Shown here: positions 1 to 64,000 of the stretch, one piece after another
Layout of the letters: each line of letters opens with the position of its first letter
Position numbering within the stretch: the first letter of the stretch is position 1
NCBI GenBank assembly: GCA_030652995.1
Contig: JAUSAG010000017.1
Span: 1 to 64,000, forward strand
Length of the DNA stretch: 64,000 bases
DNA from: Methylotenera sp.
GTDB taxonomy: Bacteria; Pseudomonadota; Gammaproteobacteria; Burkholderiales; Methylophilaceae
Direction of reading: 5' to 3'
The notes under the pieces: generated by a model
What the model saw: only the letters and a program-made list of their open reading frames with translations
Databases searched by the model: none
What the model was told of the DNA's origin: nothing
Made by a program: the position numbers and the translations under genes

Positions 1-125
1 AACTGGTTGCGGCAACGCAATCTACGCTAAGTGAGACCGCGGTAAGCCGTATGGGTGGCAACACCCCTGCGCTCTGGTCGTTGACCTTAGAAACCCCCGC
101 TACAACATCTGTATTTGGTGTTTAG
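1..125 (+). CDS. C-terminal end of an unidentified protein (truncated by window start)
   Basis: An open frame enters from the left edge and stops at a TAG at 123-125. Forty residues are visible, rich in Thr, Ser and Ala and ending in Val-Phe-Gly-Val. I do not recognise the family from this tail. The next gene starts 75 bases later on the same strand, so it may belong to the same operon as the secretin-domain protein. No terminator is evident between them. Confidence 0.45.
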   Translation, partial: LVAATQSTLSETAVSRMGGNTPALWSLTLETPATTSVFGV

Positions 126-200
126 CGGTGGGAGTCTTCATAGTAAACAATAACATGCGGCGCGCTGTAAGCGAGCTGTCACAAATTTAGGGCTTCAATC

Positions 201-1022
201 GTGAAAATACCTATATTTCGGCATTTAAACTGGCTCATTTTATGTTGTTCATTTTGCGCCCACGCCGTGACAGATTTTAAAATTATCACGCTACAGCATC
301 GTTTTGCAGATGATATTTTGCCTATTATTCAATCCATCGCACCTGCAGGTGCCGCTGTAACAGGTATGCAAAATCATATTGTTGTGCGTGCCAGCCCCGA
401 AAAATTGGCTGAAATTGAGCTAATCATTGCCACATTAGATGTCGCACAACAAAACTTAAAAATCACGGTTATCCATCAAAACCATATCGATACTTCGCTT
501 AATGGCGTTGGTGTGAGCGGACGTAAAAGAATTGGCAACGTAGAAGTGCGTACCAACCGTTATCCAAGAAATGCGCCTGATGGTGCACAAATCAATATGG
601 AAAATCGCCAATCCAATACACAAAGCAATAACAACCAATTCATCAACGTGCTAGATGGCCAACCTGCTTTTATTCGCGTCGGACAATCTGTACCATTTAC
701 GCAAGAATGGGTGACGTTTACACGCCGTTATGCGCACGTTGAGCGCACCACCGAATTTGTGGACATCACAACAGGGTTTTCCGTTCGCCCGCGTAGCATA
801 GGTAATCAAGTTGAGCTAGAAATCACGCCTAGAATCGCCCAGCTCAATCAACAAGGCTTTATCGATTTTGAAGAACTGAGCACAACGGTGCGTGTCAATA
901 AGGGCGAATGGTTTGATTTGGGGGGTACGATGCAGCAAAAAGATGAAGTTAGTCGCGCCATTTTGAGCAAACAAAGCCTAAGTCAGACGCAAAATAGTTC
1001 GCTATCCATTAAGGTAGATTAA
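201..1022 (+). CDS. Secretin (type II/III secretion system)-domain protein
   Basis: This 273-residue protein has a hydrophobic N-terminal signal segment (about residues 9-23, ending Ala-His-Ala). A short N-type secretin domain follows (about 26-90), then a secretin C-domain portion with the typical Gly-Gln-Ser-Val-Pro and phi-Glu-Ile-Thr-Pro patterns (about 155-240). Full secretins such as PulD or PilQ exceed 500 residues, so this is a short stand-alone secretin-like protein, probably of the outer membrane or periplasm. It starts with GTG at 201, with an AGGG about 9 bases upstream as a plausible ribosome site. No other secretion or pilus genes are visible, so its partner system is unknown. 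Confidence 0.7.
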   Translation: MKIPIFRHLNWLILCCSFCAHAVTDFKIITLQHRFADDILPIIQSIAPAGAAVTGMQNHIVVRASPEKLAEIELIIATLDVAQQNLKITVIHQNHIDTSLNGVGVSGRKRIGNVEVRTNRYPRNAPDGAQINMENRQSNTQSNNNQFINVLDGQPAFIRVGQSVPFTQEWVTFTRRYAHVERTTEFVDITTGFSVRPRSIGNQVELEITPRIAQLNQQGFIDFEELSTTVRVNKGEWFDLGGTMQQKDEVSRAILSKQSLSQTQNSSLSIKVD

Positions 1023-1062
1023 AGCGAACTTTGGAAAAATGGGCTAATGTCGACGCAGTCAA

Positions 1063-1138
1063 GTAGGGTGGGTTCTTGAACCCGCACGTAAATAAACCAT
1101 GAAACATTCTACCGCGTGGGGTTAAAACCCCACCTACC
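1063..1138. repeat. Imperfect palindromic intergenic element
   Basis: Two halves of similar GC-rich sequence face each other. AGTAGGGTGGGTT with a nearby AACCCGCACG lies on the left, and CGTGGGGTTAAAACCCCACCTACC lies on the right as two blocks around 1115-1138. Each half is itself a small hairpin (GGGTTCTTGAACCC and GGGGTTTTAACCCC types). The layout is that of a REP-like or MITE-like unit, and the gene context is ordinary. Confidence 0.5.
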
Positions 1139-1146
1139 AACTAAAC

Positions 1147-1728
1147 ATGCAAAAGATAAATTTAGATAAAGCCTACCGCCTCCTAAACCACGGCCCTACC
1201 ATTCTTGTTTCATCCAGCTTTAACGGTAAACAAAACATCATGGCGGTGGCGTGGAATATGCCGTTAGATTTTGACCCGCCAAAAATTTGTGTGGTGATTG
1301 ATAAAAACACCTATACGCGCGAGTTGATTGAGGCTTCAGGCACATTTGCCATTAATGTACCGTGTGTGGCGCAGGTGAGTTTAGTCACCAAGTTAGGCTC
1401 AAGCTCTGGGCGTGAGCTTAATGGTACTGATAAATTTGCAGAAAACCAGCTAGAAACTTTTGCCGCCAAGCACATTGCCGCGCCTTTGCTTGCGGGCTGC
1501 GTGGCGTGGTTAGAGTGCAAAATTATCTCCGAGCCGCACAACCAAAATACTTTTGATTTATTTATTGCAGAAGTTGTCGCTGCTTATGCTGATGAACGTG
1601 TGTTCAGCGACGGGCGTTGGCACTTTGAAGGGCATGACCAAGAAGAGTATGATAAATTACGCACTATTCACCACGTAGCGGGTGGGGCGTTTTTTGCCAC
1701 GGGCGTTGCAATTCAAGCCAATATTTAG
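1147..1728 (+). CDS. Flavin reductase family protein (FMN-binding split barrel)
   Basis: The 193-residue product resembles the flavin reductase-like/DIM6-NTAB family, soluble FMN-binding split-barrel proteins that reduce free flavin with NAD(P)H or act as flavoprotein partners. Family features visible are the early Ala-Trp-Asn-Met-Pro and Phe-Asp-Pro-Pro region (about residues 35-50), the Thr-Tyr-Thr-Arg-Glu segment, the Phe-Ala-Ile-Asn-Val-Pro strand (about 67-72), and a C-terminal Tyr-Asp-Lys-Leu-Arg. It starts at an ATG just after a palindromic repeat, and no clear Shine-Dalgarno sequence is seen. The physiological substrate cannot be told from sequence. Confidence 0.8.
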   Translation: MQKINLDKAYRLLNHGPTILVSSSFNGKQNIMAVAWNMPLDFDPPKICVVIDKNTYTRELIEASGTFAINVPCVAQVSLVTKLGSSSGRELNGTDKFAENQLETFAAKHIAAPLLAGCVAWLECKIISEPHNQNTFDLFIAEVVAAYADERVFSDGRWHFEGHDQEEYDKLRTIHHVAGGAFFATGVAIQANI

Positions 1729-1731
1729 CTT

Positions 1732-1761
1732 TTGCAAATCAATTGCTTAAACGCCTATAAT
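1732..1761 (+). promoter_or_regulatory. Sigma-70-type promoter placed directly at the ATG of the nucleotidyltransferase gene
   Basis: TTGCAA at 1732-1737 and a perfect TATAAT at 1756-1761 are 18 bases apart. Only five bases separate the -10 box from the ATG at 1767, so transcription should start at or next to the A of the start codon. A leaderless message is inferred; no Shine-Dalgarno sequence would fit. Confidence 0.55.
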
Positions 1762-1766
1762 AAACC

Positions 1767-2258
1767 ATGTTTTACCTTAACCTTTTCAAGGCATTAAAAA
1801 CGCATAACATTGATTACCTATTAGTCGGTGGCTTAGCGATGAACTTGCATGGTGTGCCGCGCATGACCATGGATGTGGATTTAGTGATTGCATTGGACTC
1901 TGGCAACATAGCCAAGTTAGTAAGTTTAGCAAAAGAACTTGGTCTTTACCCCAATGTGCCAGTGAAACTGGAAGACCTTGCAGATGCCAATAAGCGGGAT
2001 GCATTATTGGCAGAAAAAAACTTGATTGCGCTATCGTTAATTAGCAACACGCCTGCTACGCCAACCGTGGACATTGTGATTCATCATCCGCTTGATTTTC
2101 AACTGGCATTTTCAAAGGCTGTGCAACGAGACATCTCTGGCACGCCCGTTATGTTGGCTTGTATTGAAGATATGATTGTGCTGAAAAAAGCCGCAGGGCG
2201 CGCGCAAGATTTGTCGGACATTACGCATTTAGAGCGCTTTTTACATGACGCTAACTAA
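1767..2258 (+). CDS. Nucleotidyltransferase-fold protein (AbiEii/MNT-like)
   Basis: The 163-residue protein carries the polymerase-beta-type nucleotidyltransferase signature. This is Gly-Gly-Leu-Ala at 21-24, an Arg-Met-Thr-Met-Asp-Val-Asp-Leu block at about 32-39 holding the two metal-binding Asp residues, and a third acidic strand, Thr-Val-Asp-Ile-Val, at about 109-113. Such proteins occur as toxins or antitoxins (MNT/HEPN, AbiE) and as stand-alone proteins. It overlaps the next small ORF by 14 bases, which suggests translational coupling. The TATAAT box sits five bases before the ATG, so the mRNA is probably leaderless. A toxin role is inferred only from family and architecture. Confidence 0.65.
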   Translation: MFYLNLFKALKTHNIDYLLVGGLAMNLHGVPRMTMDVDLVIALDSGNIAKLVSLAKELGLYPNVPVKLEDLADANKRDALLAEKNLIALSLISNTPATPTVDIVIHHPLDFQLAFSKAVQRDISGTPVMLACIEDMIVLKKAAGRAQDLSDITHLERFLHDAN

Positions 2259-2463
2259 CAAGCAAGTTACACCTGAAACAGCTATAAATCAACCTAACGG
2301 CTTTAGTTATTATGTTAGCGATGAGCAGTTTGCGGCATTTGCCAAGCTATCAATGCTAGAGCGCTTGCAGTGGGTAGATGACGCCAGACTTTTTACGTTA
2401 ATGACACAAACGCCTGAAACTAAAGCACGACAGGAGTTTCTACGTAAAGGTATACAGCGTTAA
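2245..2463 (+). CDS. Small hypothetical protein coupled to the nucleotidyltransferase
   Basis: This 72-residue acidic-to-neutral protein starts inside the 3' end of the preceding gene (14-base overlap). It has a predicted helical middle (about 27-55, with Glu-Arg-Leu-Gln-Trp-Val-Asp-Asp-Ala) and a basic C-terminus rich in Arg. No membrane segment or DNA-binding motif stands out. I do not recognise a named family. The tight coupling suggests it works with the upstream nucleotidyltransferase, perhaps as its partner in a toxin-antitoxin-like pair; this is inference. Confidence 0.5.
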   Translation: MTLTNKQVTPETAINQPNGFSYYVSDEQFAAFAKLSMLERLQWVDDARLFTLMTQTPETKARQEFLRKGIQR

Positions 2464-2515
2464 ATATTTGGTAATGCAACAATAAAATTTTAAAAAGATT
2501 ACTTGGTTAAACACT

Positions 2516-3685
2516 ATGCGGCGCATCTTAATTATATTTGTAATCATTGCAGGCATCGGCACTACATTCTGGTGGTTTAATCGCCCACAGCCTATTACTG
2601 TTGCACTGGTTGAGGTTGAGCGTGGCAATGTTGAATCTAGCGTGGCAAACACACGTGCAGGCAGCGTGGAAGCATGCCTGCGTACGCGGCTGTCACCGAT
2701 TAGCGGCGGGCGCATTGCTTATCTTGGTGTTAAAAAAGGTGATCACGTTAAAAAGGGGCAGGTGTTGCTGCGTTTATGGAACGATGATCAGCAGGCGCAA
2801 AGTAATCTGGCGCAAACACAGGTGGCAAGTAGCCAAAAGCGCATAACAGAAGTGTGCGCCATGGCTGATAACGCGGAACGTGAAGCTGGCCGCATGGCTA
2901 AGTTGCGTGAAAAAGGTTTTATTTCAGAAGGTGGTGAGGAAAAAGCACGTTACGAGGCTAAATCGCGCCGTGCAGCCTGCGAAGCCTCACGTGCGGATGT
3001 TGCCCAAGCGCAGGCGCGCGTAAAGGTGACTAAAGTGGAGCAAAATCGCACGGTATTGGTTGCGCCATTTGATGGCATTGTGGCGGATATTGTCGGCGAA
3101 CTCGGTGAGTACACTACGCCATCACCCCCAGGTGTAGCTACGCCGCCAGCCATTGATTTGATTGATGATTCTTGCCTGTATATCGAGGCGCCAATGGATG
3201 AGGTGGATGCGCCAAAAATACGAGCAGGTCAATCAGCACGGGTTTCATTAGATGCGCTGCCTGGCAAGGTATTGCCTGGACACGTAAAACGTGTAGCGCC
3301 TTATGTGGTAGCGGTAGAAAAACAGGCGCGTACCGTTGATGTTGAAGTTTCACTCGATATTGCCGATGATAATAAGCAACTATTAGTGGGTTACAGCGCA
3401 GATGTGGAAATTGTGTTGGATAGCCATATTAACGTGTTGCGTATACCGACATCTACCCTGCTCGAAGGCAACAAAGTGCTACTTTATCAGCCCGCGACAG
3501 AAAAACTGGAAGAACGCGCAGTTAAGGCTGGAATTGCCAACTGGGAATACACCGAAGTATTGGATGGCCTAAAACAGGGTGACCGCATTGTGGGGTCCTT
3601 GGAGCGGGAAGGTGTAAAAGCCGGAGTGACGGTGATGCCGGAAAAAGCGTCTGAAACAAACGCGCAAACCAGCAAGGCAAAATAA
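2516..3685 (+). CDS. Periplasmic adaptor subunit of a MacAB-type efflux pump (HlyD/RND-MFP family)
   Basis: The 389-residue membrane-fusion protein should link an inner-membrane ABC exporter to an outer-membrane channel. It has one N-terminal membrane anchor (about 4-23). The first biotinyl-lipoyl half lies around 60-92, a long Ala/Gln/Arg/Glu-rich coiled-coil hairpin at about 95-175, the second lipoyl half (Ala-Pro-Phe-Asp-Gly) follows, then a beta-barrel domain. The ATPase starts 6 bases downstream and two permeases follow, which defines the transport set. No TolC-like gene is in the window. The start codon has no strong ribosome site but is the only reasonable one for the membrane anchor. 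Confidence 0.85.
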   Translation: MRRILIIFVIIAGIGTTFWWFNRPQPITVALVEVERGNVESSVANTRAGSVEACLRTRLSPISGGRIAYLGVKKGDHVKKGQVLLRLWNDDQQAQSNLAQTQVASSQKRITEVCAMADNAEREAGRMAKLREKGFISEGGEEKARYEAKSRRAACEASRADVAQAQARVKVTKVEQNRTVLVAPFDGIVADIVGELGEYTTPSPPGVATPPAIDLIDDSCLYIEAPMDEVDAPKIRAGQSARVSLDALPGKVLPGHVKRVAPYVVAVEKQARTVDVEVSLDIADDNKQLLVGYSADVEIVLDSHINVLRIPTSTLLEGNKVLLYQPATEKLEERAVKAGIANWEYTEVLDGLKQGDRIVGSLEREGVKAGVTVMPEKASETNAQTSKAK

Positions 3686-3691
3686 CGCTCT

Positions 3692-4408
3692 ATGCCTGAT
3701 GAAAGCCTCATACAGCTCAATGACATAAACCGCACTTTTACACTCGGCGATAGCCAGGTGTATGCTTTGCGTCATGTAGATTTAAATATCACGCGCGGCG
3801 AATATATCGCAGTCATGGGGCCGTCTGGTTCTGGGAAATCCACCTTGCTTAATTTGGTTGGATTGTTAGATCGTGCTGATAGCGGTACTTATAGGCTGGA
3901 AGGGCGCGATGTGACTACACTTAACCCGAATGAGCAGGCCCGGGTGCGTAGCGAACGCATTGGCTTTATATTTCAGAGTTTTCACCTGGTGCCGCGTCTT
4001 ACTGCCGCTGCAAATATCGAGCTGCCGCTTACATTGGCTGGCATGCCCTCGGCTGAACGTGCAAAGCGCGTATCGCAGGCGCTTAAAGAGTATGGGTTAA
4101 CCGATAGAGCGCATCATCGGCCTAATGAACTTTCTGGCGGGCAGAGGCAACGCGTTGCCATTGCCCGCGCTACCATACTGCGCCCAGCGGTGCTGCTGGC
4201 AGATGAACCTACCGGCAACCTAGACCGTGTTACAGGTGAAGAAGTGGTGCGGTTGCTAGAATCGCTGAATGCGCAGGGCATGACGCTGATTGTCGTGACG
4301 CATGATCATGCGCTTGGAGCGCGTGCGCGGCGCCAAATAAGAATGGAAGATGGCGGTGTTGTGAGTGATGTTACCAATCCACCAAATCAACCAAATCGAC
4401 CAACTTAA
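3692..4408 (+). CDS. ABC transporter ATP-binding protein (MacB/LolD type)
   Basis: The 238-residue ATPase powers the exporter encoded around it. Walker A is GPSGSGKST at 43-51, the signature LSGGQRQR is at 147-154, and Walker B ends with the catalytic Glu at 172 in [10 protein letters not shown], followed by a switch His in Val-Thr-His-Asp. The Gly-Asn-Leu-Asp D-loop is typical of the MacB/LolD/FtsE group. The ATP-binding domain is separate from the permease here, unlike E. coli MacB where they are fused. It lies 6 bases after the adaptor gene and 25 bases before the first permease. Confidence 0.9.
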
Positions 4409-4433
4409 TTAATCAACTCAGAGAGTCGTCACG

Positions 4434-5642
4434 TTGAAAATCACCGATACATTCCGTTACGCAGGTGATGCCGCTACTGGGGCACCTTTACGCACGGGGT
4501 TGTTGATATTGGCGATGTCGATAGGCGTGGCCGCGGTGGTGATATTAACTGCGCTGGGCGATGGCGCGCGCCGCTATGTTGTAGGTGAGTTTTCTGCCAT
4601 CGGCAGTAATCTGATTATCGTATTACCCGGCCGCTCAGAAACTCGCGGCTTTAACCCTGCCAACATCATAACCAGTACGCCGCGAGATTTAACGCTAGAA
4701 GATGCTAACGCTTTGCTGCGTTTGCCGCAGGTGCAACGTATTTCACCTATCCTGATTGCTACCACGGAAATCAATGCCGCTGGCAAATTGCGCGAGGCCA
4801 TGCTGCTGGGTACCAATGAAGAGTTTATTCGCGTGCGCCAACTTAAAATGGGGTTGGGGCGCTTTCTTTCTAAAGATGAAGTAGGGCACGGCTCAGCCGA
4901 AGTGGTGCTGGGCGCGCTTATTCGGCGGGAAATTTTTGGCGCAGAAAGTCCATTGGGTAAAACGGTGCGGGTGGGCGATAGGCGCCTGCGTGTGGTGGGT
5001 GTGCTAAGCGAAGGCGGGCGCGGCATGGGCATGACGACCGACGAGTTGGTGATTGTGCCAGTGGCTACCGCGCAGGCAATGCTTAACAGTAATACGCTGT
5101 TTCGCATTTTGGTAGAAGCACGTAGCCGAGAGCAGATTACTGAGGTCAAAGCGCGCGTTCTGAAGCTAATTACGCAACGACACGAAGGTGAAGAAGACGT
5201 GACTGTGATTACGCAAGATGCCGTACTGCAAACCTTTGACAAGATTTTGAATGTACTCACGCTTGGTGTTGCCGGTATTGCTGCCATCAGTTTGGCCGTC
5301 GCGGGCATTCTCGTGATGAATGTCATGTTGGTATCAGTCACCCAACGTACAGGTGAGATCGGGCTGCTTAAAGCCTTAGGTGCCACCTCTGCAGCGGTGC
5401 GGCAGTTATTTATGGTGGAGGCGGTGTTGCTTTCGCTTTCTGGCGCCATCGTGGGCGTTGGTTTAGGCTACTTGGGTGCCGCTTTCTTACGTTATCTTTA
5501 CCCAGCTTTTCCAGCCTATCCACCACTATGGGCGGTACTGGCAGGGTTGGGAACAGCATTGGTTTCTGGTTTGGTTTTTGGCGTTATGCCGGCACGCCGT
5601 GCCGCGCAACTAGACCCGATACAGGCCTTGTCAAAAAGATAG
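4434..5642 (+). CDS. MacB-like ABC transporter permease 1
   Basis: The 402-residue inner-membrane protein has the MacB architecture: one N-terminal membrane helix (about 20-42), a large periplasmic domain (about 45-275), and three C-terminal helices (about 280-310, 335-360, 365-390). The coupling-helix region reads Thr-Gly-Glu-Ile-Gly-Leu-Leu-Lys-Ala-Leu-Gly-Ala, and the C-terminus ends Ala-Arg-Arg-Ala-Ala-Gln-Leu-Asp-Pro-Ile-Gln-Ala-Leu. It starts at TTG 4434, preceded by AGAGAG. The second permease begins 2 bases after its stop codon; the two are paralogues, so a heterodimeric exporter is likely. Confidence 0.85.
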   Translation: MKITDTFRYAGDAATGAPLRTGLLILAMSIGVAAVVILTALGDGARRYVVGEFSAIGSNLIIVLPGRSETRGFNPANIITSTPRDLTLEDANALLRLPQVQRISPILIATTEINAAGKLREAMLLGTNEEFIRVRQLKMGLGRFLSKDEVGHGSAEVVLGALIRREIFGAESPLGKTVRVGDRRLRVVGVLSEGGRGMGMTTDELVIVPVATAQAMLNSNTLFRILVEARSREQITEVKARVLKLITQRHEGEEDVTVITQDAVLQTFDKILNVLTLGVAGIAAISLAVAGILVMNVMLVSVTQRTGEIGLLKALGATSAAVRQLFMVEAVLLSLSGAIVGVGLGYLGAAFLRYLYPAFPAYPPLWAVLAGLGTALVSGLVFGVMPARRAAQLDPIQALSKR

Positions 5643-5644
5643 CC

Positions 5645-6847
5645 ATGCTACTCGCCGACGCTACCCGCTTTGCCCTGCAAGCTATCACTTCACACCGCAT
5701 GCGCAGTTTTTTAACGCTGCTCGGCATTGCCGTGGGTATTGCAGCGGTTATTTTATTGACTTCCATCGGCGAAGGCGTTCATCGTTTTGTATTGGCTGAA
5801 TTCACGCAATTTGGCACTAATGTGATTGGTGTTGCGCCCGGCAAGGTCAAAACTGGCGGGCAACCACCGACTGGCATTCCCACCACTGCACGACTGCTAA
5901 CGATGGAAGATGCCCAGGCGCTCAAGCAATTGCCACAGGTGACAGGCTCAACGCCAACAGTATGGGGCAACTCGGAAGTAGAAGGCAATGGTCGCCTGCG
6001 CCGCACCACTATTTATGGTGTGGATGCAGACTTTACCCGTGTATTTAGCTCCAAAGTGAGAATTGGCAGTTTTCTGCCGCGTGAAGGTGCTGGTAGTTCA
6101 CGTGCGTTTGTGGTGTTGGGTAGCAAGTTGCGCAATGAGCTGTTTGGTACAACCAATCCATTAGGCGCACGCGTGCGCATAGGCGGGCTGCATTTCCGTG
6201 TGATTGGTGTCATGGCGCCAAAAGGCCAGTTTCTTGGTATTGATCTGGATGATACGGCATTTATCCCCGCCCAGCGTGCTTTAGAACTTTATAACCGCGA
6301 AGGCTTGATGGAGATTCACGTGATGTATGCCGAAGGAGCATCATCGGCCACGGTGGCTAAAGCTGTCAAAAAACAGCTCACACTCCGTCATGGACATGAA
6401 GACTTTACCGTCACCACGCAAGAAGACATGTTGAAAACGTTATCTAACATACTTAATATTTTAACCATGGCAGTAGGCGCGCTAGGCGGCATTTCACTGC
6501 TGGTAGGTGCGGTGGGTATTGTTACTATTATGACGATTTCAGTGACAGAACGCACTAATGAAATTGGCCTGTTGGTGGCGCTAGGTGCGCGCCGTAGCAC
6601 GGTGCTTGGTTTGTTTTTGAGTGAGTCAATCATACTGGCCGCGCTGGGCGGAGTATTAGGGTTGCTGCTGGGTGTGGGCTTGGCGCAACTGATAAGTTTA
6701 TTGATACCGACATTTCCTGTACATACGCCATGGAGCTTTGCCGTTGGCGCGCTACTGATGTCTGCAGTGATTGGTTTGCTGGCAGGGGTGTTGCCCGCAA
6801 GGAGTGCTGCTCATTTAGACCCGATTGAGGCGTTGCGTGCAGAATAA
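5645..6847 (+). CDS. MacB-like ABC transporter permease 2
   Basis: This 400-residue paralogue of the upstream permease has the same plan: an N-terminal helix, a large periplasmic MacB-type domain, and three C-terminal helices with the Arg-Thr-Asn-Glu-Ile-Gly-Leu-Leu coupling motif and an Ala-His-Leu-Asp-Pro-Ile-Glu-Ala-Leu terminus. I place the start at ATG 5645, two bases after the upstream stop, because the open frame before it overlaps the previous gene and adds 39 residues unlike the family. With the adaptor and ATPase it completes a four-gene export operon. The exported substrate is unknown. Confidence 0.85.
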   Translation: MLLADATRFALQAITSHRMRSFLTLLGIAVGIAAVILLTSIGEGVHRFVLAEFTQFGTNVIGVAPGKVKTGGQPPTGIPTTARLLTMEDAQALKQLPQVTGSTPTVWGNSEVEGNGRLRRTTIYGVDADFTRVFSSKVRIGSFLPREGAGSSRAFVVLGSKLRNELFGTTNPLGARVRIGGLHFRVIGVMAPKGQFLGIDLDDTAFIPAQRALELYNREGLMEIHVMYAEGASSATVAKAVKKQLTLRHGHEDFTVTTQEDMLKTLSNILNILTMAVGALGGISLLVGAVGIVTIMTISVTERTNEIGLLVALGARRSTVLGLFLSESIILAALGGVLGLLLGVGLAQLISLLIPTFPVHTPWSFAVGALLMSAVIGLLAGVLPARSAAHLDPIEALRAE

Positions 6848-6862
6848 GTTATCATAATACCC

Positions 6863-7951
6863 ATGAGTAAACATAAAAAACGTCATTTAAAAAAAATCGG
6901 CATGCCGCCTGGTTCGCTAGTGCATATAGGTGAAGTCAAGCTGGAAAAACCAATCATCAGTTTGATTGAATATGATGCGGTTGAGATGAGCGAGCGTGTG
7001 TTAACCAGTGTTGAGCTGGCATCATTTAGTCTCGAAGGTTATAAAAACACACATAAGAAAGTTTGGCTGAATATTCACGGTGTCAATGATGCCGCGCTGA
7101 TTAAGTTAGTAGGTGATTTGTTTCATTTGCACCCATTGGTGCAGGAAGATATCCTTAATACCGAGCAGCGCCCAAAACTTGATGAGTTTGACGACTATCT
7201 GTTTATTGAGACACGTAGTTTTAATTATGAAAAAGACACCATGTCGGTGAGCTCTGAGCAAATCAGCTTAGTGCTTGGACGTGATTTCCTGTTGACGTTT
7301 CAAGAGCGTTCAACCGGTATTTTTGAGCCGGTGCGTCAACGTTTGCGAGGCATGCATGCACATATTTGCGAGCTAGGGGTCGATTATCTAGCTTATTCAC
7401 TATTAGATAGTATTGTTGATCAATACTTTAAGGTGCTTGAGGATGTAGGCGATGAAAGTGAAGGGCTTGAAGAGGTGTTGTTGCATAAGCCAACTAATAC
7501 TGAGTTGCATAGCATCCATCAGCTAAAACACGTGAGCATCGAGTTGCGTCGCGCTGTATGGCCGCTACGTGAGGTAATTAACAGTTTAACGCGTAATGAT
7601 AATAACTTTTTCACCCCAGCTACTACACCGTATTTGCGCGACATTTACGATCATACGGTTAATTTTATCGAGTCGCTGGAGTCAATCCGCGATAGTTTAA
7701 GTGGCATGATGGATATTTACATGGCGAGCGTGAGTCAGCGAGTGAATTTAGAAGTGCGTGCATTAACAGTAGTTGCCATGCTGTTTATGCCAGCAACCTT
7801 AATAGCAGGTATTTTTGGTATGAATTTTCATGAAATGCCTTGGCAAGCTGACAAAGATGGTTTTTGGTGGGCAATGGGCTTGATGGTGGGGATTGCACTT
7901 GTGATGATTATGATTTTTTGGCGTAGGCAATGGCTAACTAGTAAAACTTAA
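6863..7951 (+). CDS. corA: CorA family magnesium/cobalt transporter
   Basis: The 362-residue protein matches the CorA family: a long cytosolic N-terminal alpha/beta domain, a stalk helix, and two C-terminal membrane helices. The signature Gly-Met-Asn is at 319-321 at the end of the first helix, in the loop that selects hydrated Mg2+. The final helix is followed by a short basic tail. CATAAT lies only four bases before the ATG and no Shine-Dalgarno sequence is seen, so it may be leaderless. It lies just after the export operon and converges on msrA. Confidence 0.9.
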   Translation: MSKHKKRHLKKIGMPPGSLVHIGEVKLEKPIISLIEYDAVEMSERVLTSVELASFSLEGYKNTHKKVWLNIHGVNDAALIKLVGDLFHLHPLVQEDILNTEQRPKLDEFDDYLFIETRSFNYEKDTMSVSSEQISLVLGRDFLLTFQERSTGIFEPVRQRLRGMHAHICELGVDYLAYSLLDSIVDQYFKVLEDVGDESEGLEEVLLHKPTNTELHSIHQLKHVSIELRRAVWPLREVINSLTRNDNNFFTPATTPYLRDIYDHTVNFIESLESIRDSLSGMMDIYMASVSQRVNLEVRALTVVAMLFMPATLIAGIFGMNFHEMPWQADKDGFWWAMGLMVGIALVMIMIFWRRQWLTSKT

Positions 7952-7954
7952 AAT

Positions 7955-7986
7955 GCCGCTATTCCGGCTAAAGTCAGAATAGCGGC
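7955..7986. terminator. Hairpin between convergent corA and msrA
   Basis: A perfect 10-bp stem (GCCGCTATTC at 7955-7964 with GAATAGCGGC at 7977-7986) encloses a 12-base loop immediately after the corA stop. It has no long T-tract on either side, so it may act as a shared 3' end or an RNA-stability element more than as a classical terminator. Confidence 0.55.
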
Positions 7987-8002
7987 TAAAGTTATCCCCA
8001 TC

Positions 8003-8539
8003 TTACTTAATCAAAGCCGCGTATTTAGCCCGAATCTTAGCCGCTTTAGGGGCTGCCACCGCCAAACAATAAGGTTGATTAGGGTTGTTGGCAAAATAAT
8101 ACTGGTGATAATCTTCAGCTGGGTAAAACGCCTCTGCCCCATTGATTTGCGTCACGATTGGCGCGTTAAATACATTAGCTGCATTAAATTCGGCAATCAT
8201 CTTTTTAACCGCATCACGCTGAACGTTATTTTGGCAGAATACAGCAGAGCGATATTGCGTTCCCACGTCGTTGCCCTGACGGTTGGGCGTGGTTGGGTCG
8301 TGTGACACCAAAAATATCTCCAGCAATGTCTCAAAGATAACTTTGTCTGCATCAAAAGTAATTTGAATTGCCTCGGCATGCCCCGTGTCACCATTGCAAA
8401 TGGTTTTGTAGGTGGGGTTCTGCGTGTGGCCGCCAATGTAGCCAGACACTACTTTGCTCACACCTTTTAGCTGGCTAAATACAGGTTCAGTACACCAAAA
8501 ACAGCCACCTGCAAAAATCGCAATGTGTTCGTTGCTCAT
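8003..8539 (-). CDS. msrA: Peptide-methionine (S)-S-oxide reductase MsrA
   Basis: The 178-residue enzyme repairs oxidised methionine (S-sulfoxide) using thioredoxin. The catalytic motif GCFWC is at 12-16, with Cys13 as the nucleophile. The family stretches around Tyr-Ile-Gly-Gly, Gly-His-Ala-Glu-Ala-Ile, Asp-Pro-Thr-Thr, Gln-Tyr-Arg-Ser and Phe-Tyr-Pro-Ala-Glu-Asp-Tyr-His are all present. No MsrB domain is fused. It is the only minus-strand gene in the first 37 kb. TTTTAAGGAAAA precedes the start on the coding strand, giving a good ribosome site. Confidence 0.95.
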   Translation of the reverse strand: MSNEHIAIFAGGCFWCTEPVFSQLKGVSKVVSGYIGGHTQNPTYKTICNGDTGHAEAIQITFDADKVIFETLLEIFLVSHDPTTPNRQGNDVGTQYRSAVFCQNNVQRDAVKKMIAEFNAANVFNAPIVTQINGAEAFYPAEDYHQYYFANNPNQPYCLAVAAPKAAKIRAKYAALIK

Positions 8540-8606
8540 TTTATTTTCCTTAAAAATTAGATTCTATCGTTAGTCAGTTATTTCGAGTAAACATTACAAT
8601 TGCAGT

Positions 8607-9833
8607 ATGCGTTTAAATGCACTTTATGTTGATTTTAATTCCTACTTTGCTTCAGTAGAGCAACAGTTGTTGCCAGAGTTGCGCGGCAAGCCGATTGGCG
8701 TGCTTGCTGTCATGGCAGAAACGACTTGCTGTATCGCGGCAAGTTATGAGGCGAAAGCTTTTGGTATTAAAACCGGCACCTTGGTCAGTGAGGCGCGAAA
8801 ACTATGTCCGGACATGATTTTTGTGGAAGCGCGACCACCTATTTATGTAACATTTCATCACAAGCTCATAGAAATAGTTGAAAGCTGCACACATGTAGAA
8901 AAAGTGCTTTCTATTGACGAAATGGTATGCAAACTCACCGGAAGCCAGCAACTACCAGAAAATGCGCTGAAACTCGCCGCCAACATAAAACATAAAATCA
9001 ACGCACAATTCGATTATATTCGTTGTTCAATTGGCATCGCCCCCAATACGTTTTTAGCCAAAGTGGCTTCTAATATGCAAAAGCCGGATGGCTGTGTATT
9101 GATCGCGCCGCATGAATTGCCACAACGACTGTTTGGGTTGAAGTTGCGCGACCTGAATGGTATCGGCAAGCAGATGGAAGCGCGCTTGAATCGCTATAAA
9201 ATCACGACGGTTGAGCAGTTGTATGCGGCCAACCAGCAACAGTTACAAACAGCTTGGGGTAGTATTGAGGGAGGGCGCATGTATGACAAACTGCGCGGAT
9301 TGGAACCTTATTACGTGAAAAATGCGCGTAGTAGTTTGGGGCACTCGCATGTGCTACCACCTGAGCAGCGCAATGAAACCGGCGCCAAGGCAGTGTTACA
9401 TCGCTTGCTACAAAAAGCCTGCATGCGGATGCGTAGCTATGATTTACTTGTTTCAAGAATCAGCGTAAAGGTTAAATTTAGGAATATTCCTAGTTGGCAA
9501 ATGGAAAGCGCGGTTTCGCCCACAGATAATACCTTGCGCTTAATTGAAGCGTTAGAAACCTTTATGCGGCATTATCCCCACGTTAAAGCTGAACCTTATG
9601 CGGTTGGGGTGTCTTTTTCATGCTTGGTAACGGCAGATGAGGTGGCGCGCGATTTATTCCAAATTGAGCCACTTAAAAACGAAAAGAAATTAAACAAAGC
9701 GATTGATACGCTAAATTTAAAGTTTGGCAAAAATACGATTTATTTTGGCGGTGCGCATGAGGCGTTAAAGGATGCACCTATGCGTATTGCTTTTACACAT
9801 ATTCCTGACATAGAGGTCGAGAGTGATAAGTAA
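8607..9833 (+). CDS. Y-family DNA polymerase (DinB/ImpB-type)
   Basis: The 408-residue protein has the Y-family polymerase fold: a catalytic domain with Asp9 in Tyr-Val-Asp-Phe-Asn-Ser-Tyr-Phe-Ala-Ser-Val-Glu and Asp104-Glu105 in the Ser-Ile-Asp-Glu motif, then a helix-hairpin-helix thumb (Leu-Asn-Gly-Ile-Gly, about 175-185) and a C-terminal little-finger domain. The sequence around both motifs is diverged from E. coli DinB (Ser-Ile-Asp-Glu-Met in place of Ser-Ile-Asp-Glu-Ala). It is probably a DinB-like subfamily polymerase doing translesion synthesis. No LexA box is obvious upstream. A TACAAT hexamer ends six bases before the ATG. Confidence 0.8.
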   Translation: MRLNALYVDFNSYFASVEQQLLPELRGKPIGVLAVMAETTCCIAASYEAKAFGIKTGTLVSEARKLCPDMIFVEARPPIYVTFHHKLIEIVESCTHVEKVLSIDEMVCKLTGSQQLPENALKLAANIKHKINAQFDYIRCSIGIAPNTFLAKVASNMQKPDGCVLIAPHELPQRLFGLKLRDLNGIGKQMEARLNRYKITTVEQLYAANQQQLQTAWGSIEGGRMYDKLRGLEPYYVKNARSSLGHSHVLPPEQRNETGAKAVLHRLLQKACMRMRSYDLLVSRISVKVKFRNIPSWQMESAVSPTDNTLRLIEALETFMRHYPHVKAEPYAVGVSFSCLVTADEVARDLFQIEPLKNEKKLNKAIDTLNLKFGKNTIYFGGAHEALKDAPMRIAFTHIPDIEVESDK

Positions 9834-9853
9834 GTTTGACGGTTCAATTATTT

Positions 9854-9872
9854 ACTCATGAAAATCATGAGT
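9854..9872. promoter_or_regulatory. Perfect 8-bp dyad after the Y-family polymerase gene
   Basis: ACTCATGA and TCATGAGT are exact inverted repeats around AAA. It lies 20 bases after the polymerase stop codon and about 110 before the next start. There is no T-tract, so it could be an operator or a weak 3' end. Confidence 0.35.
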
Positions 9873-9979
9873 TACACATTATTAACATTGTCAGGTAAGC
9901 CGAATTTAAAATTGCCGCGTTGACTGACCATAGCTGAACGACATGGCTTGATCAATTCTAGAAGTAATGGAGAAGAAAA

Positions 9980-10684
9980 ATGCGAAGTTTCAAGATGCGT
10001 AATTTTAAGTTGAACGTTGTAAACGGCATGCGAGTGACTATGTTGGCTCCAGCACTTGTGGCAGCGGTATTTGCAACGCCAGCGATGGCAGATGGTCAAT
10101 ATGAGGACACTGCACGTGTGCTTTCAGTGACCCCGCAAACTGAACGTGTGAATATGCCGCGCCAGGAGTGCCGCACAGAATACCAGCAACAAAGTTATAG
10201 TAATGGTGGTGACCACTCAATCGCGGGTGCCGTGATTGGCGGCATTGCCGGCGGTTTGCTGGGGAATACCATTGGTCGCGGCAATGGTCGAATTGCCGCT
10301 GCGGCCGTGGGTGCCGGTGTTGGCGCCATTGCAGGTGACCGGATCGGTAGTAGTCGAAATAATGTAGTGACAACGCGTAGCGTGCCAGTGCAAAGTTGCT
10401 ATCAGGTGGATAACTGGCAAACAGTGAATTCTGGCTATTTTGTCACTTATGAATATAACGGCAGAACCTACAACACGTTGACCAGCAACCATCCTGGCAA
10501 TTATATTGATGTGAATGTGGCGGTCGCGCCCAATAGCCGTGTCGTGTCGCAAATCAGTTATATCGCGCCAGCCCGTTACGACAATGATAGATGGGACAAT
10601 GGTCGCGGCAATGGCTATCGTGGCCATGATAAGCACCGCGATTGGGGTAATAGAGGGCATAAAGATAAGCGCCGTTATTATTAA
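9980..10684 (+). CDS. Glycine-zipper 2TM-domain envelope protein
   Basis: The 234-residue protein has a signal peptide (about 1-37, cleavage after Ala-Met-Ala). A glycine-zipper two-helix segment of the 17-kDa surface antigen/SlyB/Rickettsia type lies at about 75-115, with repeated Gly-X3-Gly around Gly-Gly-Ile-Ala-Gly-Gly-Leu-Leu-Gly. A conserved Cys-Tyr-Gln-Val segment follows, and a C-terminal tail (about 200-234) is rich in Asp, Gly, Arg, His and Lys. It is probably periplasmic or associated with the outer membrane; no lipobox Cys is seen. GGAGA lies about 7 bases before the ATG. Its exact role is not known. Confidence 0.75.
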   Translation: MRSFKMRNFKLNVVNGMRVTMLAPALVAAVFATPAMADGQYEDTARVLSVTPQTERVNMPRQECRTEYQQQSYSNGGDHSIAGAVIGGIAGGLLGNTIGRGNGRIAAAAVGAGVGAIAGDRIGSSRNNVVTTRSVPVQSCYQVDNWQTVNSGYFVTYEYNGRTYNTLTSNHPGNYIDVNVAVAPNSRVVSQISYIAPARYDNDRWDNGRGNGYRGHDKHRDWGNRGHKDKRRYY

Positions 10685-10722
10685 GCAAAGATTTAGTTAA
10701 ACCGTTATTGTTTAAGCAACAG

Positions 10723-10759
10723 AACCTGGCAGCCATGAAAATGCTGTCAGGTTTTTTAT
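10723..10759 (+). terminator. Rho-independent terminator after the glycine-zipper gene
   Basis: AACCTGGCAG (10723-10732) pairs with CTGTCAGGTT (10744-10753) with one G-T wobble, followed by a T-rich run. It ends the single-gene unit. Confidence 0.85.
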
Positions 10760-10842
10760 TGATTATTTTTTTATTAAATACGCCCTAGCATCTTGGCTTG
10801 CCAGTAAAATTGAAGTAACTCTCATTATAAAAAATCAATTGC

Positions 10843-11805
10843 GTGAAACTAACAGTAGATTGTGAATTAACCAGCCAGTTACCAGCCTTGCAACAGGCAA
10901 GCGCATTTGCTTATCTGTTGAGCAAAGCCAATATCACATGGCTGGATATGCCGTTAGAAGCCTTAGTGTGTAATCAATATGGATTAAAGCCAGCGCAAGA
11001 CTACCCAATAGCGGCAATTGCCGCCAGTGCTGATGGTTTGCAAGTTGGCGATGCTTTTTGGTTGCGTGCTGACCCTGTGCATTTAACCATGCAGCGTGAT
11101 AGTTTTAGCTTGAGTGAACCACTGCCCATACGGGTTGAACCTGAATGTGCCGAAAATATCGTTGCCAGCTTAAATCAGCATTTCGTTGCAGAAGGGTTAA
11201 CTTTTTTTATTGGTAACTCCGGCGCTTGGTATTTGCGTTTAAATAAAGTGCCGCAAATTAAAACCAGCTTGCCAAGTATCGCTATAGGTAAAAATAGCTA
11301 TCACTTTATGCCGCAAGGCGACATGTCAGCCAAGTGGCGCGCATATTTGAATGAAGCGCAAATGTTGTTGTTTACGCACCCGGCGAATGCGGCAAGAGAG
11401 CTCGCTGGCGCGATTTTCATCAACAGCCTTTGGTTCTCCGGTGGCGGCATCATGCCGCTGAGCGTAAAGCCGCAGCATGATGTTGATTTAATGGTGGCTA
11501 ACAGTCCTTTTTATCTTGGCTTGGCGCAGTGGTCTAATTTGCCCAGTCAAGTAATGGCGCCACAGTTAGATGATGCAATAAAAGGTGTAGCGTCACTGCA
11601 GCATGTGCATTTGCAGATGACCGCTAAGCAATCGCTAGACGATGCTAGTTTTCAGGTATTATTGAATGCATTAAAAACCAAAAAAATTAAAGCACTTAAT
11701 TTAAATTTAGGCTATTACGAAAAAACATTAGTGTTAACCATGACATCTTTAGATAATTACAAATTCTGGCGCAAGTTAAAACCTGTGATGCATTTTTTAG
11801 CATAA
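10843..11805 (+). CDS. RpfE-like conserved protein upstream of recJ
   Basis: This 320-residue soluble protein resembles the conserved family (COG4255/RpfE-type) that sits immediately upstream of recJ in many beta- and gammaproteobacteria, including the rpf region of Xanthomonas. Database names of the family also include a phosphoglycerate-mutase-like label, but I see no catalytic motif. Visible features are a central Gly-Asp-Met-Ser-X-Lys-Trp-Arg segment and Asn-Ser-Leu-Trp-Phe-Ser-Gly-Gly-Gly (about 197-205). The predicted start is GTG 10843. recJ begins 13 bases after its stop, so the two are probably co-transcribed. Function unknown. Confidence 0.65.
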   Translation: MKLTVDCELTSQLPALQQASAFAYLLSKANITWLDMPLEALVCNQYGLKPAQDYPIAAIAASADGLQVGDAFWLRADPVHLTMQRDSFSLSEPLPIRVEPECAENIVASLNQHFVAEGLTFFIGNSGAWYLRLNKVPQIKTSLPSIAIGKNSYHFMPQGDMSAKWRAYLNEAQMLLFTHPANAARELAGAIFINSLWFSGGGIMPLSVKPQHDVDLMVANSPFYLGLAQWSNLPSQVMAPQLDDAIKGVASLQHVHLQMTAKQSLDDASFQVLLNALKTKKIKALNLNLGYYEKTLVLTMTSLDNYKFWRKLKPVMHFLA

Positions 11806-11818
11806 ATTCTTAATCCAA

Positions 11819-13519
11819 ATGACTTCAATCGTACAGCGTCAAGTTTCAGCAGAGGTGACCCAGATTTTGCAGTCTGCAGGACTGTCGCCGTTGATGTCGC
11901 GTTTGTTTGCAGCGCGAGGCGTGGTAGATGTGAGCCAGATGAGCGCTAATTTAAGCAGTTTGTTGCCACCGCAAAGTCTCACGCATAATCAAGCCATGGC
12001 TAAATTATTGGCAGATGCTATTGCCGCCAATCAAAAACTATTGGTGGTTGGTGATTACGATGCAGATGGCGCGACGGCGACTGCTGTCGCGGTTAAAGGT
12101 TTACGAGCGATGGGCGCCAATGTCGGGTTTTTAGTGCCTAATCGCTTTGAATACGGTTACGGTTTAACGCCGGAAATTGTAGCGTTAGCCGCTTTACAAA
12201 AGCCAGACGTCATCATTACTGTCGATAACGGCATTGCCAGCGTGGACGGCGTTTCCACGGCCAATGCGCTTGGTATACAAGTGCTGATTACCGACCATCA
12301 CCTACCAGGGCAAGAAACACCGCAAGCTGCTTGCATTGTTAACCCGAATCAACATGGCTGCACTTTTGCCAGCAAGCATTTGGCAGGGGTAGGCGTCATG
12401 TTTTATTGCCTGCTTGCTTTGCGTGCCGAACTACGCGAGCGTGGCGCTTTCGTACAAAAAACCGAGCCAAATCTAACCGAGTTGTTGGATTTAGTCGCGC
12501 TGGGTACGGTGGCGGACTTGGTCAAGCTAGATGAAAATAACCGCATTCTGGTGGAGCAAGGATTGCGCAGAATTCGTGCAGGAGCTTGCAGCTATGGCGT
12601 TACCGCGCTACTTAAAATCGCCGCGCGCGCGCCTGCAACGGCCAGCGCGCAAGACTTAGGCTTTTATGTTGGGCCGCGGTTAAATGCGGCTGGCCGCCTT
12701 GAAGACATGACGTTAGGCATACAGTGCTTGCTGGCAGAAACAGAATCACAAGCGGAGCAAATTGCGCAGCAATTACATGATTTAAATGTGCAACGTCGCA
12801 GTATTGAAGCTGATATGCAAGACAGCGCCAATATCTCGCTTGAAGAGATTCAAATCGCGCATCAATACTCCATTAGCATGTATCAGCCTGATTGGCATCA
12901 AGGTGTCATCGGTATTTTAGCCTCTCGCATTAAAGAGCGTCATCATCGCCCTGTCATTGCCTTTGCCGATGCGGGTGATGGATTGCTTAAAGGTTCAGGA
13001 CGTTCAATTGCTGGCCTGCACTTGCGAGATGCGCTGGATTTATTAAGTAAACATCAGCCGGATTTGATTGTTAAGTTTGGCGGTCACGCCATGGCTGCGG
13101 GTCTTACTATCAAGCTTGAAGACTTTGATCTGTTTAAGTTGAGTTTTGAAATCGTCGTCAAAAGCTTGATTACAGAAGCCGATTTAGAATCTCTATTAGA
13201 GGTTGACGGTAATCTCAGCGTAAATGATATGACGTTTCAAGCCGCTCAAATGTTAGAGAATCAAGTGTGGGGGCAGGGCTTTGCGCCGCCACTGTTTTAT
13301 GATGCGTTTGAAGTCATCAGTCAGCGCATACTAGGTGAAAAACACTTAAAGCTCAGCTTAAAGCCAGTATCATCACAATCGTCACCAGTGATAGATGCTA
13401 TTTATTTTAATCAAACTGATTTGTTGGGTAACCGCATTCAAGCGGCGTATCAATTGCAAACCAATAGCTATAATGGTGCACAGAAAGTGCAATTAAATTT
13501 ACGTTATGTGGCTCACTAA
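11819..13519 (+). CDS. recJ: Single-stranded-DNA-specific exonuclease RecJ
   Basis: The 566-residue enzyme degrades single-stranded DNA 5'-to-3' in RecF-pathway recombination and mismatch repair. DHH-superfamily motifs are visible: Asp79, Asp81 and Asp83 in Gly-Asp-Tyr-Asp-Ala-Asp-Gly, Asp136 in Val-Asp-Asn-Gly, and Asp159-His160-His161. The DHHA1 domain with Gly-Ser-Gly-Arg-Ser and Gly-Gly-His-Ala-Met-Ala-Ala-Gly (about 420-430) and a C-terminal OB-like domain follow. Length is normal for the family. It follows the RpfE-like gene after 13 bases. Confidence 0.95.
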   Translation: MTSIVQRQVSAEVTQILQSAGLSPLMSRLFAARGVVDVSQMSANLSSLLPPQSLTHNQAMAKLLADAIAANQKLLVVGDYDADGATATAVAVKGLRAMGANVGFLVPNRFEYGYGLTPEIVALAALQKPDVIITVDNGIASVDGVSTANALGIQVLITDHHLPGQETPQAACIVNPNQHGCTFASKHLAGVGVMFYCLLALRAELRERGAFVQKTEPNLTELLDLVALGTVADLVKLDENNRILVEQGLRRIRAGACSYGVTALLKIAARAPATASAQDLGFYVGPRLNAAGRLEDMTLGIQCLLAETESQAEQIAQQLHDLNVQRRSIEADMQDSANISLEEIQIAHQYSISMYQPDWHQGVIGILASRIKERHHRPVIAFADAGDGLLKGSGRSIAGLHLRDALDLLSKHQPDLIVKFGGHAMAAGLTIKLEDFDLFKLSFEIVVKSLITEADLESLLEVDGNLSVNDMTFQAAQMLENQVWGQGFAPPLFYDAFEVISQRILGEKHLKLSLKPVSSQSSPVIDAIYFNQTDLLGNRIQAAYQLQTNSYNGAQKVQLNLRYVAH

Positions 13520-13590
13520 CATGGCTGCGATAGCAGGAGCTGTTTATTAACAACACGATAAAAACTGACCCTCATTTTCTGGTTGAAACT

Positions 13591-14424
13591 ATGTTTCAAC
13601 CAGCTTTGCCGCCACGTAAACCTGATGCTCATAAAGGGTCGTTCGGCAGCGTTGCTGTGATTGGTGGCGATGAAAGCATGGTGGGCGCGCTACTGTTGGC
13701 CGCTCGGGCAGCGTTGTTGAGCGGTGCAGGGCGCGTCTATGCTACAGCGTTAAGTAAGCGCGCGCCAGTTGTTGATGTGAATCATCCTGAAATAATGATG
13801 CGCTCATCAGCCGCACTCATGCAGCTAGATCAATTAAATTGCGTAGCAATAGGGCCAGGTTTAGGTCAGTCAAATGAGGCAATTGAATTGTTAGCGTATT
13901 GGTTGGCGCAGCAACTCCCACTATTGCTGGATGCGGATGCGTTGAATTTAATAGCCATACATCCGCACCTGCTCAACCAGGTTAAAAATAGGCAAGCAGC
14001 AACCGTCATTACGCCGCATGCCGGTGAGGCAGCTAGATTGCTTGCTAGTAGCGCGGAATATATTCAACAAAATCGTATCGATTGTGCACTGAAATTATCA
14101 CAAAAGCTTCATGCTGTCTGCGTGCTAAAAGGTGCCGGCACAGTTTGTGCTCATTACGATGGCAGCTATTTTGTTAACACAACGGGTAACCCGGCATTGG
14201 CAACCGGTGGCACAGGCGATGTGCTGAGCGGTATTGTTGCCAGCTTAATCGCACAGGGCTTGGGTGCGACAGATGCTGCCAAGCTTGGGGTTTATGTGCA
14301 TGGTGCTGCGGCTGATGCCTTGCTAAAAAAAGGTCTTGGCCCCGTTGGCGTGACCGCTTCCGAGGTGGCATTGGAAGTACGCAATGTTCTCAATCGGCTC
14401 AATAAGTCAAACTATTGTACTTAA
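13591..14424 (+). CDS. nnrD: ADP-dependent NAD(P)H-hydrate dehydratase
   Basis: The 277-residue ribokinase-fold enzyme repairs hydrated NAD(P)H by ADP-dependent dehydration. It shows the early Lys-Gly-X-Phe-Gly-X-Val-Ala-Val-Ile-Gly-Gly block, a Gly-Pro-Gly-Leu-Gly loop, Asp-Ala-Asp-Ala-Leu-Asn, Thr-Pro-His-X-Gly-Glu, and the anion-hole signature Gly-Asn-X-Ala-Leu-Ala-Thr-Gly-Gly-Thr-Gly-Asp-Val-Leu (about 197-212). The N-terminal epimerase domain (NnrE) fused in E. coli YjeF is absent, so epimerisation must come from another gene. It starts 71 bases after recJ. Confidence 0.9.
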   Translation: MFQPALPPRKPDAHKGSFGSVAVIGGDESMVGALLLAARAALLSGAGRVYATALSKRAPVVDVNHPEIMMRSSAALMQLDQLNCVAIGPGLGQSNEAIELLAYWLAQQLPLLLDADALNLIAIHPHLLNQVKNRQAATVITPHAGEAARLLASSAEYIQQNRIDCALKLSQKLHAVCVLKGAGTVCAHYDGSYFVNTTGNPALATGGTGDVLSGIVASLIAQGLGATDAAKLGVYVHGAAADALLKKGLGPVGVTASEVALEVRNVLNRLNKSNYCT

Positions 14425-14441
14425 AAAGCTAACATCTTGAA

Positions 14442-14471
14442 TTGACTGCAATAGCGCATAAAAGCTAGAAT
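14442..14471 (+). promoter_or_regulatory. Predicted sigma-70 promoter of tpiA
   Basis: TTGACT (14442-14447) and TAGAAT (14466-14471) are 18 bases apart. Start of transcription is expected near 14478, leaving about 63 bases before the tpiA ATG. Confidence 0.55.
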
Positions 14472-14540
14472 AGCGCTGCTTTTGGACGCGTAGATAAACA
14501 AAGTTCATCAAACAAATTTATTGTAAATTTTAGGGTTCAC

Positions 14541-15293
14541 ATGCCGCGAAAATTAGTTGTAGCCAATTGGAAGATGCATGGTAACTTAGCCTCGAATCAA
14601 CAGCTTTTAGAGGTATACATTCAAAAATTAACCCCGTTAAAAAATACCGATGTTGTAGTTTGCGTGCCTTACCCGTACTTGGCTCAAGCTCAGTCAATTT
14701 TACAAAAGACCTCTATTGCGTGGGGCGCACAAAATTTAAGTAAAGACTCTATGGGCGCTTTTACCGGTGAAGTGAGCGCGAGCATGTTAAAGGATTTCGG
14801 TGCAACTTATGTGATTATTGGGCACTCTGAACGTGCAACCGCTTATTGTGAGTCTGATGAGAATATTGCGACCAAATTCATGCAGGCTAAATCCCATGGA
14901 TTAACACCAATCTTGTGTGTAGGTGAAACGCTAATAGAGCGTGAAGCGGGCGTGATGAAAATGGTAGTAGCCAAACAAATTGATACCGTGATAGGTATGT
15001 ATGGCGCAGACGCTTTTGCCAATGCCGTAGTATCTTACGAGCCGATTTGGGCGATTGGATCAGGTTTGGCGGCAAGTGCTGAGCAAGCGCAAAGTATGCA
15101 TGAGTTTATTCGTAGCAGAATAGCTAGTGCAGATAAAGAAGCCGTAGCAAGCTTGAAAATCCTCTATGGGGGGAGCGTAAACCCTCAAAATGCGGTACAA
15201 TTATTCGCTATGCAAGATATTGATGGCGGGTTGATCGGCAAATGCTCGCTAAGTGCGAGTGAATTTGAAGGAATCTGCCGTGCGGCAACCTAA
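14541..15293 (+). CDS. tpiA: Triosephosphate isomerase
   Basis: The 250-residue TIM-barrel enzyme interconverts dihydroxyacetone phosphate and glyceraldehyde 3-phosphate. Asn9, Lys11 and His13 form the substrate-binding start. The electrophile His95 sits in Ile-Gly-His-Ser-Glu-Arg, the catalytic base Glu167 in Tyr-Glu-Pro-Ile-Trp, and the phosphate loop Tyr-Gly-Gly-Ser-Val and the Gly-Gly near the end are intact. It leads the classical tpiA-secG-tRNA-Leu-nuo arrangement of betaproteobacteria. Confidence 0.97.
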
Positions 15294-15309
15294 AAGTTGC
15301 TGCTTTTTT
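15282..15309 (+). terminator. Terminator-like hairpin overlapping the tpiA stop codon
   Basis: GCGGCAAC (15282-15289) pairs with GTTGCTGC (15296-15303), followed by six T residues. The stop codon lies in the loop. It probably gives partial termination between tpiA and secG. Confidence 0.65.
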
Positions 15310-15403
15310 AGGTTGTAATCTCGCAAGACGAGACTTAACGTACTCCAGAAAATTTAAGTGAAGTGTAAAGCTAGCTGTAAAAGTTAAGCGTAAAAGGTTG
15401 AAA

Positions 15404-15739
15404 ATGGAAAAATTAGTATTAGTAATTCATGTGTTGGCTGCACTCGGTGTGATTGGCTTGGTGCTTTTACAGCATGGTAAGGGCGCCGACATGGGTGCGT
15501 CATTTGGTAGTGGTGCGTCTGGCAGTCTGTTTGGGGTGTCTGGATCGTCAAACTTTATGAGTCATGCTACAGCATTTTTTGTATTGATTTTCTTTACAAC
15601 CAGTTTAACGCTGGCCTATATGGCAAGTGACAAGGCGGGTGACGGTAGCGTGGTGAAGTCGCATGCTGCCCAATCAAGTCAAACGGTTGCTGATCCTGCA
15701 AAAGTAGAAGCGCCAGCAGCAGAGGTTGTGCCAAAATAG
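15404..15739 (+). CDS. secG: Preprotein translocase subunit SecG
   Basis: The 111-residue inner-membrane protein is the third subunit of the SecYEG channel. It has two hydrophobic helices (about 4-23 and 50-72) joined by the conserved cytoplasmic loop Gln-His-Gly-Lys-Gly-Ala-Asp-Met-Gly-Ala-Ser-Phe-Gly, and an Ala/Val-rich, weakly conserved C-terminal tail. I choose ATG 15404, with AAAGG 6-10 bases upstream, over an in-frame TTG two codons earlier. As in E. coli, a tRNA-Leu(GAG) gene follows it. Confidence 0.93.
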   Translation: MEKLVLVIHVLAALGVIGLVLLQHGKGADMGASFGSGASGSLFGVSGSSNFMSHATAFFVLIFFTTSLTLAYMASDKAGDGSVVKSHAAQSSQTVADPAKVEAPAAEVVPK

Positions 15740-15771
15740 TTGATTGTGTTTGAGTTTCAGCTCAACAAAAT

Positions 15772-15856
15772 GCCGTCGTGGTGGAATTGGTAGACACGCA
15801 ACCTTGAGGTGGTTGTGACTAAGGTCGTGAGAGTTCGAGTCTCTCCGTCGGCACCA
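15772..15856 (+). tRNA. tRNA-Leu (anticodon GAG)
   Basis: An 85-nt class II tRNA with the anticodon GAG at 15806-15808 in a loop closed by CAACC/GGTTG. It has a variable arm, an intact T-arm with GTTCGAGTC, and an encoded CCA. The acceptor stem GCCGTCG pairs with the 3' CGTCGGC except for one U-U mismatch at the fifth pair. The secG-tRNA-Leu(GAG) neighbourhood is the same as E. coli leuU. Confidence 0.95.
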
Positions 15857-16025
15857 AGTTTGATGTAAGTTTTTGTATTTTATAGCATTTTTGTTTCAAG
15901 ATGAACGTGCGTTAAGTGTTAGGTGGCTTGTGTTTGTCGCGGTAGCATAATAAAAGCATATTAAGAGTAGGTGTTGTTTTAAGTTTATTGAATGCTATTT
16001 ACATATTTCAGTCTGGGGTTGGCCG

Positions 16026-16382
16026 GTGTTAGAAAACTATTTTCCAATATTATTGTTTATTCTCGTTGGGTTGGCTGTTGGCGTTGGTCCACTCGTTTTA
16101 TCTAAATTGGTTTCCCCCAGTAAGCCTGATTTTGCAAAAAACTCCCCCTATGAGTGTGGTTTTGAAGCGTTTGAAGATGCTCGCATGAAGTTTGATGTGC
16201 GCTATTACTTAGTTGCTATTCTGTTTATTCTTTTTGATTTGGAAATTGCGTTTTTATTTCCATGGGCGGTGGTGTTGCAAGAAATTGGCCTGTTTGGTTT
16301 TCTTGCCATGATGGTGTTTTTGGGTGTACTGGTGATTGGCTTTATCTACGAATGGATGAAGGGTGCCTTAGAATGGGATTGA
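16026..16382 (+). CDS. nuoA: NADH-quinone oxidoreductase subunit A
   Basis: The 118-residue membrane subunit of complex I has three hydrophobic helices (about 5-28, 60-80, 87-108) and the conserved loop Pro-Tyr-Glu-Cys-Gly-Phe-Glu after helix 1, close to the quinone site. It starts with GTG at 16026. It opens the fourteen-gene nuo operon, whose order A to N matches betaproteobacteria. The 170 bases upstream, after tRNA-Leu, probably hold the promoter, but I cannot fix it with confidence. Confidence 0.95.
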
Positions 16383-16404
16383 TGGTAATGGGGTTAATTC
16401 AGTC

Positions 16405-16881
16405 ATGAGTATTGAAGGTATTTTAGAAAAAGGTTTTGTGACGACCACGTTGGATACGGTGATTAACTACACCCGTACTGGCTCGCTATGGCCAATGACC
16501 TTTGGGCTTGCATGTTGTGCGGTTGAAATGATGCACGCGGGTGCTTCGCGCTATGACCTAGACCGTTTTGGTATCGTGTTTCGCCCAAGTCCTCGCCAAT
16601 CGGATGTGATGATAGTCGCGGGCACTTTGGTGAATAAAATGGCACCTGCATTACGTAAAGTGTATGATCAGATGGCCGAGCCGCGTTGGGTGATCTCAAT
16701 GGGGTCATGTGCGAATGGTGGTGGTTACTATCATTATTCTTATGCAGTGGTACGCGGTTGTGATCGCATTGTGCCGGTTGATGTCTATGTGCCAGGTTGC
16801 CCACCAACCGCCGAGGCATTGCTATACGGTATTATTCAGTTGCAAAATAAAATTAAACGTACTAATACAATAGCCCGGTAA
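16405..16881 (+). CDS. nuoB: NADH-quinone oxidoreductase subunit B
   Basis: The 158-residue peripheral subunit binds the terminal iron-sulfur cluster N2, which passes electrons to quinone. The ligand cysteines are Cys37-Cys38, Cys101 and Cys131 (in Val-Pro-Gly-Cys-Pro-Pro). Unusually for the family, it has almost no N-terminal extension before the core. It starts 22 bases after nuoA ends. Confidence 0.96.
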
Positions 16882-16890
16882 GTTAAATAT

Positions 16891-17487
16891 ATGTCAGCTA
16901 AATTAGATCAGCTATCAGCAACTTTGCAGGCCGTGCTGGGCGAAAAAATCACCAAGCAGATTGTTGCATTTGGCGAGGTGACCGTTGAATGTAGGGCGCA
17001 AGATTATCTTACTGTATGTCAGTTGTTACGAGATGGCGCTGGCTTGAAATTTGAGCAGTTGATTGATCTGTGTGGCGTGGATTATCAAGCGTATGGTGAA
17101 AGTGGTTATGATGGTTTGCGGTATGCTGTGGTGAACCACTTTTTATCGGTGACATTAAATCAGCGTGTGCGCTTACGCGTGTTTGCAATTGATGAAGACT
17201 TTCCAGTTTTACCAACCTTGGTTGATTTGTGGCCAGTAGCGAATTGGTTTGAGCGTGAGGCCTTTGATTTATATGGCATCATGTTTGAAAATCACCCCGA
17301 TTTACGCCGATTATTGACAGACTACGGCTTTGTAGGTCATCCTTTCCGTAAAGATTTCCCAATGATAGGTAACGTTGAAATGCGTTATGACCCAGAACAG
17401 CAGCGCGTGATTTATCAGCCAGTATCAATTGAGCTGCGTAATAATGTGCCGAGAGTTATCCGTAATGAAGGAGCTCACCATGGCTGA
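16891..17487 (+). CDS. nuoC: NADH-quinone oxidoreductase subunit C
   Basis: The 198-residue 30-kDa subunit of the complex I peripheral arm contributes to the quinone-reducing module. The signature Glu-Arg-Glu-X-Phe-Asp-Leu-Tyr-Gly-Ile-X-Phe with His-Pro-Asp-Leu-Arg-Arg-Leu (about 120-145) is clear. It is separate from nuoD, unlike the E. coli nuoCD fusion, but overlaps nuoD by 8 bases, which suggests translational coupling. Confidence 0.96.
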
Positions 17488-18733
17488 AATTAGAAACTAC
17501 ACCATGAACTTCGGCCCGCAACATCCTGCCGCGCATGGCGTTTTGCGCTTGGTGCTGGAGTTGGATGGTGAAGTTATTCAACGCGCTGACCCACACATTG
17601 GTCTGCTACATCGCGGTACTGAAAAACTAGCTGAAAATCGTACTTATCTACAATCTATCCCGTATATGGACCGTTTAGATTACGTTTCTATGATGTCTAA
17701 CGAGCATGCTTACGTGATGGCGATTGAGAAAATGATGGGCATCGATGTGCCTGTCCGCGCGCAATATATCCGCGTGATGTTTGATGAAATTACGCGCGTG
17801 CTTAATCACTTGTTATGGCTAGGCGCACATGCGCTAGATGTAGGCGCGATGACAGTGTTTTTATACGCTTTCCGTGAGCGTGAAGATTTGTTTGATGTAT
17901 ATGAGGCGGTTTCTGGTGCGCGTATGCACGCGGCTTATTACCGTCCAGGCGGTGTTTATCGTGACTTGCCAAATAGTATGCCGCAATATGCGGTATCGCC
18001 ACTGCGTAACGCTAAAACAGTTAAAGCGCAAAATGAAAATCGTCAAGGTTCATTGTTGGACTTCATTGAAGACTTTACTAGTCGCTTTCCTACTTATATT
18101 GACGAATATGAAACATTGCTGACTGATAACCGTATCTGGAAGCAGCGCACGGTTGGTATTGGTGTTGTTACCCCGGAGCGCGCATTGGCACTTGGTATGA
18201 CGGGTCCGATGCTGCGTGGCTCAGGCATTGAGTGGGACTTGCGCAAAAAGCAGCCTTATGAGGTGTATGCTGATTTAGATTTTGATATTCCGGTCGGCGT
18301 AAATGGCGACTGCTACGACCGCTACTTGGTGCGTATGGAAGAGTTTAGGCAATCTAATCGCATCATCAAGCAATGTGTAGAGTGGTTGCGTAAAAATCCT
18401 GGCCCGGTGATTACAGCTGACAACAAAGTTGCGCCACCTGGACGTGAAAGCATGAAAACCAATATGGAAGACATGATTCACCACTTCAAGTTGTTTACCG
18501 AAGGCTTCCATGTGCCGGCTGGTGAGGCCTATGCTGCGGTAGAGCATCCAAAAGGTGAGTTTGGTATTTATATGGTTTCAGATGGCGCCAATAAACCTTA
18601 CCGCCTTAAAATTCGTGCGCCGGGCTTCCCTCATCTGGCGGCATTAGATGAAATGACGAGGGGTCATATGATCGCTGATTTGGTGGCGATTATTGGTACA
18701 CAAGACATCGTTTTCGGCGAAATCGACAGATAA
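17480..18733 (+). CDS. nuoD: NADH-quinone oxidoreductase subunit D
   Basis: The 417-residue 49-kDa subunit forms the quinone pocket with NuoB. It begins with the conserved [15 protein letters not shown] and ends Phe-Gly-Glu-Ile-Asp-Arg, as in [NiFe]-hydrogenase-derived subunits. Start ATG 17480 is chosen because AAGGAG (17467-17472) precedes it. The longer frame from 17429 would add 17 residues read from inside nuoC. Confidence 0.97.
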
Positions 18734-18756
18734 ATAGGTCTGAATAGATAAATAAA

Positions 18757-19230
18757 ATGTTAAGTCCAGAAGCAATAACTAAAATAGATTACGAGCTGAC
18801 TAAGTATCCGGCTGATCAGCGGCAGGCTGCTGTTATGGGTGCGCTACGTATCGTGCAAACCGAACGTGGCTGGCTTTCAAAAGAAAGTATCACAGAAGTC
18901 GCGCAGTATTTAGGTATGCCGGAAATTGCCGCAATGGAAGTGGCGACCTTTTATAACATGTACGACTTAAGCCCTGTAGGCAAGTACAAGGTGACGGTGT
19001 GTACTAACATTTCATGCATGCTACGCGGCTCTGATGAAGTTGTAAGTCACTTGCAACATAAGCTTGGTGTTGGTTTTAATGAAATCACACCGGATGGCAA
19101 GTTCTGCCTTAAAGAAGGTGAGTGCATGGGCTGTTGTGGTGGGGCGCCGTTGATGCATGTGAATAATACCGAAATGCATGAGTTTCTAACTATTGAAAAA
19201 ATAGATGCAATTTTAGAGGGGCTTAAATAA
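18757..19230 (+). CDS. nuoE: NADH-quinone oxidoreductase subunit E
   Basis: The 157-residue 24-kDa subunit carries the [2Fe-2S] cluster N1a beside FMN. Ligands are Cys82 and Cys87, then Cys123 and Cys127 in the [10 protein letters not shown] loop. The thioredoxin-like fold is preceded by a helical domain that docks on NuoF. Its stop codon overlaps the nuoF start by one base. Confidence 0.96.
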
Positions 19231-20561
19231 TGGGCGCTTCTACAAAATCAACGATTCAAAAACCAGTGGTGATGACGGATTTATCAGGTCAGACACTGGT
19301 AACGTTACGTACGTTAACTGAAAAAAATCCAGCGGCGTTAGATACTTACCTGAAGTTAGGTGGCTATGCTTCTTTGAAGCGCATTGTGACAGAAAAAGTT
19401 AAAGCAACCGACATTATCACTGAAGTGAAAAATTCTGGTTTGCGTGGTCGAGGCGGTGCAGGTTTTCCTACAGGTCTCAAATGGAGCTTCATGCCACGCT
19501 ATTTTGATGGCGTTAAATATTTGGTTTGCAATACCGATGAAGGTGAGCCGGGCACATTTAAAGACCGTGACATTATTCGCTACAACCCGCATCAGTTAAT
19601 TGAAGGTATGGCGATTGCTGCATATACGTTAGGTGCGCGTGTCGGGTATAACTATATTCATGGTGAAATCTGGCAAGATTATGAAACGTTCGAAGCGGCG
19701 CTTCATGAAGCAAGGGCGGCAGGTTATATAGGTGAGAATCTTTTTGGTACCAATTTCAGTTTTGATTTATATGCTGTGCATGGCTACGGCGCCTATATCT
19801 GTGGTGAAGAAACCGCGCTAATCGAATCAATTGAAGGTAAAAAAGGTCAGCCACGCTTTAAGCCGCCATTTCCAGCGAGTTATGGTGTGTTTGGCAAACC
19901 AACTAACGTGAACAATACCGAGAGTTACACGAGTATTCCTTGGATTATGCAAAATGGCGGACAGGCCTTTGCAGATTTAGGTGTACCAAATTCAGGTGGC
20001 AGCAAGCTGTTTTCTGTTTCTGGACATGTAGAAAAGCCAGGTAATTACGAAGTGAAAATGGGTACACCATTTACTGATTTGTTAGCCATGGCTGGCGGCA
20101 TTTGGAAAGGGCGGCAGTTAAAAGCGGTCATTCCTGGCGGTCCTTCTACTGCTGTAATGCCGGCGTCAGCAATTCTTGGTGCTACGATGGATTACGAGGG
20201 TTTGAGTAAGGCTAGATCGAGCCTTGGTGCTGGTTCCATGATTGTGATGGATGATACAACCTGCATGGTAAAAACCCTGCATCGCTTAGCCTATTTCTTC
20301 TATGAAGAAAGTTGTGGGCAATGCACACCATGCCGTGAAGGGACCGGCTGGGTATATCGCGTGATTGACCGTATTGTAAAAGGTCAAGGCAAGATGGAAG
20401 ATTTGGACTTATTGACAGACATTAGCAATAACATTGCCGGACGAACTATTTGTGCGCTAGGTGAGGCAGCTGCAACGCCAGTGTTGAGTTTTATCAAGCA
20501 TTTCAGGCCAGAGTTTGAGTATTACATTCAGCATGGCAAATCAATGGTGGATGGCAAGTAA
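19230..20561 (+). CDS. nuoF: NADH-quinone oxidoreductase subunit F
   Basis: The 443-residue 51-kDa subunit binds NADH, FMN and the N3 [4Fe-4S] cluster. Visible are the FMN/NADH loop Gly-Arg-Gly-Gly-Ala-Gly-Phe-Pro, [10 protein letters not shown], and the cluster motif [12 protein letters not shown] with a distal Cys in Thr-Ile-Cys-Ala-Leu-Gly. The N-terminal 30 residues are longer than the usual core. It begins at the nuoE stop codon, and nuoG begins immediately after its own. Confidence 0.97.
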
Positions 20562-22997
20562 ATGTTAAATATAGAAATAGACGGCAAATTAGTAGAAGTC
20601 GAACATGGCAGCACCATTATTGATGCGGCCGATAAAGTAGGCATTCCGATTCCGCGTTTTTGCTACCATCCAAAACTGTCTGTCGCAGCTAATTGCCGCA
20701 TGTGTTTGGTGCAAGTTGAAAAATTTAATAAGCCATTACCAGCTTGTGCCACACCAGTAGCTGATGGCATGAAAATTTTCACACGCTCTAAATCAGCCAT
20801 TGAAGCGCAGCAAAGTGTGATGGAATTTTTGCTAATCAACCACCCGTTGGATTGCCCGATCTGTGATCAAGGCGGTGAATGCGATTTACAGGATATCGCA
20901 GTAGCTTACGGTGTAAGCGGCTCTCGCTATACTGAAGAAAAGCGTGTGGTATTCAACAAAAATATCGGGCCTTTAATCAGCACTGATATGACACGCTGTA
21001 TTCAATGTACGCGATGTGTGCGCTTCTTGAAAGAAGTTGGCGGCATGCAGGAATTGGGATTAGTTGGGCGTGGTGAGCATGCTGAAATCACTGCATATGT
21101 AGATAAAAGTGTGAATTCAGAGCTTTCTGGAAACATCATTGATCTATGCCCAGTTGGTGCATTAACGAGTAAGCCATTCAGATACTCAGCACGGAGCTGG
21201 GAATTAACACGTCGCCCAAGTATTGCGCCTCATGATAGCTTAGGCTCTCACATTGAAGTGCACGTCAAAGATAATAAAGTCATGCGTGTATTGCCTCTGA
21301 CAAAAGAAAGCATCAACGAGTGCTGGCTGTCAGACCGTGATCGTTTCTCTTATGAAGGTTTAAATAGCCCTGATCGCCTAAAAGTGCCAATGATTAAACA
21401 CAATGGCGAGTGGGTGGAAACTGATTGGAAAACCGCACTGGAGTTCGCGGCAGGGCAGTTAAAAGATATCACTAATGAATATGGCAGTGAATCATTGGGC
21501 GTTTTGGTTTCACCAAACAGCACGATGGAAGAGGGTTATTTAGCTAAAAAATTGGCCAATGGCTTGGGTTGTGGCAACGTAGATTATCGTTTGCGTCAAA
21601 CTGACTTTAGGTTAGATGGTAAGCGTTTGGGAACGCCATGGATGGGTTGCAATATTCATGAGATTGAAGAGCTCGATCGCATTATCGTGATTGGTTCTAA
21701 CTTGCGTAACGAGCATCCACTGCTGGCACAACGCTTCCGCAGAGCTGTGGCTAATGGCGCCGAACTGTCTGTTGTAAGCCCTTTAGATAACGACCCATTG
21801 ATGGATATTGCACATAAAGTCATTGTGCGTCCTAACGACATGGTAAATGTGTTAGGGCAAATATTAAAAGCCATGTCCGGCTTGCAACGATTGTCACTCT
21901 GCCTGCCACCGACGCTCACAAAACTGTTGGACGACATTAAAGTGCGTCCAAATACACAGGCGATTGCTGAGAGTTTGGCAGGTCACGGTAAAGACTACGA
22001 TTTAATCGCACCAAAAGTCGGTATTTTCTTAGGTAATATGGCACTAAGTGATCCGCGCTTTACTGAAATGTACAGCATGGCAGAAGCGATTGGCGGCATT
22101 ACTGGTGCTAAAGGCGGTATCTTGCCTGCAGCTGCAAATAGTACCGGTATGCATATGATGGGCGTGATGCCATCAAGTGCCGGTATGCACGCACGTGCAA
22201 TGCTTGAAGTGCCACGCAAGGCATATTTACTCTTAAATATCGAGCCAGAGCTTGATTGTCAACATGCGGCTTTAGCAAAGATTGCTATGGAAAAAGCGGA
22301 GTGTGTAGTAGCGCTTACTGCCTATAAATCTCAAGCTTTGGATAATGCGGATATCTTGTTGCCAATCGCACCATTTACTGAGACTTCTGGCACTTTCATG
22401 AGCATGGAAGGCCGCGTGCAAAGTTTTGCAGCTGCAGTTAAACCGCTTGGTGAATGTCGTCCGGCATGGAAGGTATTACGTGTATTGGCTAATACTTTGG
22501 GGCTTGATGGCTTTGATTATGAATCAAGCGAGCAAGTCAAAGATGCGATTTTTGCAGGTGAAAAACCTTCGGCGGTAGTATGGCGTAGTTTGAATAATAA
22601 CTTGAGAGAGTTAGTGGAAATTCAAGTCAATATTAAACATGATGGCCTGCAGCGTATTGGTGAAGTTGCGCAATATCAAGCTGACCCAATTGTGCGCCGC
22701 TCACCGCCGCTACACAAAACTAAATACAACACCAAACCTATGGCGCGTATGTGTGGTAAGCAACTAGATGCGCTAGGCTTGATTGATGGCGACACGGTAT
22801 TGGTAAAGCAAGATAAAGGCAGTGCAGTGTTGACTGTTCGCCTCGACGAGCATGTTGCTGTGGGTTGCGTACGTGTAGCTGCAGCACATGAAGATACTGT
22901 AGGCTTGGGTGATTTGATGGGTGAAATTACAGTTGAAAAGCTCACACCACAACAGTCTTCAATCGATAAAATAAATCTTACGGAAGCGCGTGCCTGA
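20562..22997 (+). CDS. nuoG: NADH-quinone oxidoreductase subunit G
   Basis: The 811-residue 75-kDa subunit holds an N-terminal ferredoxin-like [2Fe-2S] domain (cysteines around 34-62), a His-Cys3 cluster motif (His-Pro-Leu-Asp-Cys-Pro-Ile-Cys, about 94-110), and a Cys-X2-Cys-X2-Cys motif (about 147-153). A large molybdopterin-oxidoreductase-like domain without cofactor chemistry follows, extending to the C-terminus. Length is normal for betaproteobacteria. It is directly adjacent to nuoF and overlaps nuoH by one base. Confidence 0.96.
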
Positions 22998-24025
22998 TGG
23001 AATGGTTATCAAATCTATTTGGTAGTTATTGGCCAGCAGTGGAAATCACTGGTTGGACATTGATTAAAATTGTTGCCATTGTCGCACCACTAATGGGCGC
23101 TGTTGCATATTTAACCTTGGCAGAACGTAAAGTCATTGGCTATATGCAGGTACGTATTGGCCCTAACCGTGTTGGTTATTTTGGCTTATTGCAACCGTTG
23201 GCAGATGGTATCAAGTTGTTGTTTAAAGAAGTTATTTTACCTACGGCTTCAAATAAAGCATTGTTTCTATTAGGTCCAGTTTTGGCCATTGCGCCAGCCT
23301 TTGCCGCGTGGGCGGTGGTGCCATTTGATATGAACATGGTGCTGGCGGATATTGATGCAGGTTTGTTATACATTCTAGCGATGACCTCTGTCGCAGTTTA
23401 TGGTGTGATCATCGCGGGTTGGGCCTCCAACTCTAAATATGCATTTTTAGGTGCAATGCGTTCAGCAGCACAAATTGTGTCCTATGAAATTGCCATGGGC
23501 TTTGCCTTGGTCGGCGTGCTGATGTGTGCAAATAGCTTGAACTTGGGTAAAATTGTGATGGGTCAGGCGGGCGGTTTTTGGCATTGGTATTTCTTGCCTC
23601 TGTTCCCGTTATTCATCGTTTACTTCATTAGTGCAGTCGCTGAAACCAACCGCGCGCCGTTTGACGTGGCGGAAGGTGAGTCTGAAATTGTAGCCGGCTT
23701 CCACGTTGAATACTCTGGCATGGCGTTTGCGGTGTTCTTTTTAGCTGAATATGCCAATATGATTTTAGTATCGATGCTGGCTGCTTTAATGTTCTTGGGC
23801 GGATGGCTATCACCTGTGCCATTTATTCCTGATAGTTTCTTATGGTTGCTGGCTAAAGTTGCTTTCTTACTGTTCTTCTTTTTATGGTTCAGGGCAACAT
23901 TTCCACGCTACCGTTATGATCAAATCATGCGTCTAGGCTGGAAGGTATTTATCCCCATTACTATTGTCTGGATTGTGTTTGTAGGCGGTATGATGCAAAC
24001 CCCTTGGGCGCACTTATTTCATTAG
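22997..24025 (+). CDS. nuoH: NADH-quinone oxidoreductase subunit H
   Basis: The 342-residue ND1-type membrane subunit links the peripheral arm to the proton pumps. It has about eight hydrophobic helices and the conserved Ala-Glu-Arg-Lys-Val and Gly-Pro-Asn-Arg-Val-Gly region (about 40-58), plus the Glu-Thr-Asn-Arg-Ala-Pro-Phe-Asp-X-X-Glu-Gly-Glu-Ser-Glu loop (about 215-230) that lines the quinone tunnel. The nuoI gene follows after 32 bases. Confidence 0.97.
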
Positions 24026-24057
24026 ACTATTACGAATAGATTTTGTAAATTAAAAAC

Positions 24058-24549
24058 ATGATTAAATCGATTAAACAAACACTGGGCAGTTTGATGCTGT
24101 GGGAGTTGCTGAAAGGCATGGCGCTGACAGGCCGTTACTTTTTTGCGCCAAAAATTACAGTGCAATATCCTGAAGAAAGTACACCGCAATCAAACCGTTT
24201 TCGTGGTTTGCATGCCTTACGCCGTTATCCAAATGGTGAAGAACGTTGTATTGCATGTAAGCTCTGTGAGGCGGTGTGCCCAGCAATGGCGATTACTATT
24301 GAATCTGAACAGCGTGAGGACAACACACGTCGCACAACACGTTATGACATTGATTTAACCAAATGCATTTTCTGCGGCATGTGTGAAGAATCATGCCCGG
24401 TGGATTCCATTGTAGAAACACGCGTGTTTGATTATCACGGCGAAGTGCGCGGTGATTTGCTTTACACCAAAGAAATGTTGTTGGCTGTGGGCGATAAGCA
24501 TGAAAAACAAATTGCGGCTGACCGTGAGCAAGACAAAGCATTTAGATAG
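24058..24549 (+). CDS. nuoI: NADH-quinone oxidoreductase subunit I
   Basis: The 163-residue 23-kDa subunit carries two [4Fe-4S] clusters (N6a and N6b). The two ferredoxin motifs are Cys-Ile-Ala-Cys-Lys-Leu-Cys-X3-Cys-Pro (about 61-71) and Cys-Ile-Phe-Cys-Gly-Met-Cys-X3-Cys-Pro (about 101-112). The amphipathic N-terminus attaches it to the membrane arm. Confidence 0.97.
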
Positions 24550-24579
24550 CCAACTTTTAACAGATAACCATTTAAAAAT

Positions 24580-25233
24580 ATGACATTTTTTGGCTTACAT
24601 TTTCAAGACATTGTTTTTTATACCTTGGCAATTATTTTGCTGATAGCAGCGCTGCGAGTGATCACCACGCGCAACCCAGTCTATGCCGCCTTGTATCTGG
24701 TGTTGGCATTTTTTACCGCAGCAGGTATCTGGTTGCTGTTACAGGCGGAGTTTTTAGCCATTGCCTTGGTGCTGGTGTATGTAGGTGCGGTTATGGTGCT
24801 GTTCTTATTTGTGGTGATGATGTTAGACATTAACCTGGATAAGCTCCGCGAAGGCTTTTGGAAAGCGCTCCCAGTGGCATTGCCGGTGGGTGGCTTGATG
24901 GCTGTAGAAATGGTGATGATTGTTGGTGTGCGTAATTTCGGTGCGGATAAAGTGTTAGCGCCTGCTGCAAAACCAGCAGATTACAGTAATACTGCAGAAT
25001 TAGGCCGAGTGCTTTATACAGATTACTTATTGGCTTTTGAATTGGCATCAGTGGTGCTGTTAGTGGCGATTGTAGCAGCCATTGCATTGACCTTGCGTGA
25101 ACGCCGTGAGAGTAAATCGATGGACCCGGCAAAACAAGTGTTGGTTAAAAAAGCTGACAGACTGCGCATTGTGAAGATGGATGCGGTGGTCGAGAATACA
25201 GAAGCGTCAGTAAGCGCTGAGGAGACAAAATAA
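24580..25233 (+). CDS. nuoJ: NADH-quinone oxidoreductase subunit J
   Basis: The 217-residue ND6-type membrane subunit has five hydrophobic helices. The pi-bulge-containing third helix, [14 protein letters not shown] (about 66-79), is conserved and is thought to couple quinone reduction to pumping. The C-terminal 40 residues form a charged cytosolic tail that is longer than in E. coli. It overlaps nuoK by one base. Confidence 0.95.
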
Positions 25234-25538
25234 TGGTTGGGTTATCGCATTATCTGATTTTAGGGTCGCTGTTATTTGCGATTAGTGTGGTTGGTATTTT
25301 CTTAAACCGCAAAAACGTCATTATTTTATTGATGGCAATTGAGCTGATGTTGCTTGCGGTCAATCTTAATTTCATTGCTTTTTCTCATTATTTAAATGAT
25401 ATTGCCGGCCAAGTGTTTGTGTTTTTTATTTTAACAGTTGCGGCGGCTGAGTCTGCAATTGGTTTAGCGATCTTGGTAGTGTTGTTTAGAAACTTACGCA
25501 CGATCAATGTTGACGATCTAGCTTCATTAAAAGGATAA
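25233..25538 (+). CDS. nuoK: NADH-quinone oxidoreductase subunit K
   Basis: The 101-residue ND4L-type subunit has three helices. The conserved membrane glutamates lie in Met-Ala-Ile-Glu-Leu-Met-Leu (helix 2) and Ala-Ala-Ala-Glu-Ser-Ala-Ile-Gly (helix 3). The 4-base overlap pattern and the order J-K-L are standard. Confidence 0.97.
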
Positions 25539-25547
25539 GTAATTAGC

Positions 25548-27578
25548 ATGACCATGCCGCAAATCTATTTGGCAATTCCCTTACTGCCTTTGTTCGCAGC
25601 CGTTATTGTTGGCTTATTTAGCAAACAATTGCCGCGTGCCGCCGCACACATTGTGACCATTGCGGGTGTTGCCGCCTCGTTTGGCTTATCTCTTTATGTG
25701 CTTAAAGATGCAATGACAAGTGCGCCTTATAATGAAACCGTGTATTCATGGTTAAAAAGCGGCAACTTTTCGTTTGAAATTGGCTTTTTGATTGATCGCC
25801 TTAGCGCCATGATGATGGTGGTAGTGACGTTTGTATCATTGATGGTGCATATTTATACCATCGGCTATATGCGCGACGATAAAGGTTACGCACGCTTCTT
25901 TAGCTATATTTCACTATTCACCTTCTCAATGCTGATGCTGGTGATGGCGAACAACTTTATGCAGTTGTTTTTTGGCTGGGAAGCCGTAGGTTTGGTTTCT
26001 TACCTGTTAATTGGCTTTTGGTACACACGCCCAACCGCGATTTACGCAAATTTAAAAGCATTTTTAGTCAACCGCGTGGGTGACTTTGGATTCTTGCTTG
26101 GTATCGGTTTGGTATTGTTCCACTTTGGCAGTCTAGATTACGCCGCTGTGTTTTCAGTGGCGCCACAGATGGCAGATACAAAAATCAACTTGATTGGTAA
26201 CGCCTCATGGTCACTGATGACAGTCACATGTATCCTGTTATTTATAGGCGCGATGGGTAAGTCCGCACAGGTACCGCTACATGTGTGGTTGCCTGATTCT
26301 ATGGAAGGCCCAACACCAATTTCAGCATTGATTCATGCGGCAACCATGGTAACAGCCGGTATTTTCATGGTGGCACGTATGTCACCACTGTTTGAGTTGT
26401 CATCAACTGCATTATCTTTCGTATTGATTATCGGTAGTATTACCGCGCTGTTTATGGGCTTTTTGGGCATTATTCAAAACGATATTAAACGCGTAGTCGC
26501 TTACTCAACACTGTCGCAATTAGGCTATATGACCGTGGCGCTTGGTGCTTCGGCCTATTCAGTTGCCATATTCCACTTGATGACGCATGCGTTTTTTAAA
26601 GCGTTGCTATTCTTGGGGGCGGGTGCGGTGATTATGGGGATGCATCATGATCAAGACATCCGTAATATGGGTAACCTTAAAAAATATATGCCTGTGACGT
26701 GGATTACCTCGCTTATCGGCTCGCTGGCACTAATTGGCACACCATTTTTTTCAGGCTTTTACTCAAAAGATAGCATTATTGAGGCGGCGAAGTTCTCAAC
26801 CATTACTGGTAGTGGCTTTGCTTACTTTGCAGTGCTTGCTGGGGTGTTTGTCACGGCATTTTATAGTTTCCGCATGTATTTTCTGGTGTTCCATGGCAAA
26901 GAAAAATGGAGAGAGGTCAAGCATGATGCTCATCACGGCGTCGCCCACCACGATGAAGAGCACCACCATGGCTTGAGTCCATCGGATGATCCGCATGAGC
27001 CAGGCTGGGTGATTAAATTGCCATTGATTTTATTGGCTATACCTTCATTGTTGATTGGTTATTTTGCGATTGAACCGATGTTGTATGGTGATTTCTTTAA
27101 AGGGGTTATTTTTGTAGATGCAGGCACACATCCTGCAATGCATGAGCTTACCCATCATTGGCATACAGTATTCCACTCCGCCACTGGCATGGCGTTGCAT
27201 GGCTTAATGACTCTGCCGTTTGCATTGGCGGCATCCGGTGTTGGGTTAGCCTGGTTTTTTTACATGAAGCGCCCGGATATTCCAGTGGCTATTCAAAAGC
27301 GTTTCGCTACTATTAACTACATTTTAGAAAATAAATATGGTTTTGATAGCTTCAATGAACGCGTATTTGCCGCAGGCTCACGCTTTATCGGCAATAAACT
27401 ATGGCTGATTGGTGATGTTAAAATCATTGATGGCACTTTGGTTAATGGCACCGCAAATCTAATTGGCAAGCTCTCCGGGATTGTGCGTAAGTTGCAATCT
27501 GGCCTTATCTATCACTACGCATTTGCGATGATTATCGGCGTGTTTTTTATGCTGTCATTCTACTCGCTCAAATTTTAA
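25548..27578 (+). CDS. nuoL: NADH-quinone oxidoreductase subunit L
   Basis: The 676-residue ND5-type antiporter-like subunit is the distal proton pump and has the long lateral helix at its C-terminus. The conserved Gly-Trp-Glu-Ala-Val-Gly-Leu-Val-Ser-Tyr-Leu-Leu-Ile-Gly-Phe-Trp and His-Ala-Ala-Thr-Met-Val-Thr-Ala-Gly blocks are present. A hydrophilic His-rich loop, about residues 459-485, holds at least nine His residues; similar loops are common in alpha- and betaproteobacterial NuoL. It starts 9 bases after nuoK. Confidence 0.96.
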   Translation: MTMPQIYLAIPLLPLFAAVIVGLFSKQLPRAAAHIVTIAGVAASFGLSLYVLKDAMTSAPYNETVYSWLKSGNFSFEIGFLIDRLSAMMMVVVTFVSLMVHIYTIGYMRDDKGYARFFSYISLFTFSMLMLVMANNFMQLFFGWEAVGLVSYLLIGFWYTRPTAIYANLKAFLVNRVGDFGFLLGIGLVLFHFGSLDYAAVFSVAPQMADTKINLIGNASWSLMTVTCILLFIGAMGKSAQVPLHVWLPDSMEGPTPISALIHAATMVTAGIFMVARMSPLFELSSTALSFVLIIGSITALFMGFLGIIQNDIKRVVAYSTLSQLGYMTVALGASAYSVAIFHLMTHAFFKALLFLGAGAVIMGMHHDQDIRNMGNLKKYMPVTWITSLIGSLALIGTPFFSGFYSKDSIIEAAKFSTITGSGFAYFAVLAGVFVTAFYSFRMYFLVFHGKEKWREVKHDAHHGVAHHDEEHHHGLSPSDDPHEPGWVIKLPLILLAIPSLLIGYFAIEPMLYGDFFKGVIFVDAGTHPAMHELTHHWHTVFHSATGMALHGLMTLPFALAASGVGLAWFFYMKRPDIPVAIQKRFATINYILENKYGFDSFNERVFAAGSRFIGNKLWLIGDVKIIDGTLVNGTANLIGKLSGIVRKLQSGLIYHYAFAMIIGVFFMLSFYSLKF

Positions 27579-27596
27579 GTAAAGTATAAAAAGAAA

Positions 27597-29096
27597 ATGG
27601 TTGAATATTTTACCCAGCATATTTTAAGTTTTGCCATTTGGATGCCTATTTTTGCAGGCATCTTGGTATTGTTTACCGCAAATGATAACAAACCCAATGT
27701 AACGCGGTGGCTAGCCTTGGCTGGTAGTGTTGCCAGCTTTTTGGTGACAATTCCACTTTATACGCACTTTAATGTCGCTGACGGCGGCTTTCAGTTTCAA
27801 GAAGGCTTTCAGTGGATATTATCTTTCAATATAAACTATCACTTAGGTGCAGATGGGATTGCGGTACCACTGATATTACTGACGAGCTTTACCACCGTGA
27901 TTGTTGTGATTGCCGCGTGGGAAGTTATTGAAAAACGCGTCGCGCAGTACATGGCATCATTCCTGATTATGAGCGGTTTGATGATAGGTGTGTTTAGTGC
28001 GCTAGATGCGATTTTATATTACGTATTTTGGGAGGCTATGTTAATCCCATTGTTTTTGATTATTGGTATCTGGGGCGGACCAAACCGCGTGTATGCCACG
28101 ATTAAATTCTTTTTATATACACTGCTGGGCTCATTACTCATGCTGGTGGCGTTTATATATTTGTATCATCAAACAGGTAGCTTTGAAATTGTAGATTACT
28201 ACAACTACCCTATGCCACTGAATGTTCAGGTGCTTATATTCTTGGCGTTTTTTGCAGCATTCGCAGTAAAAATCCCGATGTGGCCAGTACATACCTGGTT
28301 GCCGGATGCACACGTAGAAGCGCCAACAGGTGGTTCAGTAGTGTTAGCCGCGATTGCTTTGAAATTAGGCGGTTACAGCTTCTTACGTTTTGCCATGCCA
28401 ATAGCACCTGATGCCGCGCATTATTTATCAGGCTTTATGATTACCCTGTCGCTGATTGCAATTGTATATATTGCGTTGGTGGCACTGGCTCAAAAGGACA
28501 TGAAAAAGCTAATTGCTTATTCATCCATCTCCCACATGGGTTTTGTGACTTTAGGATTTTTTCTCTTTAATAATTTAGGTTTAGAAGGCGCGATCGTACA
28601 AATGGTGTCGCATGGCTTTATTTCAGCGGCCATGTTCCTGGCAGTTGGCGTGTTGTATGACCGCATGCATAGCCGCCAGATTGAATCTTATGGCGGTGTA
28701 GCCAATACCATGCCTGTGTTTGCAGCCTTTGCTGTCTTCTTTGCGATGGCAAATAGTGGCTTGCCCGGCACTTCTGGTTTTGTCGGTGAGTTCATGGTGA
28801 TACTAGGCGCGATACAGGTGAATTTTTGGTACGCCTTCTTAGCCTCGCTCACACTTATTTTTGGTGCGGCCTATACGCTGTGGATGGTCAAGCGCGTATT
28901 TTATGGTGAAATAGCCAACCCTAGCGTTGCTGTGCTTAAGGATATCAACAAGCGTGAATTTTTCATTCTGGCAACGTTGGCATTATTAGTGTTGGCACTA
29001 GGTGTTTATCCGCAGCCGCTGACAGACGTAACTAATGCAACGGTCACCCAGCTCCTTTCACATTTAGCACAAAGCAAATTGCCGGCAGGTTTATAA
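27597..29096 (+). CDS. nuoM: NADH-quinone oxidoreductase subunit M
   Basis: The 499-residue ND4-type antiporter-like proton pump has about 14 helices. The key membrane glutamate lies in the Trp-Glu-Ala-Met-Leu-Ile-Pro-Leu region (about 148), and the pumping lysines lie in Ala-Val-Lys-Ile-Pro-Met-Trp-Pro-Val-His-Thr-Trp-Leu-Pro-Asp-Ala-His (about 222-239). It starts 18 bases after nuoL and 3 bases separate it from nuoN. Confidence 0.97.
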   Translation: MVEYFTQHILSFAIWMPIFAGILVLFTANDNKPNVTRWLALAGSVASFLVTIPLYTHFNVADGGFQFQEGFQWILSFNINYHLGADGIAVPLILLTSFTTVIVVIAAWEVIEKRVAQYMASFLIMSGLMIGVFSALDAILYYVFWEAMLIPLFLIIGIWGGPNRVYATIKFFLYTLLGSLLMLVAFIYLYHQTGSFEIVDYYNYPMPLNVQVLIFLAFFAAFAVKIPMWPVHTWLPDAHVEAPTGGSVVLAAIALKLGGYSFLRFAMPIAPDAAHYLSGFMITLSLIAIVYIALVALAQKDMKKLIAYSSISHMGFVTLGFFLFNNLGLEGAIVQMVSHGFISAAMFLAVGVLYDRMHSRQIESYGGVANTMPVFAAFAVFFAMANSGLPGTSGFVGEFMVILGAIQVNFWYAFLASLTLIFGAAYTLWMVKRVFYGEIANPSVAVLKDINKREFFILATLALLVLALGVYPQPLTDVTNATVTQLLSHLAQSKLPAGL

Positions 29097-29099
29097 GTT

Positions 29100-30548
29100 A
29101 TGGAAAATATACGTTACGACCTCATTATGGCATTGCCTGAAATCGTTATTTTATCGATGGCGATGATCATTCTATTGGCAGATTTATTTTTAAAGCAAAC
29201 TAGCCGTATTGCTATTTACGCCTTGGCGCAGCTTGCTTTACTGGTCGCTGCCTTTATAACTTTTAGCACACATACGCCAAGCATAGGTTATGGCTTTACT
29301 GGTGCCTTTGTTGATGACTCGCTGGCTGATGTGTTGAAACTTATGATTTACTTAGGCACATCGTTGATTTTTATTTATACGCGACAATATATCCAATTAC
29401 GCAACATGTTCCGCGGTGAGTTTTATGCGCTAGTGCTGTTTTCAGTAGTTGGTATGATGATCATGGTGTCTGGCCAAAGCATGCTAACGCTGTATATAGG
29501 CCTAGAGTTATTATCACTTAGTTTGTATGCGTTGGTAGCGCTTGACCGTGACAATGCCCGAGCCACCGAAGCCGCAATGAAGTACTTTGTATTAGGTGCA
29601 TTGGCCTCTGGTATGTTGCTGTACGGCATGAGTATGATTTATGGCATGACTGGTAGCTTGAATATCTCTGATATTAACAATGCATTGATGGGTGGCCAGA
29701 ACATACATTCTGTATTGATCTTAGGTTTGGTATTTGTTGTGGCAGGTTTGGCATTCAAGCTTGGTGCGGTACCGTTCCAAATGTGGGTGCCTGATGTTTA
29801 CGAAGGCTCGCCAACGGCCATGACGATGTTAATCAGCTCAGTGCCAAAGCTAGCAGCATTTGCATTTATCATACGCCTACTTGTGCAAGGATTGCCAACA
29901 CTTGCGGTTGATTGGCAGCAAATGTTGATGATTATGGCGGTGCTGTCAATTATCATCGGCAATGTTACGGCTATTGCACAAACCAATTTAAAACGCATGC
30001 TGGCGTACTCCACTATTTCACACGTAGGTTTTGTGTTGTTTGGTTTAATGAGTGCAAGTATCAATGGTTATGCCTCCGCACTGTTTTATATAGCGAGCTA
30101 CGTATTGATGACGCTTGCCGGCTTTGGCATTATTCTACTGTTGTCACGTAAAGGCTTTGAGGCTGAGCAGCTCGATGATCTAAAAGGCTTGAATCAACGT
30201 AGCCCGTGGGTGGCATTCTTAATGCTGATTGTAATGTTTAGCATGGCTGGCGTGCCGCCAACCTTAGGTTTTTACGCTAAATTTACTGTGTTGCAAGCGG
30301 CATTGCAAGCCGGTTATTTATGGTTGGTTGTATTCGCTGTGCTGATGGCAGTTATCGGCGCGTTTTACTATTTACGCGTCATTAAGCTCATGTATTTTGA
30401 TGAGCCAATTGACAAGCATCCGATTCAAGCGCCGTTTGATATGCGCGTTACGTTAAGTGTGAATGCATGTGCGCTGCTGGTGTTAGGGTTAATGCCGCAA
30501 GGCTTGATGAGCTTGTGTGGTTATGCAATTTTTAAAAGCTTAAGCTAG
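29100..30548 (+). CDS. nuoN: NADH-quinone oxidoreductase subunit N
   Basis: The 482-residue ND2-type antiporter-like pump completes the nuo operon. The Tyr-Ile-Gly-Leu-Glu-Leu-Leu-Ser-Leu-Ser block (about 130-140) and Phe-Lys-Leu-Gly-Ala-Val-Pro-Phe-Gln-Met-Trp-Val-Pro-Asp-Val-Tyr-Glu-Gly (about 218-235) are intact. The DUF2818 gene begins 9 bases later. Confidence 0.97.
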   Translation: MENIRYDLIMALPEIVILSMAMIILLADLFLKQTSRIAIYALAQLALLVAAFITFSTHTPSIGYGFTGAFVDDSLADVLKLMIYLGTSLIFIYTRQYIQLRNMFRGEFYALVLFSVVGMMIMVSGQSMLTLYIGLELLSLSLYALVALDRDNARATEAAMKYFVLGALASGMLLYGMSMIYGMTGSLNISDINNALMGGQNIHSVLILGLVFVVAGLAFKLGAVPFQMWVPDVYEGSPTAMTMLISSVPKLAAFAFIIRLLVQGLPTLAVDWQQMLMIMAVLSIIIGNVTAIAQTNLKRMLAYSTISHVGFVLFGLMSASINGYASALFYIASYVLMTLAGFGIILLLSRKGFEAEQLDDLKGLNQRSPWVAFLMLIVMFSMAGVPPTLGFYAKFTVLQAALQAGYLWLVVFAVLMAVIGAFYYLRVIKLMYFDEPIDKHPIQAPFDMRVTLSVNACALLVLGLMPQGLMSLCGYAIFKSLS

Positions 30549-30557
30549 GGCGCATTA

Positions 30558-30869
30558 ATGACAAACTGGGCGTTACTAGGACTGATATTTTTTGCGGCAA
30601 ATTTACCTTGGTTTTCAAATAAACTGTTTTATCTTATTCCGTTAAACAGTAGTCATCAGCTTGCCAAAAGCAAACACCTTGGCTGGTGTTTGCTTGAGTT
30701 GTTAGCTCTTTACTTTGCTGCCGGCGCTGTGGCATGGTATGCAGAACGTGCAACTTTTGGGCAGGTTTCACCTCAAGGCTGGGAGTTCTATGCCGTCACC
30801 GGATGCCTGTTCCTAGTGTTTGCTTTTCCGGGGTTTGTATATAAAGTATTGTGGAAAAGAGCTTTTTAA
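30558..30869 (+). CDS. DUF2818 family membrane protein
   Basis: The 103-residue protein has three hydrophobic helices (about 4-20, 42-60, 78-97). It matches the DUF2818 family found directly after nuoN in betaproteobacteria. The 9-base gap suggests co-transcription with complex I, so an accessory role in its assembly or stability is possible but untested by sequence. Confidence 0.85.
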   Translation: MTNWALLGLIFFAANLPWFSNKLFYLIPLNSSHQLAKSKHLGWCLLELLALYFAAGAVAWYAERATFGQVSPQGWEFYAVTGCLFLVFAFPGFVYKVLWKRAF

Positions 30870-30897
30870 TTCACAGTTACCTTAATTCACAGTCACC
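30866..30897. repeat. Tandem 16-bp direct repeat after DUF2818
   Basis: TTAATTCACAGTTACC is followed at once by TTAATTCACAGTCACC, a single-mismatch tandem copy that starts in the DUF2818 stop region. It may be a slippage duplication. Confidence 0.6.
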
Positions 30898-31041
30898 CTG
30901 AAACCTGTTTTTTCCAAAATAGCATAATACTTACTTTTCGCTGAATGCCATTCAATATTAAGCTTAACCAAGCTAGAGTACAATTTCAGACTAGTTTCTC
31001 ATGGAAGTCCACTATAGATTTAGTCGAATGGATTTAATCAA

Positions 31042-31584
31042 ATGGATTTAACCGAACACTGTATCAGCTCAAACACGATTACCGCCGATGGCGTATTCAG
31101 TGTTAAGCGTGACTTAGTACGTCTGCCAAACGGTAACACCAGCCATCGTGACTATGTAACGCATCCTGGTGCAGTGCTAATTGTGCCGATACTTTCTAAT
31201 GGAAACGTAGTATTGGAGCGGCAATTCAGGTATCCGCTACACCAGGTATTTATTGAGCTACCAGCAGGTAAAATTGACGCCAATGAAGAGGTATTAACCA
31301 CTGGTCAGCGTGAGCTACTAGAAGAAACTGGCTATACAGCAAAGGACTGGGTGAAGTTAGGTATTCAGCACCCATGTATTGGTTATTCTAACGAGGTAAT
31401 TCATACATATTTAGCAACAGGGTTAATTGCTGGCGCGCATCAACGTGATGAAGATGAAATTTTAGAAACCTTTGAAGTTAGCCTGACCGATTGTTTAACC
31501 ATGATTCAAAGTGGTGAAATTACCGATAGCAAAACCATTGTTGCGTTGTTTTTAGCTGAAAAGTATTTGCAATCGCATGGCTAG
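31042..31584 (+). CDS. NUDIX hydrolase (ADP-ribose pyrophosphatase-like)
   Basis: The 180-residue enzyme has a perfect Nudix box at about 76-98: Gly-X5-Glu-X7-Arg-Glu-Leu-X-Glu-Glu-X-Gly. A Pro-Gly-Ala-Val-Leu-Ile-Val-Pro strand and Gln-Phe-Arg-Tyr-Pro precede it, as in ADP-ribose pyrophosphatases of the NudF/YffH type that hydrolyse ADP-ribose or related nucleotide sugars. This gene commonly follows nuoN-DUF2818 in betaproteobacteria. An NAD-recycling role is inferred from family and neighbours. Its last 8 bases overlap the next gene. Confidence 0.85.
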   Translation: MDLTEHCISSNTITADGVFSVKRDLVRLPNGNTSHRDYVTHPGAVLIVPILSNGNVVLERQFRYPLHQVFIELPAGKIDANEEVLTTGQRELLEETGYTAKDWVKLGIQHPCIGYSNEVIHTYLATGLIAGAHQRDEDEILETFEVSLTDCLTMIQSGEITDSKTIVALFLAEKYLQSHG

Positions 31585-32443
31585 TAGCGTCGCCACTAAA
31601 ATTTTAATCATAGGCTGTGGTGACCTAGGTACTGCTGTAGCGCAACAGCTGGTGCAATCAGGGGTTTATACTATTGGCGTTAGGCGTAGCGCCGTTGTCA
31701 TTGATGGTGTTTTAATAATACAGGCCGATGTTACGCAACCTGACACTTTAGAATCGCTACGGGCTATTCAACCAGAAATAGTCGTTTACTGCGTTGCGGC
31801 CGAGGCGCAAATGGATGCTGCTTACAAAGCCGCTTATGTAGATGGTTTACGTCATGTCTTAGCTACCCAAATTAGCAATCCAAACTTGAAGCATGTATTT
31901 TTTGTATCAAGCACCCGTGTTTACGGTCAAAACACAGATACTTTACTTGATGAGTCGATACTTGCTACACCTGCAGATTTTGGTGGAGAGCGTTTGCTTG
32001 AGGCAGAATCGCTGTTGCAATCACTAGCTTGTCCTGCAACCACACTAAGATTATCCGGAATTTATGGGCCTAGACGATTACGTATGATCAATTTAGCGCA
32101 GTCGCCTGAACGTTGGCCGCATCAGAATAGCTGGAGTAACCGCATTCATCGAGATGATGCGGCTGCGTTCATCGTATTTTTAATCCAGCAGGTTTTGGCT
32201 GGAATTACACCGCAAGCTTGCTACGTCGTGACTGACTCTCAGCCTGTCACGCAGTATGAAGTATTAAACTGGATTGCTGCTAAATTGGGTGTAGCACCAC
32301 AAACAATACCTGCGGCTGCAGAGGGTAAGCGATTGAGTAATCAGGCAATGTTGGCGACTGGCTTTCAATTGCAATACCCAACCTACCAAGCAGGCTATCA
32401 GGCTTTGCTGTTAAATGAACTTACTGTAAATGCAATATCATGA
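31577..32443 (+). CDS. NAD(P)-dependent epimerase/SDR family protein
   Basis: The 288-residue protein has an N-terminal Rossmann nucleotide-binding motif, Gly-Cys-Gly-Asp-Leu-Gly (about 13-18). The extended-SDR active-site region follows, with Ser-Ser-Thr-Arg-Val-Tyr-Gly (about 115-121) and a Ser-Gly-Ile-Tyr-Gly-Pro stretch (about 160-165). The usual Tyr-X3-Lys pair is not clear, as in the atypical YeeZ-like group. It overlaps the NUDIX gene by 8 bases and the lytic transglycosylase by 4. Its substrate is unknown. Confidence 0.75.
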   Translation: MASSVATKILIIGCGDLGTAVAQQLVQSGVYTIGVRRSAVVIDGVLIIQADVTQPDTLESLRAIQPEIVVYCVAAEAQMDAAYKAAYVDGLRHVLATQISNPNLKHVFFVSSTRVYGQNTDTLLDESILATPADFGGERLLEAESLLQSLACPATTLRLSGIYGPRRLRMINLAQSPERWPHQNSWSNRIHRDDAAAFIVFLIQQVLAGITPQACYVVTDSQPVTQYEVLNWIAAKLGVAPQTIPAAAEGKRLSNQAMLATGFQLQYPTYQAGYQALLLNELTVNAIS

Positions 32444-33672
32444 ACTATGTTTTTAGAATAACCACGGTAACGCTAGCGCTGATTTTTATGCAATTTTTTA
32501 ACTTGGCGGTGGCACAAGAGGCTTTTCCTGCTTGGCTCGAAGGTTTAAAGCTGTCTGCAGACGCTGTCGGCATTTCTCAAAAAACAAGTACAGCTACCAT
32601 CAATCATGTCAAATTACTGCCAGATGTCATTGCGTTAGATCGTGCACAGCCAGAATTCATCAGCCCATTTCTAACCTATTACTATAAACGTGTTGATAAA
32701 CAAAAAATTCAAAAAGGGCGCGAGTTGCTAGCAAAGCATGATGCATTGTTAACTCAGGTTGAAGCGCAGTATGGGGTTCCTAAAGCTATATTAGTGGCAT
32801 TCTGGGGCATGGAAACACAATACGGCAGTTATCTGGGCAATGTTGATACATTATCTACGTTAGCAACATTGGCGTACGAAGGGCGTCGAGCTGAATTCTT
32901 CCGTAGCCAATTGCTTGATGCGATGCGCATGATTGATTTTGGGTATGCTAACGTGGATGAATTTAAAGGCTCCTGGGCTGGGGCTTTTGGCAATATGCAA
33001 TTTATGCCAACGACGTTTATGTTATACGCAGTGGATGGTGACAATGATAACAATATTGACGTTTTAAACTCCCTGCCAGATGCGTTTGCGTCAGCGGCAA
33101 ATTACTTATCACAAGTAGGCTGGCGTATGGGTGAGCCGACCATGATAGAAGTGAATTTGCCCGAAAATTTTCCATGGCAATATGCGCAATATACACTAAA
33201 GAAATCGACCGCAGAATGGGGGCGGTTAGGTGTGCGTGCAGTGCGGGAGGCGTCGGCTGTAGTTGGTATGCCGCTAGCTGAAGTGCTACCTAGCGTGAGC
33301 GGGCAAGCGTCTATTATTTTGCCCCAAGGCTGGTTAGGACCGGCTTTTATGGTGTTTGATAATTTTGATGTAATCATGGACTGGAATCGATCCGTCAATT
33401 ACGCGCTATCTGTGGCGCAACTAGCTAAGCGGCTGAACCAAGAATCGCGCATTATAGGCGGGCGTCTTGCTGAGGTTAGCGCACTTAGTTTTGAGCAAAT
33501 GTTTGAATTGCAGAACGCACTCAATCTACGTGGATTTGATGCAGGTACACCCGATGGTTTTCCTGGATTAAAAACACAAGCGGCACTGCGTGCTTACCAA
33601 TTTTCAATGCAGTTACCTGCTGATGGCTATGCGAGTCCAAGTGTTTATGACAGAGTAATGTCGCAACCATAG
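32440..33672 (+). CDS. Lytic murein transglycosylase B-like with peptidoglycan-binding domain
   Basis: The 410-residue periplasmic protein has a signal peptide (about 1-26). An MltB-type SLT domain follows, with the catalytic Glu in Phe-Trp-Gly-Met-Glu-Thr-Gln-Tyr-Gly (about 128) and Ala-Phe-Gly-Asn-Met-Gln-Phe-Met-Pro (about 182-190). A C-terminal putative peptidoglycan-binding domain spans about 350-408. It cleaves glycan strands to 1,6-anhydromuropeptides. No lipobox Cys is seen, so it appears soluble and not lipid-anchored like E. coli MltB. Its ATGA start overlaps the stop codon of the SDR gene. Confidence 0.88.
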   Translation: MNYVFRITTVTLALIFMQFFNLAVAQEAFPAWLEGLKLSADAVGISQKTSTATINHVKLLPDVIALDRAQPEFISPFLTYYYKRVDKQKIQKGRELLAKHDALLTQVEAQYGVPKAILVAFWGMETQYGSYLGNVDTLSTLATLAYEGRRAEFFRSQLLDAMRMIDFGYANVDEFKGSWAGAFGNMQFMPTTFMLYAVDGDNDNNIDVLNSLPDAFASAANYLSQVGWRMGEPTMIEVNLPENFPWQYAQYTLKKSTAEWGRLGVRAVREASAVVGMPLAEVLPSVSGQASIILPQGWLGPAFMVFDNFDVIMDWNRSVNYALSVAQLAKRLNQESRIIGGRLAEVSALSFEQMFELQNALNLRGFDAGTPDGFPGLKTQAALRAYQFSMQLPADGYASPSVYDRVMSQP

Positions 33673-33785
33673 ACTGACAGATGTAGATTTTTAAGTGATT
33701 GCGTTTGCGCCCAATGCCACAATCAGCTAAAATCGCGTTCTATTTGAAACTGACAGCTTAGTTTACAGTTTTCATTCATCAATAT

Positions 33786-33862
33786 AGGCGGTTAGCTCAG
33801 TTGGTTAGAGCGCTTGGTCGACATCCAAGAGGTCAGCAGTTCGAGTCTGCTACTGCCTACCA
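33786..33862 (+). tRNA. tRNA-Val (anticodon GAC)
   Basis: A 77-nt tRNA with anticodon GAC at 33820-33822 between CTTGG and CCAAG. Acceptor AGGCGGT pairs with ACTGCCT with one G-T wobble, and CCA is encoded. The 3' 45 bases are repeated with four substitutions at 35025-35069, so this gene is the integration site of a mobile element. Confidence 0.95.
33818..33862 (+). other. Left attachment site (att) of an integrated element
   Basis: The anticodon-loop-to-CCA part of tRNA-Val (45 bases) matches 35025-35069 at 41 of 45 positions. The repeat of a tRNA 3' end around a small accessory segment is the standard signature of tyrosine-integrase insertion. Confidence 0.75.
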
Positions 33863-33869
33863 GATAAAC

Positions 33870-33905
33870 AAAGGGTTAGATGCAGATTGCTTCTAGCCCT
33901 TTTTT
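33870..33905 (+). terminator. Rho-independent terminator of tRNA-Val
   Basis: AAAGGGTTAGA (33870-33880) pairs with TCTAGCCCTTT (33892-33902) with one wobble, followed by more T residues. It lies inside the inserted element, so it probably arrived with it. Confidence 0.8.
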
Positions 33906-34198
33906 ACTGTCTAGGGACTTTTGGGGGACTTGTACCTTCCTTGCTTCCCTCGCAATCATCATCAAACTTCGATTCATGCGACTACTCTCATTAGAAATTT
34001 TATTGAGAGCGTCAGTATTTGTAAATAAAGTTAAACCAACCATCAAGACCGTGGCTATCGAGCCACACACTCCTCACGAGACTTACGCGATGAGCCTTAG
34101 GGCGTTGTGGCGCTATGCACCGTCGCTTCGCGACCCAGTCTCCACGCGGAAGTCTCGCGAGACCAATTTTTCATCTAAACCTTAGTTAAGAATTATTG
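33906..34198. other. Non-coding stretch with GC-rich hairpins inside the element
   Basis: There is no convincing gene between the tRNA-Val terminator and the HigB-like promoter. A GGGACTTTTGGGGGACTT run at 33914-33931 lies near the left junction. From 34051 to 34163 the DNA becomes GC-rich and full of short hairpins (GTGGCT/AGCCAC, GTCGC/GCGAC, and the palindrome GTCTCGCGAGAC at 34152-34163). Confidence 0.5.
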
Positions 34199-34229
34199 TT
34201 GACTTCTGTACGTTACTTGCGTATATAAT
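34199..34229 (+). promoter_or_regulatory. Promoter of the HigBA-like operon
   Basis: TTGACT at 34199-34204 is followed by overlapping -10 choices: TATATA (34222-34227, spacer 17) and TATAAT (34224-34229, spacer 19). The ATG is at 34235, so the transcript should start at or near it. A short TACG/CGTA dyad lies between the boxes and could be the antitoxin operator. Confidence 0.6.
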
Positions 34230-34234
34230 TACCC

Positions 34235-34579
34235 ATGAAAGCTTTGTTTATAGAGTTGCCCGCATTTGAACGGTATAGACAAGATTATCTTGACGATCAA
34301 AGTTTCCGTGATTTTCAGAATCTATTAATGGAAAATCCAGAAGCTGGAGATGTTATTGAAGGCACTGGTGGACTGCGCAAAATTAGATTTGCAGATGCCA
34401 AACGCGGTAAAGGTAAACGTGGTGGGCTTCGAGTGATTTATTATTGGTGGTCTGCTGGGAAACAATTTTGGTTGTTCACCATCTATAACAAAGATGAAAA
34501 GGATGATTTAACACCTACCCAAAAAAAGATTTTGAAAGAGCTAATCAAACAGGAATTGGAAGTAAGGAGATTGACATGA
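34235..34579 (+). CDS. RelE/HigB-family toxin
   Basis: The 114-residue protein fits the RelE/HigB-like ribosome-dependent mRNA interferase group. It has a basic central block, Arg-Lys-Ile-Arg-Phe-Ala-Asp-Ala-Lys-Arg-Gly-Lys-Gly-Lys-Arg-Gly-Gly (about 48-64), then Arg-Val-Ile-Tyr-Tyr-Trp-Trp and the Leu-Phe-Thr-Ile-Tyr-Asn-Lys strand, and ends in an acidic-basic helix. The toxin precedes the antitoxin, as in higBA, with a 4-base ATGA overlap. There is no room for a ribosome site between promoter and start. Toxic activity is inferred from the family. Confidence 0.85.
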   Translation: MKALFIELPAFERYRQDYLDDQSFRDFQNLLMENPEAGDVIEGTGGLRKIRFADAKRGKGKRGGLRVIYYWWSAGKQFWLFTIYNKDEKDDLTPTQKKILKELIKQELEVRRLT

Positions 34580-34887
34580 AACGTAATTTATTTGATGAGT
34601 TAAAAGAAGGCTTTACTGCACTTCAGGATTTACGTGATGAAAAAATCACGTTGCGCACTCACTCTGTTGAAAACAAGCCTGCACCTGCAATTGCGCCTGA
34701 AGAACTGTTTAGCTTGCGCGAGAGTTTGCATTTATCACGAGGAGTATTTGCAAGATACTTACGTACGAATGTACGGACATTAGAAAACTGGGAACAAGGT
34801 CGTGCAAAACCAAACGCACAGGCGGCGGTTCTAATTCGCATGGTTGCACGTTATCCAGACACTGTGGAACGACTCTCAGCTATTTAA
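34576..34887 (+). CDS. HigA/NadS-like antitoxin with XRE helix-turn-helix
   Basis: The 103-residue protein has a helix-turn-helix of the XRE type at about 52-90 (Leu-Ser-Arg-Gly-Val-Phe-Ala-Arg-Tyr-Leu, then Val-Arg-Thr-Leu-Glu-Asn-Trp-Glu-Gln-Gly). This matches the NadS/HigA group of antitoxins that pair with RelE-like toxins on mobile elements. It should neutralise the upstream toxin and repress the operon. It starts inside the toxin stop codon. Confidence 0.85.
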   Translation: MKRNLFDELKEGFTALQDLRDEKITLRTHSVENKPAPAIAPEELFSLRESLHLSRGVFARYLRTNVRTLENWEQGRAKPNAQAAVLIRMVARYPDTVERLSAI

Positions 34888-35024
34888 AAGAGACTGTCCT
34901 TCATTTTGATCTGACCAAAATCGTGGGGACTTACCCCATGTAAACAGTACAATACAGTGCATAAAGTGGGAAATGAGCGACTTTAATTATGTTAAAAATC
35001 AATAAGTTATATTTAATATCTTAA
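34888..35024. other. Non-coding DNA between the antitoxin and the right attachment site
   Basis: This holds two small hairpins: ATTTTG/CAAAAT at 34903-34921 and GGGG/CCCC at about 34924-34938. An AT-rich stretch follows up to the repeated tRNA end. I see no gene. Confidence 0.5.
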
Positions 35025-35069
35025 TCGACATCCAAGAGGTCACTAGTTCGAATCTGGTACTGCCTACCA
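35025..35069 (+). other. Right attachment site: displaced 3' end of tRNA-Val
   Basis: These 45 bases match the 3' part of tRNA-Val at 41 positions, including CCA. The four differences fall in the T-arm, and T-stem pairing is retained (ACTAG with CTGGT, one wobble, in place of AGCAG with CTGCT). It cannot be a whole tRNA. Confidence 0.75.
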
Positions 35070-35074
35070 AATTT

Positions 35075-35117
35075 ATCAATAAAATCATATGGTTGAAAAA
35101 TTATATGATTTATTGAT
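35075..35117. repeat. AT-rich inverted repeat just outside the right att site
   Basis: ATCAATAAAATCATAT and ATATGATTTATTGAT form a nearly perfect 15-bp stem with a 12-base loop. It may be the original terminator of tRNA-Val before the insertion. Confidence 0.5.
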
Positions 35118-35144
35118 TCCCCTCTTTGCGAAAATCTCGCTTTT

Positions 35145-35351
35145 TTACCTGTTTATTACGCTTAAAACTGTACAAGTGCTATGGCGATTTAAAGAACCGT
35201 TTGATAGAACTATTAGTCGTCCAATATCTGCTGCCGCATAATGCTCTGGCATCGATTGAGTGGCAGGTCTTCCCGTAAATCTAGAAATTTTACAGCCAAT
35301 CAGACTGGAAATATTAGGTGTGCAGATATGCATAGCAGCATCTACCGTCAC
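35145..35351 (-). pseudogene. Possible relic of a tyrosine recombinase C-terminus
   Basis: On the minus strand a 68-codon open frame contains Gln-Ser-Met-Pro-Glu-His-Tyr-Ala-Ala-Ala-Asp-Ile-Gly-Arg-Leu-Ile. This resembles the end of phage-type integrases, where the catalytic Tyr follows His (Met-Thr-Glu-His-Tyr). The usual Arg-His-box upstream is missing and the frame is too short, so it looks like a fragment. Its place beside a tRNA att site supports the reading. This rests on motif resemblance only. Confidence 0.4.
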
Positions 35352-35352
35352 A

Positions 35353-35453
35353 TTATTACTTAAATGTAATAAATTATTATAATTATATAAGGGTAATAAT
35401 TAAAGATTATTACATAAGTATAATATATTGCATTTATTATATTTATGTAATAA
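35353..35453. promoter_or_regulatory. Four-operator array in front of hipBA
   Basis: Four 20-bp dyads of the form TTATTAC-N6-GTAATAA start at 35353, 35380, 35407 and 35434, an exact period of 27 bp. The first is perfect and the others have one to three changes. A TATAAT (35419-35424) lies in the third. The last ends two bases before the hipB ATG, so bound protein would cover the promoter and the ribosome site. Binding by the HipB-like repressor is inferred. Confidence 0.7.
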
Positions 35454-35454
35454 C

Positions 35455-35820
35455 ATGGCCATTATGAAAATTAAAATCACATCAGGCATACAAATTAAGA
35501 CGCACCTCAAATCTTTGCGCAATTCAAAAGGCTGGACGCAGCAGATGCTGGCTGACAAGATGGGTTTATCTCAATCAAGAATAGTGCAAATTGAGAGCAA
35601 TCCTGAACTGGTGAGTATTGACCAACTTATACATCTATTTAACATTTTGGGGGTATCCATGTCACTAGAAGTCCCAAGCACTGACAATTTAAGCCCACTT
35701 CAAACACTCCCACCTACTCCCAAATCAAAAAAACTCAGAGGCCAAAAAGTAAACACTTCGATAAATGAATCAAAAGTAGCAGCAAGTTTATCCTCAAACA
35801 AGTCTAATGTGAAATGGTGA
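35455..35820 (+). CDS. hipB: HipB-like antitoxin/repressor (XRE family)
   Basis: The 121-residue protein has an XRE helix-turn-helix at about 14-65 (Leu-Arg-Asn-Ser-Lys-Gly-Trp-Thr-Gln-Gln-Met-Leu-Ala-Asp, then Leu-Ser-Gln-Ser-Arg-Ile-Val-Gln-Ile-Glu). A Pro/Ser/Lys-rich flexible tail (about 80-121) follows. It should bind the operators upstream and neutralise HipA. The start is uncertain: ATG 35455 or ATG 35464, neither with a clear ribosome site. The frame also opens earlier at 35428, but that lies inside the operators. hipA begins 4 bases after its stop. Confidence 0.82.
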   Translation: MAIMKIKITSGIQIKTHLKSLRNSKGWTQQMLADKMGLSQSRIVQIESNPELVSIDQLIHLFNILGVSMSLEVPSTDNLSPLQTLPPTPKSKKLRGQKVNTSINESKVAASLSSNKSNVKW

Positions 35821-35824
35821 CGTT

Positions 35825-37138
35825 ATGGCGCATCACTTAAACGTTTGGATGAATGGCTTGCTGGTAGGTGTTTGGTCTCAGAGCAACTCTGGTGTTAACA
35901 CATTTCAATATCAACCTGATTGGGTGGCTTCAGAATTTGCAAGGCCATTATCAAACTCTATGCCAATCAATCCTTACGATGGCATTGTTAGAGGGGAGGA
36001 GGTTAAGAATTATTTTGATAACCTGTTACCAGACTCTATTGAAATCAGAAAGCGTATTCAATCGAATTTCAACACTAGGACATCTGATGCGATTGAATTA
36101 TTAGAGGCTGTAGGCAGGGACTGTGTAGGTGCCATTCAATTACTTCCTTTAGACGAAGAGCCTACTGGTTACAATCAAATATCATCTCGCCCTCTCAGCG
36201 ATGATGAAGTCTCGAAAATTCTTTTGGCTGCATCTACAGGGCGAGTCATGGGGCAGGAGTTTCACGAGGAAGAATTTAGAATTTCCATCGCAGGTGCACA
36301 GGAAAAAACGGCTTTATTAAATCTGAATGGCGCATGGCATCTGCCTTTAGGTGCGACACCTACGACACATATCCTAAAACTAGCGCTGGGTGTTGTTGGT
36401 GGAGAACATAAATTTGACATGACCACCTCCATAGAAAACGAGTGGTTATGTGCTCAGATATTAGCAAAACTAGGCTTCAAAATTGCCAGAACTGAAATCA
36501 GAGAATTTAATGGTACGAAAGCTTTAGTTGTTGAAAGGTTTGATCGAAAATGGGTCGAGAACAACGCTTGGATTGCGCGACTACCTCAGGAGGACTTCTG
36601 TCAGGTGTTTGGCTGTAATGCAGAAACCAAATATGAAGATAAAGGCGGTCCTGGTATTGAAAAAATAATGTCATACCTGACTGCAAGTGAAGTAGCAGAT
36701 GAGGACCGAATCAATTTTATTAAAGCACAATTTGTATTCTGGCTGTTAGCAGGTACTGATGGTCATGCCAAAAACTTTTCAGTAGCGATAGAGCCTCAAG
36801 GGAAGTTTCGACTAACCCCACTCTATGATGTACTTTCTGCCTGGCCAATTACTGGAAATAAAACAAATAATTTGCAATATAAAAAAGCCAAATTAGCAAT
36901 GGCAGTCAGAACAAAAAACGCGCACTACAAACTCGATGAAATTTATCCCAGACACTGGCAAGAATTTACCAAAAAATTAGGCGTACCTGATTCCTATGCG
37001 CAAATGCACGATATTGCGAATCAGATTATTTCTGTGATTGAAGGCATGTATGAAGAAGTGCCAAAAGGATTTCCTACCAAGTTAATTGATAGTATTTTAG
37101 ATGGGGTAAGTAAACACGTTAAACGATTTAAAAGCTAA
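35825..37138 (+). CDS. hipA: HipA-family serine/threonine kinase toxin
   Basis: The 437-residue kinase belongs to the HipA persistence-toxin family, whose E. coli member phosphorylates glutamyl-tRNA synthetase. Visible are the N-terminal HipA domain (about 5-105), the Ser154 loop in Ile-Ser-Ile-Ala-Gly-Ala-Gln-Glu-Lys (equivalent to the autophosphorylated Ser150), the catalytic Asp312 in Thr-Asp-Gly-His-Ala-Lys-Asn, and a metal-binding Asp335 in Leu-Tyr-Asp-Val-Leu. All key residues are intact, so it should be active. The substrate is not deducible from sequence. Confidence 0.9.
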   Translation: MAHHLNVWMNGLLVGVWSQSNSGVNTFQYQPDWVASEFARPLSNSMPINPYDGIVRGEEVKNYFDNLLPDSIEIRKRIQSNFNTRTSDAIELLEAVGRDCVGAIQLLPLDEEPTGYNQISSRPLSDDEVSKILLAASTGRVMGQEFHEEEFRISIAGAQEKTALLNLNGAWHLPLGATPTTHILKLALGVVGGEHKFDMTTSIENEWLCAQILAKLGFKIARTEIREFNGTKALVVERFDRKWVENNAWIARLPQEDFCQVFGCNAETKYEDKGGPGIEKIMSYLTASEVADEDRINFIKAQFVFWLLAGTDGHAKNFSVAIEPQGKFRLTPLYDVLSAWPITGNKTNNLQYKKAKLAMAVRTKNAHYKLDEIYPRHWQEFTKKLGVPDSYAQMHDIANQIISVIEGMYEEVPKGFPTKLIDSILDGVSKHVKRFKS

Positions 37139-37373
37139 CCATGCATCATGTTTTGTTCAGAATTTATGATCTTTGTTAAACCAGACTTATATTGTCATAT
37201 TGAGCGCAGGCTAGATGATTTTTGTTTGAACGCTTTTTTTTCAAAACCTTAGATTGTCTCAAAACCTTGATTGTCGAAAGCCCGTTGATATTTGGTGCTA
37301 GTTAACGATAAGTATTATTTAACTACTGAAGACCTTTGCAAAAGATCTTTACTGGTGATTGGGTAGGAGGCTA

Positions 37374-39500
37374 TTACCATTGCCCTTCTAAAGACACCAT
37401 GAATCTACGCATCACATTGTCATCACTGGCTAATTGCCAATCATCAATGCCCTGCATAAATCTATTTTGTTTACGCGTATCTGCTTTCAATAAGTTACGC
37501 GCTGTAAAACGTATATTGTAAGTGGGCGATAGTTTATAACGCCAGTATGCGTCCACCATGGTAATCGATTCAGTAAAACCGCTTTGCTCATTAGGAATGT
37601 GAGTTTCACTTCTTCCTGAAATGACGGTGGTAATGCCGTAGGTGGAGTTTAATTTAGGCAAGCTTTGCTCTAAGCCCAAGTTCAGTATGTAACGAGGCGT
37701 GTCACGCGCCATGCGCGTCATACCTAACCGCTCATCATCCACGCGCCCATAAGGTAGAGTAAGGTGCGATTTTAACGTTGCACCTTTCCAACCAAAATTA
37801 TCCATAGGTATTTTTGCGTCTAGTTCAATACCATAATGTAGAGCATCGCCCTCGTTGAAGGGTCTATCTACCCAGCGAACGCCTTCTTGCTGCACACGAC
37901 GCTCAATAAAATCACTGGTAGCACGTACATAAATATTTGCACCAATCACGCCTGCGTCTTGTGGCAGATAATGCTCCACGACTGCTTCAAAGTTGACATT
38001 ACGTTCAGGACTCAAATTAGCATTGCCGCGCCGATCAGCTTCTACAGGCGTATTAGGGCCCAAACTTCTAATAGTGGCATTGCTAATTTCATCCAATTTC
38101 GGCATTTTCATGCCGGCTCCTAGTGACGTACGCAGTACCCATCGATCACTTGGTTGCCATCGCACAGCAATAGATGGCAATACGCCCGTTCGCTTTCTCG
38201 AGATATCTTCTGCCGCTATTTCCATGTTTTCAACACGTATGCCTGTGGTAAGGGTAATAGTATCCTTTGGCGTCCAATCATCTTGTAGCCATAAAATACG
38301 ATCACTCGAAGTAGCGCGATGATTACCAATACCTGCAAAGCCACCACCAAATAATTGCGCATCTTCACGCCTGACTTTTACAAACTCAACGCCCGAAGAG
38401 AGCAAATGCGTATCAAAAAACGATTGGTCAATGCGCAATGCAGTATTGAACTCCTTATTGGTTGTACGCGTGCTTTCTTCAAACCGGGTCAGCACATTGG
38501 TCGCATCACGTATATCACGCGTCGTATCCAAAGCACTTTTTCCGTTATTAAATGCCATGCGCCCAGATAGCTTGCCGTAATTTGTATATTTGACTCCTTC
38601 TGTCCTCAAACGCCACATGCGGTGTGTTCCCGATTCTTGCAAATCTCTGTTGCCAAGATTTGCAAAGCCGCCCCCGCCTCCGGGATTGATGTTGGGCATA
38701 ACAATGGTTTGGCTTTTATTCTCACTTGGCCCGTAAAAAAGCATAGGCGATACAGTTAAGTTATCAAGTCCACTTTTCCAGGTAAAGCGAGGTGAAAACG
38801 TGTGATGTCCCATTTTTGAAACACCACGGGCTTCTTCTTCCTGCCAAAATTCATTAACGCCTGAAGCGCTGAATTGTCTGATTGCACTTGAGTTTATAGG
38901 TGAGTGACGCAGATTAGATGTAAACGGTAAACTCCAAGCAAAGTTGTCTGTGCCACCATTTTCAGTCCAAGAAAATTCTGCATTAGGCTCATCACCACGC
39001 TTACCTAAACCAAACTTAAATGCAGTTGATCGCTTAGCAATCACTTTTTTGGTGACTAAATTCACAGTTAATGCAGAGGCACCACCAAATTCAGCTGAAG
39101 ATCCGCGTAAAATTTCAACACGCTCTAGTTGCTCTGCAGGTAAGCGATCTAGTAAGCCACCAGAACCTCCTACCTGCCGTTCACCATCAATTAAAATTTG
39201 TACTGCATCACGCGACATGCCGCGGGCGCGATTTACACCACCTTTTAATTCAACACCAGGGAGTCTGCTAAGCACTTCACCAATGGTGGATACACCGAGA
39301 CTTTCAATCTCTTTGCGCTCAATAATCACTTTTTGTGTGGCGGCGTCGCGCCTTGTTGAGACATCATCTTGCTGGCCAGTCACTGTAATCGCCTTCAGTT
39401 CAATCTTTTCTTCGGCATGTACCATCATGCAATTGATCGATAGAAAAAAAATAACCAACTGCGGTCTTATATATTTGATATTCATTGTGATAGTGGACAT
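37374..39500 (-). CDS. TonB-dependent outer-membrane receptor
   Basis: The 708-residue protein has a signal peptide (about 1-28, ending His-Ala) and a TonB-box-like Ala-Ile-Thr-Val-Thr-Gly. A plug domain spans about 50-155, with Leu-Pro-Gly-Val-Glu, Ile-Leu-Ile-Asp-Gly-Glu and Val-Glu-Ile-Leu-Arg-Gly. A large beta-barrel with alternating aromatic strands follows and ends in Trp. It lacks an N-terminal signalling domain. The substrate, perhaps a siderophore or other metal chelate, is not evident. It is transcribed away from the second receptor, 721 bases apart. Confidence 0.85.
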   Translation of the reverse strand: MSTITMNIKYIRPQLVIFFLSINCMMVHAEEKIELKAITVTGQQDDVSTRRDAATQKVIIERKEIESLGVSTIGEVLSRLPGVELKGGVNRARGMSRDAVQILIDGERQVGGSGGLLDRLPAEQLERVEILRGSSAEFGGASALTVNLVTKKVIAKRSTAFKFGLGKRGDEPNAEFSWTENGGTDNFAWSLPFTSNLRHSPINSSAIRQFSASGVNEFWQEEEARGVSKMGHHTFSPRFTWKSGLDNLTVSPMLFYGPSENKSQTIVMPNINPGGGGGFANLGNRDLQESGTHRMWRLRTEGVKYTNYGKLSGRMAFNNGKSALDTTRDIRDATNVLTRFEESTRTTNKEFNTALRIDQSFFDTHLLSSGVEFVKVRREDAQLFGGGFAGIGNHRATSSDRILWLQDDWTPKDTITLTTGIRVENMEIAAEDISRKRTGVLPSIAVRWQPSDRWVLRTSLGAGMKMPKLDEISNATIRSLGPNTPVEADRRGNANLSPERNVNFEAVVEHYLPQDAGVIGANIYVRATSDFIERRVQQEGVRWVDRPFNEGDALHYGIELDAKIPMDNFGWKGATLKSHLTLPYGRVDDERLGMTRMARDTPRYILNLGLEQSLPKLNSTYGITTVISGRSETHIPNEQSGFTESITMVDAYWRYKLSPTYNIRFTARNLLKADTRKQNRFMQGIDDWQLASDDNVMRRFMVSLEGQW

Positions 39501-40221
39501 GTTTTGTGGTTATCGCTTGATGTTTAACTTGTGTTGAATATTATTATATCCGCACGTTATGAAACCACATGCTCTTTAATAACACAAGCATAAGTATGCA
39601 CAAGCTAAAATTGAAATGAAAGCTAGCAAAGCTGGGCGTATTAGCAAAAAAAATCCTCATTAATGCTAGACATTACAAGATGCGGCTTTAGTTCAGATTG
39701 ATATTTGCGCATGCAAAGTACTAGCGTGGTTATTTTTTAGGTAACTTTCTTATTAGGGGTTCACGAAATAAGTCACTTATGTCATTCCGAACGTAGGGAG
39801 GAATCTTTTTAAATCAACCAGTTATATTTCTCGCTCTGCTCGAAATGACACTTGTTCCGTGAATCCTTAGGATGCTTTGAAGACGCTGAGTAGGAACCCT
39901 ATGCGGGTTGAATAAGTGAATTAAATAAATAGCCTCAAGATTAGCACTACATTGAAACTCAATACTATGCTTTTATTTTCATGATCAAGTAAATGCAATT
40001 CTGACATGGTTCATATGCTTCATATGGTGGCTCATATATTGGTTCATATAAACCATAAATTGGTTGCTAAAATTCAGTTACGCTGATGCTTGTTTTTTAG
40101 TTTAATAAAAACAATTAGTTAGTAAGTTGGTGTGTGAAAAATAGGTCTGGCATTTAAATTGCTATATATCAAGAATGTAAAATTTTTAGACTTTTTTGTA
40201 ATAAACATGAGGGGAAACTTA
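39501..40221. other. Intergenic region between the two divergent receptors
   Basis: This 721-bp region holds a possible minus-strand -10 box (TATAAT read leftward at 39549-39544), a MITE-like palindrome (39753-39870), and four TCATAT-type motifs upstream of the right-hand receptor (40010-40050). No gene or clear Fur box is seen. Confidence 0.5.
39753..39870. repeat. MITE/REP-like palindromic element
   Basis: Outer arms TTAGGGGTTCACGAAATAAGT and the reverse complement of ACTTGTTCCGTGAATCCTTA bracket inner arms TGTCATTCCGAACG and CTCGAAATGACA. The CATTCCGAACGTAGGGAGGAATCT type is seen dispersed in many genomes. It is about 118 bp with no ORF. Confidence 0.6.
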
Positions 40222-42381
40222 ATGATAAAAAATATTAATCGTAAAAAAAGCGCGATTGCCGTCGCTTTAGCATGTTCTGTAATGGCTACATTTTCTTATG
40301 CTGAAGACTCAATCAAATTAGACAAAGTTGAAGTGAGAGGTATTTTGCCAGAGAGGCTAGAGTCAGTGCCCGGCTCTTTCAGCGTAGTTGATGAAAAAGA
40401 GTTGGAAGTGCGTCGCCCATTTTCCGTTCAAGAGGCATTGAATAATGTACCTGGGGTGCATGTGGTTGGTGAAGGTGCGCAGAGTCTAAACTTAAATATT
40501 GGTGTGCGTGGTTTAAATCCACGCCGTACCTCACGCACACTCTTGCTAGAAGATGGTATGCCTTTGTTCTTAGCGCCTTATGGTGACCCTTCAGCGCACT
40601 ATGCAACTCCGTTAGAGCGTGTTCAACGTATTGAAGTGGTTAAAGGCTCTGGGCAAATATTATATGGCCCGCAAACCGTGGGTGGTATGATTAACTTTGT
40701 CACAAAACCTGTACCAAAAAATGGCTTTGAAGGTAGCGTTTCTGCAACAGCTGGTAATAATGACTTTAGAGGAATTCATCTTAACTTAGGCTATGGTGGT
40801 GAGCGCGGCGGCTTTATGGTCGATGCCTTAAATAGAAAAGGGGATGGCATACGTAAGGATCATGATTTTGAGGTAAATGACGTTACTGTTAAGGGGCAGC
40901 TGAATTTAACTGATACCCAATCTTTAGTAGCCAAAGTGGGTTGGTATGAAGAGAATTCGCACTATACAGAAGCTGGTTTAGATACGGCTAGATACAACGC
41001 CAACCCTAGTGCGAATCCTTTTGGCAAGAACGATACATTTGAGCACGAGCGTAAAAGCTTGCAACTTGTTCACAATTGGATGCTTACCGATAAAGCTAAG
41101 TTAACTACTCAGGCTTACTATGTAAATTCAGATAGAGCGTCATATCGCCAGACAGACGAGTCGCTTGATCAAATGACTCGTTCCCCTGATGGTGTAAATA
41201 ATATTGCTACATGTCCAGGTGCATCAAGACGTGACTATGAAAATTTTTCTAATCTTTGTGGTAATAAGATGCGTCCTCGCGAGTATAATTATTGGGGAGT
41301 TGAGCCTCGTTTAGATTTTAGCCATGACTTATTTGGTATCAACAGTGATGCTGTATTGGGTTTCCGTTATCACGAGGAAGATATTAACCGTAAACGCTAT
41401 AATGGTGCGACTCCTAGAGCTCGTGAAAATGATCCAGGTAGTGCGCTGCGTGATGACAGCGATATTAAAGTAGAGTCAACAGCGCTTTATGGTCAAAATA
41501 CTTTCTTCTTAGGTGATTTTGCGTTAACGCCTGGCTTGAGGATGGAGCGTCTTAAGCAAACAAATAAACTCAACACGGTTAACTTTGTAAGCTCTGATTT
41601 GAAGGATTCAGACACTGATACTACGCTTTTACCTGGTTTTGGTGTTGCATGGAATGGCATTGCTAACACAACAGTATTTGCAGGTATTCATCGTGGTTTC
41701 GCACCTCCACGTCCAGATCGTGACTTGAATCCAACACGTGCTTTAGGCGCATCTCCTGAAAAAAGTACTAATACCGAACTTGGTTTTAGAACGAGCTATT
41801 TTAAAGGTATAACGTTTGAGTCTACATTATTTAATATTGATTTTGACAACTTGGTAGTTGGCCCTGTTAATGGTGAATTTTTAAATGCGGGTAAATCACA
41901 GAATACTGGTATTGAGATGGCTGGACGTGTAGATTTTGGCACTATTTACAATACGCCACACAATTTTTATCTGACAGCAAACTATACAAGTTTGTTTACG
42001 GCAAAATTCAAGAAAGATGCTGCAACAGATGGTATAGAGAGTGGCAATCGCTTGCCTTATGCGCCACGTGATTTGGCATCAGTAAACTTTGGCTATTCAC
42101 ATCCGATTGGTATTGATGCGCGTTTTGGTATTGATTATGTAAGTCAGCAATATTCTGATAATGAAAATTCAAGAGTTGAGACTGCTAATGGACAAGATGG
42201 AATTATTCCTTCATATACATTGTTAAACGCATCTGTTAATTTCAGACCTGTTGGTTCGAAAGCCAGTTATTTCTTAAGTGGTCATAATTTGGCTGACAAA
42301 GAGTACCTAACTAATCGTATTGACGGTATGTTCCTAGGACGTGGTCGTCAGGTGTTTGGTGGTATTCGTTACGACTTTTAA
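40222..42381 (+). CDS. TonB-dependent outer-membrane receptor (Fe(3+)-dicitrate/FecA-like)
   Basis: The 719-residue protein starts at ATG 40222, with GAGGGGA 7-13 bases upstream; the longer frame from 40159 adds 21 residues before the signal peptide (about 1-28, ending Tyr-Ala). A TonB-box-like Asp-Lys-Val-Glu-Val-Arg-Gly follows. The plug has Gly-Val-Arg-Gly-Leu-Asn-Pro-Arg-Arg-Thr and Ile-Glu-Val-Val-Lys-Gly-Ser-Gly-Gln-Ile-Leu-Tyr-Gly-Pro. The barrel ends in Phe. Plug sequence is closest to FecA-like ferric-citrate receptors; the substrate is inferred weakly. Confidence 0.85.
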   Translation: MIKNINRKKSAIAVALACSVMATFSYAEDSIKLDKVEVRGILPERLESVPGSFSVVDEKELEVRRPFSVQEALNNVPGVHVVGEGAQSLNLNIGVRGLNPRRTSRTLLLEDGMPLFLAPYGDPSAHYATPLERVQRIEVVKGSGQILYGPQTVGGMINFVTKPVPKNGFEGSVSATAGNNDFRGIHLNLGYGGERGGFMVDALNRKGDGIRKDHDFEVNDVTVKGQLNLTDTQSLVAKVGWYEENSHYTEAGLDTARYNANPSANPFGKNDTFEHERKSLQLVHNWMLTDKAKLTTQAYYVNSDRASYRQTDESLDQMTRSPDGVNNIATCPGASRRDYENFSNLCGNKMRPREYNYWGVEPRLDFSHDLFGINSDAVLGFRYHEEDINRKRYNGATPRARENDPGSALRDDSDIKVESTALYGQNTFFLGDFALTPGLRMERLKQTNKLNTVNFVSSDLKDSDTDTTLLPGFGVAWNGIANTTVFAGIHRGFAPPRPDRDLNPTRALGASPEKSTNTELGFRTSYFKGITFESTLFNIDFDNLVVGPVNGEFLNAGKSQNTGIEMAGRVDFGTIYNTPHNFYLTANYTSLFTAKFKKDAATDGIESGNRLPYAPRDLASVNFGYSHPIGIDARFGIDYVSQQYSDNENSRVETANGQDGIIPSYTLLNASVNFRPVGSKASYFLSGHNLADKEYLTNRIDGMFLGRGRQVFGGIRYDF

Positions 42382-42431
42382 CAAAAACTTGTTTACTTTG
42401 CAGTGATGTGAGGTAATCAAGTAGTAAGCTT

Positions 42432-42468
42432 AAACGAGCCTTATCTGCAAAGATAGGCTCGTTTTTAT
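42432..42468 (+). terminator. Rho-independent terminator after the TonB receptor
   Basis: AAACGAGCC-TTATCT pairs with AGATA-GGCTCGTTT around a short loop, followed by T residues. It separates the receptor from thrS. Confidence 0.85.
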
Positions 42469-42537
42469 TTGCTTGCGGTATTTTTACGCATTACATATTT
42501 AACTAGTTTTATCTTAATAAATACAGTGCATGATAAA

Positions 42538-42567
42538 TTGCAGACTTTTATCGTGCTGTGCGATAAT
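42538..42567 (+). promoter_or_regulatory. Predicted promoter of the thrS operon
   Basis: TTGCAG (42538-42543) and GATAAT (42562-42567), 18 bases apart. Transcription should start near 42574, giving a leader of about 59 bases before thrS. Confidence 0.5.
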
Positions 42568-42593
42568 TCTAACCTTTATACCTTATGTCATTC

Positions 42594-42619
42594 AAAAGCC
42601 GCTTGCGGCTTTTGTGTTT
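42594..42619 (+). terminator. Hairpin with T-tract in the thrS leader
   Basis: AAAAGCCG and CGGCTTTT form a perfect 8-bp stem with a CTTG tetraloop, followed by a T-rich tail. It lies between the predicted promoter and the thrS ATG, so it could attenuate the operon. Confidence 0.5.
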
Positions 42620-42632
42620 TAGAGAGAATTGT

Positions 42633-44543
42633 ATGCCAGTCATTCGCCTGCCCGATGGGTCGCAACGTAGTTTTGATCAGCCAGTTACTGTTGCTGATGT
42701 CGCCATGAATATCGGCGCTGGTTTAGCTAAAGCCGCGCTTGCAGGTAAAGTGAATGATAAGCTAGTGGATACTAGTTATTTGATTGAGTCTGATAGTGAT
42801 TTAGCGATTATCACGGATAAAAGCCCTGAAGGTTTAGATGTTATTCGTCACTCAACCGCACACTTATTGGCGTATGCGGTAAAAGAGTTGTTCCCTGATG
42901 CGCAAGTGACCATTGGGCCAGTGATTGAAAATGGTTTTTTCTATGACTTTTCTTATGTGCGCGCCTTCACCCCAGAAGATTTAACCTTCATTGAAAAAAA
43001 GATGGTGGAGTTGGCCAAAAAAGATGAGCCAGTAACAAGGCAGGTATTGCCGCGCGATGAAGCGATTGCTTACTTTAAAAGTATTGGCGAGGCTTATAAA
43101 GCCGAAATTATTGCTAGCATTCCAGCGGGTGAGGATGTTTCACTTTATACAGAGGGGCGTTTTACTGACCTTTGCCGTGGTCCGCATGTCCCCAATACCG
43201 GCAAGCTCAAAGCATTTAAACTGATGAAGTTGGCAGGTGCTTACTGGCGCGGTGATAGTAAAAATGAAATGCTGCAACGCATCTACGGCACTGCATGGCG
43301 CAATAAAGAAGAGTTAGATGCTTACCTGTTTCAGTTGGAAGAGGCTGAAAAACGCGATCACCGTAAATTGGGTCAGCAACTAGGTTTGTTTCACTTTCAA
43401 GATGAAGCGCCAGGTGCGGTGTTTTGGCACCCTAGAGGCTGGAAGCTCTTTCAAAGCTTAATTAGCTATATGCGTCAACGCCAAGAAGATGCGGGTTATG
43501 TGGAGGTGAATACACCCGATGTGATGGATCGCTCCCTTTGGGAAACGTCTGGACATTGGCAAAATTATCGCCAAAATATGTTTACCACCCAAACCGAAGA
43601 TGAGCGCGTATTTGCCCTAAAACCGATGAACTGTCCAGGTGGCGTGTTGATGTTTGCGCAAGGGCTAAAAAGCTATCGCGATTTACCGCTACGCATGGCG
43701 GAGTTTGGTAAAGTGCACCGCTATGAGCCGTCTGGTGCATTGCATGGCCTGTTGCGCGTGCGCCATTTTACTCAAGATGATGCGCACGTATTTTGCACTG
43801 AAGCGCAGATGGGGCAAGAGTGTTGCGATGTAGTGAAGCTTATTTTGGATATTTATAAAGATTTTGGCTTTGATAATGTACGCATTAAGCTTTCAACCCG
43901 TCCAGAAAATCGCATTGGCTCGGATGAAACCTGGGATAAATTAGAGGGCGCTTTAGTAAACGCTTTAGAATCTTTGAGCATTGCCTATGAATTATTCCCT
44001 GGCGAAGGCGCGTTTTACGGCCCTAAACTTGAGTTTGTATTGCGCGACACCATTGGGCGCGATTGGCAATGTGGCACCTTGCAAGTGGATATGAATTTGC
44101 CTGAGCGTTTTGATATTTCTTACGTGGATGAAAATAGCACACGTCAACGTCCAGTGATGTTGCACCGCGCTTTGTTTGGCTCGCTTGAACGATTTACAGG
44201 TATTTTAATAGAGCATTACGCAGGTGCCATGCCGTTATGGTTAGCACCAGTGCAGGTGATGGTGCTAAATATTTCTGAAGGTCAGGCAGATTACGTAAGG
44301 GTAGTGGTTGAAACTTTGAAGAAAAGTGGCATCCGATGCGAATTTGACTTGAGAAATGAGAAGATTACCTATAAAATACGCGAACATAGTATGCAAAAAT
44401 TACCTTACTTGCTGGTTGCAGGTGAGCGTGAAATGCAAACAGGACATGTAGCCGTGCGTACCAGAAAAGGTGAAGACCTAGGTTCTATGCCAATTGCAGA
44501 GCTAATTGCTCGCTTGAAGGCAGAAGTTGAAACTAAGGTTTAA
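42633..44543 (+). CDS. thrS: Threonine-tRNA ligase
   Basis: The 636-residue enzyme charges tRNA-Thr. It has a TGS domain (1-60), an editing domain with His-Ser-Thr-Ala-His-Leu-Leu (about 72-78), the class II catalytic core with the zinc ligand Cys in Met-Asn-Cys-Pro-Gly-Gly, a His in His-Phe-Thr-Gln-Asp-Asp-Ala-His, and a His in Met-Leu-His-Arg-Ala-Leu-Phe-Gly-Ser, and an anticodon-binding domain. Start ATG 42633 has AGAGAG upstream and matches the family N-terminus; the frame from 42585 adds 16 residues that overlap the leader hairpin. It heads the translation operon. Confidence 0.97.
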
Positions 44544-44610
44544 TCTACCCTAAACTTGATTTTAGGGATAAATCTGACGAAGCACGGCTTAACTATTTGG
44601 AGAATTTGAT

Positions 44611-45135
44611 ATAGCACAGGATAAAGAAACGCGAATCAACGGCGATATTACAGCGCCACAAGTTCGTTTGGTAGGCGTTGAGGGTGAACCTTTAGGTATC
44701 GTATCTTTGGCAGAAGCTTTTGCAAAAGCGGAGGAGTCTGATATTGATTTAGTGGAAATTGCACCTAATGCAGCTCCGCCTGTGTGCAGGTTGATGGATT
44801 ACGGCAAGTTCAAATATGCTGAAAGTAAAAGACAGCACGAAGTTAAGCTTAAGCAAAAGCAAGTGGTGGTTAAAGAAATTAAATTTCGCCCAGGTACTGA
44901 TGATGGTGATTACGCGATTAAAGTGCGTAACATTATTCGCTTCATACAAGAGGGTGATAAAGCGAAAATCACGTTACGTTTTAGAGGTCGTGAGATTACC
45001 CACCAAGAGTTTGGTTTAGCGTTACTTAGACGTGTAGAAGCAGATACAAAAGAGGTTGCAGTGGTTGAGCAGTTCCCTAAAATGGAAGGTCGCCAAATGG
45101 TGATGATTTTAGGCCCACACAAGAAAGTTAGCTAG
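44611..45135 (+). CDS. infC: Translation initiation factor IF-3 (AUA start)
   Basis: The 174-residue factor binds the 30S subunit, blocks 50S joining and checks the start codon. The N-terminal domain begins Arg-Ile-Asn-Gly-Asp-Ile, and the C-terminal domain ends with Glu-Gly-Arg-Gln-Met-Val-Met-Ile-Leu. The family N-terminus extends to the ATA at 44611, with GGAG at 44599-44602, eight bases upstream; the first NTG codon (TTG 44668) would remove about 19 conserved residues and has no ribosome site. Rare starts on infC are known elsewhere (AUU in E. coli) and let IF-3 repress its own synthesis. Confidence 0.9.
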
Positions 45136-45329
45136 CTGATTGAAGTCAGGTGGCGTGTAAGTTTAAGTGGTAAGTTTAAGTAGTAAGTTTAGTTGTAGTA
45201 GTGTGTAATCAGAAAAACTGATAAGCACCACTAAAACCAGCTTCGCTGGTAAGTGATTGCTAAAAATTCCGAGTGATACGGCTTAACGGCATGCCTAAGC
45301 ACTCATAACTCAAGTTCAAGGAGAACAAA
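45136..45329 (+). promoter_or_regulatory. Leader region of rpmI-rplT
   Basis: The 194 bases upstream of rpmI include the 13-bp repeats and a hairpin ACCAGC/GCTGGT at about 45236-45252. In E. coli, L20 binds a structured leader here and represses rpmI-rplT. A similar role is possible; I cannot verify the L20-site fold by eye. Confidence 0.4.
45157..45195. repeat. Three 13-bp tandem repeats between infC and rpmI
   Basis: GTAAGTTTAAGTG is repeated at 45157, 45170 and 45183, the last copy diverged. It lies in the leader of rpmI. Confidence 0.6.
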
Positions 45330-45527
45330 ATGCCAAAAATGAAAACCAAGAGTGGTGCTAAAAAGCGCTTCAAATTCTTGGGTAATGGTAAAGTGAAACG
45401 TACGCATTCGCACTTACGCCATATCCTCACTAAAAAGACCACCAAGCAAAAGCGTAAATTACGCGGCACGGCGATCATCTCACCAACAGACGTCAAGCGC
45501 GTTCGCGCCATGATGCCAACAAGATAA
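45330..45527 (+). CDS. rpmI: 50S ribosomal protein L35
   Basis: The 65-residue very basic protein matches L35: [13 protein letters not shown] at the start, and Lys-Arg-Thr-His-Ser-His and Arg-Lys-Leu-Arg-Gly-Thr later. AAGGAG lies 9-14 bases upstream of the ATG. It is followed 10 bases later by rplT. Confidence 0.97.
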
Positions 45528-45537
45528 GGAGACCGAT

Positions 45538-45897
45538 ATGCCTAGAGTAAAACGTGGTGTCATTGCTCGCGCTAGACACAAAAAAGTATTAAAAGCCGCT
45601 AAGGGTTACCGCGGTCGTCGTAAAAACGTTTACCGCGTTGCTAAGCAAGCGGTAATGAAAGCTGGTCAATATGCTTACCGTGACCGTCGTCAAAAGAAAC
45701 GTCAATTCCGTACCTTGTGGATCGCGCGTATTAACGCAGGTGCACGTGAGTTGGGTTTAACTTACAGCCGCTTCATGAATGGCTTGAAAAAAGCTTCAAT
45801 TGAAGTCGATCGTAAAGTATTGGCTGACTTAGCTGTATTTGATAAAGTAGCATTTGCAAAATTTGTAGAATTAGCAAAAGCTGGTTTAGCGGCTTAA
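45538..45897 (+). CDS. rplT: 50S ribosomal protein L20
   Basis: The 119-residue protein binds 23S rRNA early in 50S assembly. It has the long basic N-terminal arm (Pro-Arg-Val-Lys-Arg-Gly-Val to Lys-Gly-Tyr-Arg-Gly-Arg-Arg-Lys) and the conserved Leu-Trp-Ile-Ala-Arg-Ile-Asn-Ala. AAGGAG precedes it. A strong terminator follows its stop. Confidence 0.97.
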
Positions 45898-45940
45898 GTA
45901 TTAACGCAGGTATTTTCAAACTTATTGTTAAGTTTGAGTG

Positions 45941-45968
45941 AAAAAAGAGGCTTCGGCCTCTTTTTTTT
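45941..45968 (+). terminator. Strong Rho-independent terminator after rplT
   Basis: AAAAAAGAGGC and GCCTCTTTTTT pair around a TTCG tetraloop, followed by T residues. Because of the A-tract on the other side it could work in both directions. pheS probably has its own promoter. Confidence 0.9.
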
Positions 45969-46033
45969 ACTGTAAAATTCAAAGTCTAAATTTTATATGT
46001 AAATCAATGCATTATAAGAGTGGTTCTGGTTAA

Positions 46034-47086
<1,053 letters not shown>

Positions 47087-47091
47087 GGTTT

Positions 47092-47172
47092 CCCTTCGAT
47101 AGGCTCAGGGAACGCCTTCGACAGGCTCAGTGAGCAACGCGCTGCGTTCCATTCCCTGAGCCTGTCGAAGGG
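47092..47172. repeat. Palindromic intergenic repeat between pheS and pheT
   Basis: CCCTTCGATAGGCTCAGGGAACG on the left and its inverted partner ending CCCTGAGCCTGTCGAAGGG on the right, with a further CCTTCGACAGGCTCAG copy between (47105-47120). The CTTCGACAGGCTCAG core is a widely dispersed bacterial palindrome. It lies within an otherwise tight operon. Confidence 0.75.
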
Positions 47173-47211
47173 CAATTCGTTCAACATTACAATTAAGGTC
47201 ACAACAGCAAT

Positions 47212-49581
47212 ATGCAATTTTCTGAAAATTGGTTACGTAGTTTAGTCAATACTGACTTAGACAGTCCGGCGCTAAGTCACGCTTTAACAATGGCGGGGCT
47301 TGAGGTTGAAGACATGCAGCCTGTTGCTACTGCATTTAGCAAAGTGGTTGTGGCTAAAATTATCTCGGCCGAGAAACACCCGGATGCCGACCGCTTGCAA
47401 GTTTGTAAAGTGGATGTGGGCTTGCCCGAGCCGTTGCAAATTGTATGTGGTGCACCGAACGCACGTGCAGGTTTAGTTGCGCCTTGTGCCATGGTGGGTG
47501 CAGAGTTGCCTGGGTTTTCTATCAAACAAGCCAAAGTGCGCGGCATAGAGTCGTTCGGCATGATGTGTTCTTCTAAAGAGCTGGGTTTGAGTGCTGAAGC
47601 TACAGGATTATTAGAACTAGATAGCGATGCCTTAATAGGCCAAGATATTCGTCAATATTTGGATTTGGATGACCATCTTTTAACACTTAAGCTCACGCCA
47701 AATCGTAGTGATTGTTTAAGCCTCACAGGTATTGCGCGTGATGTAGCTGCGATTACAGGCGCTACTGCACGTTTTGAAGTGATTTTACCTGCGGCAGTAG
47801 AGCTCTCGCTACGTAAAGCTGTTGTGGTGACAGACCCGTTAGCTTGCCCACGCTATTGTGGCCGTTTAATCAGCGGCATTAACGCTCAAGCGAGTACGCC
47901 AGCATGGATGGTTAAACGTTTAGAACGTAGCGGCTTGCGTAGCATTAGTGCTGTCGTTGATATTACTAACTATGTGCTGTTAGCGCTGGGTCAGCCGATG
48001 CATGCGTTTGACGCAGCCAAATTGAGCGGTGATTTAAGCGTGCGCTTCGCTAACACCGGAGAGTCGCTCAGTTTGTTGAATGATCAAGCCATACAACTTA
48101 AAACCGATGATTTAGTCATTGCCGATGCACAGGGTGCAATTGCCTTGGCTGGCATTATGGGCGGCAAGCCAACAGCTGTGAGCGATGAAACAACCGATGT
48201 ATTCTTGGAGAGTGCGTTCTTTGTACCGTCTGTCATCGCAGGCAAGGCACGTAGGCTCGGGTTGAGTACAGATTCATCTTACCGTTTTGAGCGCGGTGTC
48301 GATTTTGGTAATACACGCAATGCGATTGAATACGCTACAACGCTAATACAGCAAATTTGTGGTGGTAAAGCTGGGGATGTCACTGAAGTGATTGGCACAT
48401 TGCCTGCGCGTCAACCGGTAAGGCTAAGACTGGCAAGATTAGCATCCGTATTGGGTATTGCATTTGAGCAGCCAAAAGTAGCACAACTGCTTACGCAGCT
48501 TGGTTTTTCGTTTAGTGTGGATGAAGACGTATTTACTGTCACGCCACCTAGTTATCGCTTTGATATTGCGATTGAAGAAGACTTAATTGAAGAAATTGCA
48601 CGATTGCACGGCTATGATCATATTCCTGCAACGCCACCAGTTGTAACACTAAACATGCTGGAGGTGCCTGAGCAGCAGTTGCATTTGAATCAATTGCGTG
48701 ATGGATTGGTATTTGCGGGCTATCAAGAGGTAGTGACTTACAGTTTTGTTGATGAAAGCTGGGAGCGTGATTTATTAGGTAACCGCGCACCGATTAAGCT
48801 TAAAAACCCAATTGCGAGCAACTTGAGCGTAATGCGTAGTAGCTTATGGGGCGGTTTGTTAGATACCTTAAGTTACAACCTGAATCGTAAGCAAGAGCGT
48901 GCTAGTTTGTTTGAAATCGGCGCGGTATATCATCAAGAGGCCGGTGTGTATCATGAGTCAACACGAATTTCTGGTTTAGCCTACGGTAGCGCAAAACCAG
49001 AGCAGTGGGCTGAGAGCAATAAAGAAGTCGATTTTTTTGATGTAAAAGCGCATGTAGAAGTCTTACTTGGTGCTACCCATATGGGTAGGCAGCTAGTTTA
49101 CGAAAAAGCCGAGCATAGCGCACTGCACCCAGGCCAATCAGCGCGGATTTTACTTGATGGCAAAGACATTGGATGGTTAGGTAAGTTACATCCGAAATGG
49201 CAGCAACAATACGATTTTGCCAAGAGTACTTTTTTGTTTGAAATGGACGCGGATGCTTTGTTAAGTCGGCATTTACCCGCTTATCAAGAGGTTTCAAAAC
49301 TGCTACCGGTACGTCGTGATTTGGCCATTGTTTTGGATGAAAATACTGCCGTAGAAACAGTATTAAGTGCCGTTAAAAAAGCCAACATACCACTGATAAA
49401 AGAGGTGGCTTTATTTGATTTATACCAAGGTAAAGGGGTCGCAGAAAGCAAAAAAAGCCTTGCATTATCAGTACTTATGCATGATACTCAAAAAACTTTG
49501 ACTGATGTTGAAGCCGATACAGCCATTGCTAATCTGCTACAATTATTGCAAATCAATTTTGATGCGACGCTGAGAAATTAA
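47212..49581 (+). CDS. pheT: Phenylalanine-tRNA ligase beta subunit
   Basis: The 789-residue subunit has an N-terminal tRNA-binding OB domain (Ile-Ser-Ala-Glu-Lys-His-Pro-Asp-Ala-Asp-Arg-Leu, about 52-63). The B3/B4 editing domain, the B5 domain and the catalytic-like core follow, and a C-terminal FDX-ACB anticodon domain ends the protein (Pro-Val-Arg-Arg-Asp-Leu-Ala, about 701-707). All are in normal order and length. Confidence 0.97.
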   Translation: MQFSENWLRSLVNTDLDSPALSHALTMAGLEVEDMQPVATAFSKVVVAKIISAEKHPDADRLQVCKVDVGLPEPLQIVCGAPNARAGLVAPCAMVGAELPGFSIKQAKVRGIESFGMMCSSKELGLSAEATGLLELDSDALIGQDIRQYLDLDDHLLTLKLTPNRSDCLSLTGIARDVAAITGATARFEVILPAAVELSLRKAVVVTDPLACPRYCGRLISGINAQASTPAWMVKRLERSGLRSISAVVDITNYVLLALGQPMHAFDAAKLSGDLSVRFANTGESLSLLNDQAIQLKTDDLVIADAQGAIALAGIMGGKPTAVSDETTDVFLESAFFVPSVIAGKARRLGLSTDSSYRFERGVDFGNTRNAIEYATTLIQQICGGKAGDVTEVIGTLPARQPVRLRLARLASVLGIAFEQPKVAQLLTQLGFSFSVDEDVFTVTPPSYRFDIAIEEDLIEEIARLHGYDHIPATPPVVTLNMLEVPEQQLHLNQLRDGLVFAGYQEVVTYSFVDESWERDLLGNRAPIKLKNPIASNLSVMRSSLWGGLLDTLSYNLNRKQERASLFEIGAVYHQEAGVYHESTRISGLAYGSAKPEQWAESNKEVDFFDVKAHVEVLLGATHMGRQLVYEKAEHSALHPGQSARILLDGKDIGWLGKLHPKWQQQYDFAKSTFLFEMDADALLSRHLPAYQEVSKLLPVRRDLAIVLDENTAVETVLSAVKKANIPLIKEVALFDLYQGKGVAESKKSLALSVLMHDTQKTLTDVEADTAIANLLQLLQINFDATLRN

Positions 49582-49689
49582 CTACTTAAAAAAAACCAGT
49601 ACGGCATTTAATTTCGCTAAAATTTTAAGTTAAAAAATGTCTGTACATGATAAAAGCGATTAACAGCTTTAAATGAAATGGGAGTGTGT

Positions 49690-49983
49690 ATGACTTTAAC
49701 AAAAGCTGAACTTGCAGATTTACTCTATGAGCAAGTTGGGTTAAATAAACGTGAAGCCAAAGATATGGTGGAAGCATTCTTTGAAGAAGTGCGAATTGCG
49801 TTAGAGGCAGGCGATAGCGTTAAACTATCTGGTTTTGGTAATTTTGAATTACGTAAAAAGTCTGAGCGCCCAGGACGCAACCCTAAAACTGGTGAAGAAA
49901 TACCCATTACCGCACGCCGGGTGGTTACTTTTCATGCCAGCCAAAAGCTAAAAAGTAAGGTAGATGCCAACTACGCGAGCTAA
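49690..49983 (+). CDS. ihfA: Integration host factor alpha subunit
   Basis: The 97-residue HU-family DNA-bending protein starts Met-Thr-Leu-Thr-Lys-Ala-Glu at ATG 49690, with GGGAG 6-10 bases upstream; an in-frame ATG four codons earlier is rejected. It has the Gly-Arg-Asn-Pro-Lys-Thr-Gly-Glu beta-arm that inserts Pro into DNA. It follows pheT as in E. coli, and the merR-type gene follows after 64 bases. Confidence 0.95.
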
Positions 49984-50047
49984 ACATAATGCGCGTGTTG
50001 CATTTTTTTCTTAAAGCATTAGCAATAAAAGTGAGAAAGCCGTCAGT

Positions 50048-50503
50048 ATGAATGAGCAGTTCGCCAAGGTGCAGTTGCCACCCATTCCAGCAAAGCGTTA
50101 TTTTACGATAGGTGAAATGAGCGAGCTTTGCGGGGTTAAGGCGCACGTGCTCAGATACTGGGAGCAAGAGTTTACACAGCTCAAACCAGTTAAACGTCGC
50201 GGTAACCGTCGCTATTATCAGCACCATGAAGTCTTGCTGATTCGTCGTATTCGAGAGTTATTGTACGAGGAAGGCTTTACTATCAGTGGCGCGAGGAATC
50301 GCTTAGATCATCCAGAATCTCATGACTCAAAAGTTGAAAAGTTGGCAATAGCCAGCGGTATGAATGATTCAGAAGCACAGCTGAAACCAACCCCAACCCA
50401 AGCTAAATTAACATTATCAACCGTTGAAACTGGTGCCTTTGATTTTGCGGCAGTTAAAACAGAGTTGCGTCAAATTTTAAATTTATTGCACCCAAATTTA
50501 TAG
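50048..50503 (+). CDS. MerR family transcriptional regulator
   Basis: The 151-residue protein has an N-terminal MerR helix-turn-helix (Tyr-Phe-Thr-Ile-Gly-Glu-Met-Ser-Glu-Leu-Cys, then Val-Leu-Arg-Tyr-Trp-Glu, about 19-43) and an Arg-Arg-Gly-Asn-Arg-Arg-Tyr-Tyr wing. No C-terminal metal-binding cysteines are visible. This gene routinely follows ihfA in proteobacteria; its signal is unknown. Confidence 0.88.
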   Translation: MNEQFAKVQLPPIPAKRYFTIGEMSELCGVKAHVLRYWEQEFTQLKPVKRRGNRRYYQHHEVLLIRRIRELLYEEGFTISGARNRLDHPESHDSKVEKLAIASGMNDSEAQLKPTPTQAKLTLSTVETGAFDFAAVKTELRQILNLLHPNL

Positions 50504-50596
50504 TCTTCGTGGTTTTTATTTACTGCGCAATTTATAGGTCATAAGTTTTTGCGCTATAATGCACGCCTGTTGCAAGCATTTATTGTAACAACGGTT

Positions 50597-50673
50597 CGGG
50601 GCATAGCGCAGCCTGGTAGCGTACATGCCTGGGGGGCATGGGGTCGCAAGTTCGAATCTTGCTGTCCCGACCA
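50597..50673 (+). tRNA. tRNA-Pro (anticodon GGG)
   Basis: A 77-nt tRNA with acceptor CGGGGCA/TGTCCCG, anticodon stem CATGC/GCATG, anticodon GGG at 50631-50633, T-arm with GTTCGAATC, and encoded CCA. Confidence 0.95.
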
Positions 50674-50693
50674 TAAAAACGTTGTAAACAATC

Positions 50694-50724
50694 AAGTCGG
50701 CCATGTGCTGGCTTTTTTGTTTTT
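50694..50724 (+). terminator. Terminator of tRNA-Pro
   Basis: AAGTCGGC (50694-50701) pairs with GCTGGCTT (50707-50714) with two wobbles, followed by T residues. Confidence 0.65.
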
Positions 50725-51058
50725 CGCCCTTACTAACCCCGCCAAGTTTAATAAACATCCTCAAAGCGTGGAATTGAGCTAATTATCACGATGATTTATG
50801 GGCTTTATCTTTGAATAGATGATGTATATTGCTACCTTTGCTGATTTAATTAGTTAAACCCAGATTTTTCAATAGGTAGATTTACCGTCCTATGCGAATG
50901 CTAGCGATCGATTTTTGGTCATTTTTGTAGCTTAATCGTTGTCCATAGCTCGCTATGAACTTCTCGTAAGCCACAAAACAGTCTCAATATCTCCTCAGCA
51001 TCGTTTCGCGTCCTAATGGATAATACGGGTTGTAAAGTTAACGCTTAATAGGATTTTT
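50725..51058. other. Intergenic stretch upstream of the YcgR-like gene
   Basis: No ORF is convincing. A two-part dyad lies at 50923-50978: an outer TTTTGTAGCTTA/TAAGCCACAAAA (one mismatch) and an inner perfect CATAGC/GCTATG at 50944-50957. The rest is unremarkable AT-rich DNA. Confidence 0.5.
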
Positions 51059-51820
51059 ATGGAACACGCCACGCATACGCATGATGAAGAGCAGTACATT
51101 GTGCATAACCCTAAAGAGGTCATGCAAATTTTAACTAATTTGGTGAAGCAAAAAGCGATGCTTAAAGTTTCATTCAATCAGGGGCTGGATGAGTATCTCA
51201 CCACTGTGATTGCAATTGATACAAAAAATCACGCAGTGCATCTGGATATTGGCCGCGATGATGACTTTAACCTTAGATTATTGGCAAGCCGGCGAGTACT
51301 TTTTGTTAAAGATGAAGGCATTAGAATTAAATGGACGAGTACACACGTCACTGAGGTCACGTTGAAAGATGGTAAGGCCATTAGGATTGCGCTGCCTCAA
51401 GATTTAATTCGACTACAGCGCCGTGAATTTTTTCGCTTTACTACACCGATTGTTAACCCTGTACCATGCGTTATCCCTAAACCAAATGAAGCCAATCCTG
51501 AAGAGGTGGGTACACTTGATTTTACTTTGCTTGATGTCAGTTTGGGTGGGGTTGGTGTCTTGGTGGCAGGTGAGTTAGACGTGGCGCTGGTGATTGGTGC
51601 AACTTTTAATCACTGCAAAATCAGTTTTCCAGAAGTTGGTATGACTGATGTTACGCTACAAGTAAAAAACATCACAGAATTGCCCGCAAAAGACGGTGCA
51701 TTAAAGCATCGAGTCGGCTTTCAGTACATTACACCATCACGCGGCAATGAAGGGCTCATTAATCGCTATGCCTTTATTTTAGAGCGCCAGGCGATAGCGC
51801 TGGTTAATGGGGCTGGATAA
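51059..51820 (+). CDS. YcgR-like PilZ-domain protein (cyclic-di-GMP receptor)
   Basis: The 253-residue cytosolic protein has an N-terminal YcgR domain (about 15-110). A PilZ domain follows with the c-di-GMP motifs Gln-Arg-Arg-Glu-Phe-Phe-Arg (about 121-127) and Asp-Val-Ser-Leu-Gly-Gly (about 160-165). YcgR acts as a c-di-GMP-dependent brake on flagellar motors, but no flagellar genes are nearby. The ribosome site is weak. A 16-bp hairpin that includes the stop codon ends the gene. Confidence 0.85.
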   Translation: MEHATHTHDEEQYIVHNPKEVMQILTNLVKQKAMLKVSFNQGLDEYLTTVIAIDTKNHAVHLDIGRDDDFNLRLLASRRVLFVKDEGIRIKWTSTHVTEVTLKDGKAIRIALPQDLIRLQRREFFRFTTPIVNPVPCVIPKPNEANPEEVGTLDFTLLDVSLGGVGVLVAGELDVALVIGATFNHCKISFPEVGMTDVTLQVKNITELPAKDGALKHRVGFQYITPSRGNEGLINRYAFILERQAIALVNGAG

Positions 51821-51854
51821 TCCAGCCTTTCTAAGTGTGAAAGGCTGGATTATC
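51816..51854. terminator. Perfect 16-bp hairpin spanning the YcgR-like stop codon
   Basis: GATAATCCAGCCTTTC (51816-51831) and GAAAGGCTGGATTATC (51839-51854) are exact inverted copies around a 7-base loop, with the TAA stop in the left arm. No T-tract follows, but it lies between convergent genes and could terminate both. Confidence 0.6.
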
Positions 51855-51927
51855 CTGCAAAAAGCAAGTAGCCCACGAAATGGTGTAAGCAGGCATTTCA
51901 ACACTTCGTGGATAGTAAGCCTAAAGG

Positions 51928-53142
51928 TTAGATTCCCAATGACTCAGCCCAAGCTAAAGCGGCAATGTGGCATTTATTCACCTTGTTAGCATCGTATTGT
52001 AGTAACTCCGCAAGCTCTAATATGCGTTTGCTGTCGGCGCTTTCACAGGCTTCGGTAAGCTGTAAGAATGGGCCGTAAATGCCTTCACGTGTAAGTAGTG
52101 CTTCAGCGACGGTTTCAGGTAGTTGAATTTTTTCTAGAATATCTTCCATAGGCATTTTTAAAATTGCATCAAGCAGTGAAAATACGCCGACAATAAATAA
52201 ATTATCGCGATCATGTTTCTCAAAATAACTTTCACCTAACAACTCTGTGAGGCGCCCACGGGTGATGGAGGTTTTCATCAAGGCCGATGGCGTTGAGTTT
52301 TCGCCCGCCGTGACCATTAGCAGCGTGAGCCAGCGATATAGTTGCTTGGTGCCCAAAATGGTAAGGGCATGTTTAATTGATTGAATTTCACATGAGAGGC
52401 CAAAGCCGACGGAGTTAATGTAACGCAGTAGTTTAAATGACAGAGCGGCGTCACGCTTAAAGCCAGTTTCGATTTTGGCATTATCTTCATCTTGGCTCAC
52501 CATGTTGAGTAAGTTTAATACACTGTCGAACGATGGGTTGATAACTTTTGCGGTAAAGGTTTCGGGGTGTGCAAAGAAATAGCCTTGAAAGCGTTGAAAG
52601 CCAATTTTTTTATAATTCTCAAATTGCTCATGGGTTTCAATTTTTTCAGCAACAAATTTGATTGAAGGTGAGTAGTATTGATGAAATACTTTCTCAGCTT
52701 CAGTAACGGTAATGCTCAGTGTGTCAATTTTAATGTAATCAGCATATTCAATCAGTGGCTGTAATCCGGCGTGCGATTGTGGATTATCTAGCGCAATTTT
52801 AAAGCCTAGCTCACGTAATGCTTGGCAGCGTTCAACTATTAAGTCAGTGGCGACTACCCCTTTTAACACTTCAAGCACAGTGCGCTGAGGCGGCATGAGC
52901 TCTAAAAATTCACTCATCAGCATGGATTCATTGACGTTGATGAATGCAAATTTGTCGCCTAATAGCCATTGCGCATCCATGTCACCTAATGTGTTTGTCA
53001 GCACATTTGAACATGCTTTAATATCATCCTCGAATACTGCGCTTAGTGCCTCCGCGCTGTGTCTAAATAAAAGCTCATAGCCGATAATATGTTCTTTAAC
53101 ATCTAGGATAGGCTGGCGCCCAATAAATACTTGATCTTCCAT
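51928..53142 (-). CDS. EAL-HDOD signalling protein (YuxH-like, probably inactive EAL)
   Basis: The 404-residue protein has an N-terminal EAL-like domain (about 5-205) and a HDOD domain (about 200-385). The EAL motif is Glu-Leu-Leu-Phe-Arg, the usual double Asp of the DDFGTG loop is reduced to Asp-Asn-Pro-Gln, and the metal set is incomplete, so phosphodiesterase activity is unlikely. Such proteins bind partners or regulate second-messenger output. It faces the YcgR-like gene, so both may touch c-di-GMP signalling; this link is inference. Confidence 0.85.
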   Translation of the reverse strand: MEDQVFIGRQPILDVKEHIIGYELLFRHSAEALSAVFEDDIKACSNVLTNTLGDMDAQWLLGDKFAFINVNESMLMSEFLELMPPQRTVLEVLKGVVATDLIVERCQALRELGFKIALDNPQSHAGLQPLIEYADYIKIDTLSITVTEAEKVFHQYYSPSIKFVAEKIETHEQFENYKKIGFQRFQGYFFAHPETFTAKVINPSFDSVLNLLNMVSQDEDNAKIETGFKRDAALSFKLLRYINSVGFGLSCEIQSIKHALTILGTKQLYRWLTLLMVTAGENSTPSALMKTSITRGRLTELLGESYFEKHDRDNLFIVGVFSLLDAILKMPMEDILEKIQLPETVAEALLTREGIYGPFLQLTEACESADSKRILELAELLQYDANKVNKCHIAALAWAESLGI

Positions 53143-53405
53143 TTTTCTAGCTCTCAGAGTTTTAGTGTCGATTGGGTTGGTCTGGCGATTTTTAGCTGAA
53201 ACTAAAACAAATTAAATAATTAAACGTAGCATTTATAGAGTGACTTATTATTACGTTAATTATCGCATTGCTTCGAGATATTTTACCTTAGAGTTGCGTG
53301 ATGAGTTGCATTTCTCAAGTGTTAAAAACAAAATTCCCATCATAGAGTAGTTGTTGAGTTCATCAACATCATTTATATTGTCTTAAATGACTTAACGAAG
53401 AGTAA

Positions 53406-55064
<1,659 letters not shown>

Positions 55065-55154
55065 TGGCACCTCTATTTATTCAACTTTCGTCGCCTGACT
55101 TCTTTGCTCAAAAAAAATTACTCATTACATATCAGACAGATGCCGTGTCATAAT

Positions 55155-55184
55155 TTTTCGTTTTCGTTTTCGTTTTCGTTTTCG
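55155..55184. repeat. Tandem hexamer repeat (TTTTCG) x5
   Basis: Five exact copies of TTTTCG run from 55155 to 55184 in the intergenic DNA between pgm and the protease gene, downstream of both converging genes. It is a simple sequence repeat that could vary in copy number. Confidence 0.9.
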
Positions 55185-55280
55185 CCTTGTCTTGCTTATC
55201 GCACCAATCTTGTAGCTTTAGCTGCTTAGATTGGTGGGGATGCCATTTACGGGTAGAAATTAGAATAAATATAGATGCCC

Positions 55281-55757
55281 TTAATTTTCAATTTGTTTGA
55301 TGGTCATTTCGCCCTTATAAAGCCGCACATCCATCCGACCCAAAAATGACATGCCAAGTAATACGTCTCCATCTAATCCCGGAGCAATCATGGCGGCAAC
55401 ATTGTTGGCACTAACGCCGCCTATTTGCACTGACTCCAAGCGCACCATATAACCGATGCTATTGCCATTTGCTGTGTTGGTGCGTATGGCATTGATGCTT
55501 TTTAGTTTGAGTTTATCAGCAACGTTTTGCGATATTGCCACACCCGTTGCGCCCGTATCAACTAACACGTTGACTTTTTGACCGTTAATCAAGGCTTCAC
55601 TTCGGTAGTGGCCATCTAAACCACGTTTTAATACAACTGCACTGCCATCGCCCAAGCGGTTTAATTTGTTGGGGTTTTGGATGTTATCAGCCAGGTAGTA
55701 AATTAACCCTGCCAGCGCAAGCCAAACCAAGATGGAAAAAAAAGTGTTTTTAGGCAT
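55281..55757 (-). CDS. Retropepsin-like aspartic protease, membrane-anchored
   Basis: The 158-residue protein has one N-terminal membrane helix (about 5-23), then a retropepsin-like domain. The catalytic motif is Val-Asp-Thr-Gly-Ala-Thr-Gly-Val (about 67-74), and a Leu-Leu-Gly-Met-Ser-Phe-Leu-Gly flap-like block lies near 133-140. It fits the TIGR02281-type clan AA family of proteobacteria. Single-domain members are expected to work as dimers, facing the periplasm. iscX lies 47 bases upstream on the same strand. Confidence 0.8.
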   Translation of the reverse strand: MPKNTFFSILVWLALAGLIYYLADNIQNPNKLNRLGDGSAVVLKRGLDGHYRSEALINGQKVNVLVDTGATGVAISQNVADKLKLKSINAIRTNTANGNSIGYMVRLESVQIGGVSANNVAAMIAPGLDGDVLLGMSFLGRMDVRLYKGEMTIKQIEN

Positions 55758-55804
55758 GTTTAATCACTTCGGGATGAATTTCCCCTAGCTTGTGAAGAGG
55801 CGCT

Positions 55805-55999
55805 TTATTCCGACTCGTCTATCCAGGCGAGTTGTATTGCCTCTAAAATCCGTTCACCGCATTTTTCAGAGACGTCATCAAAACCTTCTAAATCGAGTAC
55901 CCACTGCATTAGATCGGTAAAGCGGATGGATTTTGGATCAATCTCTGGGTGCTTATCATATAACGCTTCAGCGATAGCTTGGCTTTCGGTCCATTTCAT
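55805..55999 (-). CDS. iscX: IscX (YfhJ) iron-sulfur cluster assembly regulator
   Basis: The 64-residue acidic protein matches IscX: Met-Lys-Trp-Thr-Glu-Ser at the start, then Ala-Glu-Ala-Leu-Tyr, Asp-Pro-Lys-Ser-Ile-Arg-Phe-Thr-Asp-Leu and Trp-Val-Leu. It modulates IscS activity with frataxin in E. coli. The start at 55999 is chosen because the family begins there and AAGGA lies about 10 bases upstream; the longer frame to 56116 adds 39 unrelated residues. It is isolated here, with no isc genes nearby. Confidence 0.9.
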   Translation of the reverse strand: MKWTESQAIAEALYDKHPEIDPKSIRFTDLMQWVLDLEGFDDVSEKCGERILEAIQLAWIDESE

Positions 56000-56100
56000 A
56001 TTAAGCGTGTCCTTATTTTTTAAGGATTTTATTATAGCCTTGTAGTTTAAAATGATGCAAAAAAATGAAACACGTAGGGCTGGCCAGCGTGAAGTATCAG

Positions 56101-56138
56101 ACAAAAAAACCCGCAACTCTTTTGAGGAGATTGCGGGT
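56101..56138 (-). terminator. Rho-independent terminator of an orphan minus-strand transcript
   Basis: Read on the minus strand, ACCCGCAA (56138-56131) pairs with TTGCGGGT (56116-56109), with an inner CTC/GAG helix, then seven T residues (56109-56103). No minus-strand gene lies to its right before glyA. Confidence 0.8.
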
Positions 56139-56165
56139 AAGAGAGCACAATTGGAGATATGCTTA
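56102..56165 (-). ncRNA. Candidate small RNA (about 64 nt) between iscX and glyA
   Basis: A sigma-54-type promoter and a terminator are correctly spaced and oriented, with no start codon or ribosome site between them. The predicted RNA has an unpaired 5' half with AUCUCC and CUCUCUU stretches and a terminator hairpin with a UCUC bulge. These could pair with Shine-Dalgarno sequences of target mRNAs. I recognise no known RNA family. The call is inference from promoter and terminator. Confidence 0.55.
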
Positions 56166-56172
56166 GTAAACT

Positions 56173-56193
56173 ATATGCAAATTGAGTGCCAAT
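56173..56193 (-). promoter_or_regulatory. Sigma-54 (-24/-12) promoter on the minus strand
   Basis: Reading leftward, TTGGCAC and TTGCAT lie at the exact spacing: GG at 56190-56189 (-25/-24) and GC at 56178-56177 (-13/-12), 12 bp apart. Only the G after TGGCAC differs from consensus. Transcription should start near 56165. Upstream dyads (56255-56267 and 56300-56349) are at enhancer-like distances. Confidence 0.7.
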
Positions 56194-56299
56194 TAAATAA
56201 CTCATATTATTCAATGGGTTGATATTTTTAGGTGAACGTTGCTGCTTTGAAATCAACCAGATTGGTTAATTTCAGCCACCAATTTGTACTTAGGGTTGA

Positions 56300-56349
56300 G
56301 GTTAAGGTGCTTTTTAGGCAAAAACATATTGGCATGTCGTGCCTTAACC
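56300..56349. repeat. Inverted repeat in the glyA upstream region
   Basis: GGTTAAGG (56300-56307) and CCTTAACC (56342-56349) are exact inverted copies around 34 bases. It lies upstream of the likely glyA promoter and about 160 bp from the minus-strand transcription start. A smaller dyad, AACCA-GAT-TGGTT, is at 56255-56267. Confidence 0.5.
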
Positions 56350-56415
56350 TTGCTGAATTGACGTGGTAAAATGCATGCTATTCTTTTTATTTAAATATCT
56401 GGAAAACTAAACATC

Positions 56416-57690
56416 ATGTCACAAGCGCCATCAAACACTGCTCCATTTAACTACGCAAATACCCTAAACCAAGCTGATCCAGCCTTATGGGGCATGATAG
56501 AGCAAGAAGTTGTGCGTCAGCATGAGCATATTGAATTGATTGCTTCTGAAAACTACACCAGCCCTGCGGTGATGCAGGCACAGGGTTCTCAGTTGACTAA
56601 TAAATACGCTGAAGGCTACCCAGGCAAACGTTTTTATGGCGGTTGCGAGTTTGTCGATCAAGTGGAGCACTTGGCGATTGACCGCTTAAAAGCGCTTTAT
56701 GGCGCAGAGTATGCTAACGTGCAGCCGCATTCAGGTTCACAGGCAAATCAAGCGGTTTATTTTTCTATTCTAAAGCCTGGTGACACCGTAATGGGTATGA
56801 ACTTAGGTCACGGTGGGCATTTAACGCATGGTTCCCCAGCCAACCTTTCAGGAAAATTATTTAATATCGTGCCTTACGGTTTGAATGACAAGGAAGAGAT
56901 TGATTACGATGAAATGGAGCGCATTGCCGTTGAATGTAAGCCTAAGTTGTTAATTGGTGGGGCATCTGCATACGCGTTACGTTTTGATTGGGCGCGCATG
57001 GCGGAAATTGCGAAAAAAGTAGGCGCATATTTTATGGTGGACATGGCGCATTATTCAGGTTTGATTGCGGCCGGCGTTTACCCAAACCCAGTGCCGCATG
57101 CAGACTTTGTAACATCAACCACGCATAAAACTTTACGCGGCCCACGTGGCGGCATTATTCTGGCCAAAGCTGAGTTCGAGAAATCAATCAATTCAAATGT
57201 GTTTCCAAGTCTGCAAGGTGGCCCATTGATGCATGTAATAGCTGCAAAAGCGACTGCGTTTTTAGAGGCGTCACAACCATCGTTTAAAACCTATCAGGAA
57301 CAAGTGATTAAAAATGCACAGGCAATGGCTGAAACATTGACTGCTCGTGGTTTACGTATTATTTCTGGCCGTACTGAATCACACATGTTTTTGGTGGATT
57401 TACGTCCTAAAGGGTTAACTGGTAAAGCGGCAGATGCGGCGCTTGGTTTGGCGCATATCACGGTCAATAAAAACTCAATCCCGAATGATCCTGAGAGCCC
57501 GTTTGTGACTTCAGGTATTCGTATCGGTGCGCCGGCCATCACGACACGCGGCTTTAAAGAAGAGGAAGCAAAGTTGGTTGCGAATCTGATTGCCGATGTG
57601 CTGGATAATCCAGCCGATGAGGCGGTGATTGCAGCAACTAAGGCTAAAGTACATGCGTTGACGGCGCACTTCCCGGTTTATCAAGGCTAA
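56416..57690 (+). CDS. glyA: Serine hydroxymethyltransferase
   Basis: The 424-residue PLP enzyme converts serine and tetrahydrofolate to glycine and methylene-tetrahydrofolate, the main one-carbon supply. The PLP lysine is Lys238 in Thr-Thr-Thr-His-Lys-Thr. The N-terminal His-Ile-Glu-Leu-Ile-Ala-Ser-Glu-Asn and the Lys-Arg-Phe-Tyr-Gly-Gly-Cys block are intact. It is followed after 2 bases by nrdR. Confidence 0.97.
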
Positions 57691-57692
57691 CC

Positions 57693-58184
57693 ATGAAATG
57701 CCCTTTTTGCGGTGTTGATGACACTCAGGTGATTGACTCAAGAGTCAATGATGAAGGGGACTCTATTCGTCGGCGCCGTAAGTGTGGGGCATGTGATAAG
57801 CGCTTTACCACTTATGAAACGGCTGAACTGCATTTGCCGCAGGTGGTAAAGCAAAATGGTACGCGTGAGGAGTTTAAACGTGAAAAATTGCGACTTTCAT
57901 TCACGCGGGCTTTGCATAAACGTCCGGTGCCTACAGAGTATGTAGATAATGCGTTAAATCATATTACACAAAAAATATTGAGTTTAGGTGAGCGCGAAGT
58001 TCCTGCGCGCGATTTAGGCGAGATGGTGATGCATGAGCTTAAAATGATGGATAAAGTCGCTTATATTCGCTTTGCCTCGGTGTACCGAAGCTTCTCTGAT
58101 GTTGATGACTTTAGCGATGTGATTCGTGATTTGGATTTGCCTGCGCAAGCTAAACGCCGCAGTACTGACGATGATAAAGGGTAG
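57693..58184 (+). CDS. nrdR: Transcriptional repressor NrdR
   Basis: The 163-residue repressor controls ribonucleotide reductase genes. It has a zinc ribbon (Cys3, Cys6, Cys31, Cys34) and an ATP-cone domain (about 48-138), which senses ATP/dATP. It overlaps no gene but lies 2 bases after glyA, the usual glyA-nrdR-ribD order. Confidence 0.96.
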
Positions 58185-58190
58185 CTAATA

Positions 58191-58568
58191 ATGAAGCTAA
58201 TCAACTGGGCATCGATTGTGTTTGCTGTTTTTACTTTGATTCTGACCATTGCATTTTTTAGTTGGTGGATGATGAAAGACCGCATTGTTTTTGGCAATGA
58301 GCAGTTTGACCAAGTCAAATGGATGCAAGCTGTTTCTACCATCAATCATGCGTGTAAGCGTGGTGATATGGCGTATGATCTGCAGCAGAATATTTTAGCA
58401 AAAGGTACGCCAAGAGAGGCGGTGCATGTGCTTTTAGGTCGTCCAAGTTATGAGGACGATGCCAGCGTAGAGTATGATTTAGGCCAATGTATGCATGTTT
58501 ATCATGGCTTGCTTATATTCTTTGATAAAAATAGCCGTTTAATTTCAAGTCGTATTTCTTCGCATTAA
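58191..58568 (+). CDS. Small membrane-anchored hypothetical protein
   Basis: The 125-residue protein has one N-terminal membrane helix (about 7-27), then a soluble domain. The stretch Lys-Gly-Thr-Pro-Arg-Glu-Ala-Val-His-Val-Leu-Leu-Gly-Arg-Pro (about 71-85) is reminiscent of SmpA/OmlA (BamE-like) domains, which use Gly-X-Thr-X3-Val-X2-Leu-Leu-Gly-X-Pro. It lies 6 bases after nrdR. Function unknown. Confidence 0.65.
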   Translation: MKLINWASIVFAVFTLILTIAFFSWWMMKDRIVFGNEQFDQVKWMQAVSTINHACKRGDMAYDLQQNILAKGTPREAVHVLLGRPSYEDDASVEYDLGQCMHVYHGLLIFFDKNSRLISSRISSH

Positions 58569-58586
58569 ATTGCTCATCATTTACCG

Positions 58587-59711
58587 GTGATTACCGTGTA
58601 CACAAACATTCAACACACCTACATGACACTTGCCCTACGCTTGGCAGGGCAGGGCTTGTATTCCACTAGTCCAAATCCACGTGTAGGTTGTGTTATCGTT
58701 AAAAATAATCAAATTGTGGGGCAAGGTGCGCACCTGAAAGCTGGTGAACCGCATGCCGAGGTGTTTGCATTGCTGCAAGCTGGCGCTCAGGCAAAAGACG
58801 CGGATATTTATGTAACCTTAGAGCCGTGCAGCCACTTTGGTAAAACACCGCCTTGTGTACAGGCTGTGATTGCAGCTAAGCCTCAGCGCGTGATTATTGC
58901 CATGCAAGATCCGAATCCGCTGGTGGCAGGACGTAGTATTGCGGCACTACGTGCCCAGGGTATTGAGGTCATCGTGGGGGTGATGGAGCAGGAAGCGCTG
59001 ATACTAAATCCTGGTTTTGTTTCACGCATGGCGCGTGGTTTGCCGTATGTGCGAAGCAAAATTGCGGCCAGTCTGGATGGGCGTACCGCACTCCAAAACG
59101 GTCAAAGCCAATGGATTACAGGTGAGCCCGCACGGTTGGATGTACAGCATTGGCGCGCACAGTCTTGCGCTATTGTGACAGGCATAGGCACGGTGTTAGC
59201 GGATGACCCGAGTATGACCGTGCGCTTACCTGACGCCCCTCGCCAACCACTACGTGTGATAGTGGATAGCAGCTTGCAAACGCCAGTCGACTGTAAAATG
59301 CTAGATGCAGCGATGCTTAAACATAGCCCGGTGTTAATCGCTTATGCACAAGATGATCATCATCAAGCTCAAACCCTATTTGCCGCCGGCGCTGCGCTAA
59401 TTCAGTTAGCTGATGCCAATCATCGTGTTGATTTGAGTGCTTTATTTAAACACTTGGCACAATGTGGTATTAACGAAATATTAGTTGAGGCTGGCCAAGG
59501 TTTGAATGGTGCGCTATTGCATGCCAATTTTATTGATGAATTTATCTTCTACTATGCACCAAAGCTGATGGGTGCGGATGCGCAAGCGATGTTTGCAATC
59601 CCGGAAATCACTGCAATGCAACAGGTAACAGAGTTGCAGATTTTAGATGTTCGTCAAATAGGCCGTGATATTCGCTTACGTGCGAAGCCAGTAAAACCAA
59701 GGACTAACTAA
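58587..59711 (+). CDS. ribD: Bifunctional pyrimidine deaminase/reductase RibD
   Basis: The 374-residue enzyme performs the deamination and reduction steps of riboflavin synthesis. The deaminase domain has zinc-binding Pro-His-Ala-Glu and Pro-Cys-X8-Cys (about 52-84), followed by a RibD_C reductase domain (about 155-365). The start is uncertain: GTG 58587, GTG 58596 and ATG 58623 all fit and none has a clear ribosome site. No other rib genes are in the window. Confidence 0.93.
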   Translation: MITVYTNIQHTYMTLALRLAGQGLYSTSPNPRVGCVIVKNNQIVGQGAHLKAGEPHAEVFALLQAGAQAKDADIYVTLEPCSHFGKTPPCVQAVIAAKPQRVIIAMQDPNPLVAGRSIAALRAQGIEVIVGVMEQEALILNPGFVSRMARGLPYVRSKIAASLDGRTALQNGQSQWITGEPARLDVQHWRAQSCAIVTGIGTVLADDPSMTVRLPDAPRQPLRVIVDSSLQTPVDCKMLDAAMLKHSPVLIAYAQDDHHQAQTLFAAGAALIQLADANHRVDLSALFKHLAQCGINEILVEAGQGLNGALLHANFIDEFIFYYAPKLMGADAQAMFAIPEITAMQQVTELQILDVRQIGRDIRLRAKPVKPRTN

Positions 59712-59817
59712 CCTTAGAGAAAACAATGACGCACAAAATTTACGAAACAAAGCATTTTATTGTTCTATACGTTAAATCATTCATACGATTTCATTCGTTC
59801 TAAATAAATGCTTTTAA

Positions 59818-59898
59818 ATGAATGCGTTGAATCTATTCATATATTTAGCCATACTTGCCAGCTTGCTGGTTTTAGTATGGGTTATCAGCTTTTTCTGA
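59818..59898 (+). CDS. Possible 26-residue single-membrane-helix microprotein
   Basis: A short ORF in the gap between ribD and tatD encodes Met-Asn-Ala-Leu-Asn-Leu-Phe followed by an almost wholly hydrophobic stretch that ends Ile-Ser-Phe-Phe. The helix resembles bacterial membrane microproteins. No Shine-Dalgarno sequence is visible, so it may be chance. Confidence 0.2.
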   Translation: MNALNLFIYLAILASLLVLVWVISFF

Positions 59899-59948
59899 TT
59901 GGTATTTTTCGTGGACAAGCTTTTTTTGAATGTAATTAGCGATTAAAA

Positions 59949-60761
59949 ATGCTCATTGATACTCATTGTCATCTTGATGCGGCTGAGTTTGATGCAGATC
60001 GTGACTATGTTGCTAGGCAAGCGCTTCAGCATGGCGTGTCGCGCATTGTTGTGCCCGCTGTGGCGCGTAATAACTTTGATGCCGTCATTGCATTATGTAG
60101 TCAACATAAACATTGCGCCTATGCGCTTGGTGTTCATCCTATGTTTGTGGATAGCGCATCCATAGATGATATTGAAACACTTAAAGTTTATGTGCAAAAC
60201 AATCATCCGGTAGCGATTGGTGAAGTCGGTTTGGATTATTTTGTGACTAATCCTAAAACGCACCCTGAAAATGCTACACGCCAGACTTACTTTTTTACTG
60301 AGCAGCTAAAAATTGCGCGGCAATTCGAGTTGCCGGTGATTTTGCATGTACGGCATGCGGTAGATGATATATTAAAATATTTGCGTCGTCATGAGGTGGT
60401 GGGCGGTATTGCGCATGCGTTTAATGGTAGTTTTCAGCAGGCCGAGCAGTTTATTGCGTTAGGATTTAAACTTGGGTTTGGCGGCGCGATGACGTATACG
60501 CGCGCATTAAAAATTAGGGAACTTGCAACTAAGTTACCATTAGAGACTTTAGTTTTAGAAACAGATGCGCCAGACATGCCACCTGAATGGGTGGGTGTAA
60601 AAGGTAGAAATAGCCCCTTGGAACTACTAAGAATTGCACAGGTTTTGGCGGATTTAAGGCAGGTAAATGTGTCGCAAGTGCTTGATATTACTAGCACCAA
60701 TGCATTAAAAGTTTTACCAAAATTAGCCGACTTATGCACACCAGTTAATGCGTTACGTTAA
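59949..60761 (+). CDS. TatD family hydrolase
   Basis: The 270-residue metal-dependent hydrolase has the TatD signatures: Asp-Thr-His-Cys-His-Leu-Asp (4-10), Gly-Glu-Val-Gly-Leu-Asp-Tyr (about 92-98), His-Val-Arg-His-Ala (about 135), and Glu-Thr-Asp-Ala-Pro-Asp (about 205-210). Members act as DNases or D-aminoacyl-tRNA-type hydrolases. It is not part of a tat operon here. Confidence 0.9.
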   Translation: MLIDTHCHLDAAEFDADRDYVARQALQHGVSRIVVPAVARNNFDAVIALCSQHKHCAYALGVHPMFVDSASIDDIETLKVYVQNNHPVAIGEVGLDYFVTNPKTHPENATRQTYFFTEQLKIARQFELPVILHVRHAVDDILKYLRRHEVVGGIAHAFNGSFQQAEQFIALGFKLGFGGAMTYTRALKIRELATKLPLETLVLETDAPDMPPEWVGVKGRNSPLELLRIAQVLADLRQVNVSQVLDITSTNALKVLPKLADLCTPVNALR

Positions 60762-60894
60762 GTCACTTAAAAAAACCTTAATAATCAAGGGGTGTTTTGT
60801 AACTAATTGATTATAATAGATTTAATAATAGATTAAAAATTAAGCGATTTAAAAAAACCCTTATAAATTGGTAGGTTACATTTTAGAGTCACAG

Positions 60895-60915
60895 TTATTC
60901 ACAAAGTTATCCACA
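60895..60915 (+). promoter_or_regulatory. Two DnaA-box-like 9-mers beside an AT-rich stretch
   Basis: TTATTCACA (60895-60903) and TTATCCACA (60907-60915, the strong consensus) are 12 bases apart, followed by about 100 bases of AT-rich DNA. There is no dnaA, dnaN or gidA in the window, so it is unlikely to be oriC. It could titrate DnaA or regulate mtnA. Confidence 0.4.
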
Positions 60916-61025
60916 GATAATGTGGAGAGTATTTTTAACATTCAGGAACTTTTTAAAAGTCAACTTTTTTAATTTTTAATTTTGTTAAAAATATATGGTT
61001 TTTTTATTGGGTTAACTTAATTTTC

Positions 61026-62138
61026 ATGCTAGTAAATCATCAGCAATATCGCACTATTTGGCCTAGCCCTGTTTTTGGGCAAGGTTTCAGCGCCGAGCTT
61101 AGAACGGTTGAGGTTATCGATCAAACAAAATTGCCACATGTGTTTGAGATTGCAAAAATTGGCAACCTGCAACAAATGATTGCCGCGATTAAAACCATGC
61201 AAGTGCGCGGAGCACCGCTCATAGGTGCTGCCGCAGCTTATGGTGTTGCTTTGGCTACGCAGCAGGATAGTGGCGATGAGTATTTGCAATTGGCAGGAAA
61301 GCTACTGGTTAAAAGCCGCCCTACTGCTGTGAATTTGAGGTGGTCAGTGCAACGCATGCTTAGTATGTTATTACCGCTACCCGTTGCGGATAGGGTGCGG
61401 GCGGCGTGGGCGGAGGCGGCGTTAATTTGCGATGAGGATATATTGTTAAATCAGGCGATTGGCGCACATGGCTTAGATTTAATTCGCGCGCTGTATCTTA
61501 AAAAATCTAGCACTATTCACATTCTTACTCATTGCAATGCGGGTTGGCTAGCTACGGTGGATTTTGGTACGGCGCTTGCTCCGATCTATGCAGCCCATGA
61601 TGCGGGGATAGATGTGCATGTATGGGTAGGTGAAACCCGCCCCCGCAATCAAGGTGCAAGCCTTACTGCATGGGAGTTGGGTCAGCACGGCGTGCCACAT
61701 ACGGTTATTAGCGATAATGCTGGCGGGCATTTAATGCAGCAAGGCCAAGTTGATATGGTCATTGTGGGTGCCGACCGCGTGACGTCGACAGGGGATGTGT
61801 GCAATAAAATTGGCACTTATTTAAAAGCATTGGCGGCTTTTGATAGTTCGCAGTCAGGATATCAGGTTCCGTTTTATGCCGCAGTGCCATCGCCCACGAT
61901 AGATTGGGCTATTGAAGATGGAATGCAGCACATTGAGATTGAAGAGCGCGATGGTGATGAGTTGGCGTGGATTAGTGGCCGGCTTGCTGACGGCACAATG
62001 GCAACAGTCAATATTTTGCCGCATGGCACAAAGGTGGCCAACCCAGCCTTTGATGTAACCCCTGCAAGGCTGGTCACTGGCATAATTACTGAGCAGGGCG
62101 TTTTTGCGCCTAATCAATTAAAAACCATGAAGAGATAA
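61026..62138 (+). CDS. mtnA: S-methyl-5-thioribose-1-phosphate isomerase
   Basis: The 370-residue enzyme isomerises methylthioribose-1-phosphate to methylthioribulose-1-phosphate in 5'-methylthioadenosine recycling. Signatures are Arg-Gly-Ala-Pro-Leu-Ile-Gly-Ala-Ala-Ala-Ala-Tyr-Gly (about 60-72), Thr-His-Cys-Asn-Ala-Gly (catalytic Cys about 164) and Val-Gly-Ala-Asp-Arg-Val (catalytic Asp about 246). The next gene, a class II aldolase, begins 4 bases after its stop. Confidence 0.93.
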   Translation: MLVNHQQYRTIWPSPVFGQGFSAELRTVEVIDQTKLPHVFEIAKIGNLQQMIAAIKTMQVRGAPLIGAAAAYGVALATQQDSGDEYLQLAGKLLVKSRPTAVNLRWSVQRMLSMLLPLPVADRVRAAWAEAALICDEDILLNQAIGAHGLDLIRALYLKKSSTIHILTHCNAGWLATVDFGTALAPIYAAHDAGIDVHVWVGETRPRNQGASLTAWELGQHGVPHTVISDNAGGHLMQQGQVDMVIVGADRVTSTGDVCNKIGTYLKALAAFDSSQSGYQVPFYAAVPSPTIDWAIEDGMQHIEIEERDGDELAWISGRLADGTMATVNILPHGTKVANPAFDVTPARLVTGIITEQGVFAPNQLKTMKR

Positions 62139-62142
62139 ACCA

Positions 62143-62829
62143 ATGCCGCAATCATTAAAAAACGCGCGCGAGCAACTTTTAAACATTGTCCGGCAACTCA
62201 ATTGCTTAGGGTTAAGCCGCGGCACTTCGGGCAATGTCAGTGTGCGAGTGAGCAATGAGCTAGGGCAGTCGGGCTTCTTGATTACACCTTCTGGCGTAGC
62301 GATGGAAAACATGACGCCCGTTGATATGGTGTGGATGGATTTTGCAGGCAATGCAGAAGGTGGCAAGCAGCCATCGAGTGAATGGCGGTTTCATCTAGAC
62401 ATTCTGCAGCAGAAGCTAGAAGTCAATGGCGTTATCCACACGCATAGTATGTTTGCAACAACGCTGAGTACATTGCGGCTTGATATTCCGGCATTTCATT
62501 ACATGATCGCTTTGGCAGGCGGAGATAGCATCCGTTGTGCGCCTTATGCGTTATTTGGCAGTCAGCAACTGTCTGATCATGCGTTATTGGCGCTACAAGA
62601 CCGCAAGGCTTGCTTGTTAGCCAACCATGGCATGATAGCAATCGGCGAAACTTTGGAAAAAGCGCTCAACATCACACAAGAGGTTGAAACCTTATGCGAG
62701 CAATATCTACATGCATTACAAGTTGGGAAGCCGTTTATCTTAAGTCAGCAGGAAATGCTGGAGGTGCAAGAAAAATTTAAGGGATATGGCGCGTGGAAAA
62801 GTAGCACTATGGTGAAAAGTAATTCTTAA
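62143..62829 (+). CDS. Class II aldolase/adducin family protein (likely methylthioribulose-1-phosphate aldolase)
   Basis: The 228-residue protein has the class II aldolase fold. It shows Gly-Thr-Ser-Gly-Asn-Val-Ser (about 28-34), Thr-Pro-Ser-Gly-Val, a catalytic Ser-Ser-Glu, zinc ligands His-Thr-His (about 93-95) and a third His in Asn-His-Gly (about 155). It resembles fuculose-phosphate aldolase. Next to mtnA it could be the aldolase of the methylthio-DHAP shunt (products DHAP and methylthioacetaldehyde). MtnB dehydratase belongs to the same superfamily, but mtnC and mtnD are absent here. The substrate is inferred. Confidence 0.7.
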   Translation: MPQSLKNAREQLLNIVRQLNCLGLSRGTSGNVSVRVSNELGQSGFLITPSGVAMENMTPVDMVWMDFAGNAEGGKQPSSEWRFHLDILQQKLEVNGVIHTHSMFATTLSTLRLDIPAFHYMIALAGGDSIRCAPYALFGSQQLSDHALLALQDRKACLLANHGMIAIGETLEKALNITQEVETLCEQYLHALQVGKPFILSQQEMLEVQEKFKGYGAWKSSTMVKSNS

Positions 62830-62870
62830 TTATCATGCGAGAAAATAAACCCGCTTTCATGAGTTTTCGT

Positions 62871-62899
62871 TTGTAGGCGCATGGGCTTTAAAGTAAAAT
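62871..62899 (+). promoter_or_regulatory. Predicted promoter of pyrG
   Basis: TTGTAG (62871-62876) and TAAAAT (62894-62899), 17 bases apart. Transcription should start near 62906, about 32 bases before the ATG. Confidence 0.45.
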
Positions 62900-62901
62900 A
62901 G

Positions 62902-64000
<1,099 letters not shown>

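Follow-up and report, generated by a model that had tools for sequence, protein, structure and literature searches.

The intergenic region between iscX and glyA of Methylotenera sp. raises the question of whether it holds a regulatory RNA gene and, if so, which signal turns that gene on and what its product acts upon. The region lies in the window that we analyzed, i.e., the whole 64,000-nt (64-kb) stretch of DNA, and is flanked by iscX (55805..55999, minus strand; PF04384) and the divergent glyA, which encodes serine hydroxymethyltransferase (56416..57690, plus strand; PF00464). From its letters and our own scoring, a -24/-12 sigma-54 promoter, TTGGCACTCAATTTGCAT, was located on the minus strand at 56175..56192, with TTGGCAC at 56192-56186 and TTGCAT at 56180-56175. 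The GG (56190-56189) and GC (56178-56177) are in a register of exactly 12 bp, i.e., GG-N10-GC in a -24/-12 context (TTGGCAC..TTGCW), and both the coordinates and the register agree with a preliminary description of this DNA, in which a near-perfect promoter of this type was said to be aimed at a terminator on the same strand. The promoter register places the expected transcription start at ~56165, and the predicted product, hereafter copy 1, would be a small RNA of ~63 nt (56103..56165, minus strand). We consider it probable that 56192-56103 specifies a sigma-54-dependent, trans-acting sRNA of this length, one of at least two siblings, that serves as an anti-Shine-Dalgarno (anti-SD) repressor and is activated by NtrC or by an orphan activator, depending on the genus.

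To gauge the chance level, GG-N10-GC sites were scored on both strands of the window with a scheme of our own. The copy-1 promoter was the sole site scoring at least 22 and, among the 14 sites scoring at least 20, the only one with a strong terminator 45-130 nt downstream. In 40 dimer-shuffled windows, sites scoring at least 23 occurred at a mean of 0.025, and no promoter-terminator pair arose at either of the two thresholds tried, in line with the earlier judgment that chance co-occurrence was low. The claim that no ORF lies between promoter and terminator also held, since the overlapping frames were all implausible; a small-ORF reading was rejected after inspection of a TTG extension of iscX (103 aa), a 69-aa TTG frame, and a 56-aa frame on the plus strand. 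The genome itself encodes rpoN, and among 187 genomes of the family rpoN was present in 177 and ntrC in 154; because both are so common, their co-occurrence with the RNA is uninformative. Judged from sequence, copy 1 looks like a sigma-54-type small RNA gene, and its dependence on RpoN is predicted.

The 63-nt RNA was predicted to fold at -21.4 kcal/mol (z = -5.8), and none of 200 shuffled sequences folded as well. Its 3' part is an intrinsic terminator (56103..56138, minus strand) with the stem ACCCGCAA/TTGCGGGT, an inner CTC/GAG, arms at 56138-56131 and 56116-56109, and a run of seven T at 56109-56103. A simple scan had not listed this terminator because the loop limit of that scan was 8. 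In alignment A1, 96.4% of the terminator cells were paired, a level that none of 500 shuffles reached, and three of seven pairs showed double-sided changes (10 of 500 shuffles); the unit thus has the GC stem, U-run, and base-pair covariation of an intrinsically terminated sRNA. The 5' half, which had been described as unpaired, is instead predicted to form a 6-bp hairpin, SL1 (56144..56163, minus strand; arms 56163-56158 and 56149-56144), whose loop UCUCCAAU (56157-56150) contains UCUCC at 56153..56157. This motif (aSD1) corresponds to TCTCC columns that are invariant in A1. A second C/U-rich stretch (aSD2), GCUCUCUU, occupies 56139..56146 on the same strand, its first three bases falling within the SL1 stem; it is degenerate in this genome, and a frequent form among relatives is CUCCCCUU. 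UCUCC fell within a hairpin in 43 of 45 copy-1 minimum-energy folds vs. 47% with shuffled flanks, with all five bases unpaired in 29 of the 45 and at least four in 40. Conserved C/U-rich motifs predicted to be exposed are thus present, as for an anti-SD sRNA. The mean energy of the 5' hairpin was -2.97 vs. -2.58 in shuffles, a margin barely above them, and an alignment-free covariation test of this hairpin did not discriminate. Since the hairpin is also short, its support in copy 1 is its recurrence only.

The preliminary description had proposed a conservation check, naming loss of the promoter and terminator in close relatives as grounds for refutation. This check was run, and promoter, core, and terminator proved to be kept in relatives, including the two closest matching ones, which have 91% and 84% identity over the stretch. 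An alignment of sequences upstream of glyA yielded 16 copies with the same promoter, a AUCUCCAA core, a C-rich linker, and a terminator; the GG..GC of the promoter was unvaried in all 16, and the core varied in a few. Within the 52-genome Methylotenera genus, R1, a covariance model of copy 1, gave strong matches (E<1e-7) in 28 genomes and found no strong copy 1 in the other 24, drafts among them. Nineteen of these 28 copies lie beside glyA and/or iscX, four between moxR and fabA, one beside fabA, and four near none of these genes. At E<=0.001, R1 matched 76 of the 187 family genomes, spread over 6 of 24 genera, with part of this count due to the sister RNA described below. Seventeen copy-1 loci of other genera were inspected, and the protein on the enhancer side was GlyA-like by eye in 16, the contig at the remaining locus (L160) ending too early to judge. 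A spaced-pattern scan of named genomes, in 80 of its 119 loci, hit 48 Methylo- taxa, 13 unclassified proteobacterial sequences, and 19 that look unrelated and are probably due to chance. On these sequence data, copy 1 is a member of a real gene family. Two irregular loci were also seen. In G032 (L128, ~3760-3976), an insertion of ~200 bp with terminal inverted repeats splits the copy-1 promoter from the RNA, and in G063 (L121, ~1550-1703) a possible copy-1 remnant upstream of glyA retains the enhancer dyad D1 (see below), while its -24 element is gone.

A sister RNA of similar design (copy 2) was found in the same genome at G000:C37:150020-150115 (L103:2521-2616), between glgA and the convergent orn, and R1 also matched this sister weakly in many genomes. 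Copy-2 RNAs have in common a core, AAGCUUCUCCAAAGCU, followed by UCUCCUCCC and a terminator, from which the sister in this genome departs somewhat. A second model, R2, was built from 15 of 17 sister sequences, G112 and G068 being excluded for poor alignment. At E<=0.01, R2 matched 133 of the 187 family genomes and 23 of the 24 genera, a few of these matches being copy 1. The 54 genomes without a match include all 31 of g26 and 13 of the 16 of g40, two genera with small genomes (0.7-1.4 Mb); of the rest, five are among the 52 of g1 and five lie elsewhere. Across 399 genomes of the order (E<=0.001), R2 gave 14 matches, seven in the family and seven weaker ones outside it. In alignment A4, paired cells made up 97.8% of the copy-2 structure, a level reached by 0 of 500 shuffles, and 8 of 12 pairs showed double-sided changes, 7 of the 12 belonging to the terminator; in the 5' hairpin, such changes were seen at three of five pairs, in one or two sequences per pair. 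UCUCC lay within a hairpin in 15 of 17 copy-2 folds vs. 31% with shuffled flanks, with all five bases unpaired in 2 of 17 and at least four in 15. The copy 2 of this genome is one of the two whose fold leaves UCUCC outside any hairpin.

A third, longer unit (~105 nt) of sigma-54 type, with a AUCUCCUCCUC linker, was observed between amtB (PF00909) and gshA (PF08886, checked in one) in the three genomes inspected (L197, L198, and L199, near 1501-1633). Its upstream region held an NtrC dyad at p<0.02 in one of the three and at p 0.03-0.05 in the other two. Further R2 matches of ~130 nt may represent this same amtB-linked unit. Two R2 matches outside the family sit at the end of amtB; in these (L190 and L196), UCUCCCC and then a terminator stand directly at the amtB 3' end without a clear -24 element, and a 3'UTR-derived relative is a possible explanation.

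Enhancers of copy 1 were sought within 170 bp upstream, with p<0.02 per sequence taken from shuffles, uncorrected and among sequences that are related to one another. The set comprised 27 of the 28 Methylotenera copies (L099, with an interrupted promoter, was excluded) and 17 copies from other genera. In the window, a dyad that we call D1, TGGCTGAAATTAACCA (56263..56278, minus strand), has one mismatch to the consensus TGGYTGN4CARCCA, and none of 300 shuffles was as good. A second, degenerate D1-like site, TGGTTGATTTCAAAGC (56244..56259, minus strand), was seen by eye 19 bp from the first, and the tandem arrangement is also visible by eye in some relatives. D1 was present in 24 of the 27 Methylotenera copies, and its distance to the promoter block was 85-87 bp in 15 of the 27. 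An NtrC dyad was found in 2 of 27; the best NtrC match of the window's own copy 1 has four mismatches (p ~0.6). Of two dyads that had been suggested as enhancers, the one at 56248-56274, which does stand at enhancer distance, proved to be part of a conserved enhancer. For a conserved role of the other, at 56299-56350, no support was found; an inverted repeat, AGGTTAAGG/CCTTAACCT, does occupy this part of the glyA leader.

Other genera gave a different picture. The NtrC dyad TGCACYN5RGTGCA occurred in both copy-1 sequences of the Methylophilus-type genus g31 (p<0.02, at most two mismatches) and in six of seven of g39, also Methylophilus-type (at most two mismatches), where D1 occurred in none of seven. 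In g43, each dyad was present in five of eight copies, and in two of these genomes (G185 and G188) the NtrC and D1 dyads overlap with one half-site in common. No site of either type was detected at p<0.02 within 250 bp upstream of copy 2 (0 of 26). In the window's own genome, glnA is preceded by two NtrC-type dyads, CGCACATAATTAGTGCA and CGCACTTTTATGGTGCA (one and two mismatches), before a -24/-12-like site. The preliminary description had pointed to nitrogen limitation as the relevant condition, and the NtrC-type sites of other genera favor this; in Methylotenera, however, the enhancer is of another type, with glnA keeping the NtrC type.

Which protein might then read D1? Within the genome, D1 with at most one mismatch occurred 56 times vs. 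19 for the reversed pattern, several of those examined being intragenic. On contig 27, -24/-12-like sites scoring 18.8-22.5 with D1 60-90 bp before them were found at a pseudopilin operon and at the genes for a Wzy_C-type ligase, an unknown protein of 366 aa, and an NtrC-family response regulator of 481 aa. A possible sigma-54/D1 regulon, with a pseudopilin/T2SS-like operon, is visible at G000:C27:17500-52000 (L148, L149). The 481-aa response regulator, an orphan NtrC-like protein, is preceded by tandem D1 dyads phased at 21 bp before its own sigma-54-type site and is apparently autoregulated, as judged from this arrangement. It has matches in 43 of 52 Methylotenera genomes. In 30 loci examined of its 45 matches, 26 D1-like sites were found upstream vs. 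0.24 expected; at least two tandem D1 sites with a sigma-54-like site were present in 8 of the 30, and fewer than two D1-like sites in the other 22. Copy 1, too, carries D1 upstream as it stands before the activator's own promoter. From this association, we infer that the orphan regulator binds D1. An assignment of this regulator to PrsR, the PEP-CTERM regulator, was considered and rejected, because it scored 366.6 vs. a cut-off of 502.6; its scores were also too low for AtoC, for NtrC, and for the remaining equivalogs compared.

Considering the enhancer series, the presence of D1 before the activator, and the NtrC-type glnA, the input of copy 1 appears to be split, with NtrC acting in some genera and the orphan activator in Methylotenera. 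The copy-1 activator would probably be NtrC in Methylophilus-type genera, responding to nitrogen limitation, and in Methylotenera probably the orphan NtrC-like response regulator using TGGYTG-N4-CARCCA. A more tentative proposal, which we hold to be possible if somewhat short of an even chance, is that the enhancer was handed over in place: the right half of TGCACCA-N3-TGGTKCA would have become the left half of TGGTTC..GCCA for the other activator, the overlap being kept in G185 and G188, and copy 1 would now answer to nitrogen in Methylophilus-type genera and to a surface-linked signal in Methylotenera.

With regard to function, we propose that an enhancer-binding protein at the upstream dyads would activate sigma-54 RNA polymerase, and that the RNA would display UCUCC in its hairpin loop (aSD1) and the C-rich linker (aSD2). 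Both would pair with the Shine-Dalgarno regions of several mRNAs and lower their translation, probably with the help of Hfq, for which the U-rich tail is the only feature. The RNA would likely serve to readjust metabolism broadly in response to a signal that is nutritional or related to surfaces. Shine-Dalgarno sequences are complementary to UCUCC and to CUCCCC/UCUCCUCCC, and translational repression of several mRNAs is suggested by these motifs together with an arrangement that is as in AbcR1/2 and close to that of the Neisseria siblings (see below). The pattern TTGGAGA-N3-9-ATG occurred 32 times in this genome (reversed control 16) and 45 times in G136 (reversed control 10), one of these 77 matches (G000:C37:150051-150066) being the sister RNA itself. 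The 50 matches at starts of frames of at least 45 aa (19 and 31, respectively) yielded three orthologue pairs, i.e., ribosome recycling factor (PF01765), a PQQ methanol/ethanol-type dehydrogenase, and a 161-aa unknown protein. The PQQ dehydrogenase, the most interesting of these candidates, holds CUUUGGAGA in its start region in both genomes. This sequence is the complement of UCUCCAAAG, which was read in copy 2 of G000 and of the related G137. By duplex energy, however, the dehydrogenase ranks 22 of 168 mechanically called starts and is not singled out, so that target prediction is weak.

Other explanations must be weighed against this reading; their probabilities overlap with that of the preferred one and do not have to add up with it to one. 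Since target prediction did not single out mRNAs, and since short, highly structured, multi-copy siblings with a conserved loop are also what a decoy would look like, a sigma-54 sRNA could titrate a protein, like CrcZ or the CsrA sponges, rather than pair with mRNA. CsrA decoys carry GGA and CrcZ an A-rich Hfq/Crc motif, whereas the conserved motif here, UCUCC/CUCCCC, is neither and complements the Shine-Dalgarno sequence, and we regard titration as rather unlikely. More serious, yet still unlikely in our estimation, is that NtrC itself activates Methylotenera copy 1 with a changed DNA preference, D1 being a diverged NtrC site. NtrC (TIGR01818) is present in the genome, and the two dyads overlap with half-sites in common in a sister genus; however, glnA of the same genome retains NtrC-type dyads, and D1 precedes the orphan activator, the pseudopilin operon, and other genes of contig 27.

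The position of 19 of the 28 Methylotenera copies next to glyA and/or iscX could instead indicate a sigma-54-driven leader, whose conditional terminator would allow read-through into iscX or downstream genes. We find this very improbable: nine of the 28 copies are elsewhere (four between moxR and fabA, one beside fabA, four near none of the four genes), copy 2 ends before a convergent orn gene, and what the copies have in common is promoter, RNA, and terminator, with no downstream gene. A leader or attenuator of iscX was rejected on this genomic context. We give even less credence to a relic promoter at a locus that is silent in this strain. Such decay is conceivable given that G063 lost the -24 element and kept D1, and that G032 carries ~200 bp between promoter and RNA, but the window's own promoter, core, and terminator are intact, as they also are in the two closest matching relatives. 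A sigma-54-dependent anti-SD sRNA remains the reading that we prefer.

Several known systems resemble parts of this arrangement. Qrr1-5 of Vibrio and GlmY are sRNAs turned on by an NtrC-family activator with sigma-54, and the Qrr RNAs are siblings; both systems belong to Gammaproteobacteria and differ from the present RNAs in sequence, seed, and targets. At gathering score, Rfam returned nothing in the window beyond three tRNAs and nothing in 10 related loci; AbcR (alpha-r15) was accordingly matched neither by the window unit nor by these loci, and four low matches in a 501-base stretch (E 0.84-2.1) were discarded as far below gathering scores. AbcR1 and AbcR2 are two homologous sRNAs, differentially transcribed, with transport and metabolic targets, and they have aSD1 in a 5' hairpin loop, aSD2 between stem-loops, and a terminator; mutational analysis showed that each of the two motifs acts on targets of its own. 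They differ in length (114-121 nt), tandem genes, control by LsrB and RpoH1, and alphaproteobacterial host (PMC8844928). NmsRA/NmsRB of Neisseria (NgncR_162/163) are likewise siblings; they carry two UC-rich anti-SD regions, placed in a loop and between stem-loops, and repress TCA-cycle enzymes; unlike the present RNAs they have three stem-loops, tandem genes, and -35/-10 promoters under RelA influence, with no sigma-54 in the text available (PMC5362039). NrsZ and GlnZ are RpoN/NtrC-regulon sRNAs tied to nitrogen, but NrsZ lies downstream of ntrBC and GlnZ derives from the glnA 3'UTR, and the accessible part of the source describes no UCUCC-loop siblings (PMC9731577). The four Caulobacter siblings SisA-D have a common anti-SD 10-mer and differ in expression; their promoters lack common motifs, and the available text reports no sigma-54 control (PMC12559287). 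NcS25 was rejected as a relative, its expression being unchanged under nitrogen depletion and no upstream sigma-54 motif being reported in the portions available (PMC10117139). A word search of the accessible text of a Herbaspirillum sRNA paper returned no sigma 54, RpoN, NtrC, nitrogen limitation, or amtB (PMC7011215). In the open literature searched, we found no publication on this RNA family and, by titles and the starts of abstracts, no sRNA paper on these methylotrophs, which agrees, as does Rfam, with the initial statement that no described RNA has such an arrangement.

Sibling RNAs of the anti-SD type are already known, as are sRNAs under sigma-54; their combination and the enhancer series look new. 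With this finding, an ecologically important group of methylotrophs gains sibling regulatory RNAs that occur nearly throughout the family. The enhancer series offers concrete, testable intermediates for the swapping of a regulatory input without gene loss. If the proposed function is true, sigma-54 would front a broad anti-Shine-Dalgarno repression, i.e., a fast cut of carbon metabolism when another nutrient is short.
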